In this document: in pieces, positions 1-64,000 of the stretch | Layout: every line of letters starts with the position of its first letter | Numbering within the stretch: position 1 is the stretch's first letter | NCBI RefSeq assembly: GCF_002946835.1 | Contig: NZ_CP026652.1 | Coordinates: forward strand, 7,192,001 to 7,256,000 | Length of the DNA stretch: 64,000 nt | DNA from: Streptomyces dengpaensis | GTDB taxonomy: Bacteria > Actinomycetota > Actinomycetes > Streptomycetales > Streptomycetaceae | Reading direction: 5' to 3' | Made by a program: the position numbers and the translations under genes | Notes under the pieces: model-generated | Seen by the model: the letters and a program-made list of their open reading frames with translations, nothing else | What the model was told of the DNA's origin: nothing | The model's database searches: none

Positions 1-135
1 TCGGGTCACCCGCGGACGGGAACCCGGGGCGTCCTGGACGACGACGGCGGCCGACACGATCCGGTCGGTCTCGACATCCACGCCCGTGGTCTCCGTGTCG
101 AACGCGGCCAAGGGGCCTTCGTACCAGCACGTCAT
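1..135 (-). CDS. DnaQ-like DEDDh 3'-5' exonuclease, N-terminal part only
   Basis: Only the first 45 codons are in the window; the gene runs off the left edge. The ATG at 135 is preceded on the minus strand by a GAGGAG ribosome binding site. The translation begins MTCWYEGPLAAFDTETTG, and FDTETTG is the ExoI motif of the DEDDh family of 3'-5' exonucleases (DNA polymerase III epsilon type), with the metal-binding pair at D13 and E15. The family removes nucleotides from 3' ends in proofreading or RNA/DNA turnover. Stand-alone homologues are common in actinobacteria, so a role with DNA polymerase III is not implied. It is divergent from the gene at 306. The call rests on one motif, but the motif is very characteristic. 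Confidence 0.8.
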   Translation of the reverse strand, partial: MTCWYEGPLAAFDTETTGVDVETDRIVSAAVVVQDAPGSRPRVTR

Positions 136-305
136 ACGTACACAACTCCTCGTTCACCCACGGCAGCTGACGTACCGTCTTCTGCCCGTTTGGTGATACC
201 CGGGCTGTTTGCGCCATACGCCGCGAGGAGACAACAGAGGTACGGGTCTTTGCAGTTCAGCGGCCCGTCACGGGGATTCACCAAGCTTGGAAGGCTGTTG
301 GACTC

Positions 306-929
306 ATGGCACTCGCGCAGCCCGAACGGGGCGGGCTGCTGCCCCAGCGGACGGCACCCCATCGCGGCACGCTCGCCACCACCGCCTGCATGGAGACGTT
401 GCAGGTGGGCTATCTGCACGCCGTCGCGGCGGCCGCGGGCTGCTCGCTGTCCCAGCCCTTTCCGGACAACGGCATCGACTGGCACGTCAGCCACAGCGCC
501 CCCGGGCACACGGTCGACGACGAAGTCACCATCAAGGTGCAGCTCAAGTGCACGTACCAGATCCCGCCGAACCCGCCCGCCCGTCTCCCACCACCGCCCT
601 CAACCGAGGGGCCTGCGGTCCCGCCCCGCCGTCTGGGGCCCGCCTTCTCCTTCACGCTCGACAACGAGCACCTGGCGAAGCTCGCCCGCACCCCGGTCTC
701 GGTGCACAAGATCCTGGTCGTGATGCTCGTGCCCAGGTCCCAGGACGACTGGCTGCGCGCCAGCCACGACCGCCTCGACCTGCGGCACTGCTGCTACTGG
801 ACCAACCTCGCCGGACACGCCATCACCGGCCGGCGCAGGACCACCGTTCGCATACCGACCGCCCGGATCTTCGACGACCGGGCACTCTGCGAGATCATGA
901 CGCGGGTCGGGACGGGAGGCAGACCATGA
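306..929 (+). CDS. DUF4365 domain-containing protein
   Basis: A 207-residue protein starting at ATG 306, about ten bases after a GGAAGG ribosome binding site. The segment from about residue 30 to 190 resembles the DUF4365 family, with GIDWHV followed by KVQLKCT (a PD-(D/E)XK-nuclease-like arrangement) and later an LVVML strand. The family's function is not established; a nuclease-like fold is inferred. Residues about 91-113 are Pro/Arg-rich and do not fit the domain: they are encoded by the in-gene repeat element at 580-627 and look like an in-frame insertion. The stop overlaps the next start by four bases (ATGA), so the two genes probably form an operon and are translationally coupled. Confidence 0.75.
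   Translation: MALAQPERGGLLPQRTAPHRGTLATTACMETLQVGYLHAVAAAAGCSLSQPFPDNGIDWHVSHSAPGHTVDDEVTIKVQLKCTYQIPPNPPARLPPPPSTEGPAVPPRRLGPAFSFTLDNEHLAKLARTPVSVHKILVVMLVPRSQDDWLRASHDRLDLRHCCYWTNLAGHAITGRRRTTVRIPTARIFDDRALCEIMTRVGTGGRP
580..627. repeat. In-gene bipartite repeat element, copy A
   Basis: A conserved block CCCGTCTCCCACCACC (580-595) followed by CGCCCTCAACCGAGGG and a GC stem GGGGC(608-612)/GCCCC(623-627). The same block plus a GC hairpin recurs at 45793, 52927 and 54462, each inside another protein gene. In this copy the first base of the block is the second base of a codon, giving residues R-L-P-P-P-P-S-T-E-G. It appears to lengthen the DUF4365 protein by about 22 residues without breaking its frame. 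Confidence 0.65.
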
Positions 930-2143
930 CCCACCGCCCGATCGACGAAGCCCTGCGACCGGTCAGGCCGCATCCCGTCGACGCCTTGTGGACACAGCCT
1001 CCGGAGCCCGGCCAGGTCGACCCCGCCGTGCTCAGCGCCCTGCTGCACCGGCACGGCTGGCAGCGGCGCGGCGGGGCCGTGGGACGGTACGGCCGATGGA
1101 CCCCACCGGGGCCCGGTGGCGGCGGTACCAGCCTGCTGGTGCCGGAAAGCCGGGCCTTTCCCGACAGCGACGACCTCCTCGGCGAGGCCCTGGTCGCGCT
1201 CTCCCGTAGCGGGTCACCGTCCGCGCGCGACGTGCTGGTCGCGCTCGCCGTGCCCAGCGACGAGATCCGCTGGTTGAGGGAGGTCCCGGCCGGCCCGGTG
1301 GGCGCCGCCCCCTGGACGGTCGAGGAACAGCTGCGCGCCGCCGCCCGCCAGACGCTCCTCGCGGGCGCACTGGCCACGCGCGCGCGTGCGGGCTATTACG
1401 GCGCCCGCCACCGCAGGTCCGCCGCGGCGTCCCTGGACAACGTCCTGGTCGGCGCCGAACCCGGCGGACGCCGGCTCACCGCCTTCCTGCCCGTCTCCAC
1501 CGGGCGGCCGCTCGCGATACGACTGCACGAGGCGCTGTACGCCGCCCGCGAGGCCATCGACTACCAGCGGGCCACCGGTGGTATGGACGCCTTCGACGCG
1601 GCCGTCGAGGCGGGCGTCAGCCGTGAGCTCCTGGAAGCGCTGGTAGCCCTGGTCCGCGGCACCGAGGGCGCCCGGATCGCCGTCGAGTGGGCGCCCTCGG
1701 AGGGGGTCCCCGAGGGGTGTGCCGCACCGGCCGAGCCCGTGGAGTTCTCCCCCGGCGACCTGCCCGTGCTGCGCGAGGCCGGAGCCCGCTATCTGCGCGA
1801 GGAACCGTCCGTGCCGGTGCGCATCACGGGTGCGGTGGTGCGGATGCGCAGGTCGGGGCCACGCGGCGCGGGCACGGTACGGCTGCGGGTCATCGCCGGC
1901 GCCGAGATCCCGCACGTCCGCATGACACTGGACGAGGAGGCTTACCGGATAGCGGGGCATGCCCACCTGGTCGGGCTGCCGGTGCGGGTGCACGGGCGCC
2001 TGGAGAGCCGCGGCGGCTTCCGCAGGCTCACGGACGCCTCCGGGGTCGTACCCGTGCAGGTGGACGAGGCCGAGCGGGACCGGCTGATGAAGTCGCTCCA
2101 GGAGAACCTGGACTTCTTCGAGGAGGCGTGCAGCGGGGACTGA
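926..2143 (+). CDS. Conserved actinobacterial protein of unknown function with OB-fold-like C-terminus
   Basis: A 405-residue protein. The ATG at 926 overlaps the stop of the DUF4365 gene as ATGA, which sets the start. I do not recognise a characterised family. Residues 1-330 are a soluble, Arg/Ala-rich region without signal peptide or membrane segment. The segment from about 315 to 390 (RITGAVVRMR, then VRLRVIAG, then VRVHGRLESRG) has the short alternating strands of a small beta-barrel and could be an OB-fold nucleic-acid binding domain; this is inference. Its 3' end, including the stop codon, is the first unit of a seven-copy 33-bp tandem repeat. The pairing with a DUF4365 gene suggests that the two act together. 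Confidence 0.6.
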   Translation: MTHRPIDEALRPVRPHPVDALWTQPPEPGQVDPAVLSALLHRHGWQRRGGAVGRYGRWTPPGPGGGGTSLLVPESRAFPDSDDLLGEALVALSRSGSPSARDVLVALAVPSDEIRWLREVPAGPVGAAPWTVEEQLRAAARQTLLAGALATRARAGYYGARHRRSAAASLDNVLVGAEPGGRRLTAFLPVSTGRPLAIRLHEALYAAREAIDYQRATGGMDAFDAAVEAGVSRELLEALVALVRGTEGARIAVEWAPSEGVPEGCAAPAEPVEFSPGDLPVLREAGARYLREEPSVPVRITGAVVRMRRSGPRGAGTVRLRVIAGAEIPHVRMTLDEEAYRIAGHAHLVGLPVRVHGRLESRGGFRRLTDASGVVPVQVDEAERDRLMKSLQENLDFFEEACSGD

Positions 2144-2350
2144 TGGGGTGCAGAGGTGGCGTGCAGCGGGAAATGAGGTGGTGCAGAGGAGGCGTGCAGC
2201 GGGGACTGAGGTGGTGCAGAGGTGGCGTGCAGCGGGGACTGATGGGGTGCAGAGGTGGCGTGCAGCGGGAAATGAGGTGGTGCAGAGGAGGCGTGCAGCG
2301 GGAAATGAGGTGGTGCAGAGGAGGCGTGCAGCGGGAAATGAGGTGGTGCA
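2120..2350. repeat. 33-bp tandem repeat, seven head-to-tail units
   Basis: Seven units of exactly 33 bases begin at 2120, 2153, 2186, 2219, 2252, 2285 and 2318. Each starts GAGG(A/T)GGCGTGCAGCGGG and ends with GTGCA. Two variable positions define subtypes: GGAGG/GGTGG and the centre GGACTGATGG, GGACTGAGG or AAATGAGG. Unit 1 is the last 24 bases of the upstream gene plus its stop codon, so the array appears to have grown by duplication of a gene 3' end. There are no spacers, so it is not a CRISPR array. This array fills most of the 310-base gap before thrS. Confidence 0.95.
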
Positions 2351-2393
2351 ACGGTTAACCGTTTCGCGAAGGGCGCCCCGGGCTCGGTAGGAT
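2351..2393 (+). promoter_or_regulatory. thrS promoter region with palindromic operator candidate
   Basis: A perfect 12-base palindrome ACGGTTAACCGT lies at 2351-2362, directly after the tandem array. A good -10 hexamer TAGGAT lies at 2388-2393. The -35 is weak, with the expected position near 2365 overlapping the end of the palindrome, so a protein bound there could regulate thrS. No T-box-like leader is visible between this -10 and the start codon. Confidence 0.5.
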
Positions 2394-2453
2394 TCAGGGC
2401 ATTGCCATGCCATCCCGTATGTGGTGGGCGCCCCCTTCAGTCAGGAGAGTCCG

Positions 2454-4430
2454 GTGTCAGACGTCCGTGTGATCATCCAACGCGATTCCGAGCGGGAAGA
2501 GCGCGCGGTGACGACGGGCACTACGGCCGCCGACCTCTTCGCCGGTGAGCGCACCATCGTCGCGGCCCGCGTGGGCGGCGAGCTGAAGGACCTCGCGTAC
2601 GAGGTCAAGGACGGCGAGACCGTCGAGGGCGTCGAGATCTCCTCCGAGGACGGTCTGGGCATCCTGCGCCACTCCACCGCGCACGTCATGGCCCAGGCCG
2701 TGCAGGAGCTGTTCCCCGAGGCCAAGCTGGGCATCGGCCCGCCCGTCAAGGACGGCTTCTACTACGACTTCGATGTCGAGAAGCCGTTCACGCCCGAGGA
2801 TCTCAAGGCCATCGAGAAGAAGATGCAGGAGATCCAGAAGCGCGGCCAGCGCTTCTCGCGCCGCGTGGTCACCGACGAGGCCGCCCGCGAGGAGCTCGCG
2901 GACGAGCCGTACAAGCTGGAGCTGATCGGCCTCAAGGGCTCGGCCTCCTCGGACGACGGCGCGGACGTCGAGGTCGGCGCGGGCGAGCTGACGATCTACG
3001 ACAACCTCGACGCCAAGACCGGCGACCTGTGCTGGAAGGACCTCTGCCGAGGCCCTCACCTGCCCACCACCCGGAACATCCCGGCGTTCAAGCTGATGCG
3101 CAACGCGGCCGCCTACTGGCGCGGCAGCGAGAAGAACCCCATGCTCCAGCGCATCTACGGCACCGCCTGGCCGTCCAAGGAGGAGCTGAAGGCGCACCTC
3201 GACTTCCTGGCCGAGGCCGAGAAGCGCGACCACCGCAAGCTGGGCAACGAGCTGGACCTGTTCTCCATCCCCGACCAGATCGGCTCCGGCCTGGCCGTCT
3301 TCCACCCCAAGGGCGGCATCGTCCGCCGCGTGATGGAGGACTACTCGCGGCGCCGCCACGAGGAGGAGGGCTACGAGTTCGTCTACACCCCGCACGCCAC
3401 CAAGGGGAAGCTCTTCGAGACCTCGGGCCACCTGGACTGGTACGCCGACGGCATGTACCCGCCCATGCAGCTCGACGAGGGCGTGGACTACTACCTCAAG
3501 CCCATGAACTGCCCGATGCACAACCTGATCTTCGACGCGCGCGGCCGCTCGTACCGTGAACTGCCGCTGCGCTTCTTCGAGTTCGGGACGGTGTACCGGT
3601 ACGAGAAGTCGGGCGTCGTGCACGGCCTGACCCGTGCCCGTGGCTTCACCCAGGACGACGCGCACATCTACTGCACGCGCGAGCAGATGGCCGAGGAGCT
3701 CGACAAGACGCTCACCTTCGTCCTGAACCTGCTGCGTGACTACGGCCTCACCGACTTCTACCTGGAGCTCTCCACCAAGGACCCGGAGAAGTTCGTCGGC
3801 GCCGAGGAGGCCTGGGAGGAGGCGACCGAGACCCTCCGCCAGGTCGCCGAGAAGCAGGGCCTCCCGCTCGTCCCGGACCCGGGCGGCGCCGCCTTCTACG
3901 GCCCGAAGATCTCCGTCCAGGCCAAGGACGCGATCGGCCGGACCTGGCAGATGTCGACCGTGCAGCTCGACTTCAACCTGCCGGAGCGTTTCGACCTGGA
4001 GTACACGGGCCCCGACGGCTCCAAGCAGCGTCCGGTCATGATCCACCGCGCGCTCTTCGGCTCGATCGAGCGCTTCTTCGCGGTGCTCCTGGAGCACTAC
4101 GCGGGCGCGTTCCCGGCGTGGCTCGCGCCCGTCCAGGCGATCGGCATCCCGATCGGCGACGCGCACGTCGAGTACCTGCAGAAGTTCGCGGCCGCGGCCA
4201 AGAAGAGGGGCCTGCGCGTCGAGGTGGACTCCTCCTCGGACCGCATGCAGAAGAAGATCCGCAACGCGCAGAAGCAGAAGGTGCCCTTCATGGTCATCGC
4301 GGGCGACGAGGACATGACGGCCGGCGCCGTCTCCTTCCGCTACCGCGACGGCTCGCAGGAGAACGGCATCCCGGTCGACGAGGCGATCGCCAAGATCGCG
4401 CAGATCGTCGAGGAACGCGCACAGGTCTGA
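2454..4430 (+). CDS. thrS: Threonyl-tRNA synthetase
   Basis: A 658-residue class II synthetase that charges tRNA-Thr with threonine in the cytoplasm. The GTG at 2454 follows a CAGGAGAG ribosome binding site and gives the usual length for the family; the frame stays open upstream to 2421 but adds only linker residues. Order of domains: TGS (about 1-65), second additional/editing domain with HSTAH (H73, H77), catalytic core with [10 protein letters not shown], motif 2 region [22 protein letters not shown], motif 3 near [12 protein letters not shown], then the anticodon-binding domain (about 550-658). The gene is followed by a strong hairpin shared with the convergent channel gene. Its neighbour is a HIT gene, as in mycobacteria. 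Confidence 0.98.
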
Positions 4431-4440
4431 TCTCCGTCGA

Positions 4441-4473
4441 AGGCCCCCGGGAAGCTCAGCTCCCCGGGGGCCT
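4441..4473. terminator. Bidirectional terminator between thrS and the channel gene
   Basis: Inverted repeat AGGCCCCCGGG (4441-4451) and CCCGGGGGCCT (4463-4473) with an 11-base loop, eleven bases after the thrS stop and followed by TTTCGT. The minus-strand channel gene ends at 4456 inside the hairpin, so the structure can serve both convergent transcripts. Confidence 0.85.
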
Positions 4474-5112
4474 TTCGTCACCCTCCCGCGCGAGCACCTG
4501 AAGCAGCCACGACGAGAACGACCCCGTCACCGCACCCAGCAGCGCCAGACCGCACCCCATCAGCCCCACCGCGATCGTGCGCCCCCAGAACGTCACCGGG
4601 GTCACATCCCCGTACCCCACGGTCGCGAGCGTCGAGCACGTCCACCAGACCGAGTCCCCGAACGTGCGGATCGTCGCCCCCGGCGCCGCGTGTTCCAGCT
4701 GGTAAATGGCAAGGGCGCCCGCGAAACCGAGCAGGAGCACCGACAGCCCGGCGTAGACGATCACGCGCGCATACAGCGCGAGCCGAGGCCCCCCATGCCG
4801 CCTCAGCACGGCCTCGTAGAGCTTCACGACACGCAGGGGCCGCAACAGCGGCAGAGCGAGCACCACCGTGTCAAGCCAGTGACCCCGGACGAACCGGAAC
4901 CCCTCCCCACTCAGCCGCCACCGCACTCCGTAGTCGACGGCGAACATGCCCCAGGCGGCCAGCATCACCGCGACGCAGCCGTCCCGCCAGACCGAGGGCA
5001 GACCGTGCGCGAGCACAAGGACGGCGTACGCGGCGAGGAACAGCACCGAGCCGAGCGCGAGCGATGCCTGGGTGCGCCGCTCCCAGCGGCCCTGAGGGCT
5101 GTCGTCGTCCAT
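4456..5112 (-). CDS. Voltage-gated-type potassium channel, single subunit
   Basis: A 218-residue integral membrane protein when started at the ATG at 5112 (MDDDSPQG); an upstream in-frame ATG at 5193 would overlap the divergent HIT gene and is unlikely. Six hydrophobic segments are visible: about 15-37, 45-62, 78-88, 90-104, 113-136 and 177-200. The pore loop holds the K+ selectivity filter TVGYGD (164-169) after WWTCSTLA. The fourth segment, with RPLRVVKLYEAVLRRH, has only a few Arg/Lys residues, so voltage sensing may be weak. There is no cytoplasmic RCK domain. The likely role is tetrameric K+ conductance across the cell membrane. It converges on thrS and shares its terminator. Confidence 0.88.
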   Translation of the reverse strand: MDDDSPQGRWERRTQASLALGSVLFLAAYAVLVLAHGLPSVWRDGCVAVMLAAWGMFAVDYGVRWRLSGEGFRFVRGHWLDTVVLALPLLRPLRVVKLYEAVLRRHGGPRLALYARVIVYAGLSVLLLGFAGALAIYQLEHAAPGATIRTFGDSVWWTCSTLATVGYGDVTPVTFWGRTIAVGLMGCGLALLGAVTGSFSSWLLQVLAREGDERPPGS

Positions 5113-5178
5113 CACGTCAGCTTGACCGCGGGCCGATCCGTCCGGTACCCGCCGACACGCCGCGAACGGGCGAAGCCA

Positions 5179-5184
5179 TATGCT
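5179..5184 (+). promoter_or_regulatory. -10 hexamer for a probable leaderless HIT transcript
   Basis: TATGCT at 5179-5184 lies seven bases before the ATG at 5192, and no purine-rich ribosome binding site separates them. That spacing fits transcription starting at the A of the ATG, giving a leaderless mRNA, which is frequent in actinobacteria. No clear -35 is seen. Confidence 0.45.
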
Positions 5185-5191
5185 GCACAAC

Positions 5192-5740
5192 ATGACGAGT
5201 GAGCCGGAGCAGCAGATCGGAGTGGGAACGCAGGACGCGTTCCAGCGCCTGTGGACGCCCCACCGGATGGCCTACATCCAGGGCGAGAACAAGCCCACCG
5301 GCCCGGGAGCCGATGACGGCTGCCCCTTCTGCTCGATTCCGGCCAAGTCCGACGAGGACGGGCTGATCGTGAAGCGCGGCGAGCAGGTGTACGCCGTGCT
5401 GAACCTCTACCCGTACAACGGCGGCCACCTCATGGTCGTGCCCTACCGCCACGTCGCCGACTACACCGACCTGACAGATCCGGAGACCGCCGAACTCGGC
5501 GAGCTGACCAAGCAGGCCATGACCGCGCTGCGCACCGCCTCAGGCGCACACGGTTTCAACATCGGCATGAACCAGGGCACGGTCGCGGGCGCCGGGATCG
5601 CCGCCCACCTCCACCAGCACATCGTGCCCCGCTGGGGCGGCGACACGAACTTCATGCCGGTGGTGGGCCACACCAAGGTCCTGCCCCAGCTCCTGGCAGA
5701 CACCCGCAAAATGCTGTCAGAGGCCTGGCCCACGCCCTGA
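5192..5740 (+). CDS. HIT-family protein, probable Ap4A phosphorylase-like hydrolase
   Basis: A 182-residue cytoplasmic protein with the histidine-triad motif HLHQHIV (H139, H141, H143) and a CPFC pair (C44, C47) that may bind zinc. HIT enzymes split nucleotide phosphoester bonds; the mycobacterial gene in the same position next to thrS encodes an Ap4A phosphorylase, so removal of Ap4A made by aminoacyl-tRNA synthetases is the likely role. That assignment is inferred from synteny. Start: ATG 5180 is also in frame (four extra residues), but a -10 element covers it, so 5192 is preferred. Confidence 0.85.
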   Translation: MTSEPEQQIGVGTQDAFQRLWTPHRMAYIQGENKPTGPGADDGCPFCSIPAKSDEDGLIVKRGEQVYAVLNLYPYNGGHLMVVPYRHVADYTDLTDPETAELGELTKQAMTALRTASGAHGFNIGMNQGTVAGAGIAAHLHQHIVPRWGGDTNFMPVVGHTKVLPQLLADTRKMLSEAWPTP

Positions 5741-5837
5741 CAGCCGCCCGCGCCGCACGGGGGCCGTGCCGGTCCATCATCTGCCGCCGCGGGATGTTTT
5801 TCGCCCCCTCCGCCCCTACCCTCCCCCACTCTCGGCT

Positions 5838-5875
5838 TCTCCCCCAGTGCCTTAAGGGCCTGGGAGGTACCCCCA
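5838..5875. repeat. Dispersed intergenic repeat, matches 61523-61560
   Basis: Aligned to the reverse complement of 61523-61560 this block is identical at 33 of 38 positions, starting TCTCCCCCA and ending CCCCCA. It is partly self-complementary. The second copy lies in the sIHF leader. Confidence 0.75.
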
Positions 5876-5898
5876 GAGCGGGGGGACCCCCATCGTCC

Positions 5899-5970
5899 CT
5901 GGGGGCTGCCGCCCCCAGCCCCCCGCTTCGGCCTGAACGGCCTCGTCCTCAAACGCCGGACGGGCTGAAA
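5899..5970. repeat. Intergenic repeat: hairpin plus 29-base block, inverted relative to 14233
   Basis: A hairpin CTGGGGGC (5899-5906)/GCCCCCAG (5911-5918) is followed by a 29-base block at 5942-5970. The reverse complement of that block is identical to 14233-14261, and the same hairpin sequence sits beside it there. This block-plus-hairpin combination is, as far as I know, a common intergenic repeat of Streptomyces chromosomes. Confidence 0.85.
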
Positions 5971-6062
5971 GACCACCTTCGCCGGACGGACCGAAGGACT
6001 CCGCCGGCCGGGGGTATGGAGGGCGCACGCCCCCACCCACCCGCAGTCGCCAGACCACGGAA

Positions 6063-6178
6063 GCCGTGCCGTGCCGGTACATCACATGCCCGTCGCTTAC
6101 GCCCGGATCTGGAAACGTCTCCCCACAAGCCAACGTCTGATCCACCGGCGACGGGCGGATGTACCGGCACGGCACGGC
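6063..6178. repeat. 116-base imperfect palindrome, MITE-like or terminator
   Basis: Left arm 6063-6096 and right arm 6148-6178 pair over 21 bases (GCCGTGCCGTGCCGGTACAT plus one) and then, after a 3-base offset, over GCCCGTCGC. The 51-base centre contains a further GGATC/GATCC pair. It sits 50 bases beyond the stop of the minus-strand gene at 6229. It could be a small non-autonomous mobile element or a large transcription-stop hairpin; no target-site duplication is obvious. Confidence 0.75.
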
Positions 6179-6228
6179 CCCGACCTCCATCCGGCGGAAA
6201 GCGAACCCCCCGCCCCGCCGGCGAGGCG

Positions 6229-7896
6229 CTACGCGTCGTAGACGTCCGCCTTCCGAGGCATAGGATCCTGCACCGCAGTACTGAGAAACGCCGACCGATT
6301 GCCGAACTTCTCGGTATCGACCCCGTTCTCCTCCAGCACCCTGATCGCCGCGGAGTGCACCACCCGCAACACAGGCGCAGCCGCCCGCAGCGCGTCATCG
6401 GCCATGAACCGATGCCGCCACGGCTGATCGGCCCAGGCGTGCCGCAGCCCGAAGGGCTCGGGAAGCGTCACCGTCCCGCCCAGCCAGTTCAGCAGCGGCG
6501 GATACCAGGTGAACGGAGCCCGCACAGCCAGCCGCACGACCTCGTCCGTCGTCACCAGCGGCAGAGTCACCTTCCGGGTCTCCCAGAACTTGACCGCCTT
6601 GGCGACCTCCTTCGTCGGAGCCTCCGGCTTCGTCGTGAAGAGCGAGTTCACCGGCCCCAGCGCATGCCCGGTGACCTCGATGCGCAGCGTCTCGTGCAGC
6701 ACGGTGACGGTGATCAGCATGGTGATGATCAACTGGCCGTCCCAGAGCGTCCATTGGACCCCGAGGTAGTGCCGGTCCCCGCTGCCGAACTGCTGCTTGT
6801 TGCAGATGTCCTGTATGGCATGCGTCTTGATCGTGTACGCATCGACATCCGTACCGCCCGGCCGGGACACGGCCTTCGCGTTCTCCCCGATCGGCGTGAC
6901 GATCCAGTGCTTGATCGAAGGGGCCGGGAACCCCCCGGTGTTGAGCGGCCCCCGCTCCAGCATCCGCAGCTGGTCGTGGACGGACCGTATGACGTCCCAA
7001 CTGCGGAAGGGATGGATCTCCTTGTCCGCCTCACGAGGCACCAGGTCCTCGGCGAGCTGCCAGCTACCCCAGCGCGTCCCCATGCCGAGTATCCCCTTGG
7101 GCCCGGCGTAGAAGACGGAGTTGGACTGCTGCTCGGCGGTGAGCCGGGCGAGCGCCTGCCGCAGCCGCTCGGCGGCGGTCTCACCGGGGCTCCCGGGCAC
7201 GGCCTCGGGGATCTTGGCGCCGATCCCGCCGCCGGACAGCAGACTGCCCCAGCGCTCGCGCAGGTCCTTGGCCGTGCGCTCGCAGATCTGCTTGGCCCAG
7301 AGCCATCCGACGACCGGCAGCACGATGGCCGCCCGGGCGTACCAGGCCCAGAAACCCGTGAGCGGCGTACGGATGAGGAAGATCACGGCGACGGCGCCGA
7401 CGGCGACGAGGAGCGCCGTCGCGAGGGCGGAGGCCCGCTTGTCCTCACGCTTGGCGATCTGCGTGCGGATCTGGAAGACCAGCAGCCAGACGAGCAGCCC
7501 GGGCAGGAAGAGAAGCCCGCACAGCACCATCACGGCCGACAGCCAGTTGTCGCGCTCCCGGCGGATGCGGTTCGCGGCCAGGCAGTGCTCCACGATGACC
7601 TGCGGGTCGGTGCCGAAGGACTGGATGAGCGGCTTGCGGCCGGTGCCCAGCATGCGGTCCACCACGGCCCGCGAGAAGGCTTCGCCCAGGTTCGGCGAGA
7701 ACAGCTTGATCCTTCCGTCCTTGACGGTGGACTTGTGCCACTCGTTGTCGGCCTTGAGGATTTCCTTGACCTCGTTGTCCCGGTACGCCGCCGAGGCCAG
7801 CGCGAAGGTCGCCGCCGTCTGCCCCGCGGAGCCCGAGAGCGGCACCTGCGCCCCGGGAGTGAAATCGAAACCGTCGAATGCCACTTCCGCCCCCAT
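6229..7896 (-). CDS. Integral membrane protein of unknown function
   Basis: A 555-residue protein; the ATG at 7896 has AGGAG about a dozen bases upstream. I do not recognise a characterised family. A soluble N-terminal part of about 115 residues precedes three hydrophobic segments (about 118-143, 156-175, 181-201). The remaining 350 residues are soluble and contain a Trp-rich stretch GTRWGSWQL and an LIITMLITVTVLHETLRIEV segment that is strand-like or a fourth membrane pass. It is flanked by repeats on its 3' side and separated from EF-G2 by 156 bases. The gene interrupts the thrS-HIT-pgsA order known from mycobacteria, so it is probably a Streptomyces-lineage addition. Confidence 0.6.
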   Translation of the reverse strand: MGAEVAFDGFDFTPGAQVPLSGSAGQTAATFALASAAYRDNEVKEILKADNEWHKSTVKDGRIKLFSPNLGEAFSRAVVDRMLGTGRKPLIQSFGTDPQVIVEHCLAANRIRRERDNWLSAVMVLCGLLFLPGLLVWLLVFQIRTQIAKREDKRASALATALLVAVGAVAVIFLIRTPLTGFWAWYARAAIVLPVVGWLWAKQICERTAKDLRERWGSLLSGGGIGAKIPEAVPGSPGETAAERLRQALARLTAEQQSNSVFYAGPKGILGMGTRWGSWQLAEDLVPREADKEIHPFRSWDVIRSVHDQLRMLERGPLNTGGFPAPSIKHWIVTPIGENAKAVSRPGGTDVDAYTIKTHAIQDICNKQQFGSGDRHYLGVQWTLWDGQLIITMLITVTVLHETLRIEVTGHALGPVNSLFTTKPEAPTKEVAKAVKFWETRKVTLPLVTTDEVVRLAVRAPFTWYPPLLNWLGGTVTLPEPFGLRHAWADQPWRHRFMADDALRAAAPVLRVVHSAAIRVLEENGVDTEKFGNRSAFLSTAVQDPMPRKADVYDA

Positions 7897-8052
7897 CGCC
7901 GCTGCCCGCTCCTGCGGCTTTTCCCGACTTGCCTGCCCCGCACACCTGTTGATCAGGTCATCGTCTTGATCAGGTTCTCAGAGTATCGGCCGCGACCGAC
8001 ATTCGTCGGCGGACGGCCGAAGCCGCCCGCCGATGCACGAGACGCTCAACCG

Positions 8053-10248
8053 TCAAGCGTCCTTGGCCTGTTCACGAATCCTTTCGGCGACCTGAGACGG
8101 CATCGGCTCGTGCCGCGCGTACCTGCGGTTGAAGCGCGCGGTCCCGTGCGAGAGGGAACGCAGATCGACGGCGTACCGCCCGATCTCGATCTCCGGGACC
8201 TCGGCCCGTACGAGGGTCCGCCCGCCGCCCGCCTGCTCGGTGCCGACGACCCGGCCGCGCCGCCCCGACAGGTCGCTCATCACGGCGCCCACGTATTCGT
8301 CGCCGACCAGGACCGTCACCTCGGCCACCGGCTCCAGGAGATGGATCCTGGCGTCGGCGGCCGCCTCGCGCAGGGCGAGCGCACCCGCCGTCTGGAACGC
8401 GGCGTCGGAGGAGTCCACCGAGTGCGCCTTGCCGTCGAGCAGCGTGATCCGTACGTCGATGAGCGGATAGCCCGCGGCCACGCCCTTGGCGGCCTGGGCG
8501 CGGACGCCCTTCTCGACGGACGGGATGAACTGCCGCGGTACGGCCCCGCCGACGACCTTGTCCACGAACTCGATGCCGGAGCCGTTCGGCAGCGGTTCGA
8601 CCTCGATCTCGCAGATCGCGTACTGGCCGTGCCCGCCGGACTGCTTCACATGGCGGCCGCGTCCGGCGGACCTGTCCGCGAACGTCTCCCGTAGGGAGAC
8701 CTTGTGCGGCACGACGTCGACCTGGACGCCGTAGCGGCTGCGCAGGCGCTCCAGGGCGACGTCCGCGTGGGCCTCGCCCAGGCACCACAGGACGACCTGG
8801 TGGGTGTTCTGGTTCTGCTCCAGACGCATGGTGGGGTCCTCGGCGACCAGCCGGGCGAGGCCCTGCGAGAGCTTGTCCTCGTCGGGCTTGCTGTGCGCCT
8901 GGATGGCGAGAGGCAGCAGCGGGTCGGGCATCTGCCACGGTTCCATGAGCAGCGGGTCGTCCTTGGCCGAGAGGGTGTCCCCGGTCTCGGCGCGGTTCAG
9001 TTTCGCCACGCACGCCAGGTCGCCGGCGATGCACTGCGAGAGGATGCGCTGCTGCTTGCCGAACGGCGTGGACAGGGCGCCGACGCGCTCGTCGACGTCA
9101 TGGTCCTCGTGACCCCGGTCGGTCATTCCGTGCCCGGACACGTGCACCGTCTGGTCGGGGCGCAGGGTGCCCGAGAAGACGCGTACGAGCGATACCCGGC
9201 CCACGTACGGGTCGCTGGCCGTCTTCACGACCTCCGCGAGCAGCGGCCCGTTCGGGTCGCAGGCGTTCACCTCGCGCGGTGCGCCCTCCGGCGTCGTGAC
9301 CGTGGGTGCCTCGCGCTCCAGCGGGGTCGGGAAGCCGCCCGTGACGAGGTCGAGGAGCTCGACCGTGCCGAGGCCCTGACGGGCGCCCTCGGCGGCCGGA
9401 GCGGCGGCCAGCACCGGGAAGAAGGTCCCGCGCGCCACGGCCCGCTCAAGATCCTGCACGAGGGTCTTCAGGTCGATCTCCTCGCCGCCGAGGTAGCGGT
9501 CCATGAGGGTCTCGTCCTCGCTCTCGGCGATGATCCCCTCGATCAGCCGGTTGCGTGCCTCCTCGATGTGTGGCAGCTGGTCGGGTCCAGGCTCGGCCTC
9601 CTTGCGCTCCCCGGAGGAGTAGTCGAACAGCCGCTGGGAGAGGAGCCCGGTCAGCCCTGTCACGGGGGCGTGCCCGTCGGGACCCTCCTCGCCGCGCAGC
9701 GGCAGATACAGGGGCAGTACGGCGTCGGGGTCGTCCGCGCCGAAGGCCTCCGCGCAGATCCGCGTCATCTCCTCGAAGTCCGCCCTGGCGGCTTCCAGAT
9801 GCGTGATCACGATGGCCCGCGGCATGCCGACGGCCGCGCACTCCTCCCACACCATGCGGGTCGAGCCGTCCACGCCGTCCGAGGCCGAGACGACGAAAAG
9901 GGCCGCGTCCGCCGCTCGCAGACCGGCCCTCAGCTCCCCGACGAAGTCGGCGTATCCGGGAGTGTCGAGGATATTGATCTTGTATCCGTCCCAGTCGACG
10001 GGTACCAGGGAGAGCTGCACCGAGCGCTGCTGCCGGTGCTCGATCTCGTCGTAGTCGGAGACGGTGCCGCCGTCCTCCACGCGGCCCGCCCGGTTCACCG
10101 CTCCCGCTGTCAGCGCGAGAGCTTCCACCAGAGTCGTCTTGCCCGATCCGCTGTGGCCGACCAGCACCACATTCCGTACGGACGCGGGGTGGTCGGCCGC
10201 TGTAGCCCTGCCGGCGGCTCCGGGGTGTGCGTTCGCCTTGTCGCCCAT
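8053..10248 (-). CDS. Elongation factor G-like protein (EF-G2)
   Basis: A 731-residue translational GTPase paralogue. The ATG at 10248 follows GGGAGG; the reading frame stays open far upstream but that part has no homology-like features. Visible motifs: G1 GHSGSGKT (31-38), G3 DTPG (95-98), then domain II (around 310-400), domain IV and the C-terminal domain V ending near 715. The G4 motif, normally NKxD or TKxD for guanine recognition, reads THLE (149-152). The switch I region is also unlike canonical EF-G (DYDEIEHRQQRSVQ). Mycobacterial EF-G2, the closest known relative, binds GTP but does not support translocation, so a regulatory or ribosome-binding role is more likely than elongation. 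Divergent from pgsA. Confidence 0.88.
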   Translation of the reverse strand: MGDKANAHPGAAGRATAADHPASVRNVVLVGHSGSGKTTLVEALALTAGAVNRAGRVEDGGTVSDYDEIEHRQQRSVQLSLVPVDWDGYKINILDTPGYADFVGELRAGLRAADAALFVVSASDGVDGSTRMVWEECAAVGMPRAIVITHLEAARADFEEMTRICAEAFGADDPDAVLPLYLPLRGEEGPDGHAPVTGLTGLLSQRLFDYSSGERKEAEPGPDQLPHIEEARNRLIEGIIAESEDETLMDRYLGGEEIDLKTLVQDLERAVARGTFFPVLAAAPAAEGARQGLGTVELLDLVTGGFPTPLEREAPTVTTPEGAPREVNACDPNGPLLAEVVKTASDPYVGRVSLVRVFSGTLRPDQTVHVSGHGMTDRGHEDHDVDERVGALSTPFGKQQRILSQCIAGDLACVAKLNRAETGDTLSAKDDPLLMEPWQMPDPLLPLAIQAHSKPDEDKLSQGLARLVAEDPTMRLEQNQNTHQVVLWCLGEAHADVALERLRSRYGVQVDVVPHKVSLRETFADRSAGRGRHVKQSGGHGQYAICEIEVEPLPNGSGIEFVDKVVGGAVPRQFIPSVEKGVRAQAAKGVAAGYPLIDVRITLLDGKAHSVDSSDAAFQTAGALALREAAADARIHLLEPVAEVTVLVGDEYVGAVMSDLSGRRGRVVGTEQAGGGRTLVRAEVPEIEIGRYAVDLRSLSHGTARFNRRYARHEPMPSQVAERIREQAKDA

Positions 10249-10524
10249 GGCCTTGCCTCCCGTGCACGGTGAGGTCTCTGTGGGCGCGGGCATAGGGAGG
10301 CCGCGTGCGGTGGCGGCTCCGATGACGCCCGCGGTGTCTTCGAGCTTTGCACTCACGTCACGGTGCGTCCATACGGAGGACGCGATCCCGTCGTGACACC
10401 GGTGGCATCCCGTCGTGACGCCTGGGTGCGGGTGCCCGGCCGTCGCACACCCGCGCGCGTGGCTACGATGGGCCAGCCGGAGGCCAGCAGGGGCCCCTCG
10501 GCGACACCGACCCTCGGGAAGGCC

Positions 10525-11187
10525 ATGCTGAACAAGTACGCGCGTGCATTCTTCACGCGTGTCCTCACACCGTTCGCCGCGTTTCTCATCCGCCGGGGGG
10601 TAAGCCCCGACGCGGTGACCCTCCTGGGCACGGCCGGAGTCGTGGCGGGCGCGCTGGTCTTCTACCCCCGGGGAGAGTTCTTCTGGGGCACGATCGTCAT
10701 CACGCTCTTCGTGTTCTCGGACCTGGTCGACGGCAACATGGCGCGCCAGCTCGGCCGCTCCAGCCGCTGGGGCGCCTTCCTCGACTCGACCCTCGACCGG
10801 GTCGCAGACGGCGCGATCTTCGGCGGCTTCACGCTCTGGTACGCGGGCAACGGCGACAACAACGTCCTGTGCGCCGTCTCGATCTTCTGCCTGGCCAGCG
10901 GCCAGGTGGTCTCGTACACCAAGGCCCGCGGCGAGTCGATCGGTCTGCCCGTCGCGGTCAACGGCCTGGTCGAGCGCGCCGAGCGGCTGGTGATCTCGCT
11001 GGTCGCGGCCGGGCTCGCGGGACTGCACACCTTCGGTGTGCCCGGCATCCAGGTGCTGCTGCCCATCGCGCTGTGGATCGTCGCCGTCGGCAGCCTCGTC
11101 ACGCTCGTCCAGCGCGTCGTGACGGTGCACAAGGAGTCCGCGGAGGCGGACGCGGCCGCGGCCCAGAACAGCGAGGCGACGTCATGA
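10525..11187 (+). CDS. pgsA: Phosphatidylinositol phosphate synthase (CDP-alcohol phosphatidyltransferase)
   Basis: A 220-residue membrane enzyme that joins CDP-diacylglycerol to inositol 1-phosphate, the first step to phosphatidylinositol and its mannosides. The CDP-alcohol phosphotransferase motif is complete: D66, D69, G70, A73, R74, G83, D87 and D91. About six hydrophobic segments are visible. ATG 10525 with GGGAAGG upstream is preferred over ATG 10468, which adds a poorly conserved leader. It overlaps the acyltransferase gene by four bases (ATGA), and pimA follows in the same way, as in mycobacteria; that context supports the inositol-lipid role over phosphatidylglycerophosphate synthesis. 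The 276 bases upstream, shared with divergent EF-G2, hold no clear feature. Confidence 0.92.
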   Translation: MLNKYARAFFTRVLTPFAAFLIRRGVSPDAVTLLGTAGVVAGALVFYPRGEFFWGTIVITLFVFSDLVDGNMARQLGRSSRWGAFLDSTLDRVADGAIFGGFTLWYAGNGDNNVLCAVSIFCLASGQVVSYTKARGESIGLPVAVNGLVERAERLVISLVAAGLAGLHTFGVPGIQVLLPIALWIVAVGSLVTLVQRVVTVHKESAEADAAAAQNSEATS

Positions 11188-12194
11188 GCAGCCTCCAGGA
11201 CAAGCTGGTAGACGGGGCGTACGCGCTCGGCTGGAGCGCGGTCAAGAAGCTCCCCGAGCCGGTCGCCGTACACCTGGGCCGCACCGTCGCGGACATCGCC
11301 TGGAAGAGGCGCGTCAAGGGCATACAACGCCTGGAGAGCAACTACGCGCGCGTGGTGCCCGGCGCGACCCCGGAACGGCTCGCCGAACTCTCCAAGGCGG
11401 GTATGCGCTCGTACCTGCGCTACTGGATGGAATCCTTCCGCCTGCCCGCCTGGAGCGAGGAGCGCGTGAAGACGGGCTTCGACCCGAAGGACGTGCACTA
11501 CCTCACCGACGGGCTCGCCTCCGGCAAGGGCGTGATCCTGGCCCTCCCGCACATGGCCAACTGGGACCTCGCGGGCGCCTGGGTCACCACCAAGCTGGAG
11601 ACGCCGTTCGCGACGGTCGCCGAGCGGCTCAAGCCCGAATCGCTGTACGACCGTTTTGTCGCCTATCGCGAGGGCCTCGGCATGGAGGTCCTGCCGCACA
11701 GCGGCGGCACCGCGTTCGGCACGCTGGCCCGGCGGCTGCGCGACGGCGGACTGATCTGCCTGGTCGCCGACCGCGACCTGTCCGCGTCCGGCGTCGAGGT
11801 GGAGTTCTTCGGCGAGGCGACCCGGATGCCCGCGGGCCCGGCCCTCCTCGCGCAGCAGACCGGCTCGCTGCTCCTCCCGGTGACGCTCTGGTACGACGAA
11901 TCGCCCGTGATGCAGGGCCGCGTGCATCCCCCCGTCGACGTCCCCGAGGCAGGTACCCGGGCGGAAAAGACGTCTGCCATGACACAGGCGCTGGCCGACG
12001 CCTTCGCCTCGGGGATCGCCGACCATCCGGAGGACTGGCACATGCTGCAGCGCTTGTGGCTGAAAGACCTCGATGCCGGGAAGGCTCCGGCTAACTCCGC
12101 GAAGGGTCGCGGGAACGCCGTGCAGGATGCGGGGAACTCCGCGAGTGATCCCAAGAAGAACTCCGCGAGTGATCCCAAGAAGGGGACCCCGTGA
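11184..12194 (+). CDS. Phosphatidylinositol mannoside acyltransferase
   Basis: A 336-residue LpxL/HtrB-type acyltransferase. The HX4D catalytic motif is H123-MANW-D128. In mycobacteria the gene in this position (PatA) acylates a mannose of phosphatidylinositol mannosides on the cytoplasmic face of the membrane. The start overlaps the pgsA stop (ATGA) and the stop overlaps the GTG of pimA, so the three are one translational unit. The last 35 residues are low complexity and include a perfect in-frame tandem duplication (NSASDPKK twice) encoded at 12135-12182, absent from the catalytic core. Confidence 0.9.
   Translation: MSSLQDKLVDGAYALGWSAVKKLPEPVAVHLGRTVADIAWKRRVKGIQRLESNYARVVPGATPERLAELSKAGMRSYLRYWMESFRLPAWSEERVKTGFDPKDVHYLTDGLASGKGVILALPHMANWDLAGAWVTTKLETPFATVAERLKPESLYDRFVAYREGLGMEVLPHSGGTAFGTLARRLRDGGLICLVADRDLSASGVEVEFFGEATRMPAGPALLAQQTGSLLLPVTLWYDESPVMQGRVHPPVDVPEAGTRAEKTSAMTQALADAFASGIADHPEDWHMLQRLWLKDLDAGKAPANSAKGRGNAVQDAGNSASDPKKNSASDPKKGTP
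12135..12182. repeat. 24-bp perfect tandem duplication at the 3' end of the acyltransferase gene
   Basis: Two identical 24-base copies (12135-12158 and 12159-12182), each encoding NSASDPKK, twelve bases before the stop codon. A diverged partial copy, AACTCCGCGAAGGGTCGCGG, lies just upstream at about 12092. The length is a multiple of three, so the frame is kept. Confidence 0.95.
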
Positions 12195-13351
12195 GGATCG
12201 GCATCGTCTGCCCGTACTCCTGGGACGTGCCGGGCGGCGTCCAGTTCCACATTCGCGACCTGGCCGACCACCTCATCCGCCGCGGGCACGACGTCTCCGT
12301 CCTCGCCCCCGCCGACGACGAGACACCTCTCCCGCCGTACGTCGTCTCGGCGGGCCGGGCGGTTCCGGTGCCGTACAACGGCTCCGTGGCACGCCTGAAC
12401 TTCGGCTTCCTGTCGGCGGCGCGGGTACGGCGCTGGCTGCACGACGGCACCTTCGACGTGATCCACATCCACGAGCCGGCCTCGCCCTCGCTCGGCCTGC
12501 TCGCCTGCTGGGCCGCGCAGGGGCCCATCGTCGCCACCTTCCACACCTCGAACCCGCGCTCCCGGGCGATGGTCGCCGCGTACTCGATCCTCCAGGCGGC
12601 CCTGGAGAAGATCAGCGCGCGGATCGCGGTGAGCGAGTACGCGCGCCGCACCCTCGTCGAACATCTGGGCGGCGACGCCGTCGTCATCCCGAACGGCGTC
12701 GACGTCGACTTCTTCGCACGCGCCAAGCCCAAGCCCGAGTGGCAGGGCGAAACCCTCGGCTTCATGGGCCGCATCGACGAGCCCCGCAAGGGCCTGCCGG
12801 TCCTCATGAAGGCCCTGCCGAAGATCCTCGCCGAACGCCCGCAGACGCGGCTCCTGGTCGCCGGGCGCGGCGACGAGGAAGAAGCCGTGGAGTCACTGCC
12901 CGCCGAGATGCGCTCCCGCGTCGAGTTCCTCGGCATGGTCAGCGACGAGGACAAGGCACGCTTCCTGCGCAGCGTCGACGTGTACATCGCGCCCAACACC
13001 GGCGGCGAGAGCTTCGGCATCATCCTCGTGGAGGCGCTGTCCGCGGGGGCACCGGTGCTCGCCTCCGACCTCGACGCGTTCGCCCAGGTCCTCGATCAGG
13101 GCGCGGCGGGCGAACTGTTCGCCAACGAGGACGCGGACGCGCTGGCCGCTGCCGCGCTCCGGCTCCTGGGCGACCCGGCACGCCGGGCGGAACTGCGCGA
13201 GCGCGGGAGCGCCCACGTACGCCGCTTCGACTGGTCGACGGTCGGGGCGGACATCCTGTCCGTGTACGAGACGGTGACGGACGGTGCGGCGGCGGTGGCC
13301 GCGGACGAACGCACAGGGCTGCGCGCCCGGTTCGGGCTGGCGCGGGACTGA
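12191..13351 (+). CDS. pimA: GDP-mannose:phosphatidylinositol alpha-mannosyltransferase
   Basis: A 386-residue GT-B (GT4) enzyme that transfers mannose from GDP-mannose to phosphatidylinositol at the inner face of the membrane, starting PIM synthesis. N-terminal Rossmann half has the PGGVQFH loop; the C-terminal half has GRIDEPRKG (R194, K200) for the nucleotide-sugar phosphates and the EX7E motif E273/E281. GTG 12191 overlaps the acyltransferase stop by four bases. The 335-base gap that follows contains the structured RNA candidate. Confidence 0.93.
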   Translation: MRIGIVCPYSWDVPGGVQFHIRDLADHLIRRGHDVSVLAPADDETPLPPYVVSAGRAVPVPYNGSVARLNFGFLSAARVRRWLHDGTFDVIHIHEPASPSLGLLACWAAQGPIVATFHTSNPRSRAMVAAYSILQAALEKISARIAVSEYARRTLVEHLGGDAVVIPNGVDVDFFARAKPKPEWQGETLGFMGRIDEPRKGLPVLMKALPKILAERPQTRLLVAGRGDEEEAVESLPAEMRSRVEFLGMVSDEDKARFLRSVDVYIAPNTGGESFGIILVEALSAGAPVLASDLDAFAQVLDQGAAGELFANEDADALAAAALRLLGDPARRAELRERGSAHVRRFDWSTVGADILSVYETVTDGAAAVAADERTGLRARFGLARD

Positions 13352-13686
13352 ACCTGCCGGACGCGTCGGGCGGGGGAGGGGCGAATCCTGGACCGGGCGC
13401 GGCGGTTTCCGTTGCGCCCGGGACCTGGACCGTACCCGGGTAGCGTCTCGGATTGGCTTAGCAAGCCTGAGCATTGCTCAGGGGTGTGGGCCAATCGCCT
13501 TCGTGCGCTGGTGCTGAACGGTGAGAACCGCCAGTCCGCGTGGCACGTCCCTCCGGACGCTGGTCGGTCAGGTCTCGCGACCTGGCCGAGGAGGGTGCCC
13601 GACGTCGCCTGGGCGCCGAGCGTGCGCGTGACAGGGCCACAGAATGACTACGTTTCGCTCATACGACTAGGGGAGCCTTGCCGCCC
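13352..13686 (+). other. Gene-free region with promoter and folded RNA candidate
   Basis: No coding region is supported. After a CCCGGG...CCCGGG inverted repeat (to 13440), which could terminate pimA, there is a -10-like TAGCGT at 13441-13446 and a run of nested hairpins from 13452 to 13587. An AGGGGAG ribosome binding site for the next gene ends the region. Confidence 0.7.
13441..13587 (+). ncRNA. Candidate structured leader or small RNA
   Basis: The -10-like TAGCGT (13441-13446) would start transcription at about 13452, exactly where an outer stem begins: ATTGGC (13452-13457) with GCCAAT (13490-13495), enclosing CCTGAGC-ATT-GCTCAGG (13466-13482). A second stem pairs CTGG (about 13508) with CCAG (about 13531) around CGGT-GAGA-ACCG. 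A third is GGTCAGGTC (13566-13574), loop TCGC, GACCTGGCC (13579-13587). It resembles no riboswitch class I know. It may be the 5' leader of the gene at 13687. There is no good -35, so the promoter is uncertain. Confidence 0.4.
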
Positions 13687-14232
13687 GTGACCGCAACCCT
13701 CATCTGGATCCTCGTCGCCCTCGTCGTGATCGGCCTCTACTTGAGCTGGACCGCCGGGCGTCTGGACCGGCTGCACGCCCGCATCGACGCCACCCGCGCC
13801 GCCCTCGACGCGCAGTTGCTGCGCCGTGCCTCCGTGGCGCAGGAGCTGGCCACGTCCGGGGTCCTCGATCCGGCCGCCTCGATCGTGCTGTACGAGGCGG
13901 CGCACGAGGCCCGGCAGGCCGAGGAGGAGCAGCGTGAGGTGGCCGAGAGCGAGCTGAGCCAGGCGCTCAGGGCAGTGTTCGGGGAGACGCAGCAGGTCGA
14001 GGCGGTGCGGGCCGCCCCTGGGGGTGAGGAGGCCGCGCGTGAGCTGGCGCAGGCCGTGCGGCGGGTGCCGATGGCCCGGCGCTTCCACAATGACGCCGTA
14101 CGCGCCGCCCGCGCCCTCCGCCGCCACCGCAAGGTCCGCTGGTTCCGGCTGGCAGGCCACGCCCCGTTCCCGATGGCCTTCGAAATGGACGACGAGCCAC
14201 CGGCTGCCCTGGCGGACCGCCCGACGAGCTGA
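13687..14232 (+). CDS. Membrane-anchored coiled-coil protein, LemA-like
   Basis: About 181 residues from GTG 13687; TTG 13678 is an alternative, but it is only two bases from the AGGGGAG site, against eleven for the GTG. One N-terminal membrane segment (about 4-22) is followed by a charged helical region with a long Arg/Ala/Glu coiled coil (about 25-110) and a basic C-terminus ending in a PFPMAFEMDDEPP stretch. The layout of a short N-terminal anchor plus helical bundle resembles LemA proteins, but no diagnostic motif is certain. Its position after pimA parallels a membrane-protein gene in mycobacteria. Function unknown. Confidence 0.6.
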   Translation: MTATLIWILVALVVIGLYLSWTAGRLDRLHARIDATRAALDAQLLRRASVAQELATSGVLDPAASIVLYEAAHEARQAEEEQREVAESELSQALRAVFGETQQVEAVRAAPGGEEAARELAQAVRRVPMARRFHNDAVRAARALRRHRKVRWFRLAGHAPFPMAFEMDDEPPAALADRPTS

Positions 14233-14302
14233 TTTCAGCCCGTCCGGCGTTTGAGGACGAGCGCGGAGCGCGATACGGGGGTCTGGGGGCGGAGCCCCCA
14301 GG
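14233..14302. repeat. Intergenic repeat: 29-base block plus hairpin
   Basis: The block at 14233-14261 is the exact reverse complement of 5942-5970, and the hairpin CTGGGGGC (14283-14290)/GCCCCCAG (14294-14301) matches the one at 5899-5918. It begins one base after the stop codon at 14232 and probably works as a transcription-stop or mRNA-end structure. Confidence 0.85.
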
Positions 14303-14430
14303 TGCGGGACGGGTAGGGGCGGAGCGGGCGAAAACGATCCACCGGCTCCCTATTGGCCCTTGCTGTGGCCTGCTTCCCTCACGTTTCCTCGGTGGAGCAC
14401 AAAACCCTCTTCACCGAGTGAGGTCAATCC

Positions 14431-15345
14431 GTGTCCAGCACGCTCTCCCACCCCGCCCAGACCCCCGAGACCGGCACCGCCCGCGTAAAGCGCGGCATGG
14501 CCGAGCAGCTCAAGGGCGGCGTGATCATGGACGTCGTCACGCCGGAGCAGGCGAAGATCGCCGAGGACGCGGGCGCCGTCGCCGTCATGGCCCTGGAGCG
14601 GGTCCCGGCCGACATCCGCAAGGACGGCGGAGTGGCCCGCATGTCCGACCCGGACATGATCGAGGGCATCATCGAGGCCGTGTCCATCCCGGTGATGGCC
14701 AAGTCGCGCATCGGCCACTTCGTCGAGGCCCAGGTGCTCCAGTCCCTCGGCGTCGACTACATCGACGAGTCCGAGGTCCTCACTCCGGCCGACGAGGTCA
14801 ACCACTCCGACAAGTGGGCGTTCACCACCCCCTTCGTCTGTGGCGCCACCAACCTGGGCGAGGCTCTGCGCCGCATCGCCGAGGGTGCCGCCATGATCCG
14901 CTCGAAGGGCGAGGCCGGCACCGGCAATGTCGTCGAGGCCGTGCGCCACCTGCGCCAGATCAAGAACGAGATCGCGCGTCTGCGGGGCTACGACAACAAC
15001 GAGCTGTACGCCGCCGCCAAGGAGCTGCGCGCCCCGTACGAGCTCGTCAAGGAGGTCGCCGAGCTCGGCAAGCTCCCGGTCGTGCTGTTCTCCGCCGGTG
15101 GCGTCGCCACCCCGGCCGACGCCGCCCTGATGCGCCAGCTCGGTGCCGAGGGTGTCTTCGTCGGCTCCGGCATCTTCAAGTCGGGCGACCCGGCCAAGCG
15201 CGCCGCCGCCATCGTGAAGGCCACCACCTTCTACGACGACCCGAAGGTCATCGCGGACGCGTCCCGCAACCTGGGCGAGGCCATGGTCGGCATCAACTGC
15301 GACACCCTCCCCGAGACCGAGCGCTACGCCAACCGCGGCTGGTAA
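14431..15345 (+). CDS. pdxS: Pyridoxal 5'-phosphate synthase, lyase subunit
   Basis: A 304-residue (beta/alpha)8 enzyme that builds PLP from ribose 5-phosphate, glyceraldehyde 3-phosphate and ammonia supplied by PdxT. Catalytic residues visible are D34 (IMDVV), the Schiff-base lysine K91 (AKSRIGH) and K159 (KGEAGTGN). GTG 14431 follows GTGAGG. First gene of pdxS-pdxT-yebC, with 25 bases to pdxT. Confidence 0.98.
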
Positions 15346-15370
15346 GGCATCAGGTGGAGGCACATCACTC

Positions 15371-15976
15371 ATGAACCCCCCCGTCATAGGCGTCCTGGCA
15401 CTCCAGGGCGACGTACGGGAGCACCTGATCGCCCTGGCCGCGGCTGACGCCGTGGCCAGGCCGGTTCGGCGCCCCGAGGAGCTCGCCGAGGTGGATGGCC
15501 TGGTCATCCCCGGCGGCGAGTCCACCACCATCTCCAAGCTGGCCGTCCTCTTCGGAGTGATGGAACCCCTCCGCGCGCGCGTGCGGGACGGCATGCCCGT
15601 CTACGGCACCTGCGCGGGCATGATCATGCTCGCCGACAAGATCCTCGACCCGCGCTCGGGCCAGGAGACCATCGGCGGCATCGACATGATCGTGCGCCGC
15701 AACGCCTTCGGACGTCAGAACGAGTCCTTCGAGGCGGCTGTCCAATTCAAGGGCGTCGAGGGCGATCCTGTAGAGGGCGTCTTCATCCGCGCCCCCTGGG
15801 TCGAGTCCGTGGGCGCCGAGGCCGAGGTGCTCGCCGAGCACGACGGCCACATCGTCGCAGTCCGCCAGGGCAACGCGCTGGCCACGTCGTTCCACCCGGA
15901 ACTGACCGGCGACCACCGCGTGCACGGCCTGTTCGTCGACATGGTGCGCGCGAACCGGGCACCGGAGTCCTTGTAG
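15371..15976 (+). CDS. pdxT: Pyridoxal 5'-phosphate synthase, glutaminase subunit
   Basis: A 201-residue class I glutamine amidotransferase that releases ammonia from glutamine and channels it to PdxS in the 12+12 complex. The triad is C81 (GTCAGM), H175 and E177 (FHPEL); the PGGEST signature is at 48-53. ATG 15371 has GGTGGAGG upstream. Confidence 0.97.
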
Positions 15977-16024
15977 GATCTCTGCCGTTCGTACAGAGAT
16001 GGGTTACGCGAAGGAGACAGGCAG

Positions 16025-16777
16025 ATGTCCGGCCACTCTAAATGGGCCACGACGAAGCACAAGAAGGCCGTGATCGACGCCAAGCGCGGCAAGCTCTTCG
16101 CGAAGCTGATCAAGAACATCGAGGTCGCGGCGCGCATGGGCGGCGTCGACGTGGACGGCAACCCGACGCTCTACGACGCCGTACAGAAGGCGAAGAGGTC
16201 GTCGGTTCCGAACAAGAACATCGACTCCGCGATCAAGCGCGGTGGCGGTCTCGAAGCTGGTGGCGCCGACTACGAGACGATCATGTACGAGGGCTACGGC
16301 CCGAACGGTGTCGCGGTGCTCATCGAGTGCCTCACCGACAACCGCAACCGCGCCGCCTCGGACGTCCGCGTCGCCATGACCCGCAACGGTGGCTCGATGG
16401 CCGACCCGGGCTCCGTGTCGTACCTGTTCAACCGCAAGGGTGTCGTGATCGTCCCCAAGGGCGAGCTGACCGAGGACGACGTCCTGGGTGCCGTGCTCGA
16501 CGCGGGCGCCGAAGAGGTCAACGACCTCGGTGAGTCCTTCGAGGTCATCTCCGAGGCCACCGACCTGGTCGCGGTGCGCACCGCGCTCCAGGAGGCCGGA
16601 ATCGACTATGACTCGGCCGACGCCAACTTCGTCCCGACCATGCAGGTCGAGCTGGACGAGGAGGGTGCCCGGAAGATCTTCAAGCTGATCGACGCCCTCG
16701 AGGACAGCGACGACGTGCAGAACGTGTTCGCCAACTTCGACGTGAGCGACGACATCATGGAGAAGGTCGACGCGTAG
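16025..16777 (+). CDS. YebC/PmpR-family protein, probable translation or transcription factor
   Basis: A 250-residue cytoplasmic protein with the family's invariant start [13 protein letters not shown] and the RNRAASDVR segment. The family was first described as DNA-binding regulators (PmpR); more recent work assigns some members to relief of ribosome stalling at proline runs. Position beside pdxT and before ruvCAB is conserved in many bacteria. The AAGGAG ribosome binding site is well placed. A strong terminator follows at 16801. Confidence 0.93.
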
Positions 16778-16800
16778 CGCTGCCGCTTTTGCGGAGATTT

Positions 16801-16838
16801 CGCCGGGCCGGTGGGGACACGTCCCCACCGGCCCGGCG
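16801..16838 (+). terminator. Terminator of the pdx-yebC unit
   Basis: A perfect 18-base stem: CGCCGGGCCGGTGGGGAC (16801-16818) and GTCCCCACCGGCCCGGCG (16821-16838), 24 bases after the yebC stop. There is no long T run, which is normal for Streptomyces terminators. Confidence 0.85.
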
Positions 16839-16983
16839 TCGTTGTCGGTGGCAGCGGATAGCCTGGCGAGGACAGATGATGATCGCTGTCCACGGACCGT
16901 AACCATCAATTGAGGAACCACGACGGCGATCAGCCATCTCCGCGAGAGCGGCGGCGGTTCAGCCGCAGAAGGGGCGGGGCGGG

Positions 16984-17553
16984 GTGCGGGTACTGGGTGT
17001 TGACCCGGGGTTGACCCGGTGCGGTGTCGGTGTGGTCGAAGGAGTCGCGGGACGGACCCTGACCATGCGCGGCGTCGGTGTCGTACGCACCCCGGTGGAC
17101 GCCGAGTTGGGCCTGCGCCTCGTCGCCGTCGAGCAGGGCATCGAGCAGTGGCTCGACGAGTACCGGCCCGAATTCGTCGCCGTGGAGCGCGTGTTCAGCC
17201 AGCACAACGTCCGTACGGTGATGGGCACGGCCCAGGCCAGCGCCGTCGCCATGCTCTGCGCCGCCCGGCGTGGCATCCCCGTCGCCCTGCACACCCCGAG
17301 CGAGGTCAAGGCCGCCGTCACCGGCAGCGGACGCGCGGACAAGGCCCAGGTCGGGGCGATGGTCACCCGCCTGCTCCGGCTCGACGCGCCCCCCAGACCC
17401 GCCGACGCGGCGGACGCCCTCGCCCTTGCCATCTGCCACATCTGGCGCGCCCCCGCCCAGAACCGGCTCCAGCAGGCCGTCGCGCAGAACCGCCTCCAGC
17501 AGGCCGCCGCCCAGCACGCATCGAAACTCGCATCGAAAGGCCGTACCGCATGA
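16984..17553 (+). CDS. ruvC: Crossover junction endodeoxyribonuclease
   Basis: A 189-residue RNase H-fold nuclease that cuts Holliday junctions within the RuvABC complex. D7 in GVDPGLT is the first catalytic acidic residue; VERVF carries the conserved Glu and [12 protein letters not shown] the last Asp pair. GTG 16984 follows GGGGCGGGG. The C-terminus carries a duplicated NRLQQA(V/A)AQ segment before a basic tail, an unusual short repeat outside the catalytic fold. ATGA overlap with ruvA. Confidence 0.96.
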
Positions 17554-18161
17554 TCGCCTTCGTCAGCGGCCCCGTCGCCGCACTCGCCCCCGATTCCGCG
17601 GTGGTCGAGGTCGGCGGCATCGGCATCGCGGTGCAGTGCACCCCCAACACCCTCTCCGGGCTCCGCACGGGGCAGCAGACCAGGCTCGCGACCTCCCTCG
17701 TCGTCCGCGAGGACTCGCTGACCCTGTACGGCTTCGCGGACGACGACGAGCGGCAGACGTTCGAGCTGCTGCAGACCGCGAGCGGCGTCGGCCCGCGCCT
17801 GGCCCAGGCGATGCTCGCCGTGCACAGCCCGGACGCGCTGCGCCGAGCGGTGTCCACCGGCGACGAGAAGGCGCTCACCGCCGTCCCCGGCATCGGCAGG
17901 AAGGGCGCCCAGAAACTCCTCCTGGAGCTCAAGGACCGGCTCGGCGAACCGTTCGGCACCGGCGGCCCGGCCATCGGTACGGCGGTCACCACCGGCTGGC
18001 GCGACCAGCTGCACGCCGCGCTCATCAGCCTCGGCTACGCGACGCGCGAGGCCGACGAAGCCGTCTCCGCGGTCGCCCCGCAGGCCGAGGCGGCCGAGGG
18101 CACACCCCCGGTGGGCCAGCTCCTCAAGGCCGCTCTGCAGACTTTGAACCGAGCCCGCTGA
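17550..18161 (+). CDS. ruvA: Holliday junction branch migration protein, DNA-binding subunit
   Basis: A 203-residue protein of the usual length: N-terminal OB domain (1-65), two helix-hairpin-helix motifs (GVGPRLAQ near 78, GIGRKGAQ near 113) and the C-terminal RuvB-contacting domain. It holds the four-way junction for RuvB. The ATG overlaps the ruvC stop by four bases. Confidence 0.97.
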
Positions 18162-18238
18162 CCACCGGCCGTCCGTCGGCCCCCGACCGCGCCCGCCGAC
18201 TGCCGGCCGCCCGACCACCACACCGCGAGGCACACGCA

Positions 18239-19309
18239 ATGAACTGGGACGACACGACCGACGAGACCGCCGCCGAGCGGCTCGTGGACTCTGTCGCCGA
18301 CCGCGAGGACCAGGCCGTCGAGGCCGCCTTGCGCCCCAAGGACCTGGACGAGTTCATCGGCCAGGAGAAGGTCCGCGAGCAGCTCGACCTCGTCCTGCGC
18401 GCCGCACGCGCGCGTGGCGCCACCGCCGATCACGTGCTCCTCTCGGGTGCCCCCGGACTCGGCAAGACCACCCTCTCGATGATCATCGCGGCCGAGATGG
18501 ACGCCCCGATCCGCATCACCAGCGGCCCCGCCATCCAGCACGCCGGAGACCTCGCCGCGATCCTCTCCTCCCTCCAGGAGGGAGAAGTGCTGTTCCTCGA
18601 CGAGATCCACCGCATGTCCCGGCCCGCCGAGGAGATGCTCTACATGGCGATGGAGGACTTCCGCGTCGACGTCATCGTCGGCAAGGGCCCCGGCGCCACC
18701 GCGATCCCGCTGGAGCTGCCCGCCTTCACCCTGGTCGGCGCCACCACGCGCGCGGGTCTGCTGCCGCCCCCGCTGCGCGACCGCTTCGGCTTCACCGCGC
18801 ACATGGAGTTCTACGAGCCCGCCGAGCTGGAGCGCGTCGTCCACCGCTCGGCGCAGTTGCTCGACGTCGAGATCGGCTCGGAGGGCGCCGCCGAGATCGC
18901 CGGGCGCTCCCGGGGCACCCCCCGTATCGCCAACCGCCTGCTGCGCCGCGTACGCGACTACGCCCAGGTCAAGGCCGACGGAATCATCACCCGTGAGATC
19001 GCGGCGGCCGCGCTGCAGGTCTACGAGGTCGACGCCCGCGGCCTCGACCGCCTCGACCGAGGTGTCCTGGAAGCCCTGCTCAAGCTCTTCGGCGGCGGTC
19101 CGGTCGGCCTGTCCACGCTCGCCGTCGCGGTGGGGGAGGAGCGCGAGACCGTAGAGGAGGTCGCCGAGCCCTTCCTCGTACGGGAAGGACTGCTCGCCCG
19201 TACTCCCCGTGGCCGCGTGGCCACACCGGCGGCATGGGCGCATCTGGGACTCACCCCGCCCCGCCAGTCACCCGGTGGAAACGGACAAGGGGACCTGTTC
19301 GGGGCGTGA
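18239..19309 (+). CDS. ruvB: Holliday junction branch migration helicase
   Basis: A 356-residue AAA+ hexameric motor. Walker [10 protein letters not shown] (70-78), Walker B FLDEIHR, sensor 1 GATTR and the C-terminal winged helix with RTPRGRVAT. It pumps DNA through the RuvA-bound junction. ATG 18239 lies 77 bases after ruvA; the ribosome binding site is weak (GCGAGG). Confidence 0.97.
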
Positions 19310-19473
19310 CGGCGCGGACAGGTGCCGGGCCAGGAACCCCGGTGCCATGCTGAGCGTTGTTCCCTGAGTGCGGACTCGCTTAGACTCCGCCGATGCCGCC
19401 CTTGTGGGCGGCGCCCACCACCCCCATTCACCAGGCCGCTCTTCCCGCGGTCGTGCGAAGGAAACTCCGTCCC

Positions 19474-20001
19474 GTGAATATCGTGACCCTCCTCCCGTTC
19501 ATCGTGCTCATCGGGGCCATGTTCCTGATGACCCGCTCGGCCAAGCGCAAGCAGAACCAGGCCGCGCAGATGCGTAACCAGATGCAGCCCGGCGCCGGCG
19601 TCCGCACGATCGGGGGCATGTACGCGACGGTCAAGGACGTCAGCGAGGACACGGTCCTCCTTGACGCCGGCCCGGGGGTCGAGCTTCTCTTCGCCAAGAA
19701 CGCGATCGGTGCCGTCCTGACCGACGACGAGTACAACCGCATCGTCCACGGCATCGAGCACGACCTGAAGACCGACGGCGCCGTCGTCCCGGACGACGCC
19801 TCCTCCCTCACCGAGACCGACGAGCCCGCCGCCGACGCCTCTTCCGACGCTTCCGACGACAAGCCCATCGACCTCGGCAAGAAGGACGCGGCGGACGAGC
19901 CGGCCGACGAACCCGCCGAGGCGAAGGCCGACAAGGCCGACGAGGCCAAGGTCGACGAAGCAGAGCCGAAGAAGACCGACGGCGAGGCCGGCGCGAAGTA
20001 G
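19474..20001 (+). CDS. yajC: Preprotein translocase accessory subunit
   Basis: A 175-residue protein starting at GTG 19474 after GAAGGAAA. One N-terminal membrane segment (about 2-22, VTLLPFIVLIGAMFLM) is followed by the conserved KRKQNQAAQMRNQMQPGAGVRTIGGMYATV domain region and then an acidic, Ala/Asp/Lys-rich tail of about 70 residues that is longer than in the E. coli protein. It forms the SecDF-YajC complex with the two downstream genes. Confidence 0.93.
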   Translation: MNIVTLLPFIVLIGAMFLMTRSAKRKQNQAAQMRNQMQPGAGVRTIGGMYATVKDVSEDTVLLDAGPGVELLFAKNAIGAVLTDDEYNRIVHGIEHDLKTDGAVVPDDASSLTETDEPAADASSDASDDKPIDLGKKDAADEPADEPAEAKADKADEAKVDEAEPKKTDGEAGAK

Positions 20002-20007
20002 TCACGA

Positions 20008-20052
20008 CCCGGGAAGCACGGCGCGACCCGCTCGCGCCCCGTGCCTTCCGGG
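20008..20052 (+). terminator. Intergenic hairpin between yajC and secD
   Basis: Imperfect inverted repeat: CCCGGGAAGCACGG...CGCGA (from 20008) pairs with TCGCG...CCGTGCCTTCCGGG (to 20052). It lies just beyond the yajC stop and may attenuate or stabilise the mRNA rather than fully terminate, since secD follows. Confidence 0.55.
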
Positions 20053-20144
20053 ACGTGCTGTTTCTCGCACGAAGTCCCGACACCATGGCATGGCCGCCCG
20101 CGCGCTGACCGGGCGCGAGGCGGCCCGAGAGGGAGTACGAGAAG

Positions 20145-21920
20145 GTGGCAGCACCGAAGAAGGGCCGGAGCGCGAGCGCCCAGAGCAGGCCGGGGCGCTC
20201 ACTGGCCCTAATCCTGATCGCCATCGCGGCGCTCACCGGGGGGATGTTCTACTCCGGGCACCCCACCCCGCGTCTCGGCATCGACCTCGCCGGCGGCACG
20301 AGCATCACGCTTGAGGCGAAGAACGAGCCCGGCCAGCCCAACGCGATCAACAAGACCAACATGGACACCGCGGTAGACATCATGAACCGCCGTGTCAACG
20401 GTCTCGGCGTCTCCGAGGCGGAGGTGCAGACCCAGGGCGACAAGAACATCATCGTCAACATCCCCAAGGGCACGAACTCCAAGCAGGCCCGGGAGCAGGT
20501 CGGCACCACCGCCAAGCTCTACTTCCGTCCGGTCCTGACCACCGAGGTCTCCGGCGCCGCCGCGACGGCCAGCCCCTCGCCGAGCGCCTCCGACAGCGCT
20601 TCCGGCAAGCCCACCGACAAGGCGAGCCCCTCGGCGTCCAGCTCCGCGACCCCGTCGGCCACCGCCACCTCCCAGGGCCGCGCGGTCACCGACGCCCTGA
20701 AGGCCGACACCACGCCGTCGGCCGGCAGCTCAGCCTCCGCGAGCTCCTCGGCGTCCGCCGGCGCCTCCGCCGATGCGTCGCCGTCCCCGAGCGGCAGCGC
20801 CGACGACGACACGGCCAAGCTCCAGGCCGAGTACACCGCGCTCGACTGCACCAACAGGGAGGCCCGCGCCAAGGCCGGCGAGGGCGCCAGGCCCACCGAC
20901 CCCACTGTGGCCTGCGGCCAGAACTCCTCTGGCCAGTGGCAGAAGTACATCCTGGGCCCGGCCGAGGTGTCCGGTACGGACATCAAGAAGGCCGCCGCCG
21001 TCTACGACACGCAGAGCGCCGCGGGCTGGAAAGTCACCATGGACTTCACGTCCGGTGGCGCCAAGAAGTTCGCCAGCATCACCGGCAAGCTCGCGCAGAA
21101 CCAGTCCCCGCAGAACCAGTTCGCCATCGTCCTCGACGGTGAGGTCGTCTCCGACCCGTACGTCAGCCAGGCGCTGACCGGCGGCAACGCGGAGATCTCC
21201 GGCAGCTTCAGCCAGACCGAGGCGCAGGACCTGGCCAACATGCTGAAGTACGGCGCCCTGCCGCTCACCTTCACGGAGGCGAGCGTCACCACGGTGACCG
21301 CCGCGCTCGGTGGTGAGCAGCTGCAGGCCGGTCTGATCGCCGGCGCCATCGGCCTGGCCCTGGTCGTCATCTACCTGGTGGTCTACTACCGGGGCCTGTC
21401 GCTCATCGCCGTCGCCTCCCTGCTCGTCTCCGCCGGGCTCACGTATGTGCTCATGTCGTTGCTCGGCCCGACCATCGGCTTCGCGCTGAATCTCCCGGCC
21501 GTCTGTGGTGCGATCGTCGCGATCGGTATCACGGCGGACTCGTTCATCGTGTACTTCGAACGCATCCGGGACGAGATCCGCGAGGGCCGTTCGCTGCGGC
21601 CCGCCGTCGAGCGTGCCTGGCCGCGCGCCCGGCGCACCATCCTGGTCTCCGACTTCGTGTCGTTCCTGGCCGCCGCGGTGCTGTTCATCGTCACCGTCGG
21701 AAAGGTCCAGGGCTTCGCGTTCACGCTCGGTCTGACCACCCTGCTCGACGTGGTCGTGGTCTTCTTCTTCACCAAGCCGCTGATGACGATCCTGGCCCGC
21801 AAGAAGTTCTTCGCGAGCGGTCACAGCTGGTCCGGCCTCGACCCGAAGCGACTGGGCGCCAAGCCGCCGCTGCGCCGCACCCGTCGCGCGTCCGCCCCCG
21901 TCGACACGAAGGAGGCGTGA
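20145..21920 (+). CDS. secD: Protein translocase subunit SecD
   Basis: A 591-residue RND-type membrane protein that uses the proton gradient to help export by Sec. One N-terminal membrane segment, the GIDLAGGTSITLE motif, a large extracytoplasmic region and five C-terminal membrane segments with GITADSFIVYFERIRDE. Residues about 138-225 are a Ser/Ala/Pro/Thr-rich low-complexity insertion in the first extracytoplasmic domain, a feature I associate with Streptomyces SecD; it is probably a flexible linker. GTG 20145. Two bases separate it from secF. Confidence 0.96.
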   Translation: MAAPKKGRSASAQSRPGRSLALILIAIAALTGGMFYSGHPTPRLGIDLAGGTSITLEAKNEPGQPNAINKTNMDTAVDIMNRRVNGLGVSEAEVQTQGDKNIIVNIPKGTNSKQAREQVGTTAKLYFRPVLTTEVSGAAATASPSPSASDSASGKPTDKASPSASSSATPSATATSQGRAVTDALKADTTPSAGSSASASSSASAGASADASPSPSGSADDDTAKLQAEYTALDCTNREARAKAGEGARPTDPTVACGQNSSGQWQKYILGPAEVSGTDIKKAAAVYDTQSAAGWKVTMDFTSGGAKKFASITGKLAQNQSPQNQFAIVLDGEVVSDPYVSQALTGGNAEISGSFSQTEAQDLANMLKYGALPLTFTEASVTTVTAALGGEQLQAGLIAGAIGLALVVIYLVVYYRGLSLIAVASLLVSAGLTYVLMSLLGPTIGFALNLPAVCGAIVAIGITADSFIVYFERIRDEIREGRSLRPAVERAWPRARRTILVSDFVSFLAAAVLFIVTVGKVQGFAFTLGLTTLLDVVVVFFFTKPLMTILARKKFFASGHSWSGLDPKRLGAKPPLRRTRRASAPVDTKEA

Positions 21921-21921
21921 G

Positions 21922-23037
21922 ATGTCGAAACTCGGCACCCTCGGCGCCCGGCTCCACCGCGGCGAGATCGGCTACGACTTCGTCGGCAAGCGCAAGATCT
22001 GGTACGGCATCTCGATCCTCATCACCATCACGGCCATCCTCGGCCTGACGGTGCGCGGCCTGAACATGGGCATCGAGTTCCAGGGTGGAGCCGTCTTCAC
22101 CACCGAGAGGACCAGCGTCTCGGTGACCCAGGCCGAGACGTACGCGGAAGAGGCCTCCGGCCACGACGCGATCGTCCAGAAGCTCGGCAACGGCGGCCTG
22201 CGCATCCAGGTCGCCGGCATCGACACCGCACAGTCCGACCAGATCAATGAGCAGCTCGCCAAGGATCTGAAGATCGACGCGGACAAGATCAACGCGGAGC
22301 TGGTCGGCCCCAGCTGGGGTGACCAGGTCGCCAACAAGGCCTGGCAGGGTCTGGCGATCTTCATGGTCCTCGTGGTGATCTACCTGGCCATCGCCTTCGA
22401 GTGGCGCATGGCCCTGGCCGCGCTCGTCGCCCTGATCCACGACATCACCATCACGGTCGGCATCTACGCCCTGGTGGGCTTCGAAGTCACCCCGGGCACG
22501 GTGATCGGCCTGCTCACGATCCTCGGTTACTCGCTCTATGACACGGTCGTCGTCTTCGACAGTCTCAAGGAGCAGACGAAGGACATCACCAAGCAGACCC
22601 GCTACACCTACAGCGAGGTCGCCGACCGCTCGATCAACGGCACCCTGGTCCGCTCCATCAACACCACGGTGGTCGCGCTGCTCCCGGTCGGGGGCCTGCT
22701 GTTCATCGGTGGCGGTGTCCTCGGTGCCGGCATGCTCAACGACATCTCGCTGTCGCTGTTCGTCGGCCTCGCGGCCGGTGCGTACTCCTCGATCTTCATC
22801 GCCACGCCGCTCGTCGCCGACCTCAAGGAGCGCGAGCCGCAGATGAAGGCCCTGCGCAAGCGCGTGCTCGCCAAGCGGGCCCAGGCAGCCGCCAAGGGCG
22901 ATTCCCTGGAACCCCAGGCCGTCGGCGAGGCGTACGACGACGAGCCGGAGGACGCCGCCCCGGCGGTCGTCGGCCCGCGCAACCAGCCCGCGTCCCGCAC
23001 CCGCGGCCGCGGCCGACCCTCCGGGAAGCGCCGATGA
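21922..23037 (+). CDS. secF: Protein translocase subunit SecF
   Basis: A 371-residue partner of SecD with six membrane segments, the GIEFQGG motif and the GYSLYDTVVVFDSLKE signature of the family. The C-terminal 60 residues are a charged, Arg-rich cytoplasmic tail. Its stop overlaps the apt start by four bases. Confidence 0.97.
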   Translation: MSKLGTLGARLHRGEIGYDFVGKRKIWYGISILITITAILGLTVRGLNMGIEFQGGAVFTTERTSVSVTQAETYAEEASGHDAIVQKLGNGGLRIQVAGIDTAQSDQINEQLAKDLKIDADKINAELVGPSWGDQVANKAWQGLAIFMVLVVIYLAIAFEWRMALAALVALIHDITITVGIYALVGFEVTPGTVIGLLTILGYSLYDTVVVFDSLKEQTKDITKQTRYTYSEVADRSINGTLVRSINTTVVALLPVGGLLFIGGGVLGAGMLNDISLSLFVGLAAGAYSSIFIATPLVADLKEREPQMKALRKRVLAKRAQAAAKGDSLEPQAVGEAYDDEPEDAAPAVVGPRNQPASRTRGRGRPSGKRR

Positions 23038-23573
23038 CCGACATCGAAGAGCTGCTGCTCAGCCGCATCCGCGATGTCGCCGACTACCCGGAACCCGGGG
23101 TGATGTTCAAGGACATCACCCCGCTCCTGGCGGACCCGGCGGCCTTCACGGCGCTCACCGACGCGCTCGCGGACATCGCCGTCCGCACCGAGGCCACGAA
23201 GATCGTCGGCCTGGAGGCCCGCGGCTTCATCCTCGCCGCCCCGGTCGCCGTCCGCGCCGGGATCGGCTTCATCCCCGTACGCAAGGTGGGCAAGCTCCCC
23301 GGAGCGACCCTGTCGCAGGCGTACGACCTGGAGTACGGCTCCGCCGAGATCGAGGTGCACGCCGAGGACCTGGCCGTGGGCGACCGCGTTCTGGTCATCG
23401 ACGACGTCCTCGCCACCGGTGGCACCGCCGAGGCCTCGCTCCAGCTCATCCGGCGGGCGGGCGCCGAGGTCGCGGGCGTCGCCGTGCTGATGGAGCTCGG
23501 CTTCCTGGGCGGCCGCGGCCGCCTGGAACCGGCGCTCGCGGGCGTTCCGCTGGAGGCGCTCCTCCAGGTCTGA
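23034..23573 (+). CDS. apt: Adenine phosphoribosyltransferase
   Basis: A 179-residue type I phosphoribosyltransferase that converts adenine and PRPP to AMP. The PRPP loop VLVIDDVLATGGTAEA is at about 119-134 and EARGFILAAP near 61. Overlap with secF and proximity to relA are conserved in actinobacteria. The stop codon lies in the first unit of a short tandem repeat. Confidence 0.96.
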   Translation: MTDIEELLLSRIRDVADYPEPGVMFKDITPLLADPAAFTALTDALADIAVRTEATKIVGLEARGFILAAPVAVRAGIGFIPVRKVGKLPGATLSQAYDLEYGSAEIEVHAEDLAVGDRVLVIDDVLATGGTAEASLQLIRRAGAEVAGVAVLMELGFLGGRGRLEPALAGVPLEALLQV

Positions 23574-23620
23574 GGACCGAGGTCCGAGGATGCCGGTCTG
23601 AGGATCGAAGTCTTAGCACC
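23568..23620. repeat. 14-bp imperfect tandem repeat at the apt stop codon
   Basis: Units GTCTGAGGACCGAG (23568), GTCCGAGGATGCCG (23582), GTCTGAGGATCGAA (23596) and a partial GTCTTAGCACC (23610). The first unit contains the apt stop codon, so the array looks like stepwise duplication of the gene end. Confidence 0.8.
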
Positions 23621-23679
23621 CCGGGGAAAGCCTCAGGACAGGCCTCGGAAAGCCCTGAGACACCCGTAGGACGCCGCGG

Positions 23680-23710
23680 AGGCGGGCCCGGAGGAATCCG
23701 GCGCCCGCCT
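23680..23710 (+). terminator. Terminator downstream of apt
   Basis: Stem AGGCGGGC (23680-23687) and GCCCGCCT (23703-23710) with a 15-base loop, followed by CTTGCGTTCCT. It separates apt from the relA promoter region. Confidence 0.65.
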
Positions 23711-23830
23711 CTTGCGTTCCTCTGGTACGAGACCGTCCCAACGGCCGGAAGCGAGTCAGACGCCCAGGATCGCTACCATGGGGTTTCCGGAGCCTGACCG
23801 GGGGACCCGGAACGCGCACGAGGAGCCCTC

Positions 23831-26356
<2,526 letters not shown>

Positions 26357-26380
26357 GGCCCCCGAAGCCTTGATCGCCCA

Positions 26381-26429
26381 CTACGTAGAGGGGCTCCCGT
26401 ACGGACCGTACGGGAGCCCCTCTACGTAG
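26381..26429. terminator. Perfect 49-base palindrome, bidirectional terminator
   Basis: Arms 26381-26404 and 26406-26429 are exactly complementary over 24 bases around a single A at 26405, for example CTACGTAGAGGGGCTCCCGT in the left arm. It lies between the converging relA and DUF349 genes, 24 bases from the first and 31 from the second. Confidence 0.9.
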
Positions 26430-26460
26430 AAGCCGAAAAACTCAGCCGTCTCCAGCCGTC

Positions 26461-27690
26461 TCAGCCGCCGAACTCTTGCAGCCCCTTCAGGGCCTGGTCG
26501 AGCAGCGCCTGGCGGCCGTCGAGCTCCTTCTGGAGCTTGTCGGCCTTGGCCGTGTTGCCGACCGCCCGAGCCGCCTCGATCTGGCCCTGGAGCTTGTCCA
26601 CGGCGGCCTGGAGCTGACCGGTCAGACCCTCGGCACGCGCGCGTGCCTCCGGGTTGGTCCGGCGCCACTCGGCCTCCTCGGACTCCTGCAGAGCCCGCTC
26701 CACCGCGTGCATCCGGCCCTCGACCTTCGGGCGGGCGTCGCGCGGCACATGACCGATGGCCTCCCAGCGCTCGTTGATCGAGCGGAAGGCGGCGCGGGCC
26801 GCCTTCAGGTCGGTCACCGGGACGAGCTTCTCGGCCTCCTCGGCCAGCTCCTCCTTGAGCTTCAGGTTCTCGGCCTGCTCCGCGTCGCGCTCGGCGAAGA
26901 CGGAGCTGCGTGCCGCGAAGAACACGTCCTGGGCGCCGCGGAAGCGGTTCCACAGGTCGTCCTCATGCTCGCGCTGGGCGCGGCCCGCGGCCTTCCAGTC
27001 AGCCATCAGCTCGCGGTAGCGCGCCGCCGTCGGACCCCAGTCCGTCGAGCCGGACAGCGACTCGGCCTCGGCGACCAGCTTCTCCTTGGTCTTGCGGGCC
27101 TCCTCACGCTGCGCGTCCAGCGAGGCGAAGTGCGCCTTGCGCCGCTTGGAGAACGCCGAGCGGGCGTGCGAGAAGCGGTGCCACAGCTCGTCGTCCGACT
27201 TGCGGTCGAGCCGCGGCAGCCCCTTCCAGGTGTCCACCAGGGCGCGCAGCCGTTCACCAGCGGCACGCCACTGGTCGCTCTGCGCCAGCTCCTCGGCCTC
27301 GACGACCAGCGCCTCCTTGGCGTGCCGCGCCTCGTCGGACTGCTTGGCCCGCTGGGCCTTGCGCTCCTCACGGCGCGCGTCGACCGTCTCGACGAGCTTG
27401 TCCAGCCGCTTGCACAGTGCGTCCAGATCGCCGACCGCGTGGTGGGCGTCCACCTGCTCGCGAATATGGTCGATGGCGGCCTGGGCGTCCTTCGCCGACA
27501 GGTCGGTGGTCTTCACTCGCTTTTCGAGGAGGCCGATCTCGACAACCAGGCCTTCGTACTTGCGCTCGAAGTAGGCCAGCGCCTCATCAGGAGAGCCGGC
27601 CTGCCAGGAACCGACGACCTGCTCGCCATCGGCCGTACGCACGTACACGGTCCCCGTCTCGTCGACGCGGCCCCACGGGTCGCTGCTCAC
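26461..27690 (-). CDS. DUF349 domain-containing coiled-coil protein
   Basis: A 409-residue protein with several DUF349 repeats, each a helical unit with a conserved W (DTWKGLPRLDRKSDDELWHRF, ADWKAAGRAQREHEDDLWNRF, ERWEAIGHVPRDARPKVEGR). Highly charged and almost all helical. The GTG at 27690 follows GGAGGCGCT. The family's function is not established; a nucleic-acid or ribosome-associated role is often suggested. It converges on relA. Confidence 0.85.
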   Translation of the reverse strand: MSSDPWGRVDETGTVYVRTADGEQVVGSWQAGSPDEALAYFERKYEGLVVEIGLLEKRVKTTDLSAKDAQAAIDHIREQVDAHHAVGDLDALCKRLDKLVETVDARREERKAQRAKQSDEARHAKEALVVEAEELAQSDQWRAAGERLRALVDTWKGLPRLDRKSDDELWHRFSHARSAFSKRRKAHFASLDAQREEARKTKEKLVAEAESLSGSTDWGPTAARYRELMADWKAAGRAQREHEDDLWNRFRGAQDVFFAARSSVFAERDAEQAENLKLKEELAEEAEKLVPVTDLKAARAAFRSINERWEAIGHVPRDARPKVEGRMHAVERALQESEEAEWRRTNPEARARAEGLTGQLQAAVDKLQGQIEAARAVGNTAKADKLQKELDGRQALLDQALKGLQEFGG

Positions 27691-27824
27691 AGCGCCTCCT
27701 CCACATGATGCCTCTGAGGGGCGTCCCCGCCCCTGGCATCGTCCACAGTTTCGTCACGGCCAACATAGGCGACCAGCACGGCGGCTGTCCGCATCCAGCG
27801 CGACCGAAATTTCGCAGTTGACGG

Positions 27825-28649
27825 TCAGGATTTCGTCACGGTCATCTTGTTGATGACGACGGTCGCGTTGGGCGCGCCGTCGCCCTGTCCTGTGCTGTCA
27901 CCGGCCGCGGCGATCTTCTTGAGAACCTTCATGCCGGACGCGGAAATAGTTCCGAACGGTGTGTAACTGGCCGGCAGCTGACTGTCCTGGTAGACGAGGA
28001 AGAACTGGCTGCCGCCGCTGTGCTTCTGGCCGGTGTTGGCCATCGCCACCGTGCCGGCCGGATACACGCCGCCCTTGAGGACCTCGTCCTTCAGGTTCTC
28101 GTCCGGGATGGTGTAGCCGGGACCGCCGGAACCGGCGGCCGTCGGGTCACCGCACTGCAGCACGTAGATGCCGTTCGTGGTGAGCCGGTGGCACTTGGTG
28201 TGGTCGAAGAAACCTTTGCCCGCGAGGAAGTTGAACGAGTTCACGGTGTGCGGGGCCGCGGCCGTCTTCAGGGCGATGTCGATGTCACCGCACGTCGTCG
28301 CCATCTTCATCGTGTAGTCCGCGGACTTGTCGATGGTGACGGCCGGCTCCTTCTTCCAGCCCAGCGACTCCACCTTGCCCTCGGCGGGCTTGTCGCACGG
28401 GTCCGGCGCCTTGCTCGTCGGCGCGGCGCTCGGCGTGACCTCCGCGGCGGCGTTGGCCTTCTTGTCGTCGTCGTTCTTGAAAACCCCGGTCGCGTACGAC
28501 ACGACACTGCCCACCACGACGACGCCGAGGACCGAGGCGACGACCGCGTTGCGTGCGTGCGTCTTGCGTCGCGCGGTCGTACGCCGCTGCTGCTGCCGCA
28601 AGAACTTCTCCCGGGCGAGCTGACGCCGCCGCTGCTCCTGGCTGACCAC
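27825..28649 (-). CDS. Membrane-anchored peptidyl-prolyl cis-trans isomerase (cyclophilin type)
   Basis: A 274-residue protein. A basic N-terminus (about 1-33) and one membrane segment (about 34-54) place the rest outside the cell. The cyclophilin fold occupies about 115-272 with FNFLAGKGFFDHTKCHRL, GTVAMANTG and GSQFFLVYQD. A spacer rich in Ala, Lys and Pro lies between. It probably helps fold exported proteins. GTG 28649 starts VVSQEQRRRQLAREKF. Divergent from the MBL gene, with 181 bases between. Confidence 0.9.
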   Translation of the reverse strand: MVSQEQRRRQLAREKFLRQQQRRTTARRKTHARNAVVASVLGVVVVGSVVSYATGVFKNDDDKKANAAAEVTPSAAPTSKAPDPCDKPAEGKVESLGWKKEPAVTIDKSADYTMKMATTCGDIDIALKTAAAPHTVNSFNFLAGKGFFDHTKCHRLTTNGIYVLQCGDPTAAGSGGPGYTIPDENLKDEVLKGGVYPAGTVAMANTGQKHSGGSQFFLVYQDSQLPASYTPFGTISASGMKVLKKIAAAGDSTGQGDGAPNATVVINKMTVTKS

Positions 28650-28830
28650 CGGGTCTTCTCCTCATGCGTCTCGTACGTCAAGTGGGACGCGTGCGTCTTG
28701 TGTGCCGACCGCCTGCGTGTGCCCCGTACCGTATATGGGTTCGCTGAGGAATCGGCAGCGCCGGTAGGCTCTGATCCACAGCCACCCACCCCGTACGAGA
28801 CAACCGCGTACGCCACCACGAAGGACGATC

Positions 28831-29547
28831 GTGCTCATTGCCGGGTTCCCCGCCGGGGCCTGGGGGACCAACTGTTACCTGGTCGCCCCGGCCGCGGGTG
28901 AGGAGTGCGTGATCATCGACCCGGGCCATCAGGCCGCCCAGGGAGTCGAGGACGCACTCAAGAAGCATCGGCTCAAGCCCGTCGCGGTCATCCTCACGCA
29001 TGGTCACATCGACCATGTCGCCTCGGTCGTCCCAGTGTGCGGAGCGCACGACGTACCGGCGTGGATCCACCCCGAGGACCGGTTCATGATGAGCGACCCG
29101 GAGAAGGCGCTCGGCCGGTCGATCGGCATGCCGCTGATGGGTGAGCTGACCGTGGGGGAGCCGGACGACGTCAAGGAGCTGGCCGACGGCGCCGAGCTGA
29201 AGCTGGCGGGCCTCGACCTCTCCGTCGCGCACGCGCCCGGCCATACCAAGGGGTCGGTGACCTTCCAGATGCCCGAAGCCCGCGACGGATCAGACATCCC
29301 GTCCGTGTTCTTCTCCGGGGATCTGCTCTTCGCCGGCTCCATCGGACGCACCGATCTGCCCGGCGGCTCCCACGCCGAGATCCTCGACTCGCTGGCCCGT
29401 GTGTGCCTGCCGCTCGACGACTCGACCGTGGTGCTGTCCGGCCACGGCCCCCAGACGACCATCGGCCAGGAGCGCGCCACCAATCCGTACATGCGGCAGG
29501 TGGCGGCCGGCCAGGGAGCATCGCCCGCTCCCCGACGAGGAATGTGA
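28831..29547 (+). CDS. MBL-fold metallo-hydrolase, glyoxalase II-like
   Basis: A 238-residue metallo-beta-lactamase fold enzyme. Metal motif THGHIDH (H57, H59, D61, H62), then GHTKGS, FSGDLLF and SGHGPQT supply the remaining ligands. The size and motifs resemble glyoxalase II or persulfide dioxygenase-type hydrolases, but the substrate cannot be told from sequence. GTG 28831 with AAGGA upstream. The stop overlaps an alternative GTG of hisS (GTGA), suggesting coupled expression. Confidence 0.9.
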
Positions 29548-29558
29548 CGAGACTTTCC

Positions 29559-30821
29559 GTGAGCACCTTCAAGGCCCCCAAGGGCACGTACGACCTGATC
29601 CCGCCGGACAGCGCCACATACCTGGCCGTCCGCGAGGCGATCGCCGCCCCGCTGCGCAACTCCGGCTACGGCTACATCGAGACGCCCGGCTTCGAGAACG
29701 TCGAACTGTTCGCGCGCGGTGTCGGTGAGTCCACCGACATCGTGACGAAGGAGATGTACGCCTTCGAGACGAAGGGCGGCGACAAGCTCGCCCTGCGCCC
29801 GGAGGGCACGGCCTCCGTCCTGCGCGCGGCCCTGGAGGCCAGCCTGCACAAGGCGGGCAACCTCCCGGTCAAGCTCTGGTACTCGGGCTCGTACTACCGC
29901 TACGAGCGCCCGCAGAAGGGCCGTTACCGGCACTTCTCCCAGGTCGGCGCCGAGGCGATCGGCGCGGAGGACCCGGCGCTCGACGCCGAGCTGATCATCC
30001 TGGCGGACCAGGCGTACCGCTCGCTGGGCCTCCGTAACTTCCGGATCCTGCTGAACAGCCTGGGCGACAAGGAATGCCGTCCGGTGTACAGGGCGGCCCT
30101 GCAGGACTTCCTGCGCGGCATGGATCTGGACGAGGACACCCTGCGCCGCGCGGAGATCAACCCCCTGCGCGTCCTGGACGACAAGCGCCCGGACGTCCAG
30201 AAGCAGCTGGCCGGCGCGCCGCTCCTGCGTGACTACCTGTGCGACGCGTGCAAGGTGTACCACGAGGAGGTGCGCGAGCTGATCACGGCCGCGGGCGTCT
30301 CCTTCGAGGACGACCCGAAGCTGGTGCGCGGGCTCGACTACTACACCCGTACGACCTTCGAGTTCGTCCACGACGGCCTGGGCTCCCAGTCCGCGGTGGG
30401 CGGCGGCGGTCGCTACGACGGCCTCTCCGAGATGATCGGCGGTCCCGCGCTGCCGTCGGTCGGCTGGGCCCTCGGCGTCGACCGTACGGTGCTGGCGTTG
30501 GAGGCGGAGGGCGTCTCGCTCGAACTCCCCGCGTCCACCAGTGTGTTCGCGGTGCCGCTGGGCGAGGAGGCCCGGCGGGTCCTCTTCGGTGTCGTCACCG
30601 AGCTGCGGAAGCTCGGCGTGGCCGCCGACTTCTCGTACGGCGGGAAGGGGCTCAAGGGCGCGATGAAGAACGCGAACCGGAGCGGCGCCCGCTACACGAT
30701 CGTCGCCGGTGAGCGTGACCTCGCCGAGGGCGTCGTACAGCTCAAGGACATGGAGTCCGGTGAGCAGGTCGCGGTGGCCGTGGAGGCGATTGTGGCGGAG
30801 CTGGAGTCGAGGCTCGGCTGA
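29559..30821 (+). CDS. hisS: Histidyl-tRNA synthetase
   Basis: A 420-residue class II synthetase for tRNA-His. Motif 2 region [16 protein letters not shown], histidine-binding motif [15 protein letters not shown] and the C-terminal anticodon domain (about 325-420) are all present. GTG 29559 gives [12 protein letters not shown], the typical start. GTG 29544 is in frame (five more residues) and overlaps the upstream stop as GTGA, so it cannot be excluded. Confidence 0.97.
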
Positions 30822-30966
30822 GGCGCGCGGGGGCGAGCGGGGGTGAGGCTTTTCGCCACCGCCGCCCCCGCCGTCGGTCCTTTATGTCCATCGAACGGTG
30901 GGCATCGGGGCGCGTACGGCACAATGACCGTACCCGCAGGCCCCTTCGAAGCTACGGAACGGCGTG

Positions 30967-31602
30967 ATGAGCAAGACGACAGCCAAGGACGTCTCGACCG
31001 ACCAGGAACGCGTCACCGCTCCCCGGACGGTCGGCGGCAGCCGTGGGCTCGCCGTGCTGCTGTTGATCACCGGTGCGGCCGGTCTGCTGGCCTCGTGGGT
31101 CATCACGATCGACAAGTTCAAGCTGCTGGAGAACCCGAACTTCGTGCCCGGGTGCAGCCTGAACCCGGTCGTCTCCTGCGGCAACATCATGAAGAGCGAC
31201 CAGGCCGAGGCCTTCGGGTTCCCCAACCCCATGCTGGGCCTCGTCGCGTACGGCATCGTCATCTGCGTCGGCATGAGCCTGCTCGCCCGGGCCACGTTCC
31301 CGCGCTGGTACTGGCTGACCTTCAACGCCGGCACTCTCTTCGGTGTCGGATTCTGCACCTGGCTGCAGTTCCAGTCGCTGTACCGCATCAACTCGCTGTG
31401 CCTGTGGTGCTCCCTGGCCTGGGTCGCCACGATCATCATGTTCTGGTACGTGACCTCGTCGAACATCCGCAACGACTTCCTGCCCGCACCGCGCTGGCTG
31501 AAGAGCTTCTTCGGCGAGTTCACCTGGGTCCTGCCGGTCCTGCACATCGGCATCATCGGGATGCTGATCCTGACCCGCTGGTGGGACTTCTGGACCAGCT
31601 GA
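30967..31602 (+). CDS. Vitamin K epoxide reductase family protein (VKOR)
   Basis: A 211-residue membrane protein with four to five membrane segments. The redox CxxC is C145-LW-C148; the loop cysteines are C63 and C71. In actinobacteria VKOR takes the place of DsbB: it reoxidises a DsbA-like partner and passes electrons to menaquinone, enabling disulfide formation outside the cell. No DsbA partner gene is adjacent. ATG 30967 directly follows an in-frame GTG at 30964. Confidence 0.93.
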   Translation: MSKTTAKDVSTDQERVTAPRTVGGSRGLAVLLLITGAAGLLASWVITIDKFKLLENPNFVPGCSLNPVVSCGNIMKSDQAEAFGFPNPMLGLVAYGIVICVGMSLLARATFPRWYWLTFNAGTLFGVGFCTWLQFQSLYRINSLCLWCSLAWVATIIMFWYVTSSNIRNDFLPAPRWLKSFFGEFTWVLPVLHIGIIGMLILTRWWDFWTS

Positions 31603-31659
31603 TTCCAGCCTTTTCGGGGCCGGGCAGCGTTGTCAGTGGTGTGACATAGGGTTTTCTAC

Positions 31660-33015
31660 GTGGAGCCCGACCTATTCACCGCCGCAGCGGAAGAACGCCA
31701 GGAGAAGGACCCGACCGGCAGCCCCCTGGCGGTACGGATGCGCCCGCGCACCCTCGACGAGGTCGTGGGCCAGCAGCATCTGCTGAAGCCGGGATCGCCC
31801 CTGCGCCGACTCGTCGGCGAGGGGAGCGGCGGCCCGGCGGGACCGTCCTCGGTGATCCTCTGGGGCCCGCCCGGCACCGGCAAGACGACCCTCGCGTACG
31901 TCGTCTCCAAGGCCACCAACAAGCGCTTCGTGGAGCTCTCCGCGATCACCGCGGGCGTCAAGGAAGTACGCGCGGTCATCGACGGAGCACGCCGCGCCAC
32001 CGGCGGCTTCGGCAAGGAGACCGTCCTCTTCCTCGACGAGATCCACCGCTTCAGCAAGGCCCAGCAGGACTCCCTGCTCCCGGCCGTCGAGAACCGCTGG
32101 GTGACGTTGATCGCCGCGACGACGGAGAACCCGTACTTCTCGGTGATCTCCCCCCTCCTCTCCCGCTCCCTCCTCCTCACCCTCGAACCGCTCACGGACG
32201 ACGACCTGCGCGGCCTCGTCAAGCGCGCGCTCACCGACGAGCGCGGCCTGAACGAAGCCGTGACCCTCCCCGAGGACACCGAGGAGCACCTGCTGCGGAT
32301 CGCCGGCGGCGACGCCCGCCGCGCCCTGACCGCCCTGGAGGCCGCGGCCGGAGCGGCCCTCGACAAGGGCGAGGCGGAGATCGGTCTCCAGACGCTGGAG
32401 GAGACGGTCGACCGTGCGGCCGTGAAGTACGACCGCGACGGCGACCAGCACTACGACGTGGCGAGCGCGCTCATCAAGTCCATCCGCGGCTCGGACGTCG
32501 ACGCCGCACTGCACTACCTGGCCCGGATGATCGAGGCCGGCGAAGACCCCCGCTTCATCGCCCGCCGCCTGATGATCTCCGCCAGCGAGGACATCGGCCT
32601 GGCCGATCCGAACGCGCTGCCCATAGCCGTGGCCGCCGCCCAGGCCGTCGCGATGATCGGCTTCCCCGAGGCCGCGCTCACCCTCAGCCACGCCACCATC
32701 GCCCTCGCCCTGGCGCCCAAGTCCAACGCCGCGACGATGGCGATCAGCGCCGCCATGGAGGACGTACGCAAGGGGCACGCGGGCCCGGTGCCGATCCATC
32801 TGCGCGACGGGCACTACAAGGGCGCGGCCAAGCTGGGGCACTCCCAGGGATACGTGTATCCGCACGACCTGCCCGAGGGCATCGCCGCCCAGCAGTACGC
32901 CCCGGAGCAGCTCAAGGACCGGGAGTACTACGCACCCACCCGCCACGGCGCCGAAGCGCGCTACGCGGACGCGGTGGAGTGGACCAGGAAGCACCTCGGT
33001 CGAGGGAAGCCTTGA
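31660..33015 (+). CDS. rarA: Replication-associated recombination ATPase RarA (MgsA)
   Basis: A 451-residue AAA+ clamp-loader-like protein. Walker [10 protein letters not shown] (69-77), Walker B FLDEIHRF, sensor 1 AATTEN, then the tetramerisation domain. It acts at stalled replication forks with SSB and polymerase. GTG 31660. The stop codon is the start of a 20-base direct repeat. Confidence 0.95.
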
Positions 33016-33052
33016 TGCCTGTGGCCACGCCCTGATACCTGCGGCCACGCCC
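33013..33052. repeat. 20-bp tandem duplication starting at the rarA stop codon
   Basis: Copies TGATGCCTGTGGCCACGCCC (33013-33032) and TGATACCTGCGGCCACGCCC (33033-33052) differ at two positions. The first three bases are the rarA stop codon. Confidence 0.9.
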
Positions 33053-33081
33053 TCTGGTCGAAGGCGCTCCTGACCCCCCTG

Positions 33082-33398
33082 TAGAATGACTCCCAGCGCT
33101 GCGTCCCGTGTCCGGCTCCGGTCGGCACCACCAGAACGGGACATGCAGCCGGAGCCCCTGCCACCACGGAGGGATTCCAGGAGCGTCGCGCACCGTCGAA
33201 GGTGTCGCGGGCAGCCCACCACCACCCGGTACCGGGGACGGTCGGTGGGCCACTCGCGTGCTGCACGTATGTGCCCAGACCCAGGAGCGGCTGCCCGCCC
33301 CGTCCTCAGGGACGAGGAGGGTTTCCCGGGCTGCGGATGCGACCTCCCTTAACCCTGGTGAAGCCGTATTCACATCAGAAACACGAGGTGTTTGGTTC
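33082..33398 (+). promoter_or_regulatory. rpsD promoter and long folded leader
   Basis: This is most of the 383-base gap before rpsD; no coding region is supported in it. A -10 hexamer TAGAAT at 33082-33087 predicts a leader of about 305 bases. Inverted repeats suggest folding: GGCTCCGG with CCGGAGCC (about 33113-33158), GCCCACC with GGTGGGC around CCCGGTACCGGG (about 33212-33250), and CGTCC-TCA-GGGACG (about 33301-33315). The ribosome binding site ACGAGGTG is near 33383. S4 commonly represses its own mRNA, so this may be an S4-binding leader; that is inference. Confidence 0.5.
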
Positions 33399-34013
33399 AT
33401 GGCGAACCAGTCCCGCCCCAAGGTCAAGAAGTCGCGTGCCCTCGGCATCGCGCTGACCCCGAAGGCCGTCAAGTACTTCGAGGCCCGCCCCTACCCGCCG
33501 GGTGAGCACGGTCGCGGCCGTAAGCAGAACTCGGACTACAAGGTCCGTCTGCTCGAGAAGCAGCGTCTGCGCGCGCAGTACGACGTGTCCGAGCGCCAGC
33601 TCGTCCGCGCCTACGAGCGTGCCTCCAAGGTTCAGGGCAAGACCGGTGAGGCCCTGATCATCGAGCTGGAGCGTCGTCTCGACGCGCTGGTCCTGCGTTC
33701 GGGCATCGCCCGCACGATCTACCAGGCCCGCCAGATGGTCGTCCACGGCCACATCGAGGTCAACGGCCAGAAGGTCGACAAGCCGTCGTTCCGCGTCCGT
33801 CCCGACGACGTCGTGATGGTCCGCGAGCGCAGCCGTCCGAAGCCGCTGTTCGAGATCGCCCGCGAGGGTGGCTTCGCCGCCGACGGTGAGACCCCGCGCT
33901 ACCTCCAGGTGAACCTCAAGGCCCTGGCGTTCCGCCTGGACCGCGAGCCGAACCGCAAGGAGATCCCGGTGATCTGCGACGAGCAGCTCGTCGTCGAGTA
34001 CTACGCCCGCTGA
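33399..34013 (+). CDS. rpsD: 30S ribosomal protein S4
   Basis: A 204-residue primary 16S rRNA-binding protein, of the length usual for actinobacteria. The S4 RNA-binding domain (about 94-155) contains [40 protein letters not shown] 33399 is used; the frame stays open upstream through the leader but encodes nothing S4-like. It stands alone here, outside the large ribosomal operons, as in other actinobacteria. Confidence 0.98.
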
Positions 34014-34047
34014 TCCTCCGGCGGACGTAGCACCACCTGCGCGTCAG

Positions 34048-34088
34048 CCCGCCGTGTCCCCGCCCTTCGAGGCGGGCGATGCGGCGGG
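34048..34088 (+). terminator. rpsD terminator
   Basis: Nested stem 35 bases after the rpsD stop: outer CCCGCCG (34048-34054)/CGGCGGG (34082-34088), inner CCCGCC/GGCGGG around CTTCGA. Confidence 0.65.
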
Positions 34089-34239
34089 CTTCCGCATGTC
34101 CGGGGGCATCCTGCGGGGCGAGGGCACCGCACCGAGGGGCCGTGCCCGCGGGAGCCGTTAATGCGGTACGAAGCGGCGGTCGTGGCGCGATAGGCTCGGG
34201 GCACGACTTTTCGATGTTCAGGTACGCATAAGGGAGCGG

Positions 34240-34683
34240 GTGCGCACAGTGTCCGGTGGAGAGGTGGCCGGGATTCTGGTGGCCGTCTTCTGGGCGATCC
34301 TGGTCTCCTTCCTCGCCGTCGCACTGGCGAGGCTGGCCCAGACGCTCAGGGCGACCACCAAGCTCGTCGCGGACGTGACCGACCAGGCCGTCCCGCTCCT
34401 GGCGGACGCCTCCGCGGCGGTGCGCTCCGCGCAGACGCAGATCGACCGGGTCGACGCCATCGCGTCGGACGTCCAGGAGGTCACGTCGAACGCGTCGGCG
34501 CTGTCCACCACCGTCGCCTCCACCTTCGGCGGCCCCCTGGTCAAGGTGGCGGCGTTCGGGTACGGCGTGCGCCGGGCCATCGGAGGCCGTCGTGAGAGTG
34601 TGCCCGACAAGGCGTCCCGACGTACCGTGATCGTGGGCCGCACCGTCCCGTCCGCGCGGCGGGAAAAGCGGAAGAAGGACTGA
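34240..34683 (+). CDS. DUF948-type membrane-anchored protein
   Basis: A 147-residue protein (GTG 34240) or 144 residues (GTG 34249); the AGGGAG site lies 3 or 12 bases from them, so the start is not settled. One N-terminal membrane segment (about 9-30) is followed by a helical heptad region (LVADVTDQAVPLLADASAAVRSAQTQIDRV) and a basic tail, the layout of DUF948 proteins. Function unknown. The next small membrane gene and alaS follow closely, so these appear co-transcribed. Confidence 0.75.
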   Translation: MRTVSGGEVAGILVAVFWAILVSFLAVALARLAQTLRATTKLVADVTDQAVPLLADASAAVRSAQTQIDRVDAIASDVQEVTSNASALSTTVASTFGGPLVKVAAFGYGVRRAIGGRRESVPDKASRRTVIVGRTVPSARREKRKKD

Positions 34684-34690
34684 CGCAGCG

Positions 34691-35023
34691 ATGTTCCGCC
34701 GTACGTTCTGGTTCACCGCCGGCGCAGCCGCGGGAGTATGGGCCACCACCAAGGTCAACCGCAAGCTCAAGCAGCTGACCCCCGAAAGCCTCGCGGCGCA
34801 GGCCGCGAACAAGGCGATCGAGGCGGGCCACCGGCTCAAGGACTTCGCGCTCGACGTCCGCGACGGCATGGCCCAGCGGGAGGCCGAACTCGGCGAGGTG
34901 CTCGGGCTCAATGACCACCCCGAAGTGCCTGGCCCGCGGCGTGTCGCCGCCATCGAGAACCGCAACAACCCCAAGTACGTCGAGAGGTCGACGTACTCGT
35001 ACAACCGGAATGAGGACCACTGA
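34691..35023 (+). CDS. Small conserved membrane-associated protein (DUF6167-like)
   Basis: A 110-residue protein with a short N-terminal hydrophobic segment ([20 protein letters not shown]), an amphipathic Ala/Glu-rich helix and a polar C-terminus ending in YSYNRNEDH. It resembles the actinobacterial DUF6167 family next to alaS; function unknown. The stop and the alaS ATG overlap by one base (TGATG), which suggests translational coupling. Confidence 0.75.
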
Positions 35024-37695
35024 TGGAGTCGGCTGAAATCCGCCGCCGCTGGTTGAGCTTCTTCGAGGAGCGCGGTCACACCGTCGTCCCTTCGGCGTCG
35101 CTCATCGCGGACGACCCGACTCTGCTCCTGGTCCCCGCGGGCATGGTCCCCTTCAAGCCGTACTTCCTCGGCGAGGTCAAGCCGCCCTATTCGCGCGCCA
35201 CCAGCGTGCAGAAGTGCGTGCGCACGCCCGACATCGAAGAGGTCGGCAAGACCACCCGGCACGGCACGTTCTTCCAGATGTGCGGCAACTTCTCCTTCGG
35301 TGACTACTTCAAGGAAGGTGCCATCACCTACGCCTGGGAGCTGCTCACCTCGCCCCAGGACAAGGGTGGTTACGGGCTCGACCCCGAGCGCCTGTGGGTG
35401 ACGGTCTACCTCGACGACGACGAGGCCGAGCAGATCTGGCGCGAAAAGATCGGCGTCCCCGCCGAGCGCATCCAGCGCCTCGGCAAGAAGGACAACTACT
35501 GGTCCATGGGCGTCCCCGGCCCCTGCGGCCCGTGTTCCGAGATCAACTACGACCGCGGCCCCGAGTTCGGCGTCGAGGGCGGCCCGGCCGTCAACGACGA
35601 GCGGTACGTGGAGATCTGGAACCTGGTCTTCATGCAGTACGAGCGCGGCGAGGGCACCTCGAAGGAGGACTTCGACATCCTCGGCGAGCTGCCCAGCAAG
35701 AACATCGACACCGGTCTCGGCCTCGAGCGACTCGCCATGATTCTGCAGGACGTGCAGAACATGTACGAGATCGACACCTCCATGGCCGTCATCAAGAAGG
35801 CCACCGAGCTGACGGGCGTCGAGTACGGCGCCGCCCACGAATCCGACGTCTCCCTGCGCGTGGTCACCGACCACATGCGCACGTCCGTGATGCTCATCGG
35901 CGACGGTGTGACCCCCGGCAACGAGGGCCGTGGCTACGTGCTGCGCCGCATCATGCGCCGCGCCATCCGCAACATGCGCCTCCTCGGCGCCACCGGTCCG
36001 GTCGTCAAGGACCTCATCGACGTCGTGATCGAGATGATGGGCCAGCAGTACCCGGAGCTCATCGCCGACCGGCAGCGCATCGAGACCGTGGCCCTCGCCG
36101 AGGAGGCCGCCTTCCTCAAGACGCTGAAGGCCGGCACGAACATCCTCGACACGGCCATCACCGACACCAAGGAGTCCGGCGGCAAGGTCCTGCCCGGCGA
36201 CAAGGCCTTCCTGCTCCATGACACCTGGGGCTTCCCGATCGACCTCACCCTCGAAATGGCCGCCGAACAGGGCCTTTCCGTGGACGAGGACGGCTTCCGG
36301 CGCCTGATGAAGGAGCAGCGGGACAAGGCCAAGGCCGACGCCCTGGCCAAGAAAGTCGGCCACGCCGACCTCGGCGCCTACCGGCAGATCGCCGACGCCG
36401 CCGGTGAGACCGACTTCATCGGCTACGACCGGACCGAGGGCGAGTCGACGATCGTCGGCATCCTGGTCGACGGTCTGTCGTCTCCCGCCGCCACCGAGGG
36501 CGACGAGGTCGAGATCGTCCTCGACCGCACCCCGTTCTACGCCGAGGGCGGCGGCCAGATCGGCGACACAGGCCGCATCAAGCTGGACACCGGCGCCGTC
36601 ATCGAGGTCCGCGACTGCCAGAAGCCGGTCCCGGGCGTGTACGTCCACAAGGGCGTCGTCCAGGTCGGCGAGGTGACGGTCGGCGCCAAGGCCCACGCCT
36701 CGATCGACTTCCGCCGCCGCAAGGCCATCGCCCGAGCCCACTCGGCCACGCACCTCACCCACCAGGCCCTGCGCGACGCCCTCGGCCCGACGGCCGCCCA
36801 GGCCGGTTCCGAGAACCAGCCCGGCCGATTCCGCTTCGACTTCGGTTCCCCGTCCGCCGTTCCGACGGCCGTGATGACCGACGTCGAGCAGAAGATCAAC
36901 GAGGTGCTCGCCCGCGACCTGGACGTCCAGGCCGAGGTCATGAGCATCGACGAGGCCAAGCAGCAGGGCGCCATCGCCGAGTTCGGCGAGAAGTACGGCG
37001 AGCGCGTGCGCGTCGTCACCATCGGCGACTTCTCCAAGGAGCTGTGCGGCGGTACGCACGTCCACAACACCGCCCAGCTCGGCCTGGTCAAGCTGCTCGG
37101 CGAGTCGTCGATCGGCTCCGGCGTACGGCGCATCGAGGCCCTCGTCGGCGTCGACGCGTACAACTTCCTCGCCCGTGAGCACACGGTCGTCGCCCAGCTC
37201 CAGGAGCTGATCAAGGGCCGCCCCGAGGAGCTCCCGGAGAAGGTCTCCGCCATGCTCGGCAAACTGAAGGACGCCGAGAAGGAGATCGAGAAGTTCCGCG
37301 GGGAAAAGGTCCTCCAGGCCGCCGCCGGTCTCGTCAAGTCCGCCAAGGATGTGCGGGGCGTCGCCCTGGTCACCGGCCAGGTCCCGGACGGCACCACCGC
37401 CGACGACCTGCGCAAGCTGGTCCTCGACGTGCGCGGCCGCATCCAGGGCGGCCGGGCCGCCGTGGTCGCCCTGTTCACCACGGTCAACGGCAAGCCGCTG
37501 ACGGTCATCGCCACCAACGACGCCGCCCGCGAGCGCGGCCTCAAGGCCGGTGACCTGGTCCGTACGGCCGCCAAGACCCTCGGTGGCGGCGGTGGCGGCA
37601 AGCCGGACGTCGCCCAGGGCGGCGGCCAGAACCCGGCCGCCATCGGCGAGGCCGTCGACGCCGTCGAACGCCTCGTGGCGGAGACGGCCAAGTAA
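35023..37695 (+). CDS. alaS: Alanyl-tRNA synthetase
   Basis: An 890-residue class II synthetase. N-terminal catalytic domain with [20 protein letters not shown] and GNFSFGDYF; the editing domain with the zinc-binding [12 protein letters not shown] and CGGTHV; and the C-terminal oligomerisation domain with a Gly-rich [15 protein letters not shown] segment. It edits mischarged Ser and Gly. Start overlaps the upstream stop (TGATG). Confidence 0.98.
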
Positions 37696-37708
37696 GGACT
37701 TCGTGGAG

Positions 37709-38173
37709 ATGCGCAGAGGACGCCGCCTCGCGATCGATGTCGGGGACGCCCGTATCGGGGTCGCCTCGTGCGACCCCGACGGGATCCTCGCGACACCGGT
37801 GGAGACGGTCCCGGGGCGTGACATCCCGGCCGCCCACCGCCGGTTGAGACAGCTCGTCGAGGAGTACGAGCCGATCGAGGTCGTCGTCGGACTCCCTCGC
37901 TCCCTCAAGGGGGGCGAGGGCCCGGCCGCCGTCAAGGTCCGCGCCTTCGCCCAGGAGCTCGCGGGCGGCATCGCGCCGGTTCCCGTGAGGCTCGTGGACG
38001 AGAGGATGACCACAGTGACGGCCAGCCAGGGCCTGCGCGCCTCCGGCGTAAAGTCCAAAAAGGGCCGCTCTGTCATCGACCAGGCGGCCGCCGTGATCAT
38101 TTTGCAGCAGGCTCTGGAATCCGAACGAGTGTCAGGTAAAGCTCCCGGCGAGGGCGTCGAAGTGGTCATCTGA
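37709..38173 (+). CDS. ruvX: Putative pre-16S rRNA nuclease / Holliday junction resolvase-like (YqgF)
   Basis: A 154-residue RNase H-fold protein. LAIDVGDARIGVA with D10 is the first catalytic acid; VVVGLPRSLKGGEGP and VDERMTTV carry the others. The family trims the 5' end of 16S rRNA in E. coli. ATG 37709 is chosen over GTG 37703; AAGGA lies ten bases upstream. It sits after alaS and before mltG, a conserved order in actinobacteria. Confidence 0.93.
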   Translation: MRRGRRLAIDVGDARIGVASCDPDGILATPVETVPGRDIPAAHRRLRQLVEEYEPIEVVVGLPRSLKGGEGPAAVKVRAFAQELAGGIAPVPVRLVDERMTTVTASQGLRASGVKSKKGRSVIDQAAAVIILQQALESERVSGKAPGEGVEVVI

Positions 38174-38296
38174 TCGCGGTACGGTAACGTTCCGCGCGAT
38201 GCGGCGGCGTTCGAACAGCCGCCGCACAGCAAAGAGGCGGACGGGAGCCGTGCCACAAGCGCCGACAGCCGCCGCCTCGCGGCTCGTAGGGGATCG

Positions 38297-40030
38297 ATGA
38301 CTGAGTATGGCCGGGGCCCAGGCTCCGAACCGTGGCATCCCGAGGACCCGTTGTACGGGGACGGCGGATGGAGAGGACAGGCTGCCGACGGCCAGTCCTC
38401 CTACGGCGGCCGGCAGCAGCAGTATCCGCAGCAGCCGCAGCAACAACAGCAGCAGCAGTACGGCGACTGGGCCACCGGGCAGCAGCCCGTGTACGGCCAG
38501 GAGCAGCAACAGTACGGCGGCCAGGGCCAGCAGCAGTATCAGCAGTTCCCGGCTCAGGATCACCCGCAGTACGCGGACCAGCCGCAGCACCACTACCACG
38601 GCCAGGCCCAGCAGCAGTACGGCGGTCAGGGCGGACAGCAGCAGTACAACGACGGCAGCTGGGACACCGGGGCGCACCCTCAGGTCCCGTACGCCGCTGA
38701 TCCGGCGGACCCCTACGCGGGCCAGTACAACGGTGGGCAGCCGGACCACTACGGCACAGCCGACGCCTACCCGCCGCCCGAGCCGCCCGCCCGCCGCCGC
38801 GCCGAACCCGAACCGGAGACGGACTGGGACCCCGGCCCGGACCAGGGCGAGCACGCCTTCTTCGCCGGTGATGGCGACGATGACGACGACGATCCGAAGG
38901 GCGGCCGTGGCCGCGGTGACCGCCGCGGCCAGGGCGGCGGCAAGGGCAAGAAGGGCCGCAGCGGCGTTGCCTGCCTGGTGGTCGTCCTGGTCTTCGGCGG
39001 CGGGATCGCCGGGGTCGGGTACTACGGCTACCAGTTCTACCAAGACCGGTTCGGCCCGGCGCCGGACTACGCGGGGGACGGCACGAGTGAGACTGTCATG
39101 GTCCAGATCCCCGGTGGTGCGGGCGGCTACGAGATCGGTCAGGAGCTGAAGGCGCGGGGCGTCGTCAAGAGCGTCGACGCCTTCGTGTCCGCGCAGAAGA
39201 ACAACCCCGACGGGGACAAGATCCAGGCCGGCGCCTATCTGCTGAACAAGGAGATGTCCGCCGCGAGCGCCGTCGAGCTGATGCTCGACCCCAAGAGCCA
39301 GAACAACGTGATCGTTGCCGAGGGCCGGCGCAATTCCCAGGTCTACGCGGCGATCGACAAGAAACTCCAACTGCGCAGCGGCACCACCCAAGCCGTCGCC
39401 AAGAAGAAGTACAAGAGTCTCGGACTTCCTGACTGGGCGAACACGAACAGCGACATCAAGGATCCGCTGGAAGGATTCCTCTACCCGGCCGCCTATCCCG
39501 CGGCCAAGGGCATGAAGCCCGAGGACGTACTGAAGCAAATGGTGGCGCAGGCCACGGAGAAGTACGCGGGGATGGACCTCAAGGAGAAGGCCGAGGAGCT
39601 CGACCTGGAGAACCCGCTGGAGTTCATCACGGTCGCGAGTCTCGTCCAGGCCGAGGGGAAGACCCATGACGACTTCCGGAAGATGGCCGAGGTCGTCTAC
39701 AACCGGCTGAAGTCCAGCAACACCGAGACCAACCAGCTGCTCCAGTTCGACTCGACCTTCAACTACTTGAAGGGCCAGAGTAAGATCCACATCACCGAGC
39801 AAGAGATCAACAGCAATAAGGACCCGTACAACACGTACACCCAGAAGGGTCTGCCGCCCGGACCGATCGGCAACCCGGGTGATGAGGCGTTGAGTGCGGC
39901 TCTCAACCCGACCGACGACGGCTGGATCTACTTCGTGGCGACCGACGGTCACACCAACACCGAATTCGCCAAGACGTACGACGAATTCGTGAAGCTCAGG
40001 GACAAATTCAATGCGAACTCGGGCAACTGA
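38297..40030 (+). CDS. mltG: Endolytic peptidoglycan transglycosylase MltG
   Basis: A 577-residue membrane protein. Residues 1-220 form a cytoplasmic extension: Gln/Tyr/Gly-rich with runs of Q (40-120), then acidic and then basic stretches. One membrane segment lies at about 222-244, followed by the LysM-like and YceG catalytic domain with E453 (SLVQAEG), EGFLYPAAY and YNTYTQKGLPPGPIGNPG. The enzyme cuts nascent glycan strands and sets their length. The long Q-rich tail is a Streptomyces-type feature and possibly a partner-binding region. The last 20 bases overlap aroE. Confidence 0.95.
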   Translation: MTEYGRGPGSEPWHPEDPLYGDGGWRGQAADGQSSYGGRQQQYPQQPQQQQQQQYGDWATGQQPVYGQEQQQYGGQGQQQYQQFPAQDHPQYADQPQHHYHGQAQQQYGGQGGQQQYNDGSWDTGAHPQVPYAADPADPYAGQYNGGQPDHYGTADAYPPPEPPARRRAEPEPETDWDPGPDQGEHAFFAGDGDDDDDDPKGGRGRGDRRGQGGGKGKKGRSGVACLVVVLVFGGGIAGVGYYGYQFYQDRFGPAPDYAGDGTSETVMVQIPGGAGGYEIGQELKARGVVKSVDAFVSAQKNNPDGDKIQAGAYLLNKEMSAASAVELMLDPKSQNNVIVAEGRRNSQVYAAIDKKLQLRSGTTQAVAKKKYKSLGLPDWANTNSDIKDPLEGFLYPAAYPAAKGMKPEDVLKQMVAQATEKYAGMDLKEKAEELDLENPLEFITVASLVQAEGKTHDDFRKMAEVVYNRLKSSNTETNQLLQFDSTFNYLKGQSKIHITEQEINSNKDPYNTYTQKGLPPGPIGNPGDEALSAALNPTDDGWIYFVATDGHTNTEFAKTYDEFVKLRDKFNANSGN

Positions 40031-40850
40031 CGGCCGCCGCGCCGCCGTACTGGGTTCCCCCATCGCCCACTCCCTCTCCCCGGTGCTGCACCGGGCCGCG
40101 TACAAGGAACTCGGCCTCGGCGACTGGTCGTACGACCGTTTCGAGGTCGACGAGGAGGGGCTGCCCGGGTTCTTCGGAGAACTCGGGCCGGAGTGGGCTG
40201 GGCTGTCCTTGACCATGCCGCTCAAGCGCGCGGTGATTCCGCTGCTCGACGAGATCACCGAGACGGCGGCCTCCGTCGAGGCGGTCAACACGGTGGTCTT
40301 CACCGAGGACGGCCGACGCGTCGGCGACAACACGGACGTCCCCGGGATGGTCGCCGCCCTGCGCGAGCGGGGGATCGAGGCGGTGGACTCCGCCGCCGTC
40401 CTCGGCGCCGGCGCCACCGCGTCCTCCGCGCTCGCCGCGCTCGCGCGGATCTGCACCGGTGAGGTCGTCGCGTACGTCCGCAGCGCGGCGCGCGCCGCCG
40501 AGATGCGGCAGTGGGGCGAGCGGCTCCGCATCGAGGTGCGGACGGCCGACTGGGCGGATGCCGCGCAGGCGCTGCGGGCGCCGCTCGTGATCGCCACGAC
40601 CCCGGCCGGCACCACGGACGCGCTCGCCGCGGCCGTACCGGAGCGGCCCGCGACCCTCTTCGACGTGCTGTACGACCCGTGGCCGACCAACCTGGCGGCG
40701 CGCTGGTCCGGGTACGGCGGCGCCGTGGTCGGCGGACTCGATCTGCTGGTGCATCAGGCGGTGCTCCAGGTCGAGCAGATGACGGGGCGTTCGCCCGCGC
40801 CGCTCGACGCCATGCGGAGTGCGGGCGAGCACGCGCTCGCGGCACGCTGA
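40011..40850 (+). CDS. aroE: Shikimate dehydrogenase
   Basis: A 279-residue NADP-dependent enzyme that reduces 3-dehydroshikimate to shikimate. Shikimate-binding S21 and S23 (AHSLSP), catalytic K72 (MPLK), N93 and D109 (NTDVPGM), and the nucleotide loop VLGAGATA. The ATG lies 20 bases inside mltG in another frame, implying coupled translation. Downstream aroC and aroKB complete part of the shikimate pathway, but a molybdenum hydroxylase pair intervenes. Confidence 0.95.
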   Translation: MRTRATDGRRAAVLGSPIAHSLSPVLHRAAYKELGLGDWSYDRFEVDEEGLPGFFGELGPEWAGLSLTMPLKRAVIPLLDEITETAASVEAVNTVVFTEDGRRVGDNTDVPGMVAALRERGIEAVDSAAVLGAGATASSALAALARICTGEVVAYVRSAARAAEMRQWGERLRIEVRTADWADAAQALRAPLVIATTPAGTTDALAAAVPERPATLFDVLYDPWPTNLAARWSGYGGAVVGGLDLLVHQAVLQVEQMTGRSPAPLDAMRSAGEHALAAR

Positions 40851-40873
40851 ATCGGGCGTCATCGCGCCAGTGC

Positions 40874-40903
40874 TCCGGGGAATGTAAATCCGGGGAACGT
40901 AAA
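40874..40903. repeat. 15-bp tandem repeat upstream of the molybdenum hydroxylase genes
   Basis: TCCGGGGAATGTAAA (40874-40888) and TCCGGGGAACGTAAA (40889-40903) differ at one base. They lie 115 bases before the next start and could be a regulator's paired site or a simple duplication. Confidence 0.85.
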
Positions 40904-41017
40904 GGTGACGTGCTGTCCGTGGTCGGATCCCGCACGCTCTCTTGAAGATGGGGGATGCCTCCGGTAATGATCTCCGGGCGGCCCGGCGACGGCGACGGGC
41001 GTGTGAACGGAGTCCCC

Positions 41018-43225
41018 ATGACTGGACACGCCCGGCGCAGATTTCTCACGTACCTGGTGGCCGCGCCCACCTTGGCCGTTGCGACGCGGATAGGTCTCGA
41101 CGGCTACGCTCCCGGCACCGCTGAGGCGGCGATACCCACCCCGCCGGCACCGGCCGATCTGGTCGACCTCGGTGATCTGCTGATCCTGGCGGGCCAGCCC
41201 ACCGCGGGCATGCTCGTGCTGAGCGTGGACGAGGACGGTGTCGTCCACTTCCGGCTGCCGCGCGAGGAGGTCGGGCAGGGCCTGACCACGGCGGTCGCGA
41301 TGCTGGTGGCCGAGGAGTTGGACGTCCCGCTCGACCGCGTACGTGTCCAACTGGAGGATGCCCGGCCCGAGTTGCTGTTCAACCAGCTGACCGGCAGCTC
41401 CAACTCCATCCGGTCGCTGTACGACCCCGTGCGGCACACGGCGGCGGCGGCCCGGGCCCGGATGGTCGGCGCGGCGGCGAAGCAATGGGGCCTGAACGCA
41501 GGTGATGTGACGGTTCGTCAAGGCGTAGTGACCGCGCCGGACGGCCGCACCGCCTCCTACGGCACGCTCTCGGCGGCGGCCGCCTCCCACGACCTGGGCT
41601 CGCTGCTCGTCACGCCCAAGAAGGAGTCCGAGCACACCCTCGTCGGCACCCCCACCTCCCGCATCGACGCCCGGGCGCTGGTCACCGGCCGACAGGCGTA
41701 CACGCTCGACCTCGATGTCCCCGGTGCCAAGCCCTGCATGGTGCGGCGCCCGCCGACCATCAACGGCACCGTGAAGGCGGTCAACAACGAGACCGTCGTA
41801 CGGGCGATGCCCGGCGTCCTCGACGTGGTCGCCATCGACACCGGCGTCGCCGTGGTCGCCGATACCTTCGGCCAGGCCCTGGACGCCAAGGAGGCCCTCG
41901 ACGTCACCTGGGGCGGCGGCACGGTCGACACACTGTCGGACGACGAGATCCGAGCGAAACTCAAGGCGGCGACGCCGTCGCTGGATCCGCTGGGGCTGCT
42001 GGTCAGCAAGGTGGACGCCGAGTTCGACTTCGCGTTCGCGAGCCATGCGCCGATGGAGACCAACTCCGCCGTGGCCGACGTACGCGCCGACGGGGCCGAG
42101 ATCTGGTCGGGCATGAAGTCGCCGATCGCCGCCCAGGCGGCCATCGCGGCGGCCGTGGGACTGCCGGTGGGCAAGGTCAAGGTCCATGTCGTGCAGTCGG
42201 GCGGCTCCTTCGGGCGCCGGCTGTTCTACGACGCCGCTCTGGAGGCGGCCGTCGTGTCCAAGAAGAGCGGCCGCCCGGTGCGGCTGATGTGGTCGCGGAT
42301 CGACGACATGCGGCACGGCCGGATGCGGCCCGCGACCCATCACCGGATCCGCGCCACCTACGCGCTCGGCCAGGTGCTCACCTTCGTCCACCAGGTGGCC
42401 GCGGTGGAGACCGACTTCCGCCACGGTCTCGGCGACGCGATCACCGCCGCAGCGGCCTCGCTGCCCACCGGCCTTGGCAACGCGACCTTCGCGCAGACCC
42501 TGTTCCTGACCACGGTGAAGTCCCCGTACAACTTCGGTGTCACCACCCAGGCGCTCACCGAGGTGCCGCTGAAGATGCACACCGGGTCATGGCGTTCGGT
42601 GTACTCGGCGAACACGCGGGGCGCGGAGGAGATCGTCGTGGATGAGCTGGCGGCGGCGCTTCGCCGGGATCCCGTCTCCTTCCGGCGCTCCTTCCTCAAG
42701 AACGAACGGCAGCGGGCTGTCCTGGACAAGGTCGCGCAGGAGGGGGACTGGGGCCGCACCATGCCCGCCGGGTGGGCCCAGGGTGTCGGCTTCCACGAGG
42801 AGTACATGTCCTGCACCGCCTGCCTGGTGGAGATCGACGCCACCGATCCCAAGAGGCCGCGGGTCACGAAGGCGGTCATCGCGGCGGACGTGGGGCGGCC
42901 GGTCAATCCGCGCGGCCTGGAGGCACAGCTGCTCGGCGGACTCACGGACGCGATCTCCACCACGCTCCGTGCCGGGCTCCACATCGACAAGGGACTCCCG
43001 CTGGAAGGCAGCTACTCGCAGTTCCACTACGCGCGCCAGAAGGACTCCCCGAGGGACGTACGGATCTTCGTCCTGCCGACGGACCACGAGCCCGGCGGCG
43101 CGGGTGAGCTCGGCGTTCCGGCGGCCGTGGGCGCGATCGCCAACGCGTACGCGCGGGCCACCGGCACCAGGCCGCGCAGCTTCCCCGTGAACTTCGACGT
43201 CGACTTCACCCCCTTCCCACGCTGA
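41018..43225 (+). CDS. Xanthine dehydrogenase-family molybdopterin-binding subunit, Tat-exported
   Basis: A 735-residue large subunit of a molybdenum hydroxylase. The ATG at 41018 has GGAG five bases upstream and gives MTGHARRRFLTYLVAAPTLA, a twin-arginine signal peptide; upstream ATG 40955 would bury it. Motifs of the molybdopterin cytosine dinucleotide domains include LPREEVGQGLTTA, QSGGSFGRR, ANTRGAEE and the active-site Glu E697 (GGAGELGVP). This single-chain arrangement resembles isoquinoline 1-oxidoreductase (IorB) and periplasmic aldehyde oxidoreductases. The substrate cannot be told. Paired with the 2Fe-2S subunit at 43297; there is no FAD subunit, so electrons probably go to a cytochrome or quinone. 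Confidence 0.88.
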   Translation: MTGHARRRFLTYLVAAPTLAVATRIGLDGYAPGTAEAAIPTPPAPADLVDLGDLLILAGQPTAGMLVLSVDEDGVVHFRLPREEVGQGLTTAVAMLVAEELDVPLDRVRVQLEDARPELLFNQLTGSSNSIRSLYDPVRHTAAAARARMVGAAAKQWGLNAGDVTVRQGVVTAPDGRTASYGTLSAAAASHDLGSLLVTPKKESEHTLVGTPTSRIDARALVTGRQAYTLDLDVPGAKPCMVRRPPTINGTVKAVNNETVVRAMPGVLDVVAIDTGVAVVADTFGQALDAKEALDVTWGGGTVDTLSDDEIRAKLKAATPSLDPLGLLVSKVDAEFDFAFASHAPMETNSAVADVRADGAEIWSGMKSPIAAQAAIAAAVGLPVGKVKVHVVQSGGSFGRRLFYDAALEAAVVSKKSGRPVRLMWSRIDDMRHGRMRPATHHRIRATYALGQVLTFVHQVAAVETDFRHGLGDAITAAAASLPTGLGNATFAQTLFLTTVKSPYNFGVTTQALTEVPLKMHTGSWRSVYSANTRGAEEIVVDELAAALRRDPVSFRRSFLKNERQRAVLDKVAQEGDWGRTMPAGWAQGVGFHEEYMSCTACLVEIDATDPKRPRVTKAVIAADVGRPVNPRGLEAQLLGGLTDAISTTLRAGLHIDKGLPLEGSYSQFHYARQKDSPRDVRIFVLPTDHEPGGAGELGVPAAVGAIANAYARATGTRPRSFPVNFDVDFTPFPR

Positions 43226-43296
43226 CCTCGGCGCCGGCCGCGCGCTGACGCCGCGCGACTTCTCGCCGCCCCTTCGCCTCAGGAGCAGGAGCCTCC

Positions 43297-43755
43297 ATGC
43301 CCTCCCACACTTTCACCGTCAACGGGAAGACCGTCACCGTCGACGCCCCCGACGACCTGCCCCTGCTCTGGGCGCTGCGCGATCTGCTCGGCGTCCGCGG
43401 TCCCAAGTACGGCTGCGGCGTCGACGTCTGCAAGGCCTGCACCAGCCACCTCGACGGCGAGGCCGTACGCCCCTGCGTGGTGCCGGTCGCCGAGGCCGCG
43501 GGGCGCGAGGTCACCACCATCGAGGGGCTCGCGGACGGCGACCGGCTGCACCCGGTGCAGGAGGCCTGGCTGGAGCAGGACGTTGCCCAATGCGGCTACT
43601 GCCAGCCCGGACAGATCATGGCGGCCGTCGCCCTGCTCAAGCGCACGAAGAACCCCACGGACGCCGACATCGACGAGATCGCGAACGTCTGCCGCTGCGG
43701 CACGTACTTCCGCATCCGCGAGGCGATCAAGAGCGCGGCTGCGCGGATGGGGTGA
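43297..43755 (+). CDS. 2Fe-2S-binding subunit of molybdenum hydroxylase
   Basis: A 152-residue IorA/CoxS-type protein carrying two [2Fe-2S] clusters. The plant-type ligands are C40, C45, C48 and C60; the second set is C99, C102, C132 and C134 (CGYCQPG, CRCG). It carries electrons away from the molybdenum centre of the large subunit. It has no signal peptide of its own, so it would have to be folded with the large subunit and exported as a complex by the Tat system. ATG 43297 with AGGAG upstream. Confidence 0.92.
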
Positions 43756-43937
43756 TACCGGGGGCCGTGGTGCCCGGCGGCGTCCGTCCGCCTGATGGAC
43801 CTGCGGCCGGTTCCCGGGCCGGGACGTGGGAGGATCGGAGGTGGCGGGCCAGGGCCGCGCACCCGGCCGCGCCGCCTGCGTACGCGAGGACGCGCATACG
43901 CAGCAGCAGTACCAGGGCGCGAGCATGAGGAGCACCG

Positions 43938-46940
<3,003 letters not shown>

Positions 46941-47138
46941 GTCCAACGGGCCCTGCTTGGGCCGTTTTGCCCTCCGTCGACGGGCACTTCGTACGTTCCC
47001 CGGCCGTTCACACAACGGCGGCCGGGGAAGGTACCGTTCGGTTGGGGCCCCTACCACGCCCTTTAGGCTGTGGGGGAGAGCGGGACCAAGGCTCCGCTCG
47101 CCCGCGTCAATTGCCTGCACGAGACGGAGTGGCACCGG
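46941..47138 (+). promoter_or_regulatory. Terminator-like hairpin and promoter before the kinase gene
   Basis: Stem TTCCCCGGCCG (about 46996-47006) and CGGCCGGGGAA (about 47021-47031) can end aro transcription. A promoter follows: TTGGGG (47042-47047), 16 bases, TAGGCT (47064-47069). The predicted start near 47076 lies after the in-frame GTG at 47070, which supports ATG 47139 as the start of the next gene. Confidence 0.55.
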
Positions 47139-48020
47139 ATGCAGCACGCAGTGGGGGCTCCGCTGCCGCCGCCCCACCAGCCGGGGCACGGACCGGCCGC
47201 CGGCTGGTCCCCGGCCGGACAGCACCCCGGGCACCCGGGGCCCGCACCCGCCCCGGGTTTCGCCGGAGCGCCCGTGCCTCCCGGGGTGCCTCCCGCCCAG
47301 GCCCCGCAGCATCAGGTGCCCCCGCAGCACGCTTCCGCGCACCAGCCGCACCACGCTCCCGTACCGCCCACGCCGGACACGACCGGGCATGTGCAGCTGC
47401 CGCCGGGCGGCCCCGTGGCCATGCCGTCGCCGACGCCCGCCGCGGGGACGCCGGACCCCACCGCCACCACGCTCGCGGTGCTGCTCATCGGCCCCGCGGG
47501 CGCCGGAAAGACCAGCGTCGCCAAGTACTGGGCGGACCACCGCCGGGTCCCGACCGCCCACATCAGCCTCGACGACGTACGCGAATGGGTCCGCTCGGGC
47601 TTCGCGGACCCGCAGTCGGGGTGGAACGACCATTCGGAGGCGCAGTACCGCCTGGCCCGCCGTACCTGCGGCTTCGCCGCGCGGAACTTCCTGGCCAACG
47701 GCATCTCGTGCATCCTCGACGACGCCGTCTTCCCGGACCGCCCGGTCGTCGGCCTCGGCGGCTGGAAGCGGCACGTCGGGCCCGGCCTGCTGCCCGTCGT
47801 CCTCCTGCCGGGCCTGGAGATAGTCCTGGAGCGCAACGCCGAGCGCTCCGGAAACCGCCGCCTCACCGACGAGGAAGTCGCCCGCATCCACGGCCGGATG
47901 GCCGGCTGGTACGGCTCGGGGCTCCCCATCGTCGACAACTCCCAGCTCGACGTACCCGCCACAGCCCGCGTCCTGGACGACGTACTCGCCCGGTCGATCG
48001 CCAGCCCGCCGCAGTGGTGA
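47139..48020 (+). CDS. P-loop ATP-binding protein (AAA_33-type kinase) with Pro-rich N-terminus
   Basis: A 293-residue protein. Residues 1-110 are a Pro/Ala/His/Gln-rich disordered region. The kinase domain follows: Walker A GPAGAGKT (118-125), SLDDVREW near 147 as the probable acidic catalytic region, and ERNAERSGNRR near 237 with lid-type arginines. It resembles zeta-toxin or polynucleotide-kinase-like enzymes; no antitoxin gene is adjacent and the substrate is unknown. A promoter at 47042-47069 supports this start. Confidence 0.75.
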   Translation: MQHAVGAPLPPPHQPGHGPAAGWSPAGQHPGHPGPAPAPGFAGAPVPPGVPPAQAPQHQVPPQHASAHQPHHAPVPPTPDTTGHVQLPPGGPVAMPSPTPAAGTPDPTATTLAVLLIGPAGAGKTSVAKYWADHRRVPTAHISLDDVREWVRSGFADPQSGWNDHSEAQYRLARRTCGFAARNFLANGISCILDDAVFPDRPVVGLGGWKRHVGPGLLPVVLLPGLEIVLERNAERSGNRRLTDEEVARIHGRMAGWYGSGLPIVDNSQLDVPATARVLDDVLARSIASPPQW

Positions 48021-48101
48021 ACATCCGGCGAGGACACCCCGCCCCACACGTCCGGCCCCGCTGAACCGGCGACATCCGGCCACCGCTCGTAGGCTCGATT
48101 C

Positions 48102-49208
48102 ATGGCAGAGGTGTACGCGGCCCGCAGAGAGCGGGTCCGGGAGCGTTGTACTGCGGGCGGCAGCGCGACGGCGCTCGTCACCCGCCCGGCCAACGTCAGG
48201 TATCTCGCCGGCGCGGCCCCACGCGGCGCCGTGCTCCTGCTGGGCAGGGGCGAGGATCTGCTGCTGTGCGGCAGCCCGCCGAGCGGCGAGGCCGGCGAGG
48301 GGCGACCCGACGAGGCGGTGGCCGTCCGGGTGCTGCCGCGCGCCGGCGGTGACCCCGCCGTCGCCGCCGCCGATGTCGCCGTGGCCCGGGGCGCCGAGTC
48401 CCTCGCGGTCGAGGAGCACCATCTGACCGTGACCCGGCACCGCGCGATCGGCTCGGTGGCGCCGCGGCTGCGTCTCGCCGACCTGGGCGGCGCGGTGGAG
48501 CAGCTGCGGGTGGTCAAGGACGAGGAGGAGATCTCCTGTCTGCGGATCGCCGCCGAGATCGCCGACCAGGCCCTCGGTGAGCTCCTCGAATCCATCCTCG
48601 TCGGCCGGACGGAACGCCATCTCGCCCTGGAGCTGGAGCGCCGCCTCGTCGACCACGGCGCCGACGGCCCGGCCTTCGCGACCTCGGTCGGCACCGGCCC
48701 GAACTCGGGGCGGCGCGGCCACCGGCCCACCGACCGGCGTGTCGAGGAGGGCGATTTCCTCTCCGTCTGCCTCGGCGCCACCTACCGCGGCTACCGCTGC
48801 GAGATCGGCCGTACGTTCGTGATCGGCACCTCGCCCGCCGGCTGGCAGATCGAGCTGTACGACCTCGTCTTCGCCGCCCAGCGCGCCGGACGGGAGTCCC
48901 TGACGCCGGGCGCCGCCTACCGTGACGTGGACCGCGCGGCCCGCCAGGTACTGGACTCCGCGGGGCATACGGAAGGCCTTCCACCGATGACCGGGCACGG
49001 TGTGGGGCTCGAAATCGACGAGGACCCGCAGCTCGCCCCCGCAGCCATGGGTAAACTGGACGCTTGCGTGCCGGTCACCGTCGAACCGGGGGTCCACCTC
49101 CCGGGCCGGGGCGGTGTCCGGATCGATGACACGCTCGTCGTACGCCCCGAGGCGGACGGCGGACCCGAGCTACTCACCATCACGACCAAGGAACTGCTCG
49201 CGCTCTAG
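48102..49208 (+). CDS. M24B peptidase-fold protein, probably catalytically impaired
   Basis: A 368-residue protein with the creatinase N-terminal domain (about 1-135) and the pita-bread aminopeptidase P domain (about 140-365). Of the five metal ligands expected, three are replaced: the first Asp is C223 (SVCLG), the second is E234 (CEIGRT) and the last Glu is D342 (VRIDD). H299 (GHGVGLE) and E328 (VEPGV) remain. This makes ordinary Xaa-Pro peptidase activity doubtful; a binding role is possible. It lies just before efp, the position where a pepP/pepQ gene is usually found in other bacteria. Confidence 0.85.
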
Positions 49209-49266
49209 CCCGGAGCTGAGCGCGTGTCCCGGGGTCGTCCACGTCAGTCCAGGAGATTCCGCAACC

Positions 49267-49833
49267 GTGGCTTCCACGAACGACCTCAAGAACGGCCTGG
49301 TGCTCAAGCTCGAAGGCGGCCAGCTCTGGTCCGTCGTCGAGTTCCAGCACGTCAAGCCCGGCAAGGGCCCGGCCTTCGTGCGCACCAAGCTCAAGAACGT
49401 GCTCTCCGGCAAGGTCGTCGACAAGACGTTCAACGCCGGTGTCAAGGTCGAGACGGCCACTGTCGACAAGCGCGACATGCAGTTCTCGTACATGGACGGC
49501 GAGTACTTCGTCTTCATGGACATGGAGACGTACGACCAGCTGATGGTCGACCGCAAGGCCGTCGGCGACGCCGCCAACTTCCTGATCGAAGGCTTCACCG
49601 CCACCGTCGCGCAGCACGAGGGCGAGGTGCTCTTCGTCGAGCTGCCCGCCGCCGTCGAGCTCGTCGTGCAGGAGACCGAGCCGGGCGTCCAGGGCGACCG
49701 CTCCACCGGTGGCACCAAGCCCGCCACCCTGGAGACCGGTCACCAGATCCAGGTCCCGCTCTTCATCACCACCGGTGAGAAGATCAAGGTCGACACCCGT
49801 ACGAGCGACTACCTCGGCCGGGTGAACAGCTAA
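49267..49833 (+). CDS. efp: Elongation factor P
   Basis: A 188-residue tRNA-shaped factor that rescues ribosomes stalled at consecutive prolines. The tip loop is KPGKGPAF with K33; the PGKGP loop is the actinobacterial type reported to work without lysine modification. No epmA/epmB or YmfI-type modification gene is nearby. GTG 49267 follows CCAGGAGATT. nusB begins two bases after its stop. Confidence 0.97.
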
Positions 49834-49835
49834 CC

Positions 49836-50270
49836 GTGGCTGCCCGCAACACGGCCCGCAAGCGCGCCTTCCAGATCCTTTTCGAGGGCGACCAGCGCGG
49901 CGCCGACGTTCTGACGGTCCTCGCGGACTGGATCCGGCACTCCCGGACCGACACCCGGCAGCCGCCGGTGAGCGAGTACACGATGCAGCTCGTCGAGGGC
50001 TACGCCAAGAAGGCTGCCCGGATCGACGAGCTGATCGCGCAGTACGCCGTCGGCTGGACGCTGGACAGGATGCCGGTCGTCGACCGCAACATCCTGCGTC
50101 TCGGTGCCTACGAGCTGATCTGGGTCGACGAGACCCCCGACGCCGTGGTGCTCGACGAGGCGGTGCAGCTGGCCAAGGAGTTCTCCACGGACGAGTCGCC
50201 CTCGTTCGTGAACGGCCTGCTGGGCCGGCTGAAGGACCTGAAGCCGTCGCTCCGCCGCGACGAGGCCTAG
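49836..50270 (+). CDS. nusB: Transcription antitermination factor NusB
   Basis: A 144-residue helical RNA-binding protein that joins NusE (S10) on boxA of rRNA leaders. Signatures: RKRAFQILFEGDQRG at the start, MPVVDRNILRLGAYELIW and FVNGLLGRL. GTG 49836 lies two bases after the efp stop with no separate ribosome binding site, so translation is coupled to efp. A terminator follows. Confidence 0.96.
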   Translation: MAARNTARKRAFQILFEGDQRGADVLTVLADWIRHSRTDTRQPPVSEYTMQLVEGYAKKAARIDELIAQYAVGWTLDRMPVVDRNILRLGAYELIWVDETPDAVVLDEAVQLAKEFSTDESPSFVNGLLGRLKDLKPSLRRDEA

Positions 50271-50316
50271 TCGTAGTCGTACCGACGAAGCTCGCTCGTA
50301 CGACGTACGAAAAAAT

Positions 50317-50356
50317 GCCGGAGGGCCCGCAGCGCGACTGCTGCGGGCCCTCCGGC
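50317..50356 (+). terminator. nusB terminator
   Basis: Perfect 16-base stem GCCGGAGGGCCCGCAG (50317-50332) and CTGCGGGCCCTCCGGC (50341-50356) with an 8-base loop, flanked on the left by AAAAAA, so it may also stop minus-strand transcripts. Confidence 0.9.
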
Positions 50357-50394
50357 GTTCCCGTACCCAGGAGGCTCCCGAGGACCGCAGAAAG

Positions 50395-50438
50395 CCGCCG
50401 GGGTGGCCGGAACGCTACGGTTCCGGCCACCCCGGCGG
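50395..50438 (-). terminator. bldD terminator
   Basis: Perfect 19-base stem: 50395-50413 (CCGCCGGGGTGGCCGGAAC) with 50420-50438, 6-base loop GCTACG, 29 bases beyond the bldD stop and followed on the minus strand by CTTTCTG. Confidence 0.9.
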
Positions 50439-50466
50439 TACGTTTCTGCTGAGCTGCGCTAAGGGG

Positions 50467-50967
50467 TCAGCTCTCGTCGTGGGTGACGGCGCGGCGCGCG
50501 TCCGCGTCCAGGACACCCCAGCTGATCAGCTGCTCGGTGAGGACCGAGGGCGACTGGTCGTAGATGACGGCGAGGGTGCGCAGGTCGTCCTGGCGGATCG
50601 ACAGCACCTTGCCGTTGTAGTCACCGCGCTGCGACTGGATCGTCGCCGCGTAGCGCTGCAGAGGGCCTGCCTTCTCGGCCGGCACGTGGGCAAGCCGCTC
50701 CAGGTCCAGGACCAGCTTCGGCGGCGGCTCGGCGGCCCCGCCGGGAGTGGTGCCCGGCAGCAGTTCCTGCACGGGAACCCCGTAGAAGTCCGCCAGCTCC
50801 GCGAGGCGCTGCACGGTGACGGCGCGGTCGCCGCGCTCGTACGAACCGACCACGACCGCCTTCCAGCGTCCCTGGGACTTCTCCTCGACGCCGTGGAGGG
50901 AAAGGCCCTGCTGGGTGCGGATCGCCCGGAGCTTGGCCCCGAGCTGTTTGGCGTATTCGCTGGACAT
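50467..50967 (-). CDS. bldD: Developmental master regulator BldD
   Basis: A 166-residue dimeric repressor that holds off sporulation genes during vegetative growth in Streptomyces. The N-terminal helix-turn-helix (about 6-70, LGAKLRAIRTQQGLSLHGVEE) binds DNA. The C-terminal domain has the cyclic-di-GMP signature RGD (114-116), eight residues, RQDD (125-128), matching the published R114/D116/R125/D128 ligands. Four c-di-GMP molecules join two C-terminal domains. The ATG at 50967 follows GGGGAG; an upstream ATG at 50991 adds eight residues. Two BldD-box matches lie 58-86 bases upstream, fitting its known autorepression. Confidence 0.97.
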   Translation of the reverse strand: MSSEYAKQLGAKLRAIRTQQGLSLHGVEEKSQGRWKAVVVGSYERGDRAVTVQRLAELADFYGVPVQELLPGTTPGGAAEPPPKLVLDLERLAHVPAEKAGPLQRYAATIQSQRGDYNGKVLSIRQDDLRTLAVIYDQSPSVLTEQLISWGVLDADARRAVTHDES

Positions 50968-51024
50968 ATAGCTCCCCGGACGCTGTATCAACGTGCGGCT
51001 CCGCCGCGCGGCTGGTGACTCTGG

Positions 51025-51053
51025 TGACTCACTGTGAGGTTACGCAGCGTTAC
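51025..51053. promoter_or_regulatory. Two adjacent BldD boxes
   Basis: TTACGCAGCGTTAC (51040-51053) is a full match to the published BldD consensus tnACnC(A/T)GnGTnAn. TGACTCACTGTGAG (51025-51038) matches at all but one fixed position. They are one base apart in the 252-base region between bldD and pyrR, so they most likely mediate bldD autoregulation and could also touch the pyrR promoter. Confidence 0.8.
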
Positions 51054-51183
51054 TCTCCCCCGTCAAGCCGAATGGTCCGGACCGACCCTTCCGTGGGGTC
51101 ACCGGCGGTGGCCCGAGGGCATGTGATCAGGGGCGTTGCCGGGCTGGTACCGTGGAGGGCGCAAATCCGACGTCCTTTAATGA

Positions 51184-51807
<624 letters not shown>

Positions 51808-51811
51808 GAGC

Positions 51812-51851
51812 CACTCGAAGGCGTACGCCTCTGCCGTACGCCCCTCGAGTG
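51812..51851 (+). terminator. Hairpin between pyrR and pyrB
   Basis: CACTCGAAGGCGTACG (51812-51827) pairs with CGTACGCCCCTCGAGTG (51835-51851) with a small bulge and a 7-base loop, starting five bases after the pyrR stop. It may partly terminate, attenuate or mark an RNA-processing point inside the operon. The 153-base gap also holds a GC-rich stem near 51905-51930. Confidence 0.6.
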
Positions 51852-51960
51852 CATCTGAGTGCAATCCCCGCACGCCGGTACACCGGTATGCCCGGCTGTG
51901 CCTTCCGGGGGCCCCAGGACCCCCGCCTCCCGAACTGAACTGCCTTACGGAGCCTGAAAG

Positions 51961-52995
51961 ATGCAGCGTCATCTCATCTCGGCCGCCGACCTCACCCGCG
52001 ACGACGCCGTCCTGATCCTCGACACCGCCGAGGAGATGGCCCGGGTCGCCGACCGGCCGATCAAGAAGCTGCCGACCCTGCGCGGCCGCACCGTGGTCAA
52101 CCTCTTCTTCGAGGACTCGACCCGCACCAGAATCTCCTTCGAGGCCGCCGAGAAGCGCCTCTCCGCGGACGTCATCAACTTCACCGCCAAGGGTTCCTCG
52201 GTGTCCAAGGGCGAGTCCCTGAAGGACACCGCCCAGACCCTCGAAGCCATGGGCGTCGACGCCGTCGTCATCCGGCACGGCGCCTCCGGAGCGCCGTACC
52301 GGCTCGCCACCTCCGGCTGGATCGACGCCGCCGTCATCAACGCCGGTGACGGCACCCACCAGCACCCCACGCAGGCCCTGCTCGACGCCTTCACCATGCG
52401 CCGCCGGCTGGTCGGCCGGGACGCCGGGATAGGGCAGGACCTGTCCGGCAAGCGCATCACGATCGTGGGCGACGTCCTGCACAGCCGGGTCGCCCGCTCG
52501 AACGTCGACCTGCTGCACACCCTCGGCGCCGAGGTCACCCTCGTCGCCCCGCCGACCCTGGTGCCCGTCGGCGTCGAGTCCTGGCCCTGCGAGATCTCGT
52601 ACGACCTCGACAGCACCCTCTCCAAGTCCGACGCGGTGATGATGCTGCGCGTCCAGCGCGAGCGGATGAACGCGGCGTTCTTCCCGACCGAGCGCGAGTA
52701 CTCGCGGCGTTACGGCCTGGACGGCGACCGCATGGCGAAGATGCCCGAGCACGCCATCGTGATGCACCCCGGCCCGATGGTCCGCGGTATGGAGATCACC
52801 GCCGAGGTCGCCGACTCCGGCCGCTGCACCGTCGTCGAGCAGGTCGCCAACGGCGTCTCGATCCGCATGGCCGTCCTGTACCTGCTCCTGGGCGGCAACG
52901 AGCCCGCCGTCACCCACACCCGCCCACCCGTCTCCCACCACCACCCTTCCAACGAGCGCTCCGCGCACACCATTTCCGCGGACGAGGAGAAGTAA
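51961..52995 (+). CDS. pyrB: Aspartate carbamoyltransferase catalytic subunit
   Basis: A 344-residue enzyme that joins carbamoyl phosphate to aspartate. STRTRISFE and [10 protein letters not shown] are the substrate-binding motifs. No regulatory (PyrI) gene follows, as usual in actinobacteria. The protein is longer than the usual 305-325 residues: the C-terminal tail from about residue 318 is partly encoded by repeat copy D ([13 protein letters not shown]) and replaces or extends the normal end. Confidence 0.96.
52927..52966. repeat. In-gene bipartite repeat element, copy D
   Basis: Block CCCGTCTCCCACCACC, then ACCCTTCCAACGA and a hairpin GCGC-TCC-GCGC (52956-52966). The block starts exactly on a codon boundary in pyrB and is read [11 protein letters not shown], a third frame relative to copies A and B/C. 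Confidence 0.65.
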
Positions 52996-52999
52996 GACC

Positions 53000-54286
53000 A
53001 TGAGCAAGATCCTGATCCGTGGTGCGAAGGTGCTCGGGGGAGAGCCGCAGGACGTTCTGATCGACGGTCAGACGATCGCGCAGGTGGGTGTCGGCCTCAG
53101 CGCCGACGGCGCCGAGGTGGTCGAGGCCGACGGCAAGGTGCTGCTGCCGGGCCTCGTCGACCTGCACACCCATCTGCGCGAGCCCGGTCGTGAGGACTCC
53201 GAGACCGTGTTGACCGGTACGCGGGCCGCCGCCTCCGGTGGTTACACCGCCGTGTTCGCCATGGCCAACACCTTCCCCGTCGCCGACACCGCCGGTGTGG
53301 TCGAGCAGGTCTACCGGCTCGGCCAGGAGCACGGCTACTGCGATGTGCAGCCCATCGGCGCCGTCACCGTCGGCCTGGAGGGCACGAAGCTCGCCGAGCT
53401 GGGCGCCATGCACGAGTCCGCGGCCGGCGTCACCGTCTTCTCGGACGACGGCAAGTGCGTCGACGACGCGGTGATCATGCGCAGGGCGCTGGAGTACGTG
53501 AAGGCCTTCGGCGGTGTCGTCGCGCAGCACGCGCAGGAGCCCCGCCTCACCGAGGGCGCGCAGATGAACGAGGGTGTCGTCTCCGCCGAGCTGGGCCTCG
53601 GCGGCTGGCCCGCCGTCGCGGAGGAGTCGATCATCGCCCGCGATGTGCTGCTCGCCGAGCACGTCGGCTCGCGCGTGCACATCTGCCACCTGTCGACCGC
53701 CGGCAGCGTCGAGATCGTGCGCTGGGCCAAGTCCCGCGGCATCGACGTCACTGCCGAGGTCACCCCGCACCACCTCCTCCTCACCGATGAGCTGGTGCGC
53801 ACGTACAACCCGGTCTACAAGGTCAATCCGCCGCTTCGTACGGAGCGGGACGTCATGGCCCTGCGCGAGGCGCTCGCCGACGGCACGATCGACATCGTCG
53901 CCACCGACCACGCCCCGCACCCGCACGAGGACAAGGACTGCGAGTGGGCCGCGGCCGCCATGGGCATGGTCGGCCTGGAGACCGCGCTGTCCGTCGTCCA
54001 GCAGACGATGGTCGAGACGGGGCTGCTCGACTGGGCCGGTGTCGCCGACCGCATGTCCTTCAAGCCCGCGCGGATCGGCCAGGCGCAGGGCCACGGCCGT
54101 CCCGTCTCGGCAGGCGAGCCCGCCAGCCTCACCCTGGTCGACACGGCATACCGTGGGGCCGTGGACCCCGCGGGCTTCGCCTCGCGCAGCCGCAACACCC
54201 CCTACGAGGGCCGTGAGCTGCCGGGCCGGGTCACGCACACCTGGCTGCGGGGCAAGGCCACCCTCGTCGACGGGAAGCTCGCGTGA
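53000..54286 (+). CDS. pyrC: Dihydroorotase
   Basis: A 428-residue class I dihydroorotase (amidohydrolase). Zinc ligands H56 and H58 (DLHTHLREPG), then VAQHAQEPRLT, HICHLST and the catalytic Asp in ATDHAPH. It cyclises carbamoyl aspartate. ATG 53000 with GAGGAGAAG upstream; the ribosome binding site lies in the end of pyrB. Stop overlaps the next GTG. Confidence 0.97.
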   Translation: MSKILIRGAKVLGGEPQDVLIDGQTIAQVGVGLSADGAEVVEADGKVLLPGLVDLHTHLREPGREDSETVLTGTRAAASGGYTAVFAMANTFPVADTAGVVEQVYRLGQEHGYCDVQPIGAVTVGLEGTKLAELGAMHESAAGVTVFSDDGKCVDDAVIMRRALEYVKAFGGVVAQHAQEPRLTEGAQMNEGVVSAELGLGGWPAVAEESIIARDVLLAEHVGSRVHICHLSTAGSVEIVRWAKSRGIDVTAEVTPHHLLLTDELVRTYNPVYKVNPPLRTERDVMALREALADGTIDIVATDHAPHPHEDKDCEWAAAAMGMVGLETALSVVQQTMVETGLLDWAGVADRMSFKPARIGQAQGHGRPVSAGEPASLTLVDTAYRGAVDPAGFASRSRNTPYEGRELPGRVTHTWLRGKATLVDGKLA

Positions 54287-54906
54287 CACCTCTCATCTCC
54301 CTGGCCGCCGAACAGAAGTCGGCGGAAGTGACCGACTGGGCCGCCCGGATCGGCTGGCTCGTCGGCCTCGCCCTCTTCGTCGTGCTCATCTACTGGCTGA
54401 TGCGCGAGGGCTGGAAGTGGCGCGGCACCCTTCAGGGCGACCTGCCGGAGCTGCCCGCCCGCCCGTCGCCCACCACCACCCTCAACGGAGGCGGCAAGCC
54501 GCCGCTGCCTGGAATGCTGGACGAGCCCGGTGAGGCCAAACTGACGATGGAGGGCCGCTACCACGGGTCCACCACCGCCGGGCAGTGGCTCGACCGCATC
54601 GTGGCGCACGGCCTGGGCACCCGCAGCCGGGTCGAGCTCACGCTGACGGACGCGGGACTCGACGTCGTACGCCCTGGAGCGGCCGACTTCTTCATCCCCC
54701 TGGAGGCCCTGCGCGAGGCCCGGCTCGACAAGGGCATCGCGGGCAAGGTCCTCACCGAGGGCGGCCTGCTCGTCGTCACGTGGGCGCACGGAGACAAGCT
54801 GCTCGACTCCGGCTTCCGCTCGGACCGCGCTGCCGAGCACAACGAGTGGGCCGACACCCTGAACAGCATGGTCAACAAGAGCATCAAGACGGAAGGCGCA
54901 CGATGA
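54283..54906 (+). CDS. Membrane-anchored PH-like domain protein of the pyr operon
   Basis: A 207-residue protein. GTG 54283 overlaps the pyrC stop and the stop overlaps the carA ATG. One membrane segment (about 23-41) with a short N-terminal part, a Pro-rich linker, and a PH-like beta domain (about 80-205, [18 protein letters not shown] to [13 protein letters not shown]). An equivalent gene lies between pyrC and carA in mycobacteria, so the position is conserved, but the function is unknown. The linker contains repeat copy C. Confidence 0.8.
54462..54503. repeat. In-gene bipartite repeat element, copy C
   Basis: Block CCCGTCGCCCACCACC, then ACCCTCAACGGAG and hairpin GGCGG-CAAG-CCGCC (54490-54503). 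It shares the block and the following 14 bases with copy B, but the stem sequence differs while pairing is kept. It is read [15 protein letters not shown]. Confidence 0.75.
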
Positions 54907-56037
54907 CGACCTCCACCAGGGGATCCGCGAAGGTTCCCGCCGTACTCGTCCTGGAGGACGGCCGGATGTTCCGCGGCCGTGCCTACGGGGCCGTGGGGGA
55001 GACGTTCGGCGAAGCGGTGTTCTCCACCGGCATGACCGGCTACCAGGAGACCCTCACCGACCCGTCGTACCACCGTCAGGTCGTCGTGATGACCGCCCCG
55101 CACGTCGGCAACACCGGCGTCAACGACGAGGACCCCGAGTCGAAGCGGATCTGGGTCGCCGGTTACGTCGTACGCGACCCCGCGCGCGTGCCCTCCAACT
55201 GGCGCTCCAGGCGTTCGCTGGACGAGGAGCTGCGGCACCAGGGCGTCGTCGGCATCAGCGGCGTTGACACGCGTGCGCTGACCCGGCACCTGCGTGAGCG
55301 CGGCGCCATGCGCGTCGGCATCTTCTCCGGCAACGCGCTGCCCGACGAGGGCACCATGCTGGCCGAGGTGCGCCAGGCGCCCGAGATGAAGGGCGCGGAC
55401 CTCGCCGCCGAGGTCGCCACCAAGGAGCCGTACGTCGTCCCCGCGATCGGCGAGAAGCGCTTCACCGTCGCCGCCGTCGACCTGGGCATCAAGGGCATGA
55501 CCCCGCACCGCATGGCCGAGCGCGGCATCGAGGTGCATGTGCTGCCCGCCACGGCCACGGCCGAGGACGTGTACGCCGTGAACCCGGACGGCGTGTTCTT
55601 CTCCAACGGCCCGGGTGATCCGGCCACCGCCGACGGTCCGGTGGCCGTCATGCGGGAGGTGCTCGCCCGTAGGACGCCGCTCTTCGGCATCTGCTTCGGC
55701 AACCAGATCCTCGGCCGCGCCCTGGGCTTCGGCACGTACAAGCTGAAGTACGGCCACCGCGGCATCAACCAGCCGGTGCAGGACCGTACGACCGGCAAGG
55801 TCGAGGTCACCGCGCACAACCACGGCTTCGCCGTCGACGCCCCGCTCGACCAGGTGTCCGACACCCCCTACGGCCGCGCCGAGGTCTCCCACGTCTGCCT
55901 CAACGACAACGTGGTGGAGGGCCTCCAGCTGCTCGACCAGTCGGCCTTCAGCGTCCAGTACCACCCCGAAGCGGCAGCGGGCCCGCACGACGCCGCCTAC
56001 CTGTTCGACCGCTTCGTATCTTTGATGGAGGGCCAGC

Positions 56038-56045
<8 letters not shown>
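54903..56045 (+). CDS. carA: Carbamoyl-phosphate synthase small chain
   Basis: A 380-residue glutaminase subunit. [10 protein letters not shown] in the N-terminal domain; the class I amidotransferase triad is in GICFGNQ (Cys) and YHPEA (His, Glu). It feeds ammonia to CarB. ATGA overlap upstream and an 8-base overlap with carB downstream. Confidence 0.98.
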
Positions 56046-59346
<3,301 letters not shown>

Positions 59347-59354
59347 CAGCCCTG

Positions 59355-59382
59355 AGGGGGACACCGGAAACGGTGTCCCCCT
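59355..59382 (+). terminator. Hairpin between carB and pyrD
   Basis: AGGGGGACACCG (59355-59366), GAAA loop, CGGTGTCCCCCT (59371-59382), followed by CTTC. A perfect 12-base stem with a stable tetraloop eight bases after the carB stop. pyrD follows after 18 bases, so it may be a partial terminator or an mRNA stabiliser within the operon. Confidence 0.7.
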
Positions 59383-59400
59383 CTTCATGAGGACACTGAG

Positions 59401-60507
59401 ATGTACAAACTCTTCTTCAACCTGGTCTTCAAGCGCATGGACCCGGAGCAGGCGCACTACCTCGCCTTCCGCTGGATCCGGCTCGCCGTCCGCATCCCCG
59501 TTCTGCGCACCTTCATCGCCGCCGCGCTCGCGCCCCGCTACAAGGAGCTGCGCACCGAGGCGTTCGGGCTGCGGATGCATGGCCCCTTCGGGCTCGCCGC
59601 GGGCTTCGACAAGAACGCGATCGCCGTCGACGGCATGTCGATGCTCGGCTTCGACCACGTCGAGATCGGCACGGTCACGGGTGAGCCGCAGCCGGGCAAC
59701 CCCAAGAAGCGGCTGTTCCGCCTCGTGCCGGACCGGGCGCTGATCAACCGCATGGGGTTCAACAACGAGGGCTCCGCGGCCGTCTCCGAGCGCCTGGCCG
59801 CCCGTACGCCCGTCTTCAAGACCGTCGTCGGTGTCAACATCGGCAAGACCAAGGTCGTTCCCGAGGCGGAAGCCGTCGGCGACTACGTGAAGTCGACCGA
59901 GCGGCTCGCCCGGCATGCCGACTACCTCGTGGTCAACGTGAGCTCGCCGAACACCCCCGGCCTGCGCAATCTGCAGGCCACGGAGGCGCTGCGGCCCCTG
60001 CTGACCGCCGTCCGGGAAGCCGCCGACCGCGCGGTCACCGACCGGCGTGTGCCGCTGCTCGTCAAGATCGCGCCCGACCTCGCGGACGAGGACATCGACG
60101 CGGTCGCCGACCTCGCCGTCGAACTCGGCCTGGACGGGATCATCGCCACGAACACCACCATCGCGCGCGAGGGACTCGGTTTGAAGTCCGAACCCTCCCT
60201 GGTCAAGGGGGCCGGTGGACTCTCCGGCGCGCCGCTGAAGGCACGCTCCCTGGAGGTGCTGCGCCGCCTCTACGCGCGCGTGGGCGACCAGATCACCCTC
60301 GTGGGCGTCGGCGGCATCGAGAACGCCGAGGACGCCTGGCAGCGCATCCTGGCCGGCGCCACCCTGGTCCAGGGCTACAGCGCCTTCATCTACGAGGGCC
60401 CCTTCTGGGGCCGCGCCATCCACAAGGGGCTCGCCGCACGCCTTCGTACGAGCCCGTACGCCACCCTCGCCGACGCGGTCGGCGCCGATGTGAGGAAGTC
60501 CGCATGA
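59401..60507 (+). CDS. pyrD: Dihydroorotate dehydrogenase (quinone), class 2
   Basis: A 368-residue FMN enzyme with an N-terminal amphipathic helix (about 1-45) for membrane and menaquinone contact. [11 protein letters not shown] has the class 2 catalytic Ser; VKIAPDL and TNTTIAR bind FMN. Starts at ATG 59401 after GAGGA. Confidence 0.97.
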
Positions 60508-61346
60508 GCCTGGAACCCTTCGGCGCCCGGCTGCGCCGCGCCATGGAAGACCGGGGCCCGCTGTGCGTGGGCATCGACCCGCACGCCTCCCTGCTCACCC
60601 AGTGGGGCCTGAGCGACGACGTCGCGGGTCTGGAGCGGTTCAGCATGACCGTCATCGAGGCGCTCGCCGACCGGGTCGCCGTCCTCAAGCCGCAGAGCGC
60701 GTTCTTCGAGCGCTTCGGCTCGCGCGGCATCGCCGTCCTGGAGAAGTCGGTCGGGGTGGCACGGGCGGCCGGTGCGCTGGTCGTGATGGACGCCAAGCGC
60801 GGCGACATCGGCTCGACCATGGCCGCGTACGCGGAGACCTTCCTGCACAAGGACGCGCCGCTGTTCTCGGACGCGCTGACCGTGTCGCCGTATCTTGGCT
60901 ACGGCTCGCTGAAGCCCGCAGTGGAGCTGGCGCGCGAGAGCGGGGCCGGGCTCTTCGTCCTCGCGCTCACCTCCAACCCGGAGGGCGGCGAGGTGCAGCA
61001 CGCGGTCCGCGCGGACGGCCGGAACGTCGGGGCGACGATGCTCGGGCACCTGGCCGCCGAGAACGCGGGGGAGACGCCCCTGGGGTCCTTCGGCGCGGTC
61101 GTCGGTGCCACGCTCGGCGACCTCTCCTCGTACGACCTGGACATCAACGGGCCGCTCCTCGCGCCCGGAATCGGTGCGCAGGGGGCCGCGGCCTCCGATC
61201 TGGCCGGTGTCTTCGGGGCGGCGGTGCGCAATGTCGTCCCGAACGTGAGCCGGGGTGTTCTGCGTCACGGTCCCGGCATGATCGCGCTGCGAGAGTCCGC
61301 GGACCGCTTCGCGGAGGAGATCAGGGCGGCCCTGGCGTCCGCCTGA
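60504..61346 (+). CDS. pyrF: Orotidine 5'-phosphate decarboxylase
   Basis: A 280-residue type 2 decarboxylase (the long family). The active-site Lys/Asp stretch is MDAKRGDIGSTM. It makes UMP, the last step of the pathway. ATGA overlap with pyrD; last gene of the operon. Confidence 0.97.
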   Translation: MSLEPFGARLRRAMEDRGPLCVGIDPHASLLTQWGLSDDVAGLERFSMTVIEALADRVAVLKPQSAFFERFGSRGIAVLEKSVGVARAAGALVVMDAKRGDIGSTMAAYAETFLHKDAPLFSDALTVSPYLGYGSLKPAVELARESGAGLFVLALTSNPEGGEVQHAVRADGRNVGATMLGHLAAENAGETPLGSFGAVVGATLGDLSSYDLDINGPLLAPGIGAQGAAASDLAGVFGAAVRNVVPNVSRGVLRHGPGMIALRESADRFAEEIRAALASA

Positions 61347-61656
61347 GTCCCCCGGTCGTCGCGCGACAGTCCTGCGATGAGTGTCATCGAGGCGGCCCGA
61401 GCCTGAATACATCCTCAAATCCGGGGCGTAATGTCGGAAATGTCTGGCTCCAGCGAGGCTGACCAGGACTTTTCCGCTGTTCTCGCTGACTCTGGCGGAC
61501 TTGCCCGCTAGTCTCCGTCGAGTGGGGGCACCACCCACGCCCTCAAGGCAGTGGGGGAGAACGGGCAAGCGTGTTGCTCGTAGCTCCCCAGGTGTGGGGC
61601 GACTAGGTTCCTCACCGGTCCGTATCCGACAGTTCGACATCCGAGGTGACGTAGGC
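61347..61656 (+). other. Gene-free leader region of sIHF
   Basis: No coding region is supported. Possible promoter 1: CTGACT (61486-61491), 17 bases, TAGTCT (61509-61514). A dispersed repeat follows at 61523-61560, then a second -10-like TAGGTT at 61604-61609 without a clear -35. The sIHF ribosome binding site GAGGTGA is at about 61643-61649. Confidence 0.55.
61523..61560. repeat. Dispersed repeat matching 5838-5875
   Basis: Reverse complement matches 5838-5875 at 33 of 38 positions. It forms a partial hairpin (TGGGGG with CCCCCA in its partner) between the two sIHF promoter candidates and may affect leader folding. Confidence 0.75.
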
Positions 61657-61980
61657 GTGGCTCTTCCGCCCCTTACCCCTGAACAGCGCGCAGCCGCGCT
61701 CGAAAAGGCCGCCGCGGCTCGCCGGGAGCGGGCCGAGGTCAAGAATCGACTCAAGCACTCCGGCGCCTCCCTCCACGAGGTCATCAAGCAGGGCCAGGAG
61801 AACGACGTCATCGGCAAGATGAAGGTCTCCGCTCTCCTCGAGTCCCTGCCGGGCGTGGGCAAGGTCCGCGCCAAGCAGATCATGGAGCGACTCGGGATCT
61901 CCGAGAGCCGCCGCGTGCGTGGCCTCGGCTCGAACCAGATCGCCTCCCTGGAGCGCGAGTTCGGCGGCTCCGGCGCCTGA
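61657..61980 (+). CDS. Integration host factor sIHF (actinobacterial type)
   Basis: A 107-residue nucleoid-associated protein starting at GTG 61657 after GAGGTGA; the upstream open frame is rejected. N-terminal charged helix ([27 protein letters not shown]) followed by a helix-two-turn-helix DNA-binding core with [19 protein letters not shown]. It bends and compacts DNA; in Streptomyces coelicolor it affects sporulation septation and antibiotic production. It is unrelated to the enterobacterial IHF subunits. Precedes gmk and rpoZ, the same order as in mycobacteria (mIHF). Confidence 0.95.
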
Positions 61981-62017
61981 GTCCTGGGCACACCGGGATT
62001 GCTGGAATAATCGCTGC

Positions 62018-62575
62018 ATGAGTGAACGTCCGCGGCTGACCGTGCTCTCCGGCCCCTCAGGGGTCGGCAAGAGCACGGTCGTCGCCCATATGCGCAAGGA
62101 ACACCCCGAGGTCTGGCTGTCGGTTTCGGCGACGACCCGCAAGCCGCGCCCCGGTGAGAAGCGCGGAGTCCACTACTTCTTCGTCACCGACGACGAGATG
62201 GACAAGCTGATCGCCAACGGCGAGCTGCTGGAGTGGGCCGAATTCGCCGGCAATCGCTACGGGACGCCCCGCGGCGCCGTCCTCGAGCACCTGGAGGCGG
62301 GTGTGCCGGTCCTCCTGGAGATCGACCTCCAGGGCGCCCGGCAGGTTCGTGAGTCCCTGCCGGAGGCCCTGCTCGTGTTCCTGGCTCCTCCCTCCTGGGA
62401 GGAGCTGGTGCGCAGGCTCACCGGGCGGGGCACCGAGCCGCCCGCGGTGATCGAGCGCCGCCTGCAGGCGGCCAAGATCGAACTGGCGGCCGAGCCGGAG
62501 TTCGATGTCACCCTGGTCAACACCTCCGTCGAGGACGTGGCGCGCGAGCTGCTAGCCTTGGTAGACGTTGTGTGA
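62018..62575 (+). CDS. gmk: Guanylate kinase
   Basis: A 185-residue enzyme that phosphorylates GMP to GDP. P-loop [10 protein letters not shown] (11-20) and [11 protein letters not shown] for GMP binding. ATG 62018 is preceded by AATAAT (62006-62011) and no obvious ribosome binding site, so a leaderless transcript is possible. Purine nucleotide supply ties it to neighbouring ppGpp-sensitive genes such as rpoZ. Confidence 0.96.
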
Positions 62576-62612
62576 TCTTCACTGATCAATCCCACCTTTC
62601 GGAAGGCAGAGC

Positions 62613-62885
62613 GTGTCCTCTTCCATCACCGCGCCCGAGGGCATCATCAACCCTCCGATCGACGAGCTCCTCGAGGCCACCGACTCGAAGTACAGCCTCG
62701 TGATCTACGCGGCCAAGCGTGCCCGTCAGATCAACGCGTACTACTCGCAGCTCGGCGAGGGCCTCCTCGAGTACGTCGGTCCGCTCGTCGACACCCACGT
62801 CCACGAGAAGCCGCTGTCGATCGCCCTGCGGGAGATCAACGCGGGTCTGCTGACGTCCGAGGCCGTTGAGGGCCCCGCGCAGTAA
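62613..62885 (+). CDS. rpoZ: DNA-directed RNA polymerase omega subunit
   Basis: A 90-residue subunit that assists assembly of beta prime. [21 protein letters not shown] matches the omega signature. GTG 62613 with GGAAGG eight bases upstream. A terminator follows. Confidence 0.96.
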
Positions 62886-62931
62886 GCGATCCCTCGCGGT
62901 AAGTAATATCTGCAGATTGCAGAAGGCTTTT

Positions 62932-62966
62932 CCACAGGCCCGGCAGCACGACTGTCGGGCCTGTGG
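62932..62966 (+). terminator. rpoZ terminator
   Basis: Stem CCACAGGCCCGGCAG (62932-62946) and CTGTCGGGCCTGTGG (62952-62966) with loop CACGA; one G-T pair. A smaller inverted repeat TCTGCA-GAT-TGCAGA precedes it at 62909-62923. Confidence 0.85.
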
Positions 62967-63028
62967 TGTGTCATGGATGCGTACGCCGATGAGCCGAGGC
63001 GTGCGTGTGTCGAGTGTGGGGAGGCCCG

Positions 63029-64000
63029 GTGGACAAGCCGAAGGTCGTGCTGGGGGTCAGCGGTGGCATCGCCGCGTACAAGGCCTGTGAGCTGCTGCGC
63101 AGGCTGACGGAGTCGGGCCACGACGTACGCGTCGTACCCACCGAGTCGGCGCTGCACTTCGTCGGCGCTGCCACCTGGTCCGCGCTGTCCGGACACTCCG
63201 TGTCCACCGAGGTCTGGTCGGACGTGCACGAGGTTCCGCACGTCCGCATCGGGCAGCACGCCGATCTGGTGGTCGTGGCCCCGGCGACGGCCGACATGCT
63301 GGCCAAAGCGGCCCACGGCCTGGCCGACGACCTCCTCACGAACACCCTGCTCACCGCCCGCTGTCCGGTCGTTTTCGCGCCCGCCATGCACACCGAGATG
63401 TGGGAGCACCAGGCCACCCAGGAGAACGTGGCGACGCTGCGCCGCCGTGGCGCCGTCGTCATCGAGCCCGCTGTGGGCCGCCTGACCGGCGTCGACACCG
63501 GCAAGGGGCGGCTGCCCGATCCCGGAGAGATCTTCGAGATCTGCCGCCGGGTGCTCGCGCGGGGCGTGACCGAGCCCGATCTCGCCGGCCGGCACGTCGT
63601 CATCAGCGCGGGCGGCACGCGCGAGCCGCTCGACCCGGTCCGCTTCCTCGGCAACCGCTCCTCCGGCAAGCAGGGGTACGCCCTCGCCCGCACCGCTGCC
63701 GCGCGGGGCGCCCGGGTCACGCTGATCGCCGCGAACACCGGGCTGCCGGACCCGGCGGGCGTGGATGTCGTGCAGGTCGGAACCGCCGTGCAGCTGCGCG
63801 AGGCGGTGCTGAAGGCGGCCTCGGACGCCGACGCCGTGGTGATGGCCGCGGCGGTGGCTGACTTCCGCCCGGCAACGTACGCGGCCGGAAAAATCAAGAA
63901 GAAGGACGGCCAGGAACCGGAACCGATCGTTCTGATCCGGAATCCTGACATCCTCGCGGAGATCTCGGCGGACCGGCCGCGCCCCGGCCAGGTCGTCGTC
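63029..64000 (+). CDS. coaBC: Phosphopantothenoylcysteine decarboxylase / phosphopantothenate-cysteine ligase, N-terminal 324 codons
   Basis: A bifunctional coenzyme A enzyme cut by the right window edge. GTG 63029 follows GGGGAGG. The CoaC flavoprotein half (about 1-180) begins VVLGVSGGIAAYKA and contains PAMHTEMW, where the PAMN Asn of E. coli is His, as I know it in other actinobacteria. The CoaB ligase half (from about 190) has SAGGTREPLDPVRFLGNRSSGKQG and AAVADFRP. It makes 4'-phosphopantetheine from phosphopantothenate and cysteine. Confidence 0.96.
   Translation, partial: MDKPKVVLGVSGGIAAYKACELLRRLTESGHDVRVVPTESALHFVGAATWSALSGHSVSTEVWSDVHEVPHVRIGQHADLVVVAPATADMLAKAAHGLADDLLTNTLLTARCPVVFAPAMHTEMWEHQATQENVATLRRRGAVVIEPAVGRLTGVDTGKGRLPDPGEIFEICRRVLARGVTEPDLAGRHVVISAGGTREPLDPVRFLGNRSSGKQGYALARTAAARGARVTLIAANTGLPDPAGVDVVQVGTAVQLREAVLKAASDADAVVMAAAVADFRPATYAAGKIKKKDGQEPEPIVLIRNPDILAEISADRPRPGQVVV

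Follow-up and report, generated by a model that had tools for sequence, protein, structure and literature searches.

A short hairpin-bearing repeat, very probably mobile, adds short peptides to unrelated proteins of Streptomyces dengpaensis and its relatives

Introduction

REP sequences are extragenic, MIRU elements of mycobacteria are tandem units of about 50 nt inserted at start-stop overlaps, and the Rickettsia palindromic element (RPE) is palindromic as a whole unit. RPEs are about 150 bp long, each encoding a conserved peptide, according to PMC10969869. Coding palindromes also occur in the mitochondrial protein genes of nematomorphs; as PMC6649704 describes them, these consist of perfect inverted repeats, with conserved residues encoded in the arms, and they form no dispersed family in that account. 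Discussion of selfish DNA translated within core genes has centred mainly on Rickettsia (PMC10969869).

Here we characterize a short repeat found in four genes of a window of S. dengpaensis DNA, the window being the whole 64-kb stretch that was analysed. An initial annotation had likened the repeat to RPEs. The likeness holds in effect, in which RPEs are the nearest known kind, in that a dispersed short repeat lies in frame within unrelated protein genes, but not as membership. The present unit measures 48-57 nt (one insert, 84), has only a short hairpin beside a non-palindromic head, and encodes no conserved peptide, being read in at least five frames. It also occurs in both orientations, between genes and in tandem arrays, and its hosts are actinomycetes.

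The repeat also differs in part from other described systems. Like MITEs, it is short, non-autonomous, dispersed and at times intragenic, but neither terminal inverted repeats nor a fixed target duplication was found, nor a parent transposon with its ends (the home genome's own PF01797 element being the one compared). It shares a hairpin and possible mobilisation as single-stranded DNA with REP/RAYT systems, whereas many of its copies are intragenic and several high-copy genomes yielded no Y1 gene. A unit of about 50 nt that can be arranged in tandem recalls MIRU, with tandems in other genera and a short one at locus L017 of the home genome; however, only some copies lie at start-stop overlaps, and many lie elsewhere, often antisense in genes. 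With the nematomorph palindromes it has in common the presence of hairpin DNA within protein genes.

As the annotation had supposed, we found no description of this repeat in the Streptomyces literature, most subscription papers being outside the scope of the search. The repeat has inserted many times in Streptomyces genomes, often within core protein genes whose reading frame stays intact, which suggests a type of small mobile DNA, not described before, by which proteins gain short peptides. It occurs here in free-living antibiotic producers, in many copies and both orientations; orthologous sites exist in empty and in filled form, and some copies form tandem arrays. Such a system makes the movement of DNA and the tolerance of proteins for extra peptides directly testable, and it affects the annotation and alignment of enzymes, including AroB and MurE.

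The repeat lies in four unrelated protein genes of the window

The host genes, the copies and their parts are as follows.

306..929, + strand: host gene 1, encoding a DUF4365 protein of 207 aa (open reading frame; PF14280, E 2.8e-20)
578..634, + strand: copy 1, a 57-nt insert (empty site in relative G040, 29/29 bases between anchors matched)
576-600, 608-613/617-622 and 614-616, + strand: head, stem and TGC loop of copy 1 (sequence reading)
45671..46819, + strand: host gene 2, aroB (3-dehydroquinate synthase), start codon provisional (PF01761, PF24621, TIGR01357)
45788..45841, + strand: copy 2, a 54-nt insert in aroB equal to 18 aa (empty 12-nt spacing at 78/81 loci)
45789-45813, 45814-45820 and 45821-45825/45829-45833, + strand: head, CAACGGA and stem of copy 2, loop TTC
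51961..52995, + strand: host gene 3, pyrB (aspartate carbamoyltransferase; NF002032 above cut-off, PF02729/PF00185)
52923..52979, + strand: copy 3, about 57 nt near the pyrB C terminus, ends approximate (orthologue spacing; family model)
52923-52947 and 52956-52959/52963-52966, + strand: head and stem of copy 3, loop TCC
54283..54906, + strand: host gene 4, encoding a bacterial PH domain-like protein (bPH_11; PF25362, E 8.3e-46)
54460..54513, + strand: copy 4, a 54-nt insert, ends approximate (orthologue spacing 81 versus 27; family model)
54458-54482, 54483-54489 and 54490-54494/54499-54503, + strand: head, CAACGGA and stem of copy 4, loop CAAG instead of the usual TNC

The shared block, CCCGTC(G/T)CCCACCACC, has exact matches at 580, 45793, 52927 and 54462, all on the + strand, as first reported. 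Its reported start at codon position 2 in the DUF4365 gene, 3 in aroB and the PH-like gene, and 1 in pyrB agrees with the open reading frames, the aroB frame and the copy positions. The stems proposed at 45821, 52956 and 54490 stand as described; in copy 1, by our own reading, GGGGCC-TGC-GGTCCC, with one G.T pair and the loop usual for the family, is better than the GGGGC/GCCCC given before. Orthologue comparison bears out the claim that the block adds residues to the aroB, bPH and DUF4365 products, the last on the basis of one relative read and a second judged by match length, and extends it to pyrB. The AroB insert directly precedes the stretch aligned to residue 42 onward of chain 3qbd_A. 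In a weak AlphaFold model of this protein (mean pLDDT 65.9), insert residues 40-56 score below 50 and form coil between a helix and a strand.

A model derived from 13 genome copies, the four window copies among them, scores these four at E 2.7e-14 to 1.7e-11, with no other window match below E 0.25. Once up to three mismatches are allowed, the window gives 12 matches against 5.8 expected, so just the four exact copies stand out in it.

A near-fixed head precedes a linker, a hairpin and a loose tail

Each repeat unit runs from a near-fixed, C-rich head of 25 nt through a short linker to a small GC hairpin and a short, loose tail. The head consensus, CCC(A/G/T)CCCGTC(G/T)CCC(A/G)CCACC(A/G)CCCT, extends beyond the block originally annotated; that its variable positions fall between C runs is partly a product of the search patterns used. 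Six loci (L324, L327, L329, L331, L333, L337), and perhaps L334, have a sister form with an additional A and C (CCCGACCACCACCCCTCAACGAGG).

No terminal inverted repeats were seen on reading tandem units and empty/filled pairs, in which the unit ends differ. Outer inverted repeats, suggested by eye in a few copies, were rejected (z -1.1 for 142 Streptomycetaceae copies; z 0.6 for 24 copies from a second family, f17). A G-quadruplex on the G-rich strand was also dropped: G4Hunter gave 1.6-1.8, yet 18-24% of 200 composition shuffles fold as low. Among 13 loci scanned against Rfam, one tRNA alone exceeded its gathering threshold. At seven loci (L028, L049, L166, L170, L171, L333, L337) the usual hairpin gives way to a more extended palindrome of CTCCCCC...GGGGGACCCCC type.

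Stems vary while pairing and a C(TNC)G loop are retained

The hairpin was assessed in 248 copies from Streptomycetaceae and f17, tandem units counted. Stems of at least five pairs between +25 and +62 occur in 152 of these, against 54/248 shuffled sequences and 45, 50 and 57/248 in flank windows. Stems of at least four pairs (n=211) comprise 67 different sequences, with 162 three-base loops, and 168 of them start at +31 to +33. When the stem has five or more pairs and the loop three bases, the loop is C(TNC)G in 111/129 element hairpins. Among control loops, which ignore the closing pair and take in the window's own element copies, TNC and GNA account for 14 and 8 (together 22/174) in the window and for 375 and 94 of 4043 at 80 aroB loci. 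Orthologous copies also differ by compensatory change, with GACCC-TTC-GGGTC at L323 and GGCCC-TGC-GGGCC at L428.

The proposal that structure rather than peptide is conserved is upheld by these data, since home-genome copies are read in three frames when sense and in two or more when antisense, and stem sequences change without loss of pairing or of the C(TNC)G loop. Conservation of stem and loop would fit a function as DNA or as RNA equally, and the triloop may have its role in RNA. Read from the opposite strand, TNC becomes GNA and the hairpin a C(GNA)G mini-hairpin; PMC4686876 describes DNA mini-hairpins with GNA loops and G-C stems as extraordinarily stable. Triloop hairpins with TCC or TAC also occur at the ends of the home PF01797 element, and the TNC loop is therefore not unique to the repeat family.

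The family extends across the home genome, the genus and a second family

The exact 16-base core occurs 14 times in the whole S. dengpaensis genome, against none for the reversed pattern. Thirteen of these are true family members, and the remaining one, L008, is a core without the rest of the element. With a 25-mer and up to three mismatches, 29 matches are found (reversed pattern, 0), one of which, L042, looks like chance. A covariance model marks at least 61 places at E <=10 and at least 39 at E <0.06, E-values being rough; only 150 of 17,989 first-look candidates were scored, which makes 39 a lower bound. Thirty-eight loci (L302-L339) represent 37 of the 39 places and a further one at E 0.07; the two places not represented lie in the L317 tandem. 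Of the 38, 23 fit the degenerate 25-mer exactly or with a single mismatch.

Across the genus, the exact 21-mer core is present in 232 of 392 Streptomyces genomes, with 0 to 17 per genome and 677 in total (reversed control, two genomes); the home genome has 17 and its relative G040 has one. A draw of Streptomycetaceae found the core in 66/150 genomes and 9/17 genera (reversed control, one genome), and a class-wide draw in 29/394 genomes, confined to Streptomycetaceae and f17; the three draws overlap. Viral contigs contained no exact core, and plasmids and phages gave no convincing match at E <=1, two Streptomyces plasmid matches being 80-82% identical.

Genome-wide copies beyond chance, which had been set as a test, are thus found, the home genome and genus far exceeding the reversed-pattern control. 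That the block is a chance likeness of GC-rich coding sequence is extremely improbable. The motif is short and C-rich in a GC-rich genome, and L008 is one such case among the 14 exact cores, but the reversed-pattern counts in the home genome and the genus, and relatives with empty sites, argue against it.

Orthologous sites are found both empty and filled

Orthologues without the block are shorter at the insertion points, so that equally long unrelated sequence, the other outcome posed at the outset, is not the case. Among 81 aroB loci (80 orthologous and the window), 78 have a 12-nt spacing, and the window and L117 have 54 nt more at the same codon. At this codon, L133 has 24 nt of a different GC palindrome (near 10110, GGGGGTCCCCC type). 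From these alignments, the aroB codon appears to be one permissive site for two repeat kinds, the element and the L133 palindrome.

The bPH gene was placed at 62 loci, with a spacing of 27 in 53, 30 or 36 in three and 81 in six. The window, L109, L112, L114 and L130 share one filled point, and L133 has its copy at a second position; L124, one of the three loci of spacing 30 or 36, is remnant-like. In pyrB (63 loci placed), spacing is 24 in 27 loci, 27 in 13 and otherwise 18 to 84. The element is present in the window and L074, in shortened form in L079, L112 and L130, and at other placements in L088 and L133, and certain further loci have longer unrelated ends.

The filled taxa do not form one clade. 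Five changes are needed for five filled taxa on a three-gene tree (bPH and pyrB sites) and on the bPH gene tree (bPH site), with L133 excluded for bPH and L133, L088 and L142 for pyrB. Trees forcing one clade were rejected (p 3.8e-78 for bPH with three genes, 0.0018 for the bPH gene, 8.4e-11 for pyrB), in tests whose groups were named after the filled taxa were known and with L117 excluded from the bPH gene tree. Repeated gain, repeated precise loss or short-tract transfer is therefore needed.

Two further genes have insertions in the home genome and 29/29 other loci empty, each comparison using the best 30 matches in 61 genomes searched: an antisense insert of +57 in murE, whose protein is 96% identical between the home genome and G040, and a sense insert of +51 in the phosphoglucomutase gene. 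Of 32 prepared home sites, 29 were compared with G040 and a second relative, G212. G040 has no element at 26 and is filled at L319, L323 and L326. G212 is filled at seven (L306, L320, L323, L324, L326, L327, L329), partial at L330 and without the element at 20, most of these empty calls resting on match lengths alone. At L316 the home position is empty in G040, but a degraded copy is found some 30 nt upstream, as is a copy in G212. Compared with L412 and L430, which occupy the same gene-start region in different species, L316 may be a shifted or an independent insertion.

Inserts in genes keep the reading frame

Net insert lengths relative to the relatives are 48, 51, 53, 54 and 57 nt, and 84 nt once; L306, at the pyrB end, shows 56 and was counted as 57, with one further indel base after the stop codon. 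Where a single open frame carries coding signal to either side of the insert, which is so at 12 sites (L302, L303, L307 with weak left signal, L310, L312, L315, L318, L320, L327, L328, L329, L332), every insert length is a multiple of three. The same is true of all 22 sites taken as coding, which add eight gene-start sites (L308, L309, L314, L316, L321, L322, L330, L334) and L313, each with coding signal on one side, and the pyrB end. Inserts at four sites taken as noncoding measure 54 (L311), 54 (L304), 48 (L305) and 53 nt (L324); as three of these four are also multiples of three, unit length accounts for part of the frame keeping.

Host families checked are DUF4365, 3-dehydroquinate synthase, ATCase, bPH_11, Mur ligase, phosphoglucomutase, AFG1 ATPase and alpha-amylase. 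Home-genome translations include ARLPPPP among sense readings and EGGGGRRV or EGRWWETGG in antisense. Some copies lie at overlapping ATGA/GTGA junctions (L015, L028, L034, L048, L166).

Orientation was examined in 146 copies, collected with near-exact head patterns, which form 95 site clusters. Thirty-eight clusters lie inside an open gene frame, of which 29 are antisense and nine sense (p 0.0017). Clusters at gene starts and between genes (N+ and ++ versus -N and --) number 27 in sense and 10 in antisense orientation (p 0.0076); 14 clusters without coding signal, three +N and three N- fell outside these tests. This non-random orientation, together with the presence of the element at the same site in several species, would suit old insertions that were kept as a regulatory element, be it a C-rich leader RNA with a hairpin, a Rho loading site or a protein-binding site, and that spread mostly by interspecies recombination and are now immobile. 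We regard this as quite unlikely, because the murE and phosphoglucomutase insertions are, among 30 loci each, confined to the home genome, the aroB insertion to 2/81 loci, and exact cores vary between 0 and 17 within one genus.

Junctions and a possible mode of movement

Mobility follows from the lineage-specific insertions, and the block very probably belongs to a family of short mobile elements, non-autonomous and about 48-57 nt long. Taken whole, our best explanation, a mobile family filtered by reading frame and recognised as a single strand, is likely; the single-strand mechanism, considered separately, is tentative. The element inserts in either orientation, in intergenic positions, at gene starts and within genes, and leaves no fixed duplication of the target. 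Its recognised form would be single-stranded DNA, namely the G-rich strand with the C(GNA)G mini-hairpin, a reading suggested by the triloop, by an architecture that is one-sided and by the absence of any fixed duplication, and a putative single-strand nuclease or transposase would act in trans. Survivors within genes keep frame and seem to be placed where extra residues are tolerated, and selection for tolerated peptides would act as the filter. The family may even represent a new class of minimal mobile DNA of about 50 nt, with neither inverted ends nor coding capacity, recognised as a single strand through a G-rich head and a C(GNA)G mini-hairpin and still adding short peptides to core enzymes across Streptomycetaceae and a second actinomycete family, a wider reading that we hold to be conceivable rather than likely.

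No fixed target-site duplication was seen in 25 empty/filled pairs, of which 22 were usable and three (L304, L314, L316) gave no usable fit. Four of the 22 junctions are free of sliding ambiguity and have no duplication; the remainder slide by 1-9 positions. On these alignments a fixed duplication is excluded, and short duplications of varying length may occur. By eye, many targets already bear CG or CGCC where the head starts. Examples holding the first head bases are ATCCGCCC at L303, CCGCC at L312 and TCGCC at L313, and the target of copy 1 likewise contains the first bases of the head; the right end has no such homology.

These junctions also bear on a route that requires no transposase, in which the G-rich head and the hairpin stall replication and the growing strand changes template at sites with short homology to the head (CGCC), copying about 50 nt. 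Targets that already hold the first head bases and a right end without homology fit this route, as do the absence of inverted repeats, the loose right ends, the tandem arrays and the failure of our searches to yield a candidate partner enzyme. However, this homology is short, several sites (L307, L309, L310, L316, L322) show none that is evident, and the number of dispersed copies, their fixed head and their similar length speak for a recognised unit. We consider template switching somewhat unlikely.

A Y1 transposase (PF01797) was evaluated as a candidate partner. It is present in 8/14 chosen copy-rich genomes against 1/14 chosen zero-copy genomes, including all six copy-rich Streptomyces tested, and was not found in G415, G423, G435, G393, G586 and G723, which belong to other genera and have 11-38 exact cores. 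Genus-wide, 139/392 genomes have PF01797, with a mean of 2.53 copies where it is present and 1.28 where it is absent (p 1.4e-4). Within genome-size deciles the link gives a rank p of 0.086 and a mean-difference p of 0.009, descent being uncorrected. The repeated element of the home genome that holds a Y1 gene has no head at its ends. A Y1 partner thus fits but is not established, being missing from six copy-rich genomes and weak after size control, and for the first of these reasons and the non-significant rank test template switching is kept as the main alternative to single-strand recognition.

Tandem arrays and nested copies

Head-to-tail copies occur in G415, G423, G435, G396, G498 and several f17 genomes. 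Their units are mostly 49-57 nt, which places the unit ends; the exceptions are one spacing of 36 at L278 and one of 87 at L279. Three arrays, at L262, L265 and L272, contain 9, 6 and 7 near-identical units with a hairpin of their own in each array, which suggests local amplification and makes them possible typing loci. In G586 (L274, L282, L283, L285, L287) the unit is nested in a larger dispersed repeat with common flanks GGGGCCTCCGCTTCGCTT. In an f17 genome, an element copy at about 500-650 of L295 lies within a gene, to which it adds about 51 nt; this gene reads like one that we take to be of the TnpB type.
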